Under the pieces are notes generated by a model. It searched no databases. It was given only the letters and a program-made list of their open reading frames with translations, and was not told where the DNA came from. The position numbers and the translations under genes are program-made. Positions 1 through 64,000 of a DNA stretch of 64,000 bases are shown here, piece after piece. The stretch's first letter is position 1; every line of letters begins with the position of its first letter. Source of the stretch: Nostoc sp. PCC 7524 (GTDB lineage Bacteria; Cyanobacteriota; Cyanobacteriia; Cyanobacteriales; Nostocaceae); contig NC_019684.1 of assembly GCF_000316645.1 (NCBI RefSeq), positions 1,364,001-1,428,000 of the forward strand. Direction: 5' to 3'.

Positions 1-532
1 CTTTACCGGTCAATTCAGAGATAGCAGTCAAGAACTCGTCAGTACCTTTAACGCCGAAGGGACGCAATACTTTGGTTTCTTGATTCCACTTGGTTTCGAT
101 GTATTCGCGGGTCTTGGGTGTGGTGTAAGCTTGGAGAGCAACTGTAGCTTTAGCGTTGATAGAATCAGCCGCATCTTCTAGCTTTGTACCACCTGGGTAC
201 ATTTCGTACTCACCAGTGTTAGGTGAATCAAAGTAGTCGCTGCTATCAGACAGGATGGTGTAATCAACACCCATTACATTCATCATCCGCTTCAATTCGC
301 GGTTGTTACCAACATAGGTATCAAAACCAGGAATGAAGTTGATTTTGCCGTTGCTGGTAGCTTTCTTCTTACCTTCTGTCAAGTTAGAAAGAATACCCTT
401 CATCATGTTGTCGTAGCCAGTGGTGTGAGAACCAACGAAGCTAGGTGTGTGAGCGAAGGGAACGGGGAAGTCTTGAGGAATAGAACCAGCGTTCTTAGAG
501 TTGGTGATGAACGCGCCTAAGTCATCACCGAT
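1..532 (-). CDS. nifK: Nitrogenase MoFe protein beta chain, 3' portion (split gene, runs off left edge)
   Basis: This is the second part of nifK, cut from its first part (6127-6621) by the nifK element. Read on the minus strand it starts at the recombination core with V-I-G-D-D-L-G-A-F-I and continues in an open frame to the window edge, through a typical stretch that includes SHTTGYDNMMKG and KVLRPFGVKGTDEFL. About 177 codons are present, and the C-terminal third lies outside the window. NifK is the beta subunit of the MoFe protein and shares the P-cluster with NifD. There is no start codon here, so the piece is silent unless the element is excised. After excision it joins at Ile158-Gly159 with the frame intact. 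Confidence 0.95.
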   Translation of the reverse strand, partial: MGDDLGAFITNSKNAGSIPQDFPVPFAHTPSFVGSHTTGYDNMMKGILSNLTEGKKKATSNGKINFIPGFDTYVGNNRELKRMMNVMGVDYTILSDSSDYFDSPNTGEYEMYPGGTKLEDAADSINAKATVALQAYTTPKTREYIETKWNQETKVLRPFGVKGTDEFLTAISELTGK

Positions 533-535
533 AAC
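525..535. repeat. Left direct repeat (recombination site) of the nifK element
   Basis: Sequence tcaccgataac. It matches the right copy tcaccgattac (6143-6153) at 10 of 11 positions, with an exact 8-bp core tcaccgat. It encodes the Val-Ile-Gly-Asp/Glu codons of NifK on the minus strand. Confidence 0.8.
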
Positions 536-892
536 ATAAGAAATGCGCTAAAACTATTGCTGCACAAGAGTTTTGCGGTAGAGCCTGTTTATATTGCTTA
601 TATTTTGCTTAAAGCTTTGAAATTTAACCTTAATTTGTCAATCAAAACAGTAAATTGATTTCTTAGTTTTTGATTAAATCTTGAGTTATTTTCTACTTAA
701 GAAGAATAAAGGCAACATTTCAGTGTAGAAGCCTACAGTTTTAGGTGGCTTTGTATTAATAGAAGTCCCCCCCTCTTTTTTACGTCGTAATTTCACGTTG
801 TTATTCACGTTGTTATTCACGTCGTGATTTACGTTGTGAATTCACGTTGTTACTACAGGAGGGGGGAGGGAGGTAGCTATAGCGTGTTAAAT
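536..892. other. Gene-free left end of the nifK element
   Basis: No convincing gene is seen. The stretch is AT-rich and holds a seven-C run near 767-773, the first ACGTYGT array (782-850) and a G-rich run (about 857-870) ending in ggtagctat. A similar ggtagctat follows the third array near 2716. Confidence 0.6.
782..850. repeat. Heptad array 1 of the nifK element
   Basis: Six units of ACGTTGT or ACGTCGT start at 782, 795, 807, 819, 831 and 844, a spacing of 13, 12, 12, 12 and 13 bp. All six read in the same direction. This matches three other arrays in the element. The regular spacing close to one helical turn suggests a cooperative protein-binding array (an iteron or centromere-like site). 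That role is inferred. Confidence 0.75.
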
Positions 893-1105
893 TTAATGGT
901 TAATCCCCTGCTTTTTCCTAGCATAGTATTTTGCAATTTCATGTTCATTAACCCAATAAACCCTACACACAATGCAAAAACTAGCATCTAAACCAGGAAT
1001 AAGATTGTGATTGCAAACACTTTTAATAACCGTACCATTGGAACTTTTATAAACGATACTTTGTACAGGTTCTAAACTGTATGTGTTGTCATTAGCTAGC
1101 AACAT
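893..1105 (-). CDS. Small hypothetical protein with Cys/His pairs
   Basis: A 70-residue protein of no recognised family. It contains a CNHN followed 14 residues later by CIVC, a spacing that could bind a metal, although no named zinc-finger family fits. It is the last of four minus-strand genes in the left half of the nifK element, separated from the next upstream gene by heptad array 2. The start at 1105 is the first ATG and no strong ribosome-binding site is evident. The gene may be real because it ends cleanly between two arrays, but coding evidence is limited. Confidence 0.5.
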   Translation of the reverse strand: MLLANDNTYSLEPVQSIVYKSSNGTVIKSVCNHNLIPGLDASFCIVCRVYWVNEHEIAKYYARKKQGINH

Positions 1106-1139
1106 ACCGCTTGTATCTTTCTAGATGTATCTTATTATC

Positions 1140-1207
1140 ACATTGTTTAATCACGTTGTATTTCACGACGTTAAACACGTTGTAAAACACGTTGTAAATA
1201 ACGACGT
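1140..1207. repeat. Heptad array 2 of the nifK element
   Basis: Six units start at 1140, 1153, 1165, 1177, 1189 and 1201 (spacing 13, 12, 12, 12, 12). Four read ACGTTGT or ACATTGT and two are in the reverse sense, ACGACGT. A run of six G residues follows about 8 bp downstream. Confidence 0.75.
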
Positions 1208-1310
1208 TGATATAGCGGGGGGTGGTATGCTCACAATAAAACCACTACAATATATTGCAGTGGTAAGAACAGTTTAATTATTGCTTATTGTTGACGCTGT
1301 AAGAATAGTA

Positions 1311-1523
1311 TCAATGGTGAATATTGACCAGATATTTTAAACCCATTGATATTAATCTTTTTTCGCCGTCAAAAGTACCTAAGTTTGGCTCATCTGTATC
1401 TGTGTTTGCAACAATTATTGCAACAGATTCAGCAAGTAAGTAAGGACATCCTTTCTCAAGTAAGGCTTGTAACCATGCTGTGAATATTCGATAGTTTTTA
1501 ATGATTACCTGCTGTTGAGTCAT
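1311..1523 (-). CDS. Small hypothetical protein
   Basis: A 70-residue protein without a recognised domain, beginning MTQQQVIIKNYRIF. It follows the 111-aa gene by only 5 bp, so it is probably co-transcribed with it and with the exported 147-aa protein upstream. The fragment WLQALLEKG...LLAESVAIIV could form an amphipathic helix. Nothing in the sequence shows a function. Confidence 0.55.
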   Translation of the reverse strand: MTQQQVIIKNYRIFTAWLQALLEKGCPYLLAESVAIIVANTDTDEPNLGTFDGEKRLISMGLKYLVNIHH

Positions 1524-1528
1524 GCTAT

Positions 1529-1864
1529 TTAATCCCCATAAAATAACTTTGCTGCATCTGGATTTCTGGGACGGTAACGCAAGACAACCATTGATGGTAG
1601 ATTGGGGTCTATTGGTTCATAAATCTCATAGTGGCTGTAATCCCAAATTTGATTTTCATTACCATAATGACCAACGGTGTAAGTGTGGTTAAAATCGCCA
1701 TTACCTACCTTCATGTCGTTATCTAGAAGCTGTTTAACCGCTTCCTTTGCTGGTAACGGCATTGATAGAACAGTGCCACTAAATAACGGTGGTGGTTCAC
1801 AATCAACACAAGGCATTTCAACAAATTGAGTACATGGCAATTCAATTGAGTATCCTTGATTCAT
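1529..1864 (-). CDS. Hypothetical protein in the nifK-element operon
   Basis: A 111-residue protein of unknown family. It carries a CVDCEPPP segment near residue 20 and an aromatic-rich C-terminal half (HTYTVGHYGNENQIWDYSHYE). Its start codon overlaps the stop of the upstream 147-aa gene by 4 bp, an arrangement typical of translational coupling, and the 70-aa gene follows after 5 bp. In a phage-like reading of the element it would sit beside a coat-like membrane protein, but I see no family match that supports a virion role. Confidence 0.6.
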   Translation of the reverse strand: MNQGYSIELPCTQFVEMPCVDCEPPPLFSGTVLSMPLPAKEAVKQLLDNDMKVGNGDFNHTYTVGHYGNENQIWDYSHYEIYEPIDPNLPSMVVLRYRPRNPDAAKLFYGD

Positions 1865-2304
1865 TTACCCGTTCCTCCAACAAATACACAAATCCATTTT
1901 CTTGTTACTGGATGCTGACGCTTGGTGTAACTTGCCCCTAGTTTTTTAGCCCTAGCCTTACAGATGTTTTCCGCTTTTGCTTCATTTCTCGTATCTAGCG
2001 GGTCTTCCCAAATGCCAATTTCATCTGGATTATCAGGGTTGTCGATCATTCTCATAACGTTGCCAGTAGCGTCAGCAAGTACCCTTTTACCTCCGCCGTA
2101 TTCCCATAAGTAATAAGTTGCTGTACCTATTACAACGGCTCCAATCAACAAACATCCCACGCCAGTAGAGCATATTGCCAACGGTGCAATTACAGCCGGG
2201 TTAGCTTTTACTGGACGTTGTGACAACGTAGAAAACGCCAATGTGAAGCTAACCCCAATTGCAACAACCGAACGGGGGTTTACTTTAGCTATTGATTTGT
2301 ACAT
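1861..2304 (-). CDS. Exported/membrane hypothetical protein (signal peptide plus one TM segment)
   Basis: A 147-residue protein. Residues about 10-35 look like a signal peptide (VVAIGVSFTLAFSTLSQRPVKA-N), followed by a second hydrophobic stretch at about 38-68 (IAPLAICSTGVGCLLIGAVVIG) ending in YLWEYGGGKR. The rest is polar, with a basic C-terminal end containing KRQHPVTRKWICVFVGG. It is the first gene of the minus-strand block and diverges from the ribbon-helix-helix gene across a palindromic operator, so that protein probably represses it. Size and topology resemble small membrane or coat proteins of filamentous phages, but no morphogenesis ATPase (Zot) is present, so this remains a guess. 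Confidence 0.65.
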   Translation of the reverse strand: MYKSIAKVNPRSVVAIGVSFTLAFSTLSQRPVKANPAVIAPLAICSTGVGCLLIGAVVIGTATYYLWEYGGGKRVLADATGNVMRMIDNPDNPDEIGIWEDPLDTRNEAKAENICKARAKKLGASYTKRQHPVTRKWICVFVGGTGK

Positions 2305-2307
2305 AAT

Positions 2308-2377
2308 GTTCCTGACAGTTCAGAACAATGGATGACATTATAAATATTGTTCCGAACTGTTCACACTTGTCAAGAAC
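2308..2377. promoter_or_regulatory. Putative operator: repeated GTTC-n-GAAC palindromes between divergent genes
   Basis: CAGTTCAGAACAAT (2316-2329) and ATTGTTCCGAACTG (2346-2359) form an inverted repeat. Each half is itself a GTTC-n-GAAC palindrome (2318-2326 and 2349-2357). Further GTTC and GAAC half-sites lie at 2308 and at 2359/2374. The sites sit between the divergent 147-aa gene and the ribbon-helix-helix gene, where an autorepressor operator is expected. Confidence 0.6.
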
Positions 2378-2404
2378 ATTTCACAAAGGGAACAAATTAA
2401 AGCA

Positions 2405-2560
2405 GTGCCTAGATACCCATCAATTACGGTAATCCTGACAGAAGAAGAAAAATCAGAGTTAGAGACAATTGCAAAAGGGGAAGATAGAAGCGTGTCTAAC
2501 CTTGCAGCAAGAATTATTAGGCAATGGCTTGAGGCAAGAAAGCAGGATAAGCAGCCGTAA
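2405..2560 (+). CDS. Ribbon-helix-helix (CopG/Arc-like) DNA-binding protein
   Basis: A 51-residue protein starting at GTG. The pattern PSITVILTEEEKSEL followed by a helix-turn-helix segment ending SNLAARIIRQWLEARK is typical of RHH repressors: a short beta strand (SITVIL), helix A (TEEEKSELETIAKG) and helix B (SVSNLAARIIRQWLE). RHH dimers bind palindromes or arrays of short repeats and commonly control plasmid copy number, partition or antitoxin genes. It diverges from the exported-protein operon across GTTC-n-GAAC palindromes, is followed by a hairpin terminator at 2591, and lies upstream of the replication initiator. It may bind that operator, the heptad arrays, or both. Confidence 0.75.
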   Translation: MPRYPSITVILTEEEKSELETIAKGEDRSVSNLAARIIRQWLEARKQDKQP

Positions 2561-2590
2561 AAACAAACTTTGACTAAATACCAAAAACAC

Positions 2591-2620
2591 ACCCACCAAG
2601 AATTACCTTGATGGGTTTTT
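2591..2620 (+). terminator. Rho-independent terminator after the RHH gene
   Basis: A 10-bp stem with one mismatch, ACCCACCAAG (2591-2600) against CTTGATGGGT (2607-2616), is followed by a T-run. It lies 30 bp after the RHH stop codon. Confidence 0.7.
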
Positions 2621-2644
2621 GTGTTTATTCCCATGTTGATAAAA

Positions 2645-2704
2645 ACAACGTTAATCACGTTGTGTTACACGTTGTGAAAAACGTTGTTAATGTACAACGT
2701 TGTT
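2645..2704. repeat. Heptad array 3 of the nifK element
   Basis: Units start at 2645 (ACAACGT), 2657, 2669 and 2681 (ACGTTGT) and 2694 (ACAACGT, overlapping ACGTTGT at 2698). Spacing is 12, 12, 12 and 13 bp. A G-run and ggtagctat follow, as after array 1. Confidence 0.75.
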
Positions 2705-2717
2705 ATAGAGGGGTAGG

Positions 2718-3136
2718 TAGCTATCCCAAGCTGTAAAAAGTAGATAAATAAAACTTATTGCCTGACATTCTCTAGTTTTAGGCTTTAGTTGACTGATTTC
2801 TCTGTGACCTATAAGTCTACTTGCAACGATGGCTGTAGTTAATATAACTTTTTCTAATAGAAGTATTCAACAGATAGGTTTAACCTTTCCTTCGAGAAGT
2901 GATGATAACTAAACTAAACAGTTTAGTTGTATTTAACTACCTCCTTTAATCCCTCACACGGCAAGCTATACAGCAATTAATATTTTTCCGTTGGCATAAA
3001 GTTGGTAGATTTGCTTTTCTGGGGAGTGGTACTAAGATACTACTCAAGTGTTTAAGAGTTCCTATGAATTCTAAACACAAAAAATAACCCCCTGACAGTT
3101 GGTAGCTGCTAGGGGGTAAATAAAAGGTTTTTTATT
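2718..3136. other. Gene-free region ahead of the replication initiator, with hairpin
   Basis: No gene is seen in about 420 bp. Just before the initiator start there is a hairpin with arms ACCCCCT (3087-3093) and AGGGGGT (3111-3117), plus an inner CAG/CTG pairing. For a rolling-circle replicon this would be a sensible place for a double-strand origin or a translational control hairpin. Neither role is shown by sequence alone. Confidence 0.4.
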
Positions 3137-4177
3137 ATGACTTTGAATAAAAATTTTAACCACGGATTTAGTGAACCCTTGGGCAATTCATCAAATCTTC
3201 AGAATCCTAACATCTTAATCCAACAATCCGCAAGTCATAACGATTATGACTTAGGGGAAAACAAGGGGACTGATAAAACCTCTCTGAATTTGCACGACAA
3301 ACCCCTATCTAATAGCGGGTCAGATGTGCAGTCAAAATCCCCACAACGTACACTACAAGCACATTTTGACGATTTAGTTTTTTTAGTAAAAATTCCCTAC
3401 TCAAAACCCCCTTCTCAGCCTCTAATAGGCTCCCTAGGATGGGAATCTTTTGTAGGTAAAAATGCCTTTAAGCCAGTTAGTGAAAAAAGACCCCCTTGTG
3501 GTACTGACATCAGAGAAGTGATTTTTAGAAACCCTCAAGGCGTGGAGATTGAACAGCTTTACTCTCCTGATAAAGACTTTGAAGCAGACTGTACATACCG
3601 CTATACGCTTCCAGGGAGCTACTTAAAGTCTTTACCCCTACAAAAGCTCTACCACGCCTTAAAGACGCTTCTAGCTACCCCTGATGTGAAGTTCACAAGA
3701 GTAGACCTAGCAGTAGATGTTTACAATGACCCTCGACTGCTAAAGCGGTTTCTCACTGCTTATGAATCTGGTAACTTCACCGGATTCAAAAAAGGTTCTA
3801 TTCATAACTCAGACAGTTTTCAAAAAGGACAACGTGTTAGTGAGGGTTTAACAGTTTATTTCGGTAGACGTGAAAGCGATAAACTTATCCGAGTTTATGA
3901 CAAAGCATTGCAGTTAGGAGAAGGTAATGACCACGTTCGTTATGAATTGGAATTACGTAATGATAACGCTCATAATGCAATAAAAGAAATAATAGACAAC
4001 TACCCTATAGATAACCTTGAGTATGGTATCGCTGTTTTAGCAACGTCTGATAAATACATTGATTTTATAGACAGAAGTAAAAATAAACAGCCTTGTAGAT
4101 GTCCTCGTTTAAAGTGGTGGAATAAGCTTTTGGCTGACGTTAAAAGTCTAAATAAATTATATATCTGCAAACAATAA
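3137..4177 (+). CDS. Rolling-circle replication initiator (Rep_trans family)
   Basis: A 346-residue protein. The first 75 residues are polar and variable; the core from about 75 onward fits the plasmid/phage replication initiation factor family (Rep_trans). Visible family motifs are FTRVDLAVDVYNDPR near residue 190, the segment LTVYFGRRESDKLIRVYDK near 240, and RYELELRNDNAHNAI near 265. Such proteins nick the double-strand origin through a tyrosine and start rolling-circle replication. It lies between a possible origin hairpin at 3087-3117 and a small ORF. No other replication gene is present. A replication initiator inside a developmental nif element implies that the element descends from an episome and that its excised circle might replicate. 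Confidence 0.75.
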   Translation: MTLNKNFNHGFSEPLGNSSNLQNPNILIQQSASHNDYDLGENKGTDKTSLNLHDKPLSNSGSDVQSKSPQRTLQAHFDDLVFLVKIPYSKPPSQPLIGSLGWESFVGKNAFKPVSEKRPPCGTDIREVIFRNPQGVEIEQLYSPDKDFEADCTYRYTLPGSYLKSLPLQKLYHALKTLLATPDVKFTRVDLAVDVYNDPRLLKRFLTAYESGNFTGFKKGSIHNSDSFQKGQRVSEGLTVYFGRRESDKLIRVYDKALQLGEGNDHVRYELELRNDNAHNAIKEIIDNYPIDNLEYGIAVLATSDKYIDFIDRSKNKQPCRCPRLKWWNKLLADVKSLNKLYICKQ

Positions 4178-4239
4178 TAACGTTGTTATATCAATTGCAG
4201 ATATATAATGCAGATTTAAATTAATCACAAGGCAAGTAT

Positions 4240-4458
4240 ATGCTAGATTCAGAAATAATCACGTTAGACTACCTCCTGATTTCCCGCTACCTTAACCGTA
4301 ATTGGTATTTATGGCATAGGGTGTTAGGTAGGTGTAAAGTGACTAACATTAATAGATATGATGTGAATACAGTTTATGTACAGTTCGGTAATCATCAATC
4401 AGTAAAATGTAGCTTGGATTTTCTAGGGTTAAAGCCTAAAAATAGTATTATTAGATAG
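4240..4458 (+). CDS. Small hypothetical protein downstream of Rep
   Basis: A 72-residue basic protein of unknown family, starting ATG with an AAGGCA element 7 bp upstream. It is rich in aromatic and basic residues (YLNRNWYLWHRVLGRCKV) and is likely co-transcribed with the initiator 62 bp upstream. In rolling-circle replicons such a place often holds a small DNA-binding or copy-control protein, but no motif here proves that. Transcription probably ends at the hairpin at 4541-4563. Confidence 0.5.
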   Translation: MLDSEIITLDYLLISRYLNRNWYLWHRVLGRCKVTNINRYDVNTVYVQFGNHQSVKCSLDFLGLKPKNSIIR

Positions 4459-4478
4459 TCGTTACCCCCTCTAATAGA

Positions 4479-4534
4479 ACAATGTAGAAACACGTTGTAA
4501 ATCACAACGTTATTCACAATGTGTTTAACGTCGT
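4479..4534. repeat. Heptad array 4 of the nifK element
   Basis: Five units start at 4479 (ACAATGT), 4492 (ACGTTGT), 4504 (ACAACGT), 4516 (ACAATGT) and 4528 (ACGTCGT), spaced 13, 12, 12 and 12 bp. Both orientations occur. A lone unit also lies at 4180-4186 right after the Rep stop codon. Confidence 0.75.
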
Positions 4535-4540
4535 TATAAA

Positions 4541-4563
4541 AAAAGGGGGTATCTACCCCTTTT
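4541..4563. terminator. Bidirectional terminator between the 72-aa ORF and the recombinase
   Basis: A perfect 8-bp stem AAAAGGGG (4541-4548) / CCCCTTTT (4556-4563) with a 7-nt loop sits between two convergent genes. It has T-runs at the exit on both strands. Confidence 0.7.
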
Positions 4564-4581
4564 AGTTTTCTGTATTTAGTT

Positions 4582-6000
4582 TTAATTAATCAATACTTGC
4601 TGTATTTGATGCTCTGCTAAAATTAGCTTTGCTCGCTCTAATTCAGACTGTAGTCTTGTTATTTCATCTTTTAGAATTGTATTTTCTTCTTTTAACTCTT
4701 CTAATTCATCTCTCTTATTCACCGCTTGGCTGAATGCCTGTTCTACGTGCTGTTGATCAAACCATTTTTGATAGATTTGCATATGTACTGCTAACGTATG
4801 ACCCATGCTTGCTGCTGCTGCTCTAGTGGGTATCCCTGCTAGATGCGCTCGAATTGCCCAAGCGTGACGTAGGTCATAAGGCTTAAAACCAACATTAACC
4901 TTTTTAAACCAGTCAGATATTGATTGAATTAATGTACTTTTCCCCCGTAAATCACATCTACCATTAATATATTTATCGACCAAGGTAACTGTTTCAGGGT
5001 TTTTTAAATCAAATAATTCAATCCACTCTTTGTGTAGCGGTAGGGCTTCTCTGTTTGACGTTTTACAGTCTTCATGAACTTTCCACTTAAGATTGTTAGG
5101 TGACAACCAGTGCTTAAAATCTGGTAAATAAATTATTTCTTCGGGGCGACATCCGTATGTTGCTAGCATTCCGTAAATCCATCTGAAAACCTTCCAATTA
5201 TCCGCTTGTTCTTCTCTTTTATTTCTTCTACCTGTGGCGTATTTTTCCCAATCTAAAAACTTAGATTCGATATCCGAATTGGATGGAATTGACCTTCTTT
5301 TTGTCTGAGGTTTCTTGTATTGAAGCTTTAAATTTATTCCGAATGCAGCACAGAATGAATTTAAAGTAATACTTACCCTATGTTTCATTGATGGCTTTTC
5401 GTTGGGGAACTTATCAAACTGTTCTTTGATGTTCTCTGGTGTAGCCAACATTTGTCTGTCAAATCTTTTAAGAACCGTCATGTAATTCTTGAATGTGTTT
5501 TCAGACCTAATATTTTTCTCCCTATTACAAAAGTAAGTTTCTTCATATCTGTCTAACAGTTCCCCAAATGTTTTGTCAAATTTATCCTGCTTCTTGCCTA
5601 AATATTTATCATCCCATTCAAAAGTTTTACGTGCGATTAATTTACTCAGTTCGTTGGCTTCTTCTATGGCAGTTTTTAGACCGTTTAAATTAGCAGGAAT
5701 TCCTAGCGATAATTTGTACTGTTTTGCCTCTTTACCAGTTCTGCTAGTGTCCCCTGGTTTTAATGGGAGTGTTGCTTGCAGTTGGAGTGCATCCCCAGTT
5801 CTTACAATACTTACCCTTGCCTTATCAGCCTTTAGCCGTGCGTTAGCTTCCTCAAGCTTCAATTTAAGCTGTTCTTCACTCTTGGCTGTTTGTTTTTGTA
5901 CGTGCTTCATTGTTCCCATATATGACCCGTCTGTAGTGGCTTTAGGCTCTGTATCGACGGTAGAAGCGTTATAAACCCTGTGCAGTCTTGTTTTTGGCAT
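4582..6000 (-). CDS. XisA-family tyrosine recombinase of the nifK element
   Basis: A 472-residue site-specific recombinase of the same length and layout as the nifD and nifH element enzymes here. The N-terminal half has the shared motif KPGD...KQYKLSLGIPANLNGLKTA and a KTFEWDDKYLGK segment. The catalytic half shows box I arginine in TYGCRPEEI, the box II segment PYDLRHAWAIRAH, and the nucleophile region MGHTLAVHMQIYQKWF with its tyrosine. The C terminus is a coiled coil (ELEELKEENTILKDEITRL). The gene starts 143 bp inside the right repeat and reads into the element. It should excise the nifK element by recombining tcaccgatWac. No tandem TGT-N9-ACA sites are seen upstream, unlike its two relatives. 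Confidence 0.9.
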   Translation of the reverse strand: MPKTRLHRVYNASTVDTEPKATTDGSYMGTMKHVQKQTAKSEEQLKLKLEEANARLKADKARVSIVRTGDALQLQATLPLKPGDTSRTGKEAKQYKLSLGIPANLNGLKTAIEEANELSKLIARKTFEWDDKYLGKKQDKFDKTFGELLDRYEETYFCNREKNIRSENTFKNYMTVLKRFDRQMLATPENIKEQFDKFPNEKPSMKHRVSITLNSFCAAFGINLKLQYKKPQTKRRSIPSNSDIESKFLDWEKYATGRRNKREEQADNWKVFRWIYGMLATYGCRPEEIIYLPDFKHWLSPNNLKWKVHEDCKTSNREALPLHKEWIELFDLKNPETVTLVDKYINGRCDLRGKSTLIQSISDWFKKVNVGFKPYDLRHAWAIRAHLAGIPTRAAAASMGHTLAVHMQIYQKWFDQQHVEQAFSQAVNKRDELEELKEENTILKDEITRLQSELERAKLILAEHQIQQVLIN

Positions 6001-6126
6001 TTCTTATTTCTTGCTTAAATATCATGAGACAACCTAAGCCAAAATACGTCTGTTCATGAGAAGCAATTTGAGTGTTACTCTTGAAACTACGTATTTAGGT
6101 GGTTTTAGGATACCATGATTTCTGCT

Positions 6127-6621
6127 TTAATAACCGAAGTTTTCACCGATTACTTCCGCCATACAGGTGGTGCAAACAGCAATCATCTTAGGCTTGTACA
6201 GTTGGTATGCAACTTGCATACCTTCGATCATGTTGTTCAAACCACCGAATACTGCTGCGTCTTCTGTCATAGAAGAAGAAACTGCGGAGCAAGGCTCTTT
6301 GTAGTGACGGCTGAGGTGTGTACGGAAGTAAGCAACACAACCTTGAGAACCTTGAACGAAAGGTAGAGTACCTTCAAAACCCAAAGCAGCAAACATTGCG
6401 CCTACAGGTTGACAACCTTTAGCGGGGTTAACGGTTAAAGCTTCACGAGCGAAGTTCTTTTCCCGGTAGTCCCAAGATTTTGTCCATTCAGAAACTCTTT
6501 CAACTTCTTCAGGAGAGTGTGCGCCTTCAAAGTTCTTTCTCTTGTTTTCAAACAGTTCTGTGTATTCTGGCTGTTTGAATAGATCAACGTGGTCTACAAT
6601 TCTATCTGGATTCTGTGGCAT
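6127..6621 (-). CDS. nifK: Nitrogenase MoFe protein beta chain, 5' portion (split gene)
   Basis: The first 159 codons of nifK starting at ATG 6621, followed by five element-encoded codons (ENFGY) and a stop at 6127. It begins [20 protein letters not shown] and contains the P-cluster cysteine regions [36 protein letters not shown] and [10 protein letters not shown]. The break lies a few residues after the CTTCMAE cysteines, in one of the most conserved parts of the protein. After excision the next residues are D-D-L-G-A-F-I, as expected for NifK. It follows nifD in the operon with a spacer of about 200 bp. Confidence 0.97.
6143..6153. repeat. Right direct repeat of the nifK element
   Basis: Sequence tcaccgattac, the partner of 525-535. 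On the minus strand it encodes the V-I-G-E codons that end the first nifK segment. Confidence 0.8.
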
Positions 6622-6776
6622 TTGTCTGTCTCTCTACGCTTGCTGGTTGGTTTAGTAAGTGATGTTTTGCAATAGCCTGGGTGACTGACTCCCCTGAAGG
6701 GAGTTACGAGTGATGAATCATGAATAATGAATGAAATTTCATGCAGCATTCAGCATTCACCATTCCTCCCTCGTGT

Positions 6777-6798
6777 CCTGGGGCGCAGACACCCCAGG
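6777..6798. promoter_or_regulatory. Hairpin in the nifD-nifK spacer
   Basis: A perfect stem CCTGGGG (6777-6783) / CCCCAGG (6792-6798) with an 8-nt loop lies about 20 bp after the nifD stop codon. It has no T-run. It may act as an mRNA stabiliser or processing site within the operon. The neighbouring 6715-6768 stretch has short tandem repeats of the attcagcattcac type. Confidence 0.5.
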
Positions 6799-6819
6799 CT
6801 ATCCGTCTATTTCTTGGAA

Positions 6820-6961
6820 CTAGGCAGCAGCCTTAGCTTTTGTAGCGGTTTTTTTCCAAGGTGCGCCAATCAAGTCCCAAGTGGGGCTGTTGAGGGCGAG
6901 ATCCATATCACGAGCGAAGATAGCAAATCCGTCATAACCGTGATAAGGGCCGGAGTAATCC
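6820..6961 (-). CDS. nifD: Nitrogenase MoFe protein alpha chain, 3' portion (split gene)
   Basis: The last 43 codons of nifD plus the repeat core, ending in TAG at 6820-6822. On the minus strand the core GGATTACTCCG is followed by codons for [20 protein letters not shown] and a tail ending [13 protein letters not shown] (TATKAKAAA). Joining to the 5' portion at 22801 gives the conserved [16 protein letters not shown] segment and a 497-residue NifD. The piece has no start codon and is only expressed after excision. Confidence 0.96.
6951..6961. repeat. Left direct repeat of the nifD element (XisA site)
   Basis: Sequence cggagtaatcc, identical to 22801-22811. On the coding strand it is GGATTACTCCG. 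Confidence 0.95.
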
Positions 6962-7009
6962 TTTTTGTGGTTTAATGGCTTTCAACGGCTTATTGTTTGC
7001 AGTAAGCAC

Positions 7010-7040
7010 TGTTATTCATGAACATTGTTTACCCAGAACA
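7010..7040 (+). promoter_or_regulatory. Two tandem TGT-N9-ACA sites upstream of xisA
   Basis: TGTTATTCATGAACA (7010-7024) and TGTTTACCCAGAACA (7026-7040) lie 40-70 bp before the xisA start. The pattern TGT(N9-10)ACA is the site type bound by NtcA (BifA) upstream of xisA in Anabaena, which suggests control by nitrogen status. Confidence 0.65.
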
Positions 7041-7079
7041 AATTAATTTTTAGGCTAAATATAGGCTAATACCACAGCG

Positions 7080-8498
7080 ATGCAAAATCAGGGTCAAGAC
7101 AAATATCAACAAGCCTTTGCAGACTTAGAGCCACTTTCATCTACCGACGGCAGCTTTCTCGGCTCAAGTCTGCAAGCACAGCAGCAAAGAGAGCATATGA
7201 GAGCAAAAGTGTTACAGGAACTAGATAAGGTAAATCTGCGTTTGAAGTCTGCAAAGACGAAAGTATCAATTCGGGAATCAAATGGAAGTCTGCAATTAAG
7301 AGCGACGCTACCAATTAAACCTGGAGATAACGACACAAAGGGAACTGGGAGAAAGCAATACAATCTCAGTTTAAATATTCCCGCCAATTTAGATGGACTC
7401 AAAACGGCTGAGGAAGAAGCCTATGAATTAGGTAAATTAATCGCTCGTAAAACCTTTGAATGGAATGATAAATATTTAGGTAAAGAAGCGACTAAAAAAG
7501 ATGTAAAAACCATAGGTGATTTATTAGAAAAATTTGCAGAAGAGTATTTTAAAACCCATAAACGCACCACAAAAAGCGAACATACCTTTTTCTATTATTT
7601 TTCTCGTACCCAGAGATACACTAATCCTCAAGATTTAGCCACTGCGGAAAATTTAATTAACTCAATAGAAAAAATCGATAAAGAATGGGCTAAATATAAT
7701 GCTGCGAGGGCGATATCTGCATTTTGTCAAACATTCAATATTGAAATTGATTTATCTCAATATTCCAAAATGCCCGATCGCAATTCCCGCAACCTCCCCA
7801 CAGATGCAGAAATATTATTAGGAATTACCAAGTTTGAGGAGTATTTAAACATTAGAGGTAATCAAGTTAATCAAGATGTCAAAGATAGTTGGCAACTCTG
7901 GCGTTGGACGTATGGAATGTTAGCCGTATTTGGTTTACGTCCTAGAGAAATATTTATTAACCCTGATATTGATTGGTGGTTAAGTTCAGAGAATGTAGAT
8001 TTAACTTGGAAGGTAGATAAAGAGTGTAAAACAGGTGAAAGACAAGCATTACCTTTACATAAAGAATGGATTGATGAATTTGATTTAAGAAATCCGAAAT
8101 ATTTAGAGATGTTAGCAACAGCAATTAGTAAAAAAGATAAAAGTAATCATGCAGAGATAACTGCTTTAACACAGCGAGTTAGTTGGTGGTTTCGCAAAAT
8201 CGGCTTAGATTTCAAGCCTTATGATTTACGTCACGCCTGGGCAATTCGAGCGCATATTTTAGGTATACCAATCAAAGCGGCGGCAGATAATTTAGGGCAT
8301 AGTGTGCAAGTGCATACCCAAACCTATCAGCGTTGGTTTTCGCTAGATATGCGTAAGTTGGCGATTAATCAGGCGTTGACTAAGAGGAATGAAATTGAAG
8401 TTATTAAAGAGGAGAATGCTAAGTTGAGAATGGAGAATGAAAGGTTGAAGCTGGAGGTTGAAAAGTTAAAGATGGAGTTAGTTTATAAACAGAGTTAA
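7080..8498 (+). CDS. xisA: XisA site-specific recombinase of the nifD element
   Basis: A 472-residue tyrosine recombinase that should excise the nifD element in heterocysts by joining the two cggagtaatcc repeats. Box I arginine is seen in VFGLRPREIF, box II in PYDLRHAWAIRAH, and the nucleophile region in LGHSVQVHTQTYQRWF. The N-terminal half carries the motif LPIKPGD...KQYNLSLNIPANLDGLKTA shared with the nifK and nifH element enzymes. The C-terminal end is a heptad-rich coiled coil (EIEVIKEENAKLRMENERLKLEVEKLKMEL). The ATG at 7080 is 119 bp from the left repeat, behind two NtcA-like sites. A small AT-rich hairpin (8500-8516) follows the stop codon. Confidence 0.95.
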   Translation: MQNQGQDKYQQAFADLEPLSSTDGSFLGSSLQAQQQREHMRAKVLQELDKVNLRLKSAKTKVSIRESNGSLQLRATLPIKPGDNDTKGTGRKQYNLSLNIPANLDGLKTAEEEAYELGKLIARKTFEWNDKYLGKEATKKDVKTIGDLLEKFAEEYFKTHKRTTKSEHTFFYYFSRTQRYTNPQDLATAENLINSIEKIDKEWAKYNAARAISAFCQTFNIEIDLSQYSKMPDRNSRNLPTDAEILLGITKFEEYLNIRGNQVNQDVKDSWQLWRWTYGMLAVFGLRPREIFINPDIDWWLSSENVDLTWKVDKECKTGERQALPLHKEWIDEFDLRNPKYLEMLATAISKKDKSNHAEITALTQRVSWWFRKIGLDFKPYDLRHAWAIRAHILGIPIKAAADNLGHSVQVHTQTYQRWFSLDMRKLAINQALTKRNEIEVIKEENAKLRMENERLKLEVEKLKMELVYKQS

Positions 8499-8679
8499 AG
8501 TTGTTTAGAAAACAACAATAGAACGCTAAGTTAAAGCAAATTCAATCATTGGAAAAAATCAACAAAGTCACATTTGATAAGTGTAAACAGAAATTTATTG
8601 GCATAGTTTGATGTGTGTTTTTATTGTGCTAATTTGATTTTTGATGCGAATCTAGAAGTAAATATAATAAATATCTTGA

Positions 8680-9192
8680 CTACTTTTCGACACTTACCTG
8701 CTTGACTATCTCTAATGGTAAATCTAATGCTTCAGCAATTTGCTCATCACTTAAACCAAAATGTCTCAATTTGTCAATTTTTTTGGCATAAGCTTGATTT
8801 TTGCTATCTTGTACTGACTTAGGAATATCATAATTGCAATTATTTGATTTAGTTTTAGGTTGTTTCCAACCAAAATTTATACAGCCAATTATATTACTTT
8901 CAATTCTACTATTATCACCTAGAGAGATATTGATATTTCGTTGACGTTCTAGAACTGATTTAAGATTACCTTTATCAACTGGCTCATCAAAAATATCAGA
9001 TAACATTTGCAAAAGTTCATACCCTACATCCTTGGCATGACCAGGACTACAGTTAAAAGCGTCTGCTATGTCTGAATAAGTTTGATACTTTAGTGTTCCC
9101 TCAATCACTCCACGCTGCAAGTCATTCAGATGCTTACCTGTCTTATGGTAAACAGCGTCATCCACAAATTGTAATAGCTCCTGAACTTGCAT
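8680..9192 (-). CDS. Stand-alone vMAP-type N-terminal HTH protein
   Basis: A 170-residue protein. Residues about 15-80 (LNDLQRGVIEGTLKYQTYSDI and onward, with CSPGHAKDVGYELLQMLSD) match the helix-turn-helix domain found at the N terminus of many cyanobacterial NTPase and WD-repeat signalling proteins, often called the vWA-MoxR-associated protein N-terminal HTH. Those proteins normally continue into an NB-ARC or similar ATPase; here it ends after a linker and a second HTH-like segment (LSDEQIAEALDLPLEIVKQV). It may be a regulator or a truncated remnant. It converges on xisA and is preceded by 195 bp of AT-rich DNA. Confidence 0.65.
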   Translation of the reverse strand: MQVQELLQFVDDAVYHKTGKHLNDLQRGVIEGTLKYQTYSDIADAFNCSPGHAKDVGYELLQMLSDIFDEPVDKGNLKSVLERQRNINISLGDNSRIESNIIGCINFGWKQPKTKSNNCNYDIPKSVQDSKNQAYAKKIDKLRHFGLSDEQIAEALDLPLEIVKQVSVEK

Positions 9193-9432
9193 ATACGTTA
9201 ATGTAAACTTTCACAAAGCATTTTAGCAGAGATTAACCGTATTTTTCCGTCTTATTGCTAATTTTTTTACTATCCGCTCTTTTCCGCTTTTTTCATTCAA
9301 GTAACTATTTTAGGATACAAATAAGCAAATAAAGTAGGGTGTTTCTACTCAATAGAGGATGAATGTATAACCTTTTCATCCATACAGTTGAGATATGAAT
9401 ATGAGTCTAAAATGAATGTTTTTGGAGAAAAT

Positions 9433-9723
9433 ATGCCTGAAAGACTTGTTATAGATACATCAATGAGTTATGAAGCTGGATTAGTTGGTATAAGTGGTGA
9501 TGAAAGCCATCCTTATAACGGAAAAAAAATTACCAGGATTGAATTCAATAAAAATGTTAAATCAGTACCCTCGGTTAAAGTTTTAGGTGTTTCTGTTCCT
9601 GGTGCTGGCCGTGGTGATGCTCATGTTGCTGAAACAACCGCATCACATATTCGAGTTCACTACTGGCTTGATGCTGGAACAAAATTAACGTATAACTTAA
9701 AAGTTTGGCTGAGTGATGAATAA
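9433..9723 (+). CDS. Small beta-rich hypothetical protein
   Basis: A 96-residue protein if started at ATG 9433, which has a GGAG ribosome-binding site 5 bp upstream. In-frame starts at 9412 (ATG) and 9388 (TTG) are less well served. The C-terminal half alternates hydrophobic residues (SVPSVKVLGVSV...SHIRVHYWLDAGTKLTYNLKVWLSDE), which suggests a beta sandwich. It slightly resembles H-type lectin modules in the IRVHYWLDAG region, but I would not call it one. A hairpin at 9764-9785 follows. Confidence 0.6.
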   Translation: MPERLVIDTSMSYEAGLVGISGDESHPYNGKKITRIEFNKNVKSVPSVKVLGVSVPGAGRGDAHVAETTASHIRVHYWLDAGTKLTYNLKVWLSDE

Positions 9724-9763
9724 CTTGAAAGTTATAAAACTTATTTTATTGTGAAACGTGTTA

Positions 9764-9785
9764 GCAATGTTTATAAAAACATTGC
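9764..9785 (+). terminator. Hairpin after the beta-rich protein gene
   Basis: A perfect 9-bp stem GCAATGTTT / AAACATTGC with a 4-nt loop lies 40 bp past the stop codon. No T-run follows, so termination is only possible. Confidence 0.4.
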
Positions 9786-9842
9786 CGATGCTTAATTTCA
9801 GTTAGTTATTAGTTTATTACAAAACAAAAAGGAGCTAGAGGA

Positions 9843-9965
9843 ATGAAAGTTTGGCAAATTATTTTACTTGTCTTCTTAGCAGGAGGAGGTGGCGCGCTTT
9901 ACGATCTGATAATTTGTGGCGATCCAGTTCCTATATTTCCTGAACAACAATCTTGTAGTAACTAG
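9843..9965 (+). CDS. 40-residue membrane peptide
   Basis: A short ORF beginning MKVWQIILLVFLAGGGGALY, with a strong AAGGAG ribosome-binding site 8 bp before the ATG. The hydrophobic N terminus is a signal anchor or signal peptide, followed by a short tail with two cysteines (IICGDPVPIFPEQQSCSN). No family is recognised. The ribosome-binding site and intact frame argue that it is translated. Confidence 0.5.
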   Translation: MKVWQIILLVFLAGGGGALYDLIICGDPVPIFPEQQSCSN

Positions 9966-9972
9966 CAAGCCA

Positions 9973-10037
9973 GTAGGGTGCGTCAGCTTGAGTGGATGAT
10001 TTCATCACGAAAATGAATATATGCTGACGCACCCTAC
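9973..10037. repeat. REP hairpin (copy 1) next to the REP-associated transposase
   Basis: A 65-bp element with perfect 15-bp inverted ends, GTAGGGTGCGTCAGC (9973-9987) and GCTGACGCACCCTAC (10023-10037). It starts 7 bp after the 40-residue ORF and ends 10 bp from the transposase stop codon. Confidence 0.85.
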
Positions 10038-10047
10038 AATATATGGG

Positions 10048-10599
10048 TTATTCACGACCGATATTGTCTGGTATATTTGGTGTTTGAACTGTACCCCAAT
10101 CTTCTGAATAAATTCCTTGTTTAACAAAACGGTGAAAACTTGAATATTGCCATTCTTTGGGAGACTGACATAAACCATGTTTGACAGGATTGTAATGAAT
10201 ATAATCGCAATGGTTAGCAAAATCTTTTTCATCTCTAATTAAATGTTCCCAATATCGCCTTTGCCATAAATTACTTTCTTGGCGTTTTTGGCGAGATTCA
10301 CTAATCTCTGCTGTTATGTTTAACTGTTCTGCACAACTTTGGGTAACAAAGCTTTTAATTAATCGCCAACGGATAGCATAATTACTATCATTTTCTGGTA
10401 AAGTACAGATACAATGAATATGTTCTGGTAAAAGGGCGATCGCATCCAGAGAGAAAGGATAAAGTTGCTGAACTCGCCTAATAGCCTTTCTCAAATTTTC
10501 TCTTCCTATATCGCTACATAACCAAGGGATTCTTTGGTAAGTTACCTGTGTAAAAAAGAAAGTACCCCCAGACGTTATGACTCTGCGATAATTAGACAT
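10048..10599 (-). CDS. REP-associated tyrosine transposase (RAYT)
   Basis: A 183-residue protein of the IS200-like Y1 transposase superfamily, REP-associated branch. It contains the HUH motif in LPEHIHCICTLPE around residue 60, and the conserved YIHYNPVKHGLCQSPKEWQYSSFHR segment near residues 132-156, which includes tyrosines suited to be the nucleophile. Such enzymes cut and move REP hairpins. The gene is framed by REP copies at 9973-10037 and 10662-10726, forming a complete REPtron-like unit. Other copies occur elsewhere in the nifD element. Confidence 0.9.
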   Translation of the reverse strand: MSNYRRVITSGGTFFFTQVTYQRIPWLCSDIGRENLRKAIRRVQQLYPFSLDAIALLPEHIHCICTLPENDSNYAIRWRLIKSFVTQSCAEQLNITAEISESRQKRQESNLWQRRYWEHLIRDEKDFANHCDYIHYNPVKHGLCQSPKEWQYSSFHRFVKQGIYSEDWGTVQTPNIPDNIGRE

Positions 10600-10661
10600 A
10601 GTTCAGTATATTATCTCAGTATTATTTCATTTTAAGCGCAAAAATTTTAACTACCACTAAT

Positions 10662-10726
10662 GTGAGGTGCGTCAGCCTGGGTATACTATTTCATCATCAA
10701 CATCAATTCATGCTGACGCACCCTAC
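10662..10726. repeat. REP hairpin (copy 2) upstream of the transposase
   Basis: A 65-bp element ending in GCTGACGCACCCTAC. The left arm GTGAGGTGCGTCAGC has two changes. It has the same length and central tttcatca as copy 1. Confidence 0.8.
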
Positions 10727-10850
10727 AGAATCTTACTGATACCAGTAGCGATTAATCAGGCGTTGACTTAGAGGATGATTTTCCTGATTTACTCATGCAG
10801 TGATATAATTCAAGAAATTTATTTCTATCTTGAAGGATATTAGCAATTAA

Positions 10851-11990
10851 ATGCTAGAAAAGGTTGTACTTCATAATTTTAAGAGTCATAAATATACAGA
10901 ACTTAATTTTGATAGTTCCCGATTATATGGGCTGGTAGGTAAAAATAGTGCTGGTAAGACATCGGTGCTGCAAGCATTGCATAATCTTAGTAGGCTTGCT
11001 AATTTTGATTCATCATTTGCCAGAATATTTCAACATGACAAATCTCCTCAATTCATGACAACAATTGGCGAGAAAAATATGTCTGTGACTGCTAGTGGTT
11101 TTTGGGGATTGAAATATCGGCAATCTTGGCAAGCTTCCTATATTTGGCAGAAAGAAAATAATGATTCTTGGTATCCGAAAGCATCATGGAAGATAAATGC
11201 AACAGAAAATATATCAGAAGGATGGACAAGTTCTTTAAGTGATTCTCCAGATGCCATTCGTAAATCTTTAAGGCACACTGTTTACCTGAAGTTAGTAGCA
11301 AGTAATCTTGCAAAAGCAGCTTATAGCGATGAAGAGACACCAAGAGTAGAATTTGATGGGTCTTCACTAGCACCAACTTTAGATTTTTTGCGTGATGAAG
11401 CTCCAGACAAATTTGAATTAATAGAAGAAAATCTAAGTAAGATTGTACCAAATGTACTAAAAATTGGCATAAAACGAGCAAAAGTGCCAGTAGTTCGCAA
11501 ACGTTTAATTGAAGTGGATGGTAAACCTATTTCCTATGAAGAAACTCAGGAAATGACAGGACAAGAAGTTATATTAAACATGAATACAGGCGAGCGTATT
11601 CCTGCTCATGCAATTAGCGAAGGTACAATATTAACTTTGGGATTATTAACTGTATTGATGAATCCTAATCAACCTAATTTAGTTTTACTAGATGATGTGG
11701 AACAGGGACTTCACCCCAAAGCTCAACGCGAATTAATGACTGTGTTTAAAGAAATTATTGCAGATAATCCAAATCTACAAATTATTTTTTCTACTCATTC
11801 ACCATATATTGTTGATGAGCTTGTTCCTTCTCAAGTACATATATTAAATAACAGTAACTCAGGTTTCACAGTTTCTAAACGCTTAGATGAACATCCTGAT
11901 GTGGAGTGGGCAAAGCAAACCTTAACAACTGGTGAATTTTGGGATGCTGAGGGTGAAGAATGGGTTGTGGAAGGAGAAGTGAGTGATTGA
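10851..11990 (+). CDS. OLD/RecF-like AAA ATPase, first gene of a putative two-gene defence pair
   Basis: A 379-residue ATPase of the SMC/OLD-like AAA group. Walker A is GLVGKNSAGKTS near residue 28, Walker B is NLVLLDDVEQGLHP near residue 280, and the H-loop is FSTHSPYI near 315. A central insertion (about 90-240) carries no known nuclease domain. The stop codon overlaps the start of the next gene by 8 bp, so the two are translated together. Families with this layout (ATPase plus TOPRIM-like partner) include phage-defence systems such as Gabija-, PARIS- and OLD-type pairs. This pair is not assigned to a named system. It lies in the nifD element just after the REPtron. Confidence 0.8.
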   Translation: MLEKVVLHNFKSHKYTELNFDSSRLYGLVGKNSAGKTSVLQALHNLSRLANFDSSFARIFQHDKSPQFMTTIGEKNMSVTASGFWGLKYRQSWQASYIWQKENNDSWYPKASWKINATENISEGWTSSLSDSPDAIRKSLRHTVYLKLVASNLAKAAYSDEETPRVEFDGSSLAPTLDFLRDEAPDKFELIEENLSKIVPNVLKIGIKRAKVPVVRKRLIEVDGKPISYEETQEMTGQEVILNMNTGERIPAHAISEGTILTLGLLTVLMNPNQPNLVLLDDVEQGLHPKAQRELMTVFKEIIADNPNLQIIFSTHSPYIVDELVPSQVHILNNSNSGFTVSKRLDEHPDVEWAKQTLTTGEFWDAEGEEWVVEGEVSD

Positions 11991-12753
11991 GTTCATTGTC
12001 ATAGTTGAAAGTGGTGCAGATTTTAGAACTGCTACTAAATTAGCCGAGCGTGTTTTATTAGAAAAAATTAATTGGTTAGAACCTGAGCTAATACAACATA
12101 TATTTCAATGGAGAGGATTAGAGGAAGAAACAGAATATTCCTGCTGGAGAGACATTCTTAAAATTATTGATGATGCCCAAGAAAAGCTAAAATATAAACC
12201 TTCAAGATTTCTAGGTCATGATAGTAATGGTGTCCCTTTTAAAGCTGATGGAGCAGCATCTATTAAGGTGCTTAATTTAATTAGGTTTTTGCAAAGAACA
12301 CGACATATTAAGGCTGTTTTATTGATCCGTGATTTAGACAACCAACCAGAACGAAGAGAAGGGATTGAACAAGCACGTTCTCAACATATCGAGCTACAGC
12401 CAAAACTAGGAATTATAATTGGTACGGCTAACCCAAAACGTGAAGCATGGGTTTTAAATGGATTTATTTCTTCTAATCAGCAAGAAGAACAACTTTTAGA
12501 AGCAATCAGAACTAAACTGAGTTTTGATCCTTGCATAGATTCACACAGACTACGCTCTACTTCACAGGAAGAACCTGAACGAATTAGAAATCCAAAAATA
12601 GTAGTTGAACAACTAACAGGTAATAAGATGGAACGTGAATGTCTGTGCTGGGAAGATACCAGTTTAGAAATTTTACGCGAAAGAGGTGTGCATACTGGTT
12701 TGGACGACTATATTCGTGAAATTGAGCAATACTTGACTTTAATTATAGAATGA
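11983..12753 (+). CDS. TOPRIM-like partner of the AAA ATPase
   Basis: A 256-residue protein starting at GTG 11983, with AAGGAG 6 bp upstream and inside the preceding gene. The N terminus IEFIVIVESGADFRTATKLAERVL and the later VLLIRDLDNQPERREGIEQA fit the two acidic motifs of a TOPRIM fold (a glutamate in VESGAD and a DxD in RDLDN). The segment GIIIGTANPKREAWVLNGF resembles DUF4276-type partners of defence ATPases. It would be the nuclease or effector of the pair. Assignment to TOPRIM rests on the motifs alone. Confidence 0.65.
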   Translation: MIEFIVIVESGADFRTATKLAERVLLEKINWLEPELIQHIFQWRGLEEETEYSCWRDILKIIDDAQEKLKYKPSRFLGHDSNGVPFKADGAASIKVLNLIRFLQRTRHIKAVLLIRDLDNQPERREGIEQARSQHIELQPKLGIIIGTANPKREAWVLNGFISSNQQEEQLLEAIRTKLSFDPCIDSHRLRSTSQEEPERIRNPKIVVEQLTGNKMERECLCWEDTSLEILRERGVHTGLDDYIREIEQYLTLIIE

Positions 12754-12891
12754 TGAGCTTGGAAGACAAGCGATCGCTCAATATAATAAGGATAAAGTTG
12801 CAGGTGGATAGAGAGGCGATCGCAACAATATAAATTGCAATAATATACAATAGACACAAATCCAGTTACTCCCTTTTGCGAGGTAGTCTTA

Positions 12892-13452
12892 ATGGTACAG
12901 ACCCCATCTAAACCCATCACATTAGACGAGTTTCTGAACTTACCAGAAACAGAACCCGCCAGTGAATACATAGCAGGTAAAATTATCCAAAAACCTATGC
13001 CGCAAGGAAAGCACAGCGCAATTCAAACTGAATTTTGTACTAATTTCAACATAATCTTTAAACCTAAACAAATTGCCAGAGCATTTTCAGAACTGCGTTG
13101 CACATTTGGCGGTCGTTCAACTGTACCTGATATCTCGGTTTTTATTTGGAGTCGGATTCCCCACGAAAAGAATGGGGAAATTGCTAATACTTTTCTTATT
13201 GCTCCCGACTGGACAATTGAAATTTTATCACCTGATCAAAGTCAGACAAAAGTAACTAAAAATATCCTTCATTGTTTGAAACATGGTACTCAAATGGGTT
13301 GGTTAATTGACACTGATGAGCAAACTGTATTTGTTTACCATACTCAACAAGAAACAGAAGTGTTTGATGAGCCAGATGCACTCATATCTGTACCCTCATT
13401 TGCCAGTGAACTTCAATTGACTATTCAAGATTTGTTTAGTTGGTTGCTGTAG
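12892..13452 (+). CDS. Uma2 family endonuclease (DUF820)
   Basis: A 186-residue protein of the Uma2 family, which is strongly expanded in cyanobacteria. It opens with KPITLDEFLNLPETEPASEYIAGKI and has the PD-(D/E)XK-like core: a glutamate in the SEYIAG helix, TVPDISVFIW near residue 80 and WTIEILSPDQS near 108. The end GWLIDTDEQTVFVYHTQQ is typical. The biological role of this family is unclear; a restriction-like nuclease fold is accepted. Full length for the family. Two HIP1 sites or near-sites lie just upstream. Confidence 0.85.
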   Translation: MVQTPSKPITLDEFLNLPETEPASEYIAGKIIQKPMPQGKHSAIQTEFCTNFNIIFKPKQIARAFSELRCTFGGRSTVPDISVFIWSRIPHEKNGEIANTFLIAPDWTIEILSPDQSQTKVTKNILHCLKHGTQMGWLIDTDEQTVFVYHTQQETEVFDEPDALISVPSFASELQLTIQDLFSWLL

Positions 13453-13635
13453 TGAAAGTTATCACTTGTTCAAGCTATTTTAATCGAAAACTACACCGCG
13501 ATAAATTTCAGCGATCGCTAAATCAAACCCGACTGATATAAATCTGTAATATTACTTATGTGCATTTTCCCTTCTCTTAGTTACAATCGTGAAATTATTG
13601 ATATTTCCATATTGGACTGGGGAGAAAATTTTTAA

Positions 13636-14304
13636 ATGGCTATTAATGAAAAAATTATTGAATTAGTTATTGATAAAATTTTGCTTGGTGGCATTGTTTT
13701 GTTAGCAGGCTACTGGCTTAACAAAAGATTTGAAATATTTAAAAATGAAACTAATGAAAAGTATTACCAAAGACAACTTATTGCTGAATTAGAAAATCAA
13801 CAAAAGCAACAAATCTCTGAGCTAGAAAATCAGATTGCTATAGCTAGACATAACGCAGAGATTGAGTTGATAGAAAGACAAATATCTGAATTTTACTGGC
13901 CTATATATTTGAGGCTAGAGAAAGATAACGTCATGTGGAAGAGAATTAAGTCTCTGAGTCCTGAACAAAATGTTGTGTTACCTGAAGCTGCAAGTGATGT
14001 CATAGAAAAAGAATTCATCTTGAAAAATCATCAAGAAATAGTTGAGATTATAGAGTCCAAAATTCATTTAGCAGAAAATGCAAGTAATAGCAAAGACTTG
14101 ATCAATGAATTATTAAAATATATCAAGCACGTAGCTGTATATAAAACAATCCGTTCTGTAAAAGAGATACAAAAATTTAATCCAGTTGATTTAAATGAAC
14201 CATTTCCTGAAAAACTTTTTCCATTGATTGAAAGTAATTTTCGGGAGTTGCAGAACAGGTATGTTTATCTTAAGAATATTAAATTTGGAGAATTGAAGAA
14301 ATAA
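13636..14304 (+). CDS. Membrane-anchored coiled-coil protein of unknown function
   Basis: A 222-residue protein. One transmembrane segment lies at about residues 15-30 (ILLGGIVLLAGYWL), followed by a coiled coil (about 36-80, with repeated ELENQQKQQISELENQIA) and a soluble helical domain starting EFYWPIYLRLEKDN. The YWPIY segment occurs in small cyanobacterial and proteobacterial membrane proteins of unknown role, sometimes near defence genes. The ATG is preceded by GGGGAGAAAA. It stands alone between the Uma2 gene and glycosyltransferase-like genes. Confidence 0.6.
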   Translation: MAINEKIIELVIDKILLGGIVLLAGYWLNKRFEIFKNETNEKYYQRQLIAELENQQKQQISELENQIAIARHNAEIELIERQISEFYWPIYLRLEKDNVMWKRIKSLSPEQNVVLPEAASDVIEKEFILKNHQEIVEIIESKIHLAENASNSKDLINELLKYIKHVAVYKTIRSVKEIQKFNPVDLNEPFPEKLFPLIESNFRELQNRYVYLKNIKFGELKK

Positions 14305-14591
14305 AATTACTTTGATAATTACACATGGTTAAAGTGCGCTCTTCATAGCTTACATATTGCTTCTTATAACCTAAGTTATTTTACTCAAAAACAACACCAC
14401 GATAAATTTCGGCGATTATTCATAAAGATTATGCTGCTCTGGATTGTAGTGGTGATCATCGCAATGATGGGTGAAGTCAACTTTATGTTAAGCAACACCC
14501 TATACCGTTATGTATATTTTATGTAATATTACTTTGCCAATTGTATATGCTGAAACTTATAATCGATAGTTGAATTACTGATGATAAAGAG

Positions 14592-15530
14592 ATGATTACA
14601 CAACAAAGTCCTCAAAAAGAATCTCTTCCAGATTCTCCTTACTGTGTCTTCTTAGCAGGAAGCGTTAAGCATAATTGGGATTACGCCGCCAAGGGAATGC
14701 GAATCACAATTGAAAGCTGTCGCCGTTCTAACCCTAATATTCCTATTGCTGTAATTATTGACGATGATTCCTTGGCAATTCGACAGTTGTTTGCAGGATG
14801 TGAAATCATAGTCATTGATCCTTCAGAACTACAGTTAGGTTTGCGGCAAGATTTGGGTATAGGAGTATATTTCATATTTTATATACATCTATTAAGCCAC
14901 TACAAGAAAGTTTTATATCTTGATGGAGATACAGTTATTCTTGGCAATCTCACACCTCTATTTGAAATGGAAGGACATTTGGTAGCTAGAAGATTTCAAA
15001 GGGATTTATCAATTGAATATGTAGATCCAAATCTGGTTATGCAAAAAGAAGGAGTTCCTCAATCGGCTGATTGTATAAATACTGGAGTCGTTTTGTTCGA
15101 TATGGAGTATTGGGGAAATGGTAAATTAAAGCAAGAGTTTTTCTCTTTGGCAGAAGAATACGGGTGGCATTCTTTTAAAAACCCGGATCAGGGTTTTTTT
15201 AATATAATTTGTTGGAGAAATTCTATTAAAGATAATCTTCCTAAACCTTACAATACTTTTGTTTCAGAAATCGATAAAAGTCATTCACACTATACTAAAG
15301 TCTCTGAAACGGGAATATCATTTCCGTGTGTATCTGATATAGATATCAAAATTATTCACTTTATAGGGCCTCTCAAGCCTTGGCATTTTGCCAAAGAAGG
15401 CTATTTTTTGCATAAACGATGCTACCGTTATTATGAACAATTTTTACCTTTAAGTAATCGTATAATTCAACACATGATTGTCTATCCAAACTTTATAAAA
15501 CGTCAACTGAAAAGTATTTTAAATAAGTAA
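14592..15530 (+). CDS. Glycosyltransferase family 8-like protein
   Basis: A 312-residue cytoplasmic enzyme of GT-A fold. The metal-binding DxD is in KKVLYLDGDTVILGNLTPLF near residue 115, and further family signatures are SADCINTGVVLFDM near 160, PDQGFFNIICW near 200 and IIHFIGPLKPWHF near 258. GT8 enzymes transfer glucose or galactose from UDP-sugars, often to glycogen primers or lipopolysaccharide-type acceptors. The acceptor here is unknown. It is followed by a small unknown gene and another glycosyltransferase-like gene on the same strand, each with its own spacer. Confidence 0.85.
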   Translation: MITQQSPQKESLPDSPYCVFLAGSVKHNWDYAAKGMRITIESCRRSNPNIPIAVIIDDDSLAIRQLFAGCEIIVIDPSELQLGLRQDLGIGVYFIFYIHLLSHYKKVLYLDGDTVILGNLTPLFEMEGHLVARRFQRDLSIEYVDPNLVMQKEGVPQSADCINTGVVLFDMEYWGNGKLKQEFFSLAEEYGWHSFKNPDQGFFNIICWRNSIKDNLPKPYNTFVSEIDKSHSHYTKVSETGISFPCVSDIDIKIIHFIGPLKPWHFAKEGYFLHKRCYRYYEQFLPLSNRIIQHMIVYPNFIKRQLKSILNK

Positions 15531-15705
15531 GTTGGTATAATCAAACCAACGATCACAGTTTTGTGCGGGTGCAAGTTTTTGCGCCTGTTGAATCAGATGC
15601 TACCCAAAGCGGCGTTGCTATCGATTACGTACATTGCACGCACTAGGGATTTGATACTATTAATAGAGTGGGCGATCGCCAAAACCGCATATTTGCAAAA
15701 GAACT

Positions 15706-16284
15706 ATGGCAAAGCGTAAAAAAAACAATCTCCAGTGGATTAAAGAAACGCTTGAACTACAACCTGATCATCGTTGGGAGGCTCCATCAGGCTATCAAAT
15801 CTTTGTAGCAGATCGGGGCGCTGTTCGCTTCAATGTTCCCCAGAATTGGTTTTTTGAGCCACAAGCAAAATCTTTCAAGTTCCGCGATAGAAAACCACCT
15901 CAAGATGATTGCTGCCTAGAAGTATCCTTCAATCGTCTACCCCCCAATGACTGGAGTCTGTTTCCCCTCAAAGCCACCTTGAGAAAAGTGGTAGAAGATG
16001 ACAGTCGCAACGTCATTGAGAAAGGGGAAATCATTACCGTTAAGCGCCAAACCGCCAGGATTGTGTGGACAGAAATGAAGTTTATCGACACTCAAGAAGA
16101 ACCACGGGAAGCTTTTTCGCGGATTTGCATAGGTTTGGGTTCAAATGTGCAGTGCTTGATTACATTTGAGTATTGGGCAGATCAAGCAGAACAACTAACA
16201 CCCGTTTGGGATGAAGTAATACGTAGTCTCACACTAGGGTTATATATCCGTGATCCGAGGACAGGATTGGCTTTTCCTGATTAA
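15706..16284 (+). CDS. Conserved-looking hypothetical protein
   Basis: A 192-residue protein with no recognised motif. It lacks a signal peptide and starts basic (MAKRKKNNLQWIKETLELQ). The middle (APSGYQIFVADRGAVRFNVPQNWFFEP, then LEVSFNRLPPNDW) and the end (AEQLTPVWDEVIRSLTLGLYI) recall the fold of DcrB/PsbP-like proteins that begin with 'VRF.VP..W' and end in a helix with WD.V..SL.L. This is only a fold-level resemblance. HIP1 and HIP1-like octamers precede it. Confidence 0.6.
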   Translation: MAKRKKNNLQWIKETLELQPDHRWEAPSGYQIFVADRGAVRFNVPQNWFFEPQAKSFKFRDRKPPQDDCCLEVSFNRLPPNDWSLFPLKATLRKVVEDDSRNVIEKGEIITVKRQTARIVWTEMKFIDTQEEPREAFSRICIGLGSNVQCLITFEYWADQAEQLTPVWDEVIRSLTLGLYIRDPRTGLAFPD

Positions 16285-16491
16285 ACTACAACAAGGCTTT
16301 ATATCAGTTACACATCCTTACTGAATAAGCTTGTATTATTAGTCACGTAAAAACTAGCGATTTCCCAAAACTTTGTGATAAGAATTTGCTAGAGTTAGTA
16401 GTTTAGGTTGCAGGAATTTAAAAGTGCTTGATCTTTCGCATTCCCAAGCAACCAATATCACCTGACTATAATTAATCTTAGTGAGAATTGC

Positions 16492-17331
16492 ATGGCCATT
16501 TTACTAACCACACTCTACACACCCTGTAAACCTGAGCGTGCTAAAGAATTTTTAACTTGTCTGGAAAGAAACCTTGCACATCCCTACATTGAGGCTGTGA
16601 AAGTTTTTTTGGAAGTAAAAGATCAGGATTCAGGCTATGGTTACTTGGAGGGATTTTCCCACGAAAAATTAGAAATCATTCCTGTACATCATCGTTCTAC
16701 TTATGCTGAGTTGATTGAAGTCGCCAATAATTGGGGGAGTAATAAAGTAGGCATTATCGTCAATGGTGATATCTACTTCGACGAAAACAGCGCCTTAGAA
16801 CGCTCCGCAGAGATTACCACAGAAGAATTTTGGACTCTATCTCGATATGAACCAACCAAAGATGGTGGCTGGAAACTGTTTCATATTGCTGTGGCTGGCG
16901 CACACGATTGTTGGATTTTTAGAACCCCACTAGCTCCGTTTAAAAATAATTACCAACTTGGTATTCAAGGTTGCGATTTATTCATGGCTCAACGGGCGAT
17001 TGAAGCGGGCTTTAAAGTCTTAAATCCTTGTCTTACCATCCTTCCCCGACACTTACATCAGGTGGGGGGAGTACGCAATCATAAACTTGATCCGATTCGC
17101 AAAACTAATTATTGGCACGATCCAGAATATGCACCCTTGGGTACGCAAACTTATAGCCCAAAACCTTGTTCGCTAGAACGCCGGGCTTATCTCTCAAGCA
17201 GTTCACCAATGTATGTAGGTATGAATTTAGTTGGACGTTGGTTATTGCCCATCTATCGCTTTGAGCCTATCAAAAATCAAATCGATACTTTACGAGGACA
17301 TGGACGTACCCATAAAGCCAAAGCAAAATAG
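16492..17331 (+). CDS. Glycosyltransferase-like protein
   Basis: A 279-residue protein that begins with LLTTLYTPCKPERAKEFLTCLERNL, a common start in GT-A-type transferases, and has a DxD-like acidic motif in VGIIVNGDIYFDEN near residue 85. AGAHDCWIFRTPLAP and GIQGCDLFMAQRAIEAGFKVLNPC follow, resembling uncharacterised cyanobacterial transferases. The donor and acceptor are unknown. It is the last gene of the plus-strand block and faces the restriction-modification genes. Confidence 0.65.
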   Translation: MAILLTTLYTPCKPERAKEFLTCLERNLAHPYIEAVKVFLEVKDQDSGYGYLEGFSHEKLEIIPVHHRSTYAELIEVANNWGSNKVGIIVNGDIYFDENSALERSAEITTEEFWTLSRYEPTKDGGWKLFHIAVAGAHDCWIFRTPLAPFKNNYQLGIQGCDLFMAQRAIEAGFKVLNPCLTILPRHLHQVGGVRNHKLDPIRKTNYWHDPEYAPLGTQTYSPKPCSLERRAYLSSSSPMYVGMNLVGRWLLPIYRFEPIKNQIDTLRGHGRTHKAKAK

Positions 17332-17609
17332 GTGATAGTTTCACAAGAAAAAGTTAGGAGGAGACAGCGCATTGTCGAGGTTTCCTCTGTTCCACTGTTA
17401 TTTAAATTTACTGATAGTTGTAAATTGACTATATGCCATAATTACTAATTTTTTCACCACCCTAAATCCAGTCTAGGGATTTGAGGCTTGTTTTCAACAG
17501 TCGCGATCGCACCCTTCGGTTCACTAATCCCTATTATCGTGATTACTTACCGTGGCTGCTGGGAGCGATACCTGCGGTAAGCTGCGCTAACGCACTCATC
17601 GCCATAAAA

Positions 17610-19052
17610 TTAAAGTATGACTTTTGCTAAAACTTCTAAGTCTAAACTATTTAAGATACTAGACTTTATCGGTCGCTTTTCGTCCCAAAAGACTAGAGAT
17701 GAATAAAAATCTCTTGCTAATGAAGAATTTAAAAGCGCAACGGTTTTAAAGGCGATTTCTTCATCCTCAAAACTGAGAAAGTAAACCGTATCATCAAATA
17801 TAGTAGGTTTTTCAGATATTTTACCAATCAATCTAAATTCTAATTTCTTGTAAAGTCCACAAATTGCAATTTTCCAAGGAGAAAAACTATATGAGCCAAC
17901 ACCAAAAATAGAAAATCTTGGTTTGTTTTGATAGATTTTACTTTTTCTAGTATCTAATAATTTTTCATGTTTTTCCAAATATTGCCATGTTTTAGGAGCC
18001 AAATCTCTTATATTATCAGTAGGTTCACCAATAATTTTTTGAGTAACCAAAATATATCTGTCAGTCGCATTTATTTTATTCTGAGCAACATAAGAACCTT
18101 TGATTAAAGGGAAGAGATAAGTTTCTTCTATATCAACAATTTCTCCCAATCCATTTATAAAAGTATCATTAATTTTTTGTAATTCCATTACACTCGCGCA
18201 ATCATGCTTGATGCCGGAACGCCATTTTATATTTGATTTATTAGTATATAAATTTTTTAACCTTTTTAAAGCAACCAAATCCTTGATTAGAACATTGTTA
18301 TGATAACCTATACGATAGTATTTAGAAGTTTCAATATTGTCAAATATATCACAAAAATAGTTTTTTGATATTAAATCAAATTTGCATAAAAACAAACAAG
18401 CGTCAACATTTACCCTAAAATACTTTCTTGTATCTATTTTATAAGTTGCAGAGTAAGCTAGATTTAATTTCTGAGAATGAATATAGTTTAATATTTTCCT
18501 AGAAACAGAAGTTTTACAAAGCATTGCTAGATAACCATTATGCTTTTGCAAGCATTGCACAAGCCGAATTAACATCCATTCTGATATATCAAAATTACTC
18601 TTACCAGTGATTGCATCTAATCCATGATAGTTTTGAAAATTGTTCTTGATTGGCAAGTTTTCACCATCAATACTACCTTGTTGTGAATTTGTTACCCAAG
18701 GTAAATTACCAATTATTAAAATTTCCTTATTTAATTGCCCTATGATTGATGACCAATCAACCTGAAAGAAATCCCCACATCTAATGTCGAATTTTTCATC
18801 ATTTAAAAATATCTGTTTCTCTTTAATTTTATCTAAATAATTAGAGTTTATTTCAATTCCAAAAATCTTTTTTGCTCTTGTAAACGAATATGAAGCAGCC
18901 TCGATAAAATTTCCCAAGCCACAGGTTGGCTCAACTATAATATCTGGATTTACACCCAGTTGAACTAGCTTTTCGCATACTTTTTCAGCTAATTCTAACG
19001 GCGTTTGAAAATCTCCATATTCTAATTTTGTTTTCTCAACATTATGAATCAT
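17610..19052 (-). CDS. Type II restriction-modification N6-adenine methyltransferase
   Basis: A 480-residue class I methyltransferase. Motifs are in order: YGDFQTPLELAEKV near residue 12, the SAM-binding IVEPTCGLGNFIEAA near 38, and the catalytic GNLPWVTNSQQGS near 114 (an N-L-P-W version of the NPPY motif of adenine-N6 enzymes). A target-recognition half follows (about 210-480). Its ATG overlaps the stop of the endonuclease gene by 4 bp. The pair forms a complete type II system carried by the nifD element. The recognition sequence cannot be read from the protein. Confidence 0.85.
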   Translation of the reverse strand: MIHNVEKTKLEYGDFQTPLELAEKVCEKLVQLGVNPDIIVEPTCGLGNFIEAASYSFTRAKKIFGIEINSNYLDKIKEKQIFLNDEKFDIRCGDFFQVDWSSIIGQLNKEILIIGNLPWVTNSQQGSIDGENLPIKNNFQNYHGLDAITGKSNFDISEWMLIRLVQCLQKHNGYLAMLCKTSVSRKILNYIHSQKLNLAYSATYKIDTRKYFRVNVDACLFLCKFDLISKNYFCDIFDNIETSKYYRIGYHNNVLIKDLVALKRLKNLYTNKSNIKWRSGIKHDCASVMELQKINDTFINGLGEIVDIEETYLFPLIKGSYVAQNKINATDRYILVTQKIIGEPTDNIRDLAPKTWQYLEKHEKLLDTRKSKIYQNKPRFSIFGVGSYSFSPWKIAICGLYKKLEFRLIGKISEKPTIFDDTVYFLSFEDEEIAFKTVALLNSSLARDFYSSLVFWDEKRPIKSSILNSLDLEVLAKVIL

Positions 19053-19711
19053 GGATTATTTCTGTAAACAGTAAGTATGCCATCTTCTTGACCAGCACGT
19101 TCTATTACTCTTCCATATTGAAGCCGCCACTGCAAAGCATTAGAAATGGTCAAAAATCCCTGCATAGGTGGATTTCTAAGTATTTCGTCTGCGACGTTAC
19201 CCGCCTCAATCTCATCGACGGGTAAATTACGATCGCTCATAAAGGCAATTAAATCATCTTTGTTACCTTCATTGGCCAAAATATTACGGATTCCGCGAGT
19301 CATCTGGAAATCTGCTGTTCTTTCAGCACTGACGTAAATCGTATGCAAAATGTTTAGGGTTGCTGTGCGATTGGTACTATTGTCTATTTTATCGTAGACG
19401 AAAATCAGCAATGAATACCCAAGCCCAAAAATCTTTTGCCGTGCAGATTTGAACGGACATGATGATTGTGGTTGTCTAATGCTTGTTACCTTGACATCTA
19501 CTAGCAACCCTGGAAAGTCAATACCGCTTGCAGAATTCCCCTGGACAAACTCATAGTGTTCTTTGAGATAAAGTCTAAATTTTTGTTCTATGTATGTTCC
19601 GACTGCTTTCCCATCAGTAACACCGTAAAGCAATGGTTCTGGGTGTATGGACTCGGCGGCTGAAAATATAGCTGCTTCTGTGCGAAGAGCTTCTATGGTC
19701 AAGATTGTCAT
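19049..19711 (-). CDS. Type II restriction endonuclease (PD-(D/E)XK), partner of the methyltransferase
   Basis: A 220-residue protein immediately upstream of and overlapping the methyltransferase gene. A probable PD-(D/E)XK core is ASGIDFPGLLVDVKVTSIRQ near residue 63, where D and DVK supply the metal-binding residues. The segment FGLGYSLLIFVYDKI follows, as in several small type II enzymes. The C-terminal LQWRLQYGRVIER may be a winged-helix-like part. Function is inferred from the core motif and from coupling with the methyltransferase. Confidence 0.75.
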   Translation of the reverse strand: MTILTIEALRTEAAIFSAAESIHPEPLLYGVTDGKAVGTYIEQKFRLYLKEHYEFVQGNSASGIDFPGLLVDVKVTSIRQPQSSCPFKSARQKIFGLGYSLLIFVYDKIDNSTNRTATLNILHTIYVSAERTADFQMTRGIRNILANEGNKDDLIAFMSDRNLPVDEIEAGNVADEILRNPPMQGFLTISNALQWRLQYGRVIERAGQEDGILTVYRNNP

Positions 19712-20386
19712 GGGTATAGCAAAAATTAGTGTAAAAATTATAAATGCTATGTGCCTTGGAATTAACCACTATAACTATGAGACTTAGCATTTTTGTAGTG
19801 CGATCGCTAACCTGAGTCATTAGTGCGATCGCTTACACAATGTCTCTTGTACGTTAGCATATTATTAGGGTGCGTCAGATATCAAGAATCTCCTTATTGA
19901 CAATCAAATATTTCGAGATTATTTAAAGAAAGTTGATCCTAGTCTTACTAGATAGCCAGCGATCGCATCCTCATCATCTCATTCAACGAATGCGATCGCC
20001 CAACCGCCCCCAATTAATCTAAAATAATAACAATCGAAATACTCTTTCGTTTTACAGTTTTGATGTCACCCCAATTTAACCAAAACCCAAAAACAAACAA
20101 GTAGGGTACGTCAGCATTAACTGATTTTCACGATGAAATAGTTTACCCAAGCTGAATGAGGATTTAATCAATCTAGGCGATCGCCTACTCTGTGTCTTTT
20201 TTGGGCGTAGCTTACCGTAGCGATCGCCTAGCTAATCAAGTTAATTTCACTATGTTTGTTGAGAGCGATCTTCGTGGTGTAATCTAGGCATCGCTAAAAT
20301 TTAGACAGGCGTATTCATCAGCTTTGAGAAGAATCAAGTTATTATTAATTAAGCTGTAGAGTAATTATTCTTGAGGTAGAGAACTT
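19712..20386. other. Gene-free stretch with HIP1 sites and decayed REP copies
   Basis: No gene is seen in about 670 bp. It holds numerous GCGATCGC or GCGATCG sites and two REP remnants: agggtgcgtcag (19866-19877) and gtagggtacgtcagcattaa (20101-20120), whose right arm has decayed to gctgaatgag. It looks like neutral spacer accumulating repeats. Confidence 0.6.
20101..20155. repeat. Degenerate REP hairpin (copy 3)
   Basis: The left arm gtagggtacgtcagc differs from copy 1 by one base. The interior matches the copy at 22453-22517 (gcattaactgattttc, tagtttacccaagctga). The right arm is lost after gctga. Confidence 0.65.
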
Positions 20387-20599
20387 ATGACCCTATCTGA
20401 GATACTTCCTGCCGTTAGGCGACTTTCAGCAACAGAAAAACTCAAACTCATTCGGATTCTAGCAGAGGATTTGGACGTAGCTGAGGATATTTTGCCATTA
20501 GAACCTTTCAAAACTTACGATTTACCAACTCCATATAATAGCTTTGGAGCAGGTGCAATTTTGATGGATGCACTCAAGCAATCCGATATAGATCATTAA
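20387..20599 (+). CDS. Small protein paired with a retropepsin-like gene
   Basis: A 70-residue protein. The N-terminal helix pair LSEILPAVRRLSATEKLKLIRILAEDL is clearly similar to the 81-aa gene at 27182-27427 in the nifH element (LNHLIPAVSQLSHQDKLRLIHFLLLEV). The C-terminal end YNSFGAGAILMDALKQ is different. It precedes the aspartyl-protease-like gene by 6 bp, so the two form a unit. The layout is like small toxin-antitoxin or chaperone-client pairs, but no toxin fold is seen. Confidence 0.6.
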   Translation: MTLSEILPAVRRLSATEKLKLIRILAEDLDVAEDILPLEPFKTYDLPTPYNSFGAGAILMDALKQSDIDH

Positions 20600-20605
20600 T
20601 GATGT

Positions 20606-21022
20606 ATGCGATTTAAGTATTCAACTCTTAGCCCAACACAAAACGAGTTTGATAGTTTACCAAGACTACCACTTGTTTTACGGCGAGGCGATAAAAGTAT
20701 TGAAACAATTGGCTTAGTGGATAGTGGAGCTACCGTTAATGTTTTACCCTACGAGTTAGGTCTTCAGTTAGGATCAACTTGGAATGATCGCCAAGCTATT
20801 ATTCAGTTAGCAGGAAACCTCAGTAATCAGTCAGCTATACCTTTATCTGCATCTGCTGAAATTGCAGATTTTCCAGCAGTTGAGTTAGTGTTTGCATGGG
20901 TGCATAGTCCAAATGTACCGCTAATTCTCGGTCAAACCAACTTTTTTCTTGAGTTCGATGTTTGCTTTTATCGTTCCCAGCTTGAGTTTGAAGTCAAACC
21001 AAAATCCTCAACAGCAAGTTAA
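20606..21022 (+). CDS. Retropepsin-like aspartyl protease family protein
   Basis: A 138-residue protein with the aspartyl protease motif in IGLVDSGATVNVLPYELGLQLG near residue 37 (D-S-G in place of the usual D-T-G, also found in retroviral-type enzymes) and a second typical strand VPLILGQTNFFLEFDVCF near residue 108 (LG-x-x-x-F). Single-domain proteins of this type act as dimers. A substrate is unknown. It is translated right after the small 70-aa partner. Confidence 0.7.
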   Translation: MRFKYSTLSPTQNEFDSLPRLPLVLRRGDKSIETIGLVDSGATVNVLPYELGLQLGSTWNDRQAIIQLAGNLSNQSAIPLSASAEIADFPAVELVFAWVHSPNVPLILGQTNFFLEFDVCFYRSQLEFEVKPKSSTAS

Positions 21023-21469
21023 TTAGGCTTTGTTTGGAATGTGATGGCGATCGCCTACAATAGTTGCTTGATGCGATCGCCTATTGAATCAAGGTAATTG
21101 CATGATGTTTATTGGGTGCGATCGCTAACTTTAGCCATTGGTGCGATCGCCAGCCCATGAAGCTAACTCAATCATAGTTGTAGAGTGATTTAGGGGAGCT
21201 TACTGCCGATATCTCCAACAATGTGCGTTTTGTTCGATTTCATGAAGAATCAAGTTAATTGCACACTAACCTAAATCAGATTGGGTAATCCGTTTATTAT
21301 GTTCGGTTTACACCCCATTACACCTCATAGCTTTTTTTATTTGAAAATGTAATAATTTTTTAATCTTAAATACTTAATATTACTGAGTATTTGGAGTTGC
21401 ATCAGTGCTTGTTCTGTGTCCGATAGATTTAAAATTTCCACTGCCAACAACTCATAATGCAGGTAAATT
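21023..21469. other. Gene-free stretch with HIP1 sites
   Basis: No gene is seen. Four GCGATCGC-type sites lie in 21045-21155. The remainder is AT-rich leader before the J-domain gene. Confidence 0.6.
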
Positions 21470-22435
21470 ATGGACGGCTTAGAGCAATATTACCAGATTT
21501 TAGAGATTTCCACTGATGCCTCGGTTGATGAAATTAAGCAAGCTTACAGGGATTTAGCTCAGATATGGCATCCTGATCGTTATGCCTATAATCCTAAATT
21601 ACAGCAAAAAGCAGAAGCAAAGTTTAAGAGTATAAATGTTGCGTATGAGAAGCTAATGGAACATTTTGAAGAATGTACTTCAAATGACTTCGCTAATGAT
21701 GTTCAACCTGACTATCAAGCACATACCAATGATGAATCTTCAAACGAAGATGAAGGTATGTTAACTAAATTTGTGAAAGGCTTGTTTAAGTTGACACTAA
21801 AAGATCAGCTAAATCTTGAATCTGATATTAAGCGTTTTTCTTCTGTGTTTTGGTGGAAAGCAGAACGTCTAGCTGCTGTCGGGACACCTGGTGCTATAAC
21901 TGGAGCTATTGGTGGGCCTGTAGGTCTAGCAGCGATACCACCTGAACTTGTTTTGTGTGAGAGGAATGCAACTATAGGAGCATTCGGCATAGGTCATTTG
22001 TTAGGGTGTCATATTGATTATAATCTAGATAGAGAAATAATCCTTGCTATCTGGGCTGGTGAAGGAACTTTAGAAACAAGAGTTCCGGCAGGAAAAGTTG
22101 GCATCAAAATTAACAATAAAGCTCCGTCAGCATCAGCATCTCGTGGTTTGATGGGAGCAGTCATTACATCATCTTTAATTAAAGGAAGTGCTAAATTTTT
22201 AGCAAAGCTTTCGGCTAAATTAATTTCCAAAGCGGTTGCTAAGATCAGTGCAAAGATTGCTGCAAAAACTGGAGGCGCAGCAATCCCTGTTCTGGGCGGA
22301 TTTATTTCTGGAGGCACGAACGTATGGTTAGTGGAGGGATTTATGGATGCGGCGGAACAGTTCTATTCTGCTCAAAATATGAGTCAGGCTGTCTACTTAG
22401 TTTTGAAGGATAATCAACTTATATCTGATTTATAA
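21470..22435 (+). CDS. J-domain protein with EcsC-like hydrophobic C-terminal domain
   Basis: A 321-residue protein. Residues 1-68 are a J domain (LEQYYQILEISTDASVDEIKQAYRDLAQIWHPDRY) with the HPD tripeptide needed to stimulate DnaK. A short acidic linker (about 75-105) leads to a domain starting at about 125 with glycine-rich hydrophobic segments (GAITGAIGGPVGLAAIPPELVL) like EcsC-family membrane-associated proteins, then an Ala/Lys/Ser-rich amphipathic stretch (FLAKLSAKLISKAVAKISAK). It probably recruits Hsp70 to a membrane. No DnaJ zinc finger is present, so it is not the housekeeping DnaJ. It is the last gene before the right end of the nifD element. Confidence 0.75.
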   Translation: MDGLEQYYQILEISTDASVDEIKQAYRDLAQIWHPDRYAYNPKLQQKAEAKFKSINVAYEKLMEHFEECTSNDFANDVQPDYQAHTNDESSNEDEGMLTKFVKGLFKLTLKDQLNLESDIKRFSSVFWWKAERLAAVGTPGAITGAIGGPVGLAAIPPELVLCERNATIGAFGIGHLLGCHIDYNLDREIILAIWAGEGTLETRVPAGKVGIKINNKAPSASASRGLMGAVITSSLIKGSAKFLAKLSAKLISKAVAKISAKIAAKTGGAAIPVLGGFISGGTNVWLVEGFMDAAEQFYSAQNMSQAVYLVLKDNQLISDL

Positions 22436-22452
22436 GTAGGCAGTAGTAGCAA

Positions 22453-22517
22453 GTAGGGTGCGTCAGCATTAACTAATTTCCGTTATGAGATAGTCTACCC
22501 AAGCTGACGCACCCTAC
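22453..22517. repeat. REP hairpin (copy 4)
   Basis: A 65-bp element with perfect 15-bp inverted ends identical to copy 1 (GTAGGGTGCGTCAGC and its complement). It lies 17 bp after the J-domain gene. Confidence 0.85.
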
Positions 22518-22720
22518 AACTAGCTTGTTATCATATCGATTGGATGCGATCGCCTAACCACCACAAATTAATCTAAAATAATATCAACAAAAATAGTTTT
22601 TCATTTTACAATTTTCATATAGCTGAAATCTAACCAAAACCCAAAAACCAGACCCGATAAGAGTTATATTGTCTTAAGCAGCAAAAATATACTGTTCTCA
22701 AATAACCCTACAAACTGCAT

Positions 22721-24163
22721 TTAGGCTAAAAATAGACTTATTTTTCTCCCACTACCAAAAAACCTTACCTCATCTGACATTTGCACCCCATCGCTAGGTT
22801 CGGAGTAATCCCAAGAGTGCATTTGACGGAAGGGAAGACCCATCTTTTGGAAGACGTACTTCTCTTTAATACCAGAAGCGATTAAATCAGGCTTCTTAGC
22901 TTTAACGAACTCTTCAAATTCGTAGGCGGTAACGTCATCATAAATGATGGTGGCGTTATCGATGTAGTGGGTGGTACGTTTGTAGTCGTCGTTGTGAGCG
23001 AACTCGTAACCTGTACCAACAACTTTGATACCCAAGTCTTCAAACGCGGGAACAACGTGACGAGGACGTAGACCACCTACGTACAACATTACGGTGTTGC
23101 CTTCGAGGCGAGGACGGTACTTCTCAACCACAGCGTTCATGATTGGAGTGTACTTAGCAATTACCTTCTCAGCGTTTTCTTGAATCTTGGAATCAAATTT
23201 AGCTGCGATTTCACGTAAAGAAGCAGCAATCTTGGTGGGGCCGAAGAAGTTGAACTCCATCCAAGGCATACCGTAAGCTTCTTCCAAACTACGGCAGATG
23301 TAGTTCATAGAACGGTAGCAGTGGATGAGGACTAACTTAGCAGCAGGTCCTTGGATTAACTCGTTGAGTGTACCATCACCAGACCACTGAGCTACTACAC
23401 GTAAGCCCATTTCTTCCAACAGCATACGGCTAGCCCAAGCATCACCACCGATGTTGTAGTCACCGATTAATGCTACGTCGTATGGGCTTGGCTCGAAGTC
23501 AATTTTGTTTTCTTTCTTAGCCTTGTCGAAGTGTGGGAAGATCCAGTCACGGATAGCGTCGTTAGCGATGTGGTGTCCTAAAGACTGAGATACACCACGG
23601 AAACCTTCGCAACGTAAGGGGATAACTGGCTTACCGATTTGCTTAGAAGTTTTCTTAGCAACAGCTTCGATGTCATCCCCAATTAGACCAATGGGACATT
23701 CAGATTGAATGGAAACACCACGGTTGAGGGGGAACAGAACGTCAAGTTCTTCGATGAGTTTAGTGAGTTTCTTGTCACCACCGAATACGATGTCGCGTTC
23801 TTGGAAGTCGGAGGTGAAGTGCATAGTACCAAAAGAGTTGATACCAGTTACACCTACGTAGTAGTTACGACGACCAGACCAAGACCAGTAACCGCAACCT
23901 ACAGGCCCGTGGCTGATGTGGATCATGTCCTTAATAGGACCCCAAACCACACCTTTAGAACCTGCATAAGCACAACCACGAGCAGTCATTACACCAGGAA
24001 CGGATTTGATGTTAGACTTAACGCCGCAGTCAGACTTGCCTTCTTCGTGAACGTTGAGGTGTTTTTCGCGTTTTTTGCGAGATTTTTCGGGATAAGCTTT
24101 CAGAACTTCTTGGACGAGTTCCTTATTTTCTTCTACAAGATTCTTCTTTTCTGGAGGTGTCAT
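22721..24163 (-). CDS. nifD: Nitrogenase MoFe protein alpha chain, 5' portion (split gene)
   Basis: Codons 1-454 of nifD followed by 26 element-encoded codons ([12 protein letters not shown]... to a TAA at 22721). Key residues are visible: P-cluster cysteines in [19 protein letters not shown] and [11 protein letters not shown], the [12 protein letters not shown] cysteine, the FeMo-cofactor cysteine in [16 protein letters not shown], and the cofactor histidine in RQMHSWDYS. The element breaks the gene only a few residues after that histidine, so the unspliced product would lack the end of the cofactor pocket. It starts 134 bp after nifH. A purine-rich stretch fills the spacer. Confidence 0.97.
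22801..22811. repeat. Right direct repeat of the nifD element (XisA site)
   Basis: Sequence cggagtaatcc, identical to 6951-6961. It lies in the nifD codons for W-D-Y-S. Confidence 0.95.
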
Positions 24164-24297
24164 AGTCTGCCTCAGTGACTCTTACGAATGGGGAAAAAGG
24201 ATATGGAGAGGGGAGAGGGAGAAGTGGGAAGGGAGAGTGGGAAGGGGAATTGCTTCCGCATCTTCCTTTCTCCGTGTCTCCTACATTACGGCATTAT

Positions 24298-24780
<483 letters not shown>

Positions 24781-24794
24781 TTAATAGCCGAAAA

Positions 24795-24841
24795 TGTTCA
24801 TTTTTAACAATGTTTGCTGTCATCAATGTCAATGATGGACA
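24795..24841 (+). promoter_or_regulatory. Two TGT-N9-ACA sites upstream of the nifH-element recombinase
   Basis: TGTTCATTTTTAACA (24795-24809) and TGTCAATGATGGACA (24827-24841) lie 28-74 bp before the start codon. They match the site type found twice ahead of xisA in this window and point to the same nitrogen-responsive control. Confidence 0.6.
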
Positions 24842-24868
24842 GTTTTTTTATTAGGGTAAATCTAGGGT

Positions 24869-26296
24869 ATGAACAGAACACAGGAAGCATTTGCCGATTT
24901 TCAACAAACAGCCATCACTGATGGAGGATATTTAGGCAGAATGCAAGCAGTTACAAATCAAGAAAATCACCTGGCGGAAAAACTGGAAATGGAGTTAAAG
25001 GCGGTAAATGCTAGACTAAAAGCTGCTAGGGTGAATGTTTCCATCAGAAAATCTGGTAAAGCACTACAACTGAGAACTACCCTACCCATTAAACCAGGGG
25101 ATGTTGATAAAAACGGTATAGGAACAAAGCAATACGACATTTCTTTGAGTATTCCGTTTAATTTTGATGGGTTAAATACTGCCGAAGAAGAAGCCCATGA
25201 GCTAGGAAGACTAATAGCAAGAAAACAATTTCAATGGAATGATAAATATTTAGGCAAAACTCGCAAGAAAACTACAGCAAAAACAATTGGTGATTTGATT
25301 GCAGATTTTGAGAACAATTATTTCCAAACTCGAAAACGTACTTTGAGAAGTGAAAATACATTTAATAGTTATCGCTATATTGCTCAAGCACATTTGCCCA
25401 AGGATAAACTAGCAAACGATGGCAATTTTATTGAAGCTGTAAACTGTTGTAATTCATCAGATAGTGTCAAAAATGAGTTAATTAAAGTTATTAGGGTGTT
25501 GTGTAAGTGTTCTGGTTTGGAAGTTCCAGAATTAAGTAATCTGAAAATAAAACCTGCTGCTCAACGAAAGCGTGATATACCGACTGATGCAGAAATAGAA
25601 CAGGAATATCTCAAGTTTGAGACTTACGCCCTGAATCGTCCTAGTAAATTATTGACAAGGGAAGATAGGAATAATTGGAAGTTGTGGCGTTGGGTATATG
25701 GAATGTTAGCTACTTATGGATTAAGACCTAGAGAAATTTTTCTCAATCCTGATTTAGATTGGTGGTTATCATCAGATAATACGATGAATACTTGGCGTGT
25801 GAATGAAGAATGTAAAACAGGGGAAAGGGAAGCATTACCTTTATATCCCCGTTGGGTGGAAAGTTTTAACTTAAAAACTGATACAGAAGCCATTGACTTA
25901 TTGAAAGCAAAAATCCAAAATAAAGTTTCTAGTCAACAGATTAATTCAGCACGACATGGTACAGACCGATGGTTTAGATTTGTCGGTATTACTTTTCAAC
26001 CCTATGATTTACGTCACGCTTGGGCTATCAGAGCGCATTTAATGGGAATACCAATTAAAGCTGCTGCTGATAATTTGGGTCATTCTGTGAATATGCACAC
26101 ATCGATTTATCAAAAATGGTTTAGCTTGGAAAATCGCAAGGTTGCTATTGAAGAAGCAATTAAGAAAAAGTCTAAGGTGCAAGAATTACAAGATATGGTG
26201 ATTGAACTTCAGCAAGAAAATGAGATGTTGAGACTAGAAAATGAAAAATTGAAGTTACAAATAGAAAACAAAGATTTGATTCGTCTAATGAATTAG
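24869..26296 (+). CDS. XisA-family tyrosine recombinase of the nifH element
   Basis: A 475-residue recombinase close in sequence to the xisA gene at 7080. Box I is TYGLRPREIF, box II PYDLRHAWAIRAH, and the nucleophile region LGHSVNMHTSIYQKWF. The N-terminal half has LPIKPGD...KQYDISLSIPFNFDGL, and the C terminus is a coiled coil (QELQDMVIELQQENEMLRLENEKL). The gene starts 108 bp inside the left repeat and reads inward. It should recombine the cttcacgga sites to restore nifH. That it acts on a different core from xisA despite the close sequence makes the pair useful for mapping specificity. Confidence 0.93.
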   Translation: MNRTQEAFADFQQTAITDGGYLGRMQAVTNQENHLAEKLEMELKAVNARLKAARVNVSIRKSGKALQLRTTLPIKPGDVDKNGIGTKQYDISLSIPFNFDGLNTAEEEAHELGRLIARKQFQWNDKYLGKTRKKTTAKTIGDLIADFENNYFQTRKRTLRSENTFNSYRYIAQAHLPKDKLANDGNFIEAVNCCNSSDSVKNELIKVIRVLCKCSGLEVPELSNLKIKPAAQRKRDIPTDAEIEQEYLKFETYALNRPSKLLTREDRNNWKLWRWVYGMLATYGLRPREIFLNPDLDWWLSSDNTMNTWRVNEECKTGEREALPLYPRWVESFNLKTDTEAIDLLKAKIQNKVSSQQINSARHGTDRWFRFVGITFQPYDLRHAWAIRAHLMGIPIKAAADNLGHSVNMHTSIYQKWFSLENRKVAIEEAIKKKSKVQELQDMVIELQQENEMLRLENEKLKLQIENKDLIRLMN

Positions 26297-26322
26297 ATAC
26301 AATGGCTAATAGTGGCTAATAG

Positions 26323-26616
26323 ATGTTAGCCCAGGAAAAATCTGTAAATCCAACTGAATCTATGACCATACAAATTAGTATCGAACTACCAAATGATGTA
26401 TTTTCTGCACTCCGTAGTAATCCAGAAACTTTTGTAAAGGAAATGCGTTTAGCGGCAGCTGTCAAATGGTATGAGGTTGGTACGATTTCTCAATCTAAAG
26501 CTGCTGAAATTGCTGGAGTGAGTCGCCATCAGTTTCTAGAAGCATTGCATCGCTATAATGTTTCACCTTTTCAAGTAACTCCCGAAGAATTAGCTGAGGA
26601 GTTGGAGCGTGACTAG
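26323..26616 (+). CDS. UPF0175 family antitoxin-like protein
   Basis: A 97-residue protein, or 84 if started at the internal ATG 26362. ISIELPNDVFSALRSNPETFVKEMRLAAAVKWYEVGTIS and SKAAEIAGVSRHQFLEALHRYNV are diagnostic of UPF0175, whose second half is a helix-turn-helix. Members lie next to DUF3368 PIN-like genes and are thought to be the antitoxin. It overlaps the next gene by 8 bp, as expected for such a pair, and follows the recombinase by only 26 bp. Confidence 0.85.
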   Translation: MLAQEKSVNPTESMTIQISIELPNDVFSALRSNPETFVKEMRLAAAVKWYEVGTISQSKAAEIAGVSRHQFLEALHRYNVSPFQVTPEELAEELERD

Positions 26617-27094
26617 ACGATGGGTGGTAAATGCTTCTCCATTAATTGTGCTGAATAAAATTAATCAGATTCATCTGCTGTTTGATCTCTGCGATGAAGT
26701 TGTTATTCCTAGTGGTGTGGTTCGGGAAATCTGCGTTGCACCAGATGATGATCCTGCCAAACTCTGGATTTTGAATGAAGGATCTAGCTATATTCAGGAT
26801 GTCGTACAGATTGATCCAGTAATTGCCGCATGGGGTCTGGGTTTAGGAGAAAGTCACGTTCTCACCTGGATATACAACAATCCTGGCTATGAAGCAATTT
26901 TAGACGATCGCGCCGCTAAAACAGCCGCTATGGCTTTAGATATTCCTGTGCGGGGAACTTTGGGTGTAATTCTACTAGCGAAACGGGAAGGAAAGCTAGA
27001 AGCCGCTAGACCAATTTTTGCACAGTTGATTCAGGTTGGTTTCAGAGTCAGCACAGAAGTTGCAGAGTCAGCACTGAGGTTGGTTGGTGAGTAG
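26609..27094 (+). CDS. DUF3368 PIN-like toxin
   Basis: A 161-residue protein starting at GTG 26609. The PIN-fold acidic residues are visible in WVVNASPLIVLNKI (the first position is N rather than D), VVREICV, GLGLGESHVL and AILDDRAAKTAAMALDIPVRGTLGVI. DUF3368 proteins are predicted ribonucleases controlled by UPF0175 partners. Function is inferred from family and gene order. Confidence 0.85.
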   Translation: MTRRWVVNASPLIVLNKINQIHLLFDLCDEVVIPSGVVREICVAPDDDPAKLWILNEGSSYIQDVVQIDPVIAAWGLGLGESHVLTWIYNNPGYEAILDDRAAKTAAMALDIPVRGTLGVILLAKREGKLEAARPIFAQLIQVGFRVSTEVAESALRLVGE

Positions 27095-27181
27095 GGCGAT
27101 GTGCTACGCCTCGCCTTCTTGCGATCGCGTGGCTTGTTGCAGAAATGCTCTATCATTTAATTCTTGGGCGCAGCTAGAAGG

Positions 27182-27427
27182 CTAAGTCTGCACGGTAAGC
27201 ATATCAGATAATGTTTGGGCGGCTTCATGGGCATCATAGGGAGACCAGACAACAGCTTCCGTCGATGCTAGTTGCTCTAATAGCAGGTTTTCCGGTTCGT
27301 GAACATCAGTTGATTCGAGATTACATCCTTCTTCTTTTGCTACCTCTAACAAGAGAAAATGGATGAGGCGTAGTTTGTCTTGGTGGGATAGCTGGCTGAC
27401 AGCAGGTATTAAGTGATTGAGAGACAT
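27182..27427 (-). CDS. Small protein related to the 70-aa gene at 20387
   Basis: An 81-residue protein of unknown function. Its first 30 residues (MSLNHLIPAVSQLSHQDKLR) match the N terminus of the 70-aa protein paired with the retropepsin-like gene in the nifD element. The rest is acidic, ending VVWSPYDAHEAAQTLSDML. No partner gene is adjacent here; a MITE lies 21 bp upstream of its start. It may be an orphaned member of a two-gene unit. Confidence 0.55.
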   Translation of the reverse strand: MSLNHLIPAVSQLSHQDKLRLIHFLLLEVAKEEGCNLESTDVHEPENLLLEQLASTEAVVWSPYDAHEAAQTLSDMLTVQT

Positions 27428-27447
27428 ATTGCCACTGATGAAAAATT

Positions 27448-27585
27448 GGGCGTTGCTGAATGAGATATGAATTTATCTCACGCATTCGCCGCTAGGCGTT
27501 CCGCTTGCGGTAGGCGCAAAGGCGCGAAGGTACAAAGGAAAAGAAAGGTATTTCTGGCATTTCATATTCTGATTCAGCAACGCCC
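27448..27585. mobile_element. MITE-like element with inverted ends
   Basis: A 138-bp element whose ends are inverted repeats of about 24 bp: GGGCGTTGCTGAAT... (27448-27471) and its near complement ...ATTCAGCAACGCCC (27561-27585), with a one-base gap. The interior has short GC-rich repeats (cgcaaaggcgcgaagg) but no transposase. It resembles ends of cyanobacterial insertion sequences; which family supplies the transposase is not evident. Confidence 0.7.
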
Positions 27586-27623
27586 CTTTTTTGATATTTT
27601 ACATTGCTCATATGCTCAAATTC

Positions 27624-27836
27624 TTATAAATCCTCTGGTTTTAATCCTGTTTTTTTAGCGATACGAGCGAGCATTTTTGAGCCAATTTCATCACTATCCC
27701 GAAACGCAAATACATAGTCATCCCAACCTTCTCTTTCTAAGATTTTATGCGACCCTGTTTGTCTTTTAACGATCCATCCAATTTTTTCTAGTGCAGCTAA
27801 CACTTGTCTGGCTTTTGTCGATGACCACTGACTCAT
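27624..27836 (-). CDS. hicA: HicA-type toxin
   Basis: A 70-residue protein of the YcfA/HicA mRNA interferase family. The pattern SSTKARQVLAALEKIGWIVKRQTGSHKILERE is the double-stranded RNA-binding-like fold with its catalytic histidine (GSHKIL). The C-terminal half DEIGSKMLARIAKKTGLKPEDL is usual. It follows the antitoxin gene by 11 bp in the order antitoxin-toxin. Confidence 0.9.
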   Translation of the reverse strand: MSQWSSTKARQVLAALEKIGWIVKRQTGSHKILEREGWDDYVFAFRDSDEIGSKMLARIAKKTGLKPEDL

Positions 27837-27847
27837 ATCACCATCCT

Positions 27848-28072
27848 TTATGCTGCAATAAAGGTGAGACTGGTTAAACCTAAGCTAATCTCCCCGTGTT
27901 CTAGTTTGTCAGCAATCACTCGCAGAGCTAAAGCCTGCACATTAGATATGGCTTGTTGTTGAGTCGCAGCATAAACCATTACACCTGGTATTTCTATAAT
28001 CTCTGCAATCCAACGACCGTCATCTTCTTGTTCAACTTCAATAGTCAAGTGAGTAGATATCGGACTTTGCAT
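27848..28072 (-). CDS. hicB: HicB-type antitoxin
   Basis: A 74-residue protein with the HicB degenerate RNase-H-like fold: LTIEVEQEDDGRWIAEIIEIPGVMVYAATQQQAISNVQALALRVIADKL. It lacks the extra C-terminal DNA-binding domain seen in longer HicB proteins, as is common in cyanobacteria. It lies directly upstream of hicA and likely neutralises it. Confidence 0.88.
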   Translation of the reverse strand: MQSPISTHLTIEVEQEDDGRWIAEIIEIPGVMVYAATQQQAISNVQALALRVIADKLEHGEISLGLTSLTFIAA

Positions 28073-28257
28073 TATATCAACTCCGTTTTTTTATTCATAA
28101 CAATGTTCATACTCAGATGAATGCTAAACCATTCTAGCTTTGCGATCGCCTTCCCCAAACCAAGCATTAGAAGTGCAGTACACATAGATTTTTGAATATA
28201 TTCTTTTACTTTAGAATATAACAATTTTATATCGGCTCGTACACAAAACATGAAATA

Positions 28258-30168
28258 CTATATCCAACTTTTTACTTCATTTATCCAATCTGGGACTTTA
28301 TACGTATTGCCTATTTTCTCAGTATATCTTACTGCAAAAATATATTTATTTTTACCTATATTAAAAAACTTCTCAATATTTTCTGCTTGGGTTTTTGTTA
28401 TATCCAGTGCAAAATAAACACTCTCTTCAGACACATCATTTTTTTCTTCTAAGAAGCCGAGTAACTCAGGAAATTCTTCCTTAAAAGAAATTAAAGTATC
28501 ATAGAATTGCTTACCGTTAAGTACATCTTCAATTTCTGTCTTCGGAGCAGTAGGATTTGAACTAATTTTAATTAATTTTGTAACTCTTTCTTGCTCTGAA
28601 TTGATTATGCGTTTACAAATTAAATTCGTATATTCTTTTGTATCGTAATTAACTAAATCTCTATCAGTGTCAGATAAAAGAATTATTTTCCCTTTAATTT
28701 CATCTTTAAACTCTTCATATGAAACCAGTAGGTGATTATATAGTTTTTTAATTTCAGAAGCGCCACCTACAGGAATTATTCTGAGTTTCTTCTTCTCTAC
28801 GATGTCCTCAAAATATTTACTGAAATAAATTTTCTCTGAAGAACCTTCACAAATTATCCAATTATAAGGCTCATCATTCATTGAACTTGTTATAACTGAT
28901 TGCACAAAATCATTAATACTTTTTAGCCTAATATCATAAGGTAAATTCCCTCTTGAAGCGTTCTTAAGTTGTCTAATTTGCTCACGATAATTCGTTAAAT
29001 TAATTAAATCAATCTTATTTTCACCATCTTTCTTAGAAATGATCGCAATACTACCTTTCTCTATAGTTGGAAAGAAACCATACCAATGAGATGCAAATAT
29101 CAACTGCCTGCATACATGACTAATTTCAAATAGTGAATTAAATTGATCAAAGCAGGCTGACATATGAAGAGAAGATTCTGGTTCGTCTACTGCGATAATT
29201 AAATTTTTCCCTCCTTCCCTACGATACCTAAGTAGACTGTAAGCTACATCTATAATTGCTTTCTGTTTTTCTCCAGAACTGAGAGCGCCTATTTCTAACC
29301 ATTGATCACCCTGCTTTTTACTAAGCTTTCTAACATTAAAGAATGCTTCAATAATCAAATTATAAATATCATTTTTTTTAAGATTTCTTTGTCTAGTTGT
29401 TGGTGTTCTGTAAGAATAAGATTTTAATTCTCCAGATAGTATTGATAAAAAATCATTTAATTTTCCATTAATAGCACTTATTTGCTCCGATGTAACTATT
29501 TTTTCTAATGATTCAGATAATGTTTCTCCCATGAGAACCTGAATTTCTTTTGTTTCTAATCTAGTAAATAGCTCTGTATCAATTTCTTTTGGTATATAAA
29601 TATATTCTATTCTGCTTTTAATTTCTATAACGAAGTTATTCAAAATATTTAACTGATCTTCATTGAAATCTTTATCAAATTCATTCTGAAATAATGCCTC
29701 ACCAACTTTTTTGCAGTTAAAAATACTTAAACTAGGTTTTCCATTATAATCTACGCCTATAGGTAAAATATAATATTTCTCTATATTTTTATTTTGTTTA
29801 ATCTTAGAAATTTGTGCAGAAAAGGTCTTAAAATGGACTGCATTGACCGGGGCAATATCTTCTTGTTTAATATTCAAAACCGTATCATTTAACGCTTCAG
29901 CTTTTGATATTAAATTGTCTGGTAATAAATCTTTTTCGATAAAAAATACTGGTACAATGTGAGCTATCACACCGCTTCCACTCTTTTTAGTAGCTATATT
30001 TAGGTTCCATGCTCGACCATTAAAGAAACAGTCAAAAGCCTCCAGTATTGAACTTTTCCCTACTCCGTTATTACCTACTAAGCCACAAAAATTCTCATCA
30101 TCAGTGAGAGGAATATAATTGATTGCTTGGTATGTTTTAATATATCGTAGAAATACGCCTATGATCAT
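28258..30168 (-). CDS. OLD-like ATPase with TOPRIM nuclease domain
   Basis: A 636-residue single-chain OLD-family protein. The N-terminal ATPase has Walker A GLVGNNGVGKSSILEAF near residue 29, an ABC signature LSSGEKQKAIIDVAY near 295, and Walker B LIIAVDEPESSLHM near 322. The C-terminal part has TOPRIM motifs: YNWIICEGSSEKIYF near residue 437 (acidic glutamate) and KIILLSDTDRDLV near 495 (DxD). Such proteins are nucleases in anti-phage systems (OLD, Gabija GajA and relatives). No UvrD-like GajB partner is adjacent, so it is probably a stand-alone OLD enzyme. It is AT-rich compared with the nif genes and fills the right third of the nifH element. Confidence 0.85.
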   Translation of the reverse strand: MIIGVFLRYIKTYQAINYIPLTDDENFCGLVGNNGVGKSSILEAFDCFFNGRAWNLNIATKKSGSGVIAHIVPVFFIEKDLLPDNLISKAEALNDTVLNIKQEDIAPVNAVHFKTFSAQISKIKQNKNIEKYYILPIGVDYNGKPSLSIFNCKKVGEALFQNEFDKDFNEDQLNILNNFVIEIKSRIEYIYIPKEIDTELFTRLETKEIQVLMGETLSESLEKIVTSEQISAINGKLNDFLSILSGELKSYSYRTPTTRQRNLKKNDIYNLIIEAFFNVRKLSKKQGDQWLEIGALSSGEKQKAIIDVAYSLLRYRREGGKNLIIAVDEPESSLHMSACFDQFNSLFEISHVCRQLIFASHWYGFFPTIEKGSIAIISKKDGENKIDLINLTNYREQIRQLKNASRGNLPYDIRLKSINDFVQSVITSSMNDEPYNWIICEGSSEKIYFSKYFEDIVEKKKLRIIPVGGASEIKKLYNHLLVSYEEFKDEIKGKIILLSDTDRDLVNYDTKEYTNLICKRIINSEQERVTKLIKISSNPTAPKTEIEDVLNGKQFYDTLISFKEEFPELLGFLEEKNDVSEESVYFALDITKTQAENIEKFFNIGKNKYIFAVRYTEKIGNTYKVPDWINEVKSWI

Positions 30169-30459
30169 TTATTTATAAACGTATGTAATTTAATATACAA
30201 TTAGTTTGGCTTTTTATGATTTTATCATATAAAAAGCAAACAGTAGAGATGATATTAATAAATTATTATACATAAGATCCATAACCTATTTCTAAAAAAC
30301 AATGTATACATCTTTACAATAGGGATAAAATAGGGTAAATAAAGGAATATGGACAAAACAAATTATTAATTTCTCTATTTTTTCCCAGGGAAAAATTAGG
30401 GTGATATAAAATCAAAACTCCAAATCAATTACATAATCAAAAACTTTAGCAAACACAGC

Positions 30460-30912
<453 letters not shown>

Positions 30913-31049
30913 CTAGTAGTTGGTTAGTTGGTTGGTGGGTCTTTGCGTTTTGTTTGTCGGCTGCTCACGCCTATTGAAGCTCGGCGGTGAGCTTAGTGTA
31001 GAACGTCACCGAAAGGAGGCGATCGCTCTACAGAAAACACACTAGAATT

Positions 31050-31057
31050 TGTACTCA
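31050..31057. promoter_or_regulatory. TGTACTCA motif in the nifH leader
   Basis: TGTACTCA (TGAGTACA on the nif strand) lies 153 bp upstream of nifH. The same 8-mer occurs three times upstream of nifB in the same orientation. It is a candidate nif regulator site, unproven. Confidence 0.35.
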
Positions 31058-31114
31058 TGATGGTTCGTTATGTAGTTGTAAAAGTTCTTTTGACAGTTAA
31101 CAGTCAACTGTTAA

Positions 31115-32017
31115 CTAGACTGCTTCGACTACTAGGCTGGGGTTGATGCGATCGCGTAGTCTCGATTCAATCGCTATCTTTAAGGTAGCTGTAGAGCTAG
31201 AACAAGAGCCACACGCGCCTTGCAGCACTACTTTAACAATATCGCCGTCTACATCGTAGAGTTCTACATCTCCGCCGTCGGCGATCAATACGGGTCTAAC
31301 TTCTTCGTCTAATACTTTTTGGATGAGGGCAATCTTTTGAACGTTAGTTAATGGTCGTTTCTGCCCAGAATTAGCAATTTCTTTAGTGGGGTTTACGCCA
31401 TTTGTGTTGAGATTCGTTACGGCGTTCTTTTCCTTTACATCTTTAATGATATCATCAATCTTAGCTAAACAGGAACCGCAACCGCCACCAGCTTTGATGT
31501 AATTTGTTACCTGTTCCGCATTAGTAAGGTGATTTTCGATAACTACACGCCGAACCTTATTTTCGCTGATACCAAAGCAAGTGCAAACTAATGCCCCTTC
31601 ATCATCGTCATCATGGGCAGCTAGAGGAATGCCACGATAGTTATAGATAGCAGCTTCGAGAGCTTCCTGCCCCATCACAGAGCAGTGCATTTTAGCTTCT
31701 GGCAAGCCACCGAGGTAATTAGCAATGTCTTTATTAGAAACTTTCAGGGCTTCATCCAAGGTCAGACCCTTAATCATTTCTGTCAAGGCGCTCGAAGAAG
31801 CGATCGCACTGGTGCAGCCAAAGGTTTGGAAGCGAGCATCCAAAATCTTATCAGATTCAACTTCAACTTTGATGTGCAATCTCAGCGCATCACCGCAAGC
31901 AATACTACCTACTTCTCCCGTGGCAACCTTCACGCCAGGTTCGCTGTTTTCTTCGATAACCCCCTGATTCTTGGGATCGTAAAACAGTTCTAATACTTTA
32001 TCTGTGTAGTCCCACAT
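31115..32017 (-). CDS. nifU: Fe-S cluster scaffold protein NifU
   Basis: A 300-residue modular scaffold for nitrogenase Fe-S clusters. The start [19 protein letters not shown] at 32017 is chosen because it matches the family; the open frame extends upstream to 32308 only through repeat DNA. Domains: N-terminal IscU-like part with cysteines in [29 protein letters not shown] and [11 protein letters not shown]; a central permanent [2Fe-2S] domain with [13 protein letters not shown] and [11 protein letters not shown]; and a C-terminal Nfu domain with [18 protein letters not shown]. It works with NifS, just upstream. Confidence 0.97.
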
Positions 32018-32219
32018 ATTTAGTTCCGAGTGCTGAGTGATGAGTGGAGAGAGGTGACAGGTGACAGGTGACAGGTGAGCCACTGCGGTGGACGGGTTCC
32101 CCGGCATATAGCAAGTGGCGAACCCCTTTAGGGGTGACAGAGAATTATCTGTTTCCTGCAACCTATAAGCAAGGCGATAAGTGATATCAAATCGTCTGTA
32201 ACCTGTAACCTGTAACCTA
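32018..32219. repeat. Short tandem heptamer repeats between nifS and nifU
   Basis: Tandem GACAGGT-type units (about 32055-32078) and CTGTAAC-type units (about 32195-32218) lie in the 200-bp spacer. Such heptameric STRRs are typical of heterocystous cyanobacteria. A similar block lies between nifB and fdxN. Confidence 0.8.
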
Positions 32220-33422
32220 TTACCTATGAGCCAATGTTTGTTCTTGGGATTGCAACCAACCCGCTTCATCATTTTTGAAGGGGGAGAGGGCGCGGAGGCG
32301 TTCAACAATTTCGGGCATAACCTCGATTACTTTGTCGATTTCGGCTTCTGTGGTGTAGCGACAAAGACTGAAGCGAATCGAACCGTGTAAGGTGGTGTAT
32401 GGTAAACCCATTGCCCGGAGGACGTGGGATGGTTCCAATGAGCCAGAGGTACAGGCGGAACCGGAGGAGGCACAGATACCGTATTTATTTAACAACAGCA
32501 GGATGGCTTCACCTTCGATGTATTTGAAACCGATGTTGGTGGTGTTGGGCAATCTCTGCGTAATATCACCGTTAACTTCGCACTCAGGAATTTTAGCAAG
32601 TAAGGTTTGTTCTAGGCGATCGCGCAGCCGTTTTTCTCTCGTAGTCGCTTCTTCTAGGTGCAGCATTTCCAATTCTGCGGCTTTACCTAAACCGACAATT
32701 CCCGGTACATTCTCTGTACCTGCACGCCGTCCCCGTTCTTGGTGTCCTCCAATCATTAGGGGACGGAATCTCACACCACGGCGCACATACAATACACCAA
32801 TCCCTTTGGGTGCGTGGATTTTGTGACCAGACATCGTTAACATATCTACAGTGCTGGTCTTCATATTCAGAGGTATCTTACCTACTGCTTGCACCGCGTC
32901 TACATGGAAGATTGCGCCTTTTTCCTTCACCCGCATCCCAATTTGCTCAATGGGGAAAACAGTCCCGGTTTCGTTGTTGGCATACATAATCGTCACCAGG
33001 GCGGTGTTACCTGTCAACGAGGCTTCTAGTTCATCTAGATCCAATTGCCCCTGACGATTCACCGAAAGATAGGTAACACTATAACCTTGGGTTTCTAACT
33101 GTTTGCAGACATTTAAGACTGCGGGGTGTTCTACCTGGGTAGTGATGATGTGGCGTTTTTCTGGTTGAGCTAACAAGGCGGCGCGAATGGCGGCATTATC
33201 ACCTTCAGTACCACAACTTGTAAACACAATTTCTGATTCATCCGCACCCAATAGGGCTGCAACTTGTTCTCTCGCTGTTCTCACTGCCTTGGCCAGTTGC
33301 CCGCCAAAGGTGTGCATACTAGATGGATTACCGTAATATTCGGTCAGGTAGGGCATGATCGCCTCTACAACTTCTGGATCTACCTTAGTGGTAGCATTAT
33401 TATCCAAATAAATAACACTCAT
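32220..33422 (-). CDS. nifS: Cysteine desulfurase NifS
   Basis: A 400-residue PLP enzyme that releases sulfur from cysteine for cluster assembly on NifU. It starts [19 protein letters not shown]. The PLP lysine is in [14 protein letters not shown] near residue 202 and the active-site cysteine is in [21 protein letters not shown] near residue 325. Length is normal for the family. It starts 2 bp after the fdxN stop codon, so the two become closely linked once the fdxN element is gone. Confidence 0.97.
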
Positions 33423-33424
33423 CT

Positions 33425-33485
33425 TTATACCCCTAAGATTTCACCCTGACGCTTTTGTAATTGTTCGGAATATTTCTGTGAATAG
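33425..33485 (-). CDS. fdxN: Ferredoxin FdxN, 3' portion (split gene)
   Basis: The last codons of fdxN. Read on the minus strand, the 17-bp repeat is followed by codons for SEQLQKRQGEILGV and a TAA at 33425-33427. Together with the part at 58131-58463 it gives a 116-residue FdxN ending NCYSQKYSEQLQKRQGEILG-V. It is too short to be noticed alone, but the match at the repeat is exact and the frame agrees. Confidence 0.93.
33469..33485. repeat. Left direct repeat of the fdxN element
   Basis: aatatttctgtgaatag, identical to 58157-58173. It codes for the C-Y-S-Q-K-Y end of the conserved FdxN segment on the minus strand. Confidence 0.92.
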
Positions 33486-33531
33486 AAGTATCTGCTATCA
33501 AATATAATGAAGGTTGTGTCTATGGGTTGTT

Positions 33532-35076
33532 ATGGAAGTTTGGGGTTACGCCAGAGTTAGCAGTGAGGAGCAGCAAGCCGATAAAGGTGCGTTGCGTAAG
33601 CAAATCGAACGCTTGCAGAATGCTGGCTGTGCAAAGGTATACTGGGATATTCAATCACGAACAACGGAAGTCAGGGAAGGGCTACAACAATTAATTAATG
33701 ATTTGCAGACATCTCCAACAGGTAAAGTAAAATCACTGCAATTTACCCGAATTGACCGGATTGGCTCATCATCGCGGCTGTTTTATTCATTATTAGAGGT
33801 ATTACGATCTAAAGGGATTAAATTAATCGCTCTAGATCAAGGAGTTGATCCTGACAGTCTAGGCGGAGAATTAACAATTGATATGTTACTTGCTGCTGCC
33901 AAATTTGAGGTCAGAATGGTAACGGAGAGATTGAAAAGTGAACGTCGTCATCGGGTAACTCAAGGAAAAAGTCACCGAGTTGCACCATTGGGATATCGTA
34001 TCGACAAAGATAAATATGTCCGCGATGAATCACCGTGCATTTGTTTGCTGGAAGGACGCAGAGAATTAACTGTATCTGACTTGGCTAGGTATATTTTTAA
34101 CACTTTTTTTGAGTGTGGTTCAGTTGCGGCGACTGTGCGTAAATTACACTCAGATTTTGGTATAGAAACAAAAGCTTTAAATTGGCATAAATTAGAAAAG
34201 TCATCACAAATTGTTAGTGATGACGACTTAGATAAAATTGTATTTACGCCCAATAAAACTAACCACCCCTTGCGTTATCCGTGGTCTGGTTTAAGATGGT
34301 CAATCCCAGGCTTAAAAGCATTATTAGTAAATCCTGTTTATGCTGGAGGATTGCCTTTTGATACTTACGTTAAGTCAAAGGGAAAACGCAAACATTTTGA
34401 TGAATGGAAGGTGAAATGGGGAACTCACGATGATGAGGCAATTATTACCTATGATGAACACGAACGCATCAAACAAATTATCCGAGGTAATCGCAATAAC
34501 CGATGGAATGCTAGAGAAGATAGCGAAGTTAACCCATTTTCTAATTTACTTAAATGCGCTCATTGCGATGGCTCAATGACACGCCACGCCAAACGAGTAG
34601 ATAAAAATGGGCAAGCTATCTATTATTATCAGTGCCGTTTGTATAAAGCTGGAACTTGTAATCATAAAAATATGATTTCATCAAAAATATTAGACATCCA
34701 AGTAATGGATTTATTGGCACAAGAAGCGGAAAGATTAGCCAACTTGGTGGAAACAGATGAGCAACTTATTGTAGAAGAACCCCCAGAAGTAAAAACTCTC
34801 CGCGCATCCCTGAATACTCTGGAAACATTGCCACCAAGTTCAGCCATTGAACAAATCAAAAATGACCTCAAAGAACAGATTGCGATCGCACTGGGAACAA
34901 CAAATAATGCCTCTAAACAATCTCTGATTGCTAAGGAAAGAATTATACAGGCTTTTGCTCATAAAAGTTACTGGCAAGGACTAAATGCTCAAGATAAACG
35001 AGCAATCCTTAATGGCTGCGTGAAAAAAATCTGCGTAGATGGAAATTTTGTTACAGCCATTGAGTATCGTTACTAG
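33532..35076 (+). CDS. xisF: XisF large serine recombinase of the fdxN element
   Basis: A 514-residue serine recombinase if started at ATG 33532, the length known for XisF of Anabaena; an in-frame TTG at 33514 is possible. The catalytic serine is in VWGYARVSSEEQQADKGAL. The resolvase domain (1-145) is followed by the recombinase domain (about 150-290, with GKSHRVAPLGYRIDKDKY), a zinc ribbon with CAHCDGSMTRHA and YYYQCRLYKAGTCNHKNM near 345-385, and a C-terminal coiled coil. It excises the fdxN element in heterocysts. The start lies only 46 bp from the left repeat, so its promoter must overlap the repeat or lie in the fdxN/nifS side. Confidence 0.95.
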   Translation: MEVWGYARVSSEEQQADKGALRKQIERLQNAGCAKVYWDIQSRTTEVREGLQQLINDLQTSPTGKVKSLQFTRIDRIGSSSRLFYSLLEVLRSKGIKLIALDQGVDPDSLGGELTIDMLLAAAKFEVRMVTERLKSERRHRVTQGKSHRVAPLGYRIDKDKYVRDESPCICLLEGRRELTVSDLARYIFNTFFECGSVAATVRKLHSDFGIETKALNWHKLEKSSQIVSDDDLDKIVFTPNKTNHPLRYPWSGLRWSIPGLKALLVNPVYAGGLPFDTYVKSKGKRKHFDEWKVKWGTHDDEAIITYDEHERIKQIIRGNRNNRWNAREDSEVNPFSNLLKCAHCDGSMTRHAKRVDKNGQAIYYYQCRLYKAGTCNHKNMISSKILDIQVMDLLAQEAERLANLVETDEQLIVEEPPEVKTLRASLNTLETLPPSSAIEQIKNDLKEQIAIALGTTNNASKQSLIAKERIIQAFAHKSYWQGLNAQDKRAILNGCVKKICVDGNFVTAIEYRY

Positions 35077-35210
35077 GCAGTCTTGTTTTTGGACTTTGTT
35101 TTTTGTTCTGGAATAGCCGGAGTAGATCTTAACTCGGCTTTACGTTTTTCCCATTCAAGAACTGTGCGAATTACAACTTGTGACCAAGATTCGTAAATCA
35201 TAAGTACCAT
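35073..35210 (-). CDS. Small basic hypothetical protein convergent with xisF
   Basis: A 45-residue ORF starting MVLMIYESWSQVVIRTVLEW and ending in a Lys-rich tail (EQKTKSKNKTA). Its stop codon overlaps the xisF stop on the other strand by 3 bp. The composition (amphipathic helix plus basic tail) is protein-like. No family is recognised and the support is only an open frame with sensible composition. Confidence 0.35.
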   Translation of the reverse strand: MVLMIYESWSQVVIRTVLEWEKRKAELRSTPAIPEQKTKSKNKTA

Positions 35211-35969
35211 TGTTAGCTAATTTGAGGATAGCGAAAGTTAAAATATTTTTTGTTCATCGCAAGCCATTCGTGTGAAATAAGAATTGTGTGAGAAAATAAA
35301 ATTTCCCAAGTGTTTGAGATTCGATAAATGAAGGGCTGACAAATGTACTGAAGAATTTGAGATAAATTAAACTGGCTGTTGTTGAAGCTGATTCGCTCAT
35401 TTTGGGGTAAAAATTTGATTACCCCTAGTTTTGGAAATATCGCTTTGCCATTGGCGCAAGGATACGGCAGCCACGAACGTAGTCTAAAACTTATTCTGCC
35501 GCTAAACGTTCATCTGTACTGACTGGTACTACAGAGTCAAGCAAGGGAATACTGCTCAAGCTGCTGAGGCGGACTAACTTGTAGCCAAAGTAATTCATTT
35601 TTCAACTGGCACACTACCCATAATTAGCACTGCCAGTGAAATCACTTTAACGGTTGTTGCATTTATAGCCGACTACTAGTATTGCTGAAAGTATCTAACA
35701 ACAAGGTGCGCCTGTTTCAGTAATTTAAAGTAATATTAATCATAATATTATTTAAGATTAACCTATAGGATAAATAATGCGGGAATAGGCACTCAACAGG
35801 TATCTCTGCAATAAAGTAAGTTGTTTATTAGCTGTTTGAGTATTCCTACCAAAACTGGATGCTACCAATTTTTTAAACTCTTTCCGACTTTTCAAGCATC
35901 CTCTAAATCTCTTTGATTCATATTAAGTACCAATTTTTACTTACAATCAACAAAGCGTAAAAGAAATTT
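35211..35969. other. Region with no intact gene before the giant gene
   Basis: About 760 bp without an intact gene. A decayed minus-strand ORF lies at 35425-35598 (listed separately). Its start overlaps the stop of another open stretch (VKVISLAVLIMGSVPVEK) by 4 bp, which hints at remnants of a two-gene unit. The final 200 bp are an AT-rich leader of the giant gene, with no clear promoter motif. Confidence 0.5.
35425..35598 (-). pseudogene. Small ORF broken by an in-frame stop
   Basis: On the minus strand ATG 35598 opens MNYFGYKLVRLSSLSSIPLL and reads to DERLAAE, then meets a TAA at 35491-35493. It continues in the same frame as VLDYVRGCRILAPMAKRYFQN to a TAG at 35425. Both halves look like coding sequence, so a 57-residue protein probably existed. 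The family is unknown. The stop could also be a sequence error. Confidence 0.4.
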
Positions 35970-57590
<21,621 letters not shown>

Positions 57591-57830
57591 ATGTAATTGA
57601 TTAAGTTTGACTTTCCTAACGGGATTGAAACATTTTTGAGGCAGCAACAAGGCTCAAACCTATATAGGGCAAGGAAATTACACAGAAAACTCAAAAAGGC
57701 TTCAATCCCAGACATATCAAGAAACTGAGTAAAAAGATATCAAAGTCCTTCTATGTATACGTTTGATGGTTTTTTCGGGCTACTTTTTGTCTAAGTCCCA
57801 TTAGAACAAAAGCCAACTACATCGGCTCAG

Positions 57831-58082
57831 TTGCTAACAAATATCCTGGCAGAGCAGATTGAGGAACTGACAGAGATATTTACGGCACAGCGTCAACTTA
57901 AGGAAGGCGATCGCACTGATAAAATAGCCGCAACCTGGGCAACTGTTTTAGCTCGTCGAGAAATGGGAGAATCACTCCAGGCGATCGCTAATGATCTAAA
58001 TATGCCGCCGTTGACTGTTAAAACCTATCTAAAATTAGCTCGAAAAGCTCTCAAGCAAGACAGTTTTCCAGAAGAAAGATGA
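57831..58082 (+). CDS. Small HTH protein, possibly a fragment
   Basis: An 83-residue frame starting at TTG 57831. The C-terminal half GESLQAIANDLNMPPLTVKTYLKLARKALK is a clear sigma-region-4/LuxR-type helix-turn-helix; the first half is helical and acidic (EQIEELTEIFTAQRQLKEGD). No ATG or ribosome-binding site is evident, and the open frame extends a little upstream (EQKPTTSAQLL) to a stop, so this could be a 5'-truncated remnant. It contains a HIP1 site. It sits between the giant gene and the right repeat of the fdxN element, where a helper of excision could be expected, but it does not resemble XisH or XisI. Confidence 0.5.
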   Translation: MLTNILAEQIEELTEIFTAQRQLKEGDRTDKIAATWATVLARREMGESLQAIANDLNMPPLTVKTYLKLARKALKQDSFPEER

Positions 58083-58130
58083 GCAGTAGAAAAAGTTGAA
58101 GAAGAGAGATATTGATTAAACCTTGGGAAA

Positions 58131-58463
58131 TCAGCATTTTCTTTTGTTTGATAGCAAATATTTCTGTGAATAGCAATTAAACCAACGTTCCCAATAGTCT
58201 TGTTTTTTTGTCAATTTCGCTATAACTCGGTTGTAGTGAGCAAACCAACCTTCCCAATAATCGCTAGGTACTTTAACGCAACCATCACAGGTAGGGCAAC
58301 CAGCTTTACATTGTGGGACGGAGTGGATACTGCCAACGCAGTTTGTACATAATTCGGGGTCAATCCACCGCTTACCGTCTTCACCAACTTTGATTGCATC
58401 AGTGGGACATACAGACAGACAAAGCTTGCAGGAAATACATTGGCTGGTAATTGTGTAAGCCAT
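58131..58463 (-). CDS. fdxN: Ferredoxin FdxN, 5' portion (split gene)
   Basis: Codons 1-102 of a bacterial-type 2[4Fe-4S] ferredoxin followed by eight element codons (LLSNKRKC) and a stop. The first cluster motif is CISCKLCLSVCPTDAI; the second is the longer CTNCVGS...CKAGCPTCDGCV typical of NifB-associated FdxN. It probably delivers electrons for cofactor assembly. It starts 102 bp after nifB, with heptamer repeats between. The end of the protein is at 33425-33485, beyond the element. Confidence 0.95.
   Translation of the reverse strand: MAYTITSQCISCKLCLSVCPTDAIKVGEDGKRWIDPELCTNCVGSIHSVPQCKAGCPTCDGCVKVPSDYWEGWFAHYNRVIAKLTKKQDYWERWFNCYSQKYLLSNKRKC
58157..58173. repeat. Right direct repeat of the fdxN element
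   Basis: aatatttctgtgaatag, identical to 33469-33485. Confidence 0.92.
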
Positions 58464-58500
58464 GACTATTCTCCTTGTTGGGGATTGGGGGCTGGGGAGA

Positions 58501-58582
58501 GGTGACAGGTGGCAGGTGACAGGTGACAGGAAATTATCTGTAACCTGTAACCTGTAACCTATTCCCTATTCCCTATTCCCTT
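58501..58582. repeat. Heptamer tandem repeats between nifB and fdxN, running into nifB
   Basis: GACAGGT and CTGTAAC units are followed by three copies of CTATTCC (GGGAATA on the nif strand). The last units form the final codons and stop of nifB. Confidence 0.85.
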
Positions 58583-60011
58583 CTTTGACGTATTGTTCGT
58601 GAAACTCTAGGGCAACCTTTTCAATCACGTCGTAAGCTTCTACAGTCTGTATGCCAGCTTGGAGCAGTTTTTCTTTGGGGGATTCACCAATTTTGGCAAC
58701 TAAAACTGCTTTGCAATCTGCGATTGTTTTCACAATATTGTCAAATGTGGCGGCTTCGCCGTATCCACCTTGACAATAATGGTCTACCTTACGGTGACTG
58801 ATAAACCTAACTTCGCTGCCATCGACTTCGTAAACTTGGAATTCTTTGGCATGACCGAAGTGTTGGTTAACTAATCCGCCGCCTTTGGTGGCGACTGCAA
58901 CTAAGATTTTAGGGCTGTTGGCAGCTTGCTGCTTGTTAGCTAATACCTTATCTTTGGCTGCTTTTAATTCTTCTCTAAATTTCTCAATACCTGCGTGAAC
59001 TTCTTGGCGTTGCTCGAAGTCGTATTCGGGTGCCATTTCCAAGAATTTATCTTTGGTAAATTCTTGGCTGCGGTCTTCTCCTAATAAGCCTACAGCATCG
59101 GCGCGGCACTGGCGGCAATGGCGCATCATTTTCATGTTGCCAGCACATTGGTCTTGCACTGTCTTAAGTTCTTTCTGTGTGGGGCCGCGCTGACCGGTTA
59201 AGCCAAAGTGTGTACCGTGTTCTGGTGCAGAAATTAGGGGCATGATGTTGTGCAAGAATGCACCGTTTTCCCGAATCATCTTGTTGACTTCAACCAGATG
59301 TTGGTCGTTAATGCCCGGAATCATCACGGAGTTAACTTTGCACAAAATATCGGCTTCTTTGAGGGCTTGCAAACCTTCTAGTTGCTTCTCTAGGAGAATT
59401 TTTGCCCCTTCTACGCCTCTATAACGTCTACGTTTGTAGTGAACCCAAGAATAAATCTGTGCGCCGATTTCTGGGTCGATGGTGTTCAGGGTAATAGTAA
59501 CGTGATCTATATTTAGTTGTTTAATGCGATCGATATATTCCGGCAGCATTAAACCGTTGGTTGAGAGACACAGCTTAATATCTGGGGCTTTGTCTGCAAT
59601 CAACTCGAAGGTGCGGAATGTCTTTTCTGGGTTCGCCAGAGGATCGCCAGGGCCAGCAATTCCCAAAACTGTCATTTGGGGAATCTTGCCTGCAATTACT
59701 AAAACTTTGTGTGCTGCTTCTTCTGGTGTGAGTAATTCGCTAACTACTCCAGGACGGCTTTCGTTAGCGCAGTCATATTTACGATTGCAGTAGTTGCACT
59801 GAATGTTACAGGCGGGGGCAACTGCAACGTGCATCCTGGCGTAATGATGATGAGCTTCTTCGCTGTAGCAGGGATGTTTAGCAATGCGTTCTTTAAGCTT
59901 TTCATCGATTTCCACGGTGGCGCTGCTTTTGCTGTTGCATCCGCAACCACCTGATTTTGCTGTGGTAGAAGTCGATTCAGTAACGGAAGAGCCTGTAACT
60001 GGTGGTGTCAT
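58566..60011 (-). CDS. nifB: FeMo-cofactor biosynthesis radical-SAM protein NifB
   Basis: A 481-residue protein from ATG 60011 ([13 protein letters not shown]); an in-frame TTG at 60023 is less likely. It makes NifB-co, the 8Fe-9S-C precursor of FeMo-co. The radical-SAM motif is [14 protein letters not shown] near residue 70 and the SAM-binding [16 protein letters not shown] follows. Further cysteines lie in [19 protein letters not shown]. The C-terminal 110 residues ([23 protein letters not shown]) are a NifX-like domain. The final residues EGNRE are encoded by tandem GGGAATA heptamers. It is the first gene of the operon. Confidence 0.97.
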
Positions 60012-60023
60012 TGAATTTCGCAA

Positions 60024-61132
60024 AGGTCGGTGGACTAGCTGCCACTGTGGGAGATGCTGTTGCTACCCTTTTTGCCTGACGAATGGAAGTCGCGGCTGTC
60101 ACACTGCCCGCAGCAGTTTTAGCTGTAGCGGTAGCTGAGGCACTTGTTGAAGGTGCTTCGCTAAGTAGGGCAGGCGATGAAGTCCTTGAGTTTCGGCTGG
60201 TGTGTGTCAACTTTGGGATCTTGGTAGAATTTGTGTGTACAGCCAAGCCAGTGCAGTGGGCGGCTATGCCGATTTAAAGCAACTGGCGCGCGACTTCTAT
60301 TCACGAAGGCATAGTGCTATCTCATCCCTCCACTCACTTTTCGCTTTTGTTTTATGTAGAAGCGTTAAGTGATTGGCGATATAAGATTTATAGCAGTCGT
60401 CTTTGACTGTCGCGATGCGCTACTCTGGAATAGAATTTATTGGATTTATTAGATTTGTACTCAAAATCTAAACCTGAGATTTTGAAGACGTTTAAAGAAT
60501 TTAAAAAATTTTTTTTAGGTGGGGGTTCTAGTATTTTTCGGTCAGGGTACGAGTATTTATGGAAAGGGGTTCAAGATTTAGTTGTACTCATCTGTAACCC
60601 AATCACAGCAATGGATTAAGGGCTGTTTGGGCTGATTTTTGACTATACAGTTCTGTACTCAAACCCTCCTGAAATTCTGCTCAAAGTCTTAATTAGCAAG
60701 GAATTTAGGAGGGAAAAACTGGAGTAGATTACGTTGTACTACTCCAGATACGTGCGAAATTCAATTCTGTATCCAACATATCATTTTTTTTTAGGGAAAA
60801 ATGTAATTTATATTTTTTTAATGATTAATTAAAAATGATGTTCAATAGTGTTTATAAGGCTTATATGGCAGGCGTTACAAGATTTTATAAATAGCAATAT
60901 TGATGCAGATTATTGTCAATAAATTAAACTTTATTTCCGTTTTTATTCTAGGTTTAAATACTCTGAAAAACTAGAAATTATTTGGTCAAATGCAAGTGAA
61001 AGTTAAGCTCCCAGCAGCTTTGAGAGCTTAATCTATTTCATGAGTGCTTAGTGGTGAGTAAAAATTTATAGCATCTAGCCTCTAGTCCCTTTTTCCAGGC
61101 AGCTACTTCAGCAATCTTGGAGAATTGCATTT
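60024..61132. other. nifB upstream region, no gene seen
   Basis: About 1.1 kb without a supported gene. Near nifB it is moderately GC-rich and low in complexity; farther away it is AT-rich. It contains three TGTACTCA motifs (60456-60463, 60583-60590, 60654-60661) and one TGT-N9-ACA site (60593-60607, TGTAACCCAATCACA). These are candidates for nif regulator and NtcA binding, at 440-650 bp from the nifB start, so a long leader is likely. Confidence 0.5.
60593..60607. promoter_or_regulatory. NtcA-like site upstream of nifB
   Basis: TGTAACCCAATCACA fits TGT-N9-ACA and lies between two TGTACTCA motifs. Confidence 0.4.
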
Positions 61133-61998
61133 TTATTGCCAATTGCCGACTAGGATAAAGGAAGCCCAGTAATAAGGATGTTTATATCTAGAGTCTTCCC
61201 CGGAAAGCAGAGCTAGTTGGGCGCGACGCAGAGCTTCTGCTTTAGTTTGATTTTTGGCTAGGTCTTGGTAAAATTGCACCATTAAATCAGCAGTTGCTTC
61301 GTCCTTTAAAACTGAGTCTGGTTGTTTATCCAAGGTGATCTGGATATCCTCTAGGGTATTCCTGGCGCGACGATAAAAACCTAATGTTTGTAGTGCCTGG
61401 GCTTGGTTAATCTGACTACCAATTTTCCCAGTTGCATCGCCCATTTTACTATAGGTAGCGATCGCCTCTTCCCTAAGCCATTGCTTGTTGCCTGAGATGC
61501 TTGTTGAAAAATCTTGAGAGCCTCAGCGTACCTTTGAGCTTGATAGACTTTTAAACCCTGCTCCAATAATGATGGGGCATCTGTCAATGAACCTGCTACA
61601 TCTAGCCGTGCATTCGTCCCGAAAATAATTCCATTAGGATTGAGTAAATATAAATTAGCTTGTCCGTCTACGCCCAATGTGCCGAAAATCTTGGAGGGAT
61701 CGCTACCTGTCACCCTCGTTAAAATATTTTCTATACCTGTGGGATTATTAAAGTAAACTCGCTGTCCATCTCCGATGTTGAATTGTAAGAAGCTTTGAAA
61801 CAGGTTTATGCCTCTGGTAGCTCCACCTTCTATGAGTAAGGCAGGTAAACCACGGACATTGGCATTTGGTGTGAGTTGGCTATTTTCAGCACCTAATGTA
61901 CCATCGGGGACAATCTGAGCGATCGCAGCATGAGTATAGGCACTTGTCAAACCACTGCTTGCTAAGACATCTGCCAACTTCCACAAGCTTTGGAACAT
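61133..61998 (-). pseudogene. Decayed haemagglutinin-domain/TPR/CHAT protein
   Basis: The minus-strand frame from ATG 61998 has a filamentous-haemagglutinin N-terminal secretion domain (SQLTPNANVRGLPALLIEGG, then LNPNGIIFGTNARLDVAGS). It jumps abruptly to a TPR-like part (LEQGLKVYQAQRYAEALKIFQQASQA), then shifts frame near 61495. The other frame continues as NKQWLREEAIATYSKMGDATGKIGSQIN and ends with a CHAT C-terminal end (HPYYWASFILVGNWQ). Intact relatives are around 1000 residues, so a large internal deletion and a one-base frameshift have occurred. It is probably non-functional. Confidence 0.75.
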
Positions 61999-62122
61999 TT
62001 TTACGTATTTTCCCTGGATGATACAGGAATTTTACGTGTATTGCTTTAAAAACACAACTACGTATTTTTTGTGGTAAGAGAATTTGCGTTTAAATACAGG
62101 GAGTGCGATCGCTGTTGATACT

Positions 62123-63037
62123 TTACTCTTGGGAACTACAACAAGACAATAGCGGCTTGTTTGCCACTTCTGCCAACTCTACTGATGTGAGTAAGTCTGC
62201 CCAATATTTCTTAATTTCGGGATCATTAGGTCGTTGGCGGCTTAAATCAGCCAAGGTACTCAGAGCATTTTCCCACAATCCAGCTGTTGCATACAGAACC
62301 ACTTGCTCTAAAGGTTGGGTTGTTTGCTGGATCTGGATAGAGAGGTTTTCGTCTTGCACACGTTCAATTTTACCTTCCAGATATAGGTCTTGATCCCGAC
62401 TGCGAGGATCACAAATCATGGAAAAAGACCAGGTGTATGTTTTGCCTGTTTTTAATGATGGTTGCTGTGCAGGTATGGTTACACTCACAATACCTGCTTT
62501 TGCCAGAGGTTTAAAAGTTTTTCTATACAAGGGTGCAATACTTTCATTATCCCGCAAAACAAATTCCAGTCCTTGTATTTGTTGAGCAGTTTCAGGAATG
62601 TAGAAAAAGAATGTGGGATGTTCTGCTGTTGTTAGTTGTGCTTCTTTGCTGGTGGGAATCAGAGGAATAGCAGGCTTGCCATTCAAAAAGCAACGTCCCC
62701 TGGATGCAGCTGCTCTTAATCTACCAGGTCTTCCCGGTACAAAACTAATCAAACTTCTGCGTTGCTGAATGTAACTTTTGACATTCCTAATAGCTGTTGT
62801 GGCATAACTATCATTGGGACGTAGTTGCAGTGCTTGCTGGAAATGTCCTAATGCTTTGCGATAGTTTCTGCGTCTAGTTTCTGTATAACCAAGTTGCATA
62901 GCTTGGTTATAAGCTGAGTTGTTTTGTACTATTTGAGCAACCTGATCTCCTGCCAAAACCTTAGTCTGACTGACAAAATCTAAGGGTAGACATACCAAGC
63001 TAGCAAGCAGACAGCCTGTCCAGAATTGAAGTTTCAT
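62123..63037 (-). CDS. DUF928 domain protein
   Basis: A 304-residue exported protein if started at ATG 63037 (MKLQFWTGCLLASLVCLPLD, a signal peptide); the frame is open to 63124. A TPR-like segment (QAMQLGYTETRRRNYRKALGHFQQALQLRPND) precedes the DUF928 part, which includes PLIPTSKEAQLTTAEHPTFFFYIPE and a C-terminal TPR-like region (LWENALSTLADLSRQRPND). DUF928 genes in cyanobacteria are commonly next to CHAT/haemagglutinin genes, as here with the decayed gene 125 bp downstream. Function unknown, probably cell envelope. Confidence 0.8.
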   Translation of the reverse strand: MKLQFWTGCLLASLVCLPLDFVSQTKVLAGDQVAQIVQNNSAYNQAMQLGYTETRRRNYRKALGHFQQALQLRPNDSYATTAIRNVKSYIQQRRSLISFVPGRPGRLRAAASRGRCFLNGKPAIPLIPTSKEAQLTTAEHPTFFFYIPETAQQIQGLEFVLRDNESIAPLYRKTFKPLAKAGIVSVTIPAQQPSLKTGKTYTWSFSMICDPRSRDQDLYLEGKIERVQDENLSIQIQQTTQPLEQVVLYATAGLWENALSTLADLSRQRPNDPEIKKYWADLLTSVELAEVANKPLLSCCSSQE

Positions 63038-63256
63038 AGGATACATATTTACTGCTACTAATAGGGTGTTGTGGATAACATAACTATTGCTGCTTATGGC
63101 ATCTGCACTTTTGTCATTCCCCACACTAAGTATAATACGTATTCCTTTGGCTTTATGTTCCCGGTTTTTTAGTAGCGATCGCTTCTCATTCTCCTAATTA
63201 CACTAAATTGGCAAATAATTAAGTGTGTATCTAGTTGCAACTGGGAGGCAACAATT

Positions 63257-64000
63257 ATGAAAGCAGTCTTAATGACCGCTCCTGGTAGTCCAGAAGTCTT
63301 ACAATTACAAGAAATCCCGCAACCCAGCATTTTGGGTAATAGGGAAGTTTTAGTACGATTAGTAGCGGCTGGGGTAAATCCCATAGACACTAAACTACGG
63401 CAGCGAGGCACATTCTACCCCGATCAAATGCCTGCAATTTTGGGGTGTGATGGTGCCGGGATTGTGGAAGCTGTAGGTACTGGTGTGCAACTGTTTCGTC
63501 CAGGGGATGCGGTATATTTTTGCAATGGTGGCTTAGGCGCAGGTTATGGCAATTATACCGAGTATACTGTGGTAGATGAACGTTTTGCTGCACACAAACC
63601 AACTTCCTTAACCTTTGCTGAAGCAGCAGCCGCACCTTTGGTACTGATCACCGCTTGGGAAGCTTTGTATGAACGGGGAAGACTAGAACCTGGGGAGAGA
63701 GTTCTAATTCATGGGGGTGCTGGTGGAGTTGGCCATGTGGCGATTCAATTAGCTAAACTCAAAGGCGCAAGTGTCTGTACTACTGTAAGTTCGGAAGAAA
63801 AGGCGCGTTTGGTGAAACAACTCGGTGCTGATCATGTAATTTTTTACAAACAAACAGACTTTGCTCAAGCTGTCTTAGACTGGACTAATGGTGAAGGTGT
63901 AGATTTAGCTTTTGATACCATTGGTGGTGAAACTTTCCAAAAAACCTTTCCGGCTGTGCGAATTTATGGCGATATTGTAACGATTTTAGAACCTCATGCC
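63257..64000 (+). CDS. Zinc-free alcohol dehydrogenase / quinone oxidoreductase, 5' part (runs off right edge)
   Basis: The first 248 codons of an MDR-superfamily NADPH-dependent oxidoreductase. It starts MKAVLMTAPGSPEVLQLQEI behind a GGGAGGCA ribosome-binding site. Family features are VLVRLVAAGVNPIDTKLRQR, GCDGAGIVEAVGTGV, the nucleotide-binding GERVLIHGGAGGVGHVAIQLA and GEGVDLAFDTIGGE. The structural and catalytic zinc cysteines are absent, which places it with quinone oxidoreductase-like members. The substrate is unknown. It diverges from the DUF928 gene. Confidence 0.88.
   Translation, partial: MKAVLMTAPGSPEVLQLQEIPQPSILGNREVLVRLVAAGVNPIDTKLRQRGTFYPDQMPAILGCDGAGIVEAVGTGVQLFRPGDAVYFCNGGLGAGYGNYTEYTVVDERFAAHKPTSLTFAEAAAAPLVLITAWEALYERGRLEPGERVLIHGGAGGVGHVAIQLAKLKGASVCTTVSSEEKARLVKQLGADHVIFYKQTDFAQAVLDWTNGEGVDLAFDTIGGETFQKTFPAVRIYGDIVTILEPHA

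Follow-up and report, generated by a model that had tools for sequence, protein, structure and literature searches.

Arrays of short, regularly spaced dyads in the cargo of a nifK excision element of Nostoc sp. PCC 7524

INTRODUCTION

Among the closest described systems is omega/parS of pSM19035, in which a ribbon-helix-helix (RHH) protein binds arrays of heptads (PMC9499535, PMC5016525). Recognition by this small protein is pseudo-symmetric, the seven-base units are direct or inverted, and several arrays occur per replicon, at dispersed parS sites; the heptads are contiguous, overlap the promoters of partition and copy-control genes and act with a ParA partner, full ATPase activation taking at least four contiguous heptads. 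Mycobacteriophage stoperators are another such system, in which a repressor site recurs many times throughout one mobile genome; the site is asymmetric and the repressor monomeric (PMC9283540). Also described are the type III tubC and type II parC centromeres, short repeat arrays in split blocks upstream of the par operon that form a helical nucleoprotein complex, and SopC/OB-type sites, each one inverted repeat in a longer iteron, scattered across one mobile genome (PMC5016525).

The arrays reported here, from the nifK excision element of Nostoc sp. PCC 7524, can be regarded as a variant akin to omega/parS and the stoperators. With omega/parS they share seven-base units, several arrays per element and a nearby gene for a small RHH-type protein, but gaps of 5–6 bp separate the units, no match to ParA was obtained, and the RHH protein would be a candidate binder. 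The stoperator-type distribution is also present, although the units are near-palindromic and grouped in arrays of four to six. Like tubC and parC, they are short repeats in separate blocks, but these blocks are dispersed over the cargo, and neither the ParM nor the TubZ family gave a match. The scattered SopC/OB-type sites, which we take to be those of phage N15, differ in that short dyads form 12/13-bp arrays here. Heterocystous cyanobacteria also contain chromosomal STRR repeats, in which a heptanucleotide is repeated head-to-tail; a seven-base motif is common to both, but the units described here are spaced, their spacers vary and they are limited to one element. No published description of such repeats was found by title or start of abstract among the matches listed, which included PMC4874684 and PMC6344855.

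RESULTS

The arrays and the element that carries them

The window, that is, the whole 64-kb stretch of DNA analysed, contains four arrays, all within a 3.83-kb cargo (Table 1). The interruption of nifK and the tyrosine recombinase at the edge identify the surrounding DNA as a nifK-type heterocyst excision element. When positions 1–7000 were compared by blastn with the homologous locus of Anabaena sp. 4-3, the common segments were 3–708 and 4538–6998, and about 238 bp stood in place of the cargo. This sister element retains a full-length, 70% identical recombinase at the same nifK site and has neither cargo nor arrays, and for that reason a role of the arrays as part of the recombination machinery was rejected.

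All 22 units (six, six, five and five per array) fit the degenerate palindrome ACRWYGT, with the invariant core AC-N3-GT, and every gap is 12 or 13 bp, as a previous sequence-only reading of the window had claimed. The four arrays of five or six heptads reported there hold for this palindrome and not for the strict motif ACGTYGT, whose chains comprise six units at 782–850, five at 1153–1207, five at 2645–2700 and three at 4492–4534; two of the five array 4 units are ACAATGT, and array 3 has an extra overlapping heptad at 2697–2703. The distinction drawn between direct and inverted heptads carries little meaning, since the unit is near-palindromic.

The arrays are real and non-random. On both strands of the window, ACGTYGT matched 35 times against 9.2 expected (100 shuffles, largest 18), with 25 of the 35 matches falling within 782–4534. 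Pairs of cargo units at a lag of 12 or 13 numbered 18, where 200 dinucleotide shuffles averaged 0.01 and never gave more than 1; the motif itself was derived from these arrays. For three units with successive gaps of 13 and 12, five matches were found against 0.00 expected (100 shuffles). Mean pairwise identity was 0.91 for the heptads versus 0.57 for the spacers. The 13-bp gaps are terminal in these arrays (p 0.0065) and in the second element described below (p 0.0022), a pattern noticed post hoc that fails in the third, where some are internal.

Table 1. Features of the nifK element (window positions; gaps are between unit starts)
Feature	Position	Strand	Remarks
Cargo	709..4537	.	Without counterpart in the homologous nifK element of Anabaena sp. 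4-3 (blastn)
Array 1, six ACRWYGT units	782..850	+	Starts 782,795,807,819,831,844; gaps 13,12,12,12,13
ORF, 70 aa	893..1105	-	No family
Array 2, six units	1140..1207	.	Starts 1140,1153,1165,1177,1189,1201; gaps 13,12,12,12,12
ORF, 70 aa	1311..1523	-	No family
ORF, 111 aa	1529..1864	-	Second gene of a two-gene module; relatives elsewhere in Nostocales
ORF, 147 aa	1861..2304	-	First gene of the module with the 111-aa ORF; N-terminal part hydrophobic (by eye)
Divergent promoter region, putative RHH operator	2305..2404	.	Own GTTC/GAAC inverted repeats; no heptad
RHH protein, 51 aa	2405..2560	+	RHH_5; Arc-like repressor phrog_3431, E 1.5e-8
Array 3, five units	2645..2700	.	Between RHH and rep genes; starts 2645,2657,2669,2681,2694; gaps 12,12,12,13
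Rep_trans (PF02486) replication initiator or relaxase-like protein, 346 aa	3137..4177	+	PF02486 E 2.4e-25
Perfect inverted repeat, 15 bp	4156..4209	.	3' end of rep; z -5.2; 0/200 shuffles fold as well
ORF, 72 aa	4240..4458	+	No convincing family
Array 4, five units	4479..4534	.	Between 72-aa ORF and xis 3' end; starts 4479,4492,4504,4516,4528; gaps 13,12,12,12
Terminator-like hairpin	4542..4563	.	3' end of xis; source of the G-run beside array 4; common to the array-less Anabaena sp. 4-3 element
Tyrosine recombinase xis, 472 aa	4582..6000	-	nifK element; PF00589 match below cut-off
NifK N-part	6127-6621		

The claim that the arrays are intergenic stood for arrays 1, 2 and 4, which overlap none of the retained ORFs of at least 65 aa, and not strictly for array 3, which shares 14 bp with an ORF running antisense to the RHH gene. 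Gene ends adjoin arrays 1 and 4, array 2 starts 35 bp upstream of the 70-aa ORF at 893–1105, and array 3 is more than 400 bp from rep. Coding repeats were rejected, as the 13-bp gaps break the frame. A G-run had been described after each array; the one to the right of array 4 belongs to the xis-end hairpin, and C-runs occur to the left of arrays 1 and 4.

Surveys of the host and of related genomes

Confinement to the element, for arrays that had been likened to iterons or partition sites, was borne out. No strict chain of two heptads (gaps 12–14 or 24–26) was found in the rest of the window or in 20 other stretches of the same genome, and a generic array scan of 383,839 bases of this genome detected none outside the cargo. 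As a BLAST search with array 1 recovered only array 1, sequence-only covariance models were used; in the whole host genome these gave no other match below E 0.1 (150 of 2,536 candidates scored). In these searches spaced heptads are not common in the host away from the element, and a host-wide repeat was rejected.

Among 217 genomes of the family, six had model matches: the host, Nostoc muscorum FACHB-395 and four (G366, G405, G432 and G513) that were set aside on inspection as near-identical 12-bp tandem units or degenerate pairs. The 388 order and 386 phylum genomes yielded the host, FACHB-395 and G006, the last of which was set aside as a 12-bp tandem repeat. These three samples overlap, and 28 or 12 candidates were scored per genome. 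In viral contigs, two mixed-gap four-unit patterns had no match, and pattern scans returned 28 and 10 stretches, overlapping sets consisting mostly of near-identical 12-bp tandem units. One GC-rich viral-contig stretch showed mixed gaps of 12,13,12,10.

Two other Nostoc elements with spaced dyads

The FACHB-395 arrays lie in a 4,062-bp tRNA-Phe element bounded by a perfect 47-bp repeat. It has three AACGTCGTT arrays (gaps 13,12,12,13; 13,12,13; and 13,12,12,13), with a mean pairwise identity of 1.0 for the units versus 0.47 for the spacers, located at least about 1 kb inward of the attachment repeats; array C is inside a predicted 68-aa ORF that is perhaps spurious. Unit and gap scheme are nearly identical to those of the nifK cargo, and no common gene was found by BLAST. 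Pfam recognised no RHH or Rep gene in this element, and the genomes that gave a Rep match (388 searched, which is also the size of the order-level sample containing FACHB-395) did not include this strain. A protein binding the arrays of this element may be encoded elsewhere.

In Nostoc sp. UHCC 0702, 26 model matches merged into 16 arrays of a dyad unlike the nifK unit; eight of the 16 were not part of the set from which the model was built. All 26 matches fall within 3,545,251–3,573,362 (about 28 kb) of the 8.6-Mb chromosome (150 of 5,007 candidates scored). Chains of at least three units of this type numbered 13 in 100 kb at this place, with none in 133 kb from seven other stretches of that genome. 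By predicted ORFs, 14 of the 16 arrays are intergenic, where 2,000 random placements averaged 2.4 and never exceeded 10. Eight of the 16 lie at most 160 bp upstream of an ORF start. The units are looser, the strict generic scan recovering just two of the arrays. We call this element virus-like in a loose sense, since its 322-aa protein had no match in phages, plasmids or viral contigs and its 516-aa protein none in phages.

Each of the three elements encodes a tyrosine recombinase, and no other gene was found common to all. A 130-aa family, whose structure model is of low confidence (pLDDT 57), is shared by the FACHB-395 and UHCC 0702 elements alone. RHH-type proteins are confined to the nifK and UHCC 0702 elements; the latter encodes two Arc/RHH-like proteins, neither with BLASTP similarity to the nifK RHH protein.

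Cargo genes as sources of a binder

The 51-aa protein matched RHH_5 with E 2.7e-5 and 24.2 bits, under the Pfam cut-off of 26, and is the best candidate binder that the nifK cargo appears to encode. The sequence-only reading had pointed to it and suggested binding assays with it and Rep; for neither did our searches support such a role: the promoter of the RHH gene has other repeats and no heptad, the FACHB-395 arrays occur without a recognisable RHH gene, and distant relatives of Rep (28–34% identity) lack any two-heptad chain in their vicinity. The RHH protein may simply regulate the 147/111-aa pair that it faces, since relatives of the pair elsewhere have different small genes as neighbours, of which one looks XRE-like by eye. 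The 147-aa protein had matches in eight of 388 genomes, the host included (three places), and no two-heptad chain was present in the stretches around its relatives or those of the RHH protein. A distant RHH relative (31% identity) adjoins an ORF that is ParA-like by eye from its sequence; in the cargo itself, none of the seven ORFs scanned against Pfam matched the ParA, ParM, TubZ or TubR families.

Rep also matched phage replication initiation proteins and the solved GST Rep 4cij. A large protein database contained no relative at E 1e-3 except itself, and whole-genome searches detected distant relatives in nine other genomes of 388. In a looser scan (gaps 11–14, any motif), four of ten stretches with a distant Rep had one array each, of four to five units and a different motif; one of these arrays and the Rep gene are about 1 kb apart. 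In the cargo, the loop of the hairpin that closes rep contains a single unit, within an ATAAC-GTT-GTTAT palindrome.

DISCUSSION

The nifK arrays very probably bind a protein. We give a probability of about 45% to their being cooperative sites for one dimeric DNA-binding protein, spread over the element as an operator/stoperator-like set; most likely they form an element-wide operator or silencer system, possibly a centromere. Given the invariant core, one ACRWYGT unit would be the dyad for one dimer, and at the 12/13-bp pitch adjacent dimers would touch, so that five or six make one nucleoprotein patch. Because such patches would lie across the element, mostly between genes, the protein could repress or insulate all of it at once; clustering or partitioning of the circle after excision may be a further function. 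Plain promoter repression would not suffice for all four arrays, since array 2 alone is close upstream of an ORF.

Rather unlikely, in our estimate, is that the arrays are primarily centromere-like partition or clustering sites (parS/parC/tubC-like), occupied by the RHH protein or by a protein that another replicon encodes, through which an excised, Rep-replicated circle is inherited. The cargo does combine an RHH protein with a replication initiator, the dispersed parS sites of pSM19035 offer a precedent, and the distant RHH relative has its ParA-like neighbour; nevertheless, no ParA, ParM or TubZ family was matched in the cargo, its spaced heptads differ from the contiguous ones needed in pSM19035 for full ATPase activation, the FACHB-395 element has arrays with neither Rep nor RHH by Pfam, and the 16 copies of UHCC 0702 are many. 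It is quite improbable that the arrays are replication iterons bound by Rep and forming, with the hairpin at 4156–4209, a rolling-circle type origin. Such a role would suit a Rep_trans protein resembling phage initiators and 4cij, the unit in the hairpin loop and the other-motif arrays in some stretches with distant Reps, but not the lack of heptad chains near Rep relatives or the arrays of FACHB-395, a strain outside the set with a Rep match; four arrays across 3.8 kb are also unusual for a single origin.

The nearly identical scheme of the nifK cargo and the FACHB-395 element, in the absence of a common gene, could point to a binder encoded elsewhere, either a host nucleoid or silencing protein or that of a helper phage or plasmid which small elements exploit or titrate. 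For a host-wide factor, however, more sites would be expected; the family, order and phylum searches, with 28 or 12 candidates scored per genome, gave no further true arrays of the nifK motif, and the two mixed-gap patterns were absent from viral contigs. We consider this explanation decidedly doubtful. Very improbable is a function as accessory (arm-type) sites of the recombinase or as termini of a nested transposon. Near opposite ends of the cargo, arrays 1 and 4 are mutually inverted (70% over 57 nt), but any two arrays look inverted when the units are near-palindromic; and although a tyrosine recombinase is present in all three elements, the Anabaena sp. 4-3 enzyme belongs to an array-less element, and the FACHB-395 arrays are well inside the attachment repeats.

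For the operator/stoperator-like set, one mechanism common to the three elements would be inferred from the array format alone, as they share no gene besides the recombinases. That this format returns in two further Nostoc elements, in one of them with another dyad, suggests protein-site pairs specific to an element or group, and spaced dyad arrays look like a device for control or maintenance that recurs in such mobile elements. As a tentative extension, these elements, from 4-kb integrative to ~28-kb virus-like ones, might share a nucleoprotein "address code" of intergenic arrays, each with four to six short dyads at a 12/13-bp pitch, in which the dyad is specific to the element or group and is matched by a small DNA-binding protein that silences, counts or segregates the element as a whole, setting immunity or incompatibility groups that include the residents of nif genes.

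Heterocyst excision elements are usually treated as a recombinase plus a cargo whose use is unclear. A putative binding system with several sites within one of them suggests that the DNA lodged there is a mobile element, replicating or regulated, that has retained its own control sites. If one protein reads the arrays element-wide, they would offer, for filamentous cyanobacteria, a way into the silencing, immunity and inheritance of mobile DNA, as well as a simple signature by which further elements may be found.

Structure of the arrays

The sequence-only reading had described four arrays of an ACGTYGT heptad, each with five or six heptads at a spacing of 12-13 bp, and had placed all of them in the nifK element. 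The arrays are real, with all 22 units fitting the degenerate palindrome ACRWYGT and each unit reading AC-N3-GT. The count of five or six per array holds for this degenerate form, but not for the strict heptad, whose chains comprise 6, 5, 5, and 3 units; the spacing was confirmed in every gap. There were 18 unit pairs at a lag of 12 or 13, whereas 200 shuffles gave 0.01 on average, and ACRWYGT words occurred 28 times in the 3,829 bases of the cargo (the array-bearing segment at 709-4537) versus 32 times in the remaining 60,171 bases of the window. In the stretches read from the rest of the host genome there were 93 in 383,839 bases. Mean identity was 0.91 in the heptads versus 0.57 in the spacers of the nifK arrays, and because the heptads are so much better conserved, binding sites would fit these data better than simple tandem duplication.

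Confinement to the nifK element was likewise borne out. R1, a sequence-only model of the arrays, was run on the host genome (6.72 Mb, 150 of 2,536 candidates scored) and gave 14 matches at E ≤ 1, of which 11 lay in the cargo (weakest E 0.06) and 3 were weak matches (E 0.27-0.55) at two places outside it. No chain of two strict heptads was seen in the host stretches read directly. A generic scan for any motif, requiring at least four units with gaps of 12 or 13 bp, found the four arrays of the cargo and none in the 383,839 host bases; related genomes (538,949 bases) yielded seven, no two of them with the same motif.

The nifK element and its cargo

The window starts inside nifK, and its DNA to about position 541 (an approximate boundary) matches the C-terminal part of a relative's nifK. 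An element of about 5.6 kb sits between the two nifK parts, carrying small ORFs in addition to the genes listed below.

Features of the nifK element and its surroundings, in window positions
Feature	Position	Annotation
Array 1	782-850	gaps 13,12,12,12,13
Array 2	1140-1207	gaps 13,12,12,12,12
147/111-aa gene pair	1529-2304	147-aa member with hydrophobic N-terminal part
RHH protein, 51 aa	2405-2560
Array 3	2645-2700	gaps 12,12,12,13
Rep_trans protein (rep)	3137-4177
Inverted repeat at end of rep	4156-4209	perfect 15-bp repeat; inner ATAAC-GTT-GTTAT palindrome
Array 4	4479-4534	gaps 13,12,12,12
Tyrosine recombinase (xis)	4582-6000
NifK N-terminal part	6127-6621	Pfam family scan
Second tyrosine recombinase	7080-8498	opposite strand, just past nifK start

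The inverted repeat is a candidate origin or terminator, and the second recombinase probably belongs to a nifD element. The two-gene module of 147 and 111 aa has relatives in Nostocales, three places in the host genome among them, which adjoin different small genes (stretches L072, L013, L073, and L074).

Anabaena sp. 4-3 has a homologous element at the same nifK site, with a recombinase 70% identical, but about 238 bp in place of 709-4537. The arrays thus belong to a separable cargo, together with Rep, RHH, and the small genes, and arrays 1 and 4 lie near its two ends. As no chain of two heptads was found in the Anabaena nifK element, its recombinase manages without arrays. The G-run on the right side of array 4 lies within the terminator-like end of xis, in sequence that this relative also has. 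The Anabaena element (L031 6881-9009) is a minimal one of about 2.1 kb, consisting of a recombinase and little more.

Arrays in two further elements

Among 217 genomes of the family, R1 matched 6 at E ≤ 1e-3, and besides the host itself only Nostoc muscorum FACHB-395 proved real. Its two E-values (5.6e-4 and 9.6e-4) are per genome and neither is significant alone across 217 genomes, but the two matches and a third array, recognized by its exact heptads, are clustered within 1.7 kb in a single element. This element, at tRNA-Phe, spans 4,062 bp from one of its perfect 47-bp flanking repeats to the other; it encodes an integrase, small ORFs, and a 130-aa protein whose database record names the same strain. 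Its arrays consist of AACGTCGTT-like units with gaps of 13,12,12,13, of 13,12,13, and of 13,12,12,13, the third array falling in a predicted, possibly spurious 68-aa ORF. By BLAST, none of its genes resembles any nifK cargo gene; frame-to-frame matches were all weak, the best (E 4e-4) joining frames unlikely to be genes. R2, a joint model, revealed no further true case of this motif among 388 genomes of the order and 386 of the phylum (overlapping samples, 12 candidates scored per genome). One R2 match, in G006, was set aside as a 12-bp tandem repeat.

In Nostoc sp. UHCC 0702, a 48% relative of the 130-aa protein lies in a stretch that encodes a Dda-like helicase, a 5-hmdU DNA kinase domain, two Arc/RHH-like proteins, and an integrase 29% identical to that of the tRNA-Phe element. 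We loosely call this element virus-like. Its arrays share the 12/13-bp pitch and are built from another dyad, approximately ATGYACAT. R3, a model of eight of them, was run on 20 chosen genomes and matched UHCC 0702 only. It gave 26 matches there at E ≤ 1e-4, which we combined into 16 arrays; every one falls inside 3,545,251-3,573,362, and 8 were absent from the model. By predicted ORFs, 14 of the 16 are intergenic, where 2,000 random placements averaged 2.4 and reached at most 10; half (8/16) have an ORF start no more than 160 bp downstream. The units keep less strictly to their motif, and only two of these arrays are picked up by the strict generic scan.

The kinase helical domain (PF18723, E 2.3e-40) lies at L151 3227-4285 and hints at modified DNA. 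The 130-aa-related family occupies six places in this genome (L151 8551-9261 and 10976-11350; L148-L150), and further 12-13 bp repeats, with the palindrome TTACTCCAAGTAA, occur at L153 15437 and L154 5780, kilobases from such relatives.

Other repeats were also seen. A GC-rich viral contig has ACGACGT units (L117 2397-2450; gaps 12,13,12,10) shortly after a large ORF, and in two small viral contigs (L043 4039 and L051 1933) a 12-bp unit that contains ACGTTGT is present in six perfect tandem copies. The window itself contains a 369-bp unit in 8.8 tandem copies of about 90% identity (41623-44882) and long GGT-like tracts (51576-52572), which could encode a glycine-rich protein.

Possible function and binding protein

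Each near-palindromic unit would bind one protein dimer, and the regular pitch would let neighboring dimers cooperate. An element-wide operator or silencer system appears to fit best, since there are several arrays per element, mostly intergenic, and half of those in UHCC 0702 precede an ORF start; partition is the next reading. In their working, the closest likenesses may be stoperators and the omega/parS arrays of pSM19035. However, the pSM19035 heptads are contiguous while the nifK units are spaced, and the ParA of that system has no counterpart among the seven nifK cargo ORFs scanned against Pfam; the likeness to stoperators concerns site distribution, repressor binding being putative.

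The 51-aa RHH protein, encoded within the cargo itself, is a candidate binder of the nifK arrays. Its gene, however, faces a promoter with GTTC/GAAC repeats of its own, the 147/111-aa pair facing it is found elsewhere beside other small genes, and the tRNA-Phe element bears arrays but no RHH protein by Pfam. For Rep as the binder, its distant relatives offer no support, their stretches lacking heptad chains, although a looser scan found one array of another motif in 4 of 10 such stretches and the hairpin closing the nifK rep gene holds one array unit in its loop. In genome G086 (L080 9223-12627), a Rep_trans gene and a Xis-like recombinase are again convergent, with a 10-bp tandem repeat preceding rep; the Rep-Xis pairing may recur in such elements.

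Gene comparison found nothing common to all three elements except tyrosine recombinases. The tRNA-Phe and UHCC 0702 elements share an integrase type as well as the 130-aa family, which has no match in the host genome. RHH-type proteins occur in both the nifK cargo and UHCC 0702, with no BLASTP similarity between them. The array format recurs, with different motifs, across otherwise unrelated elements.
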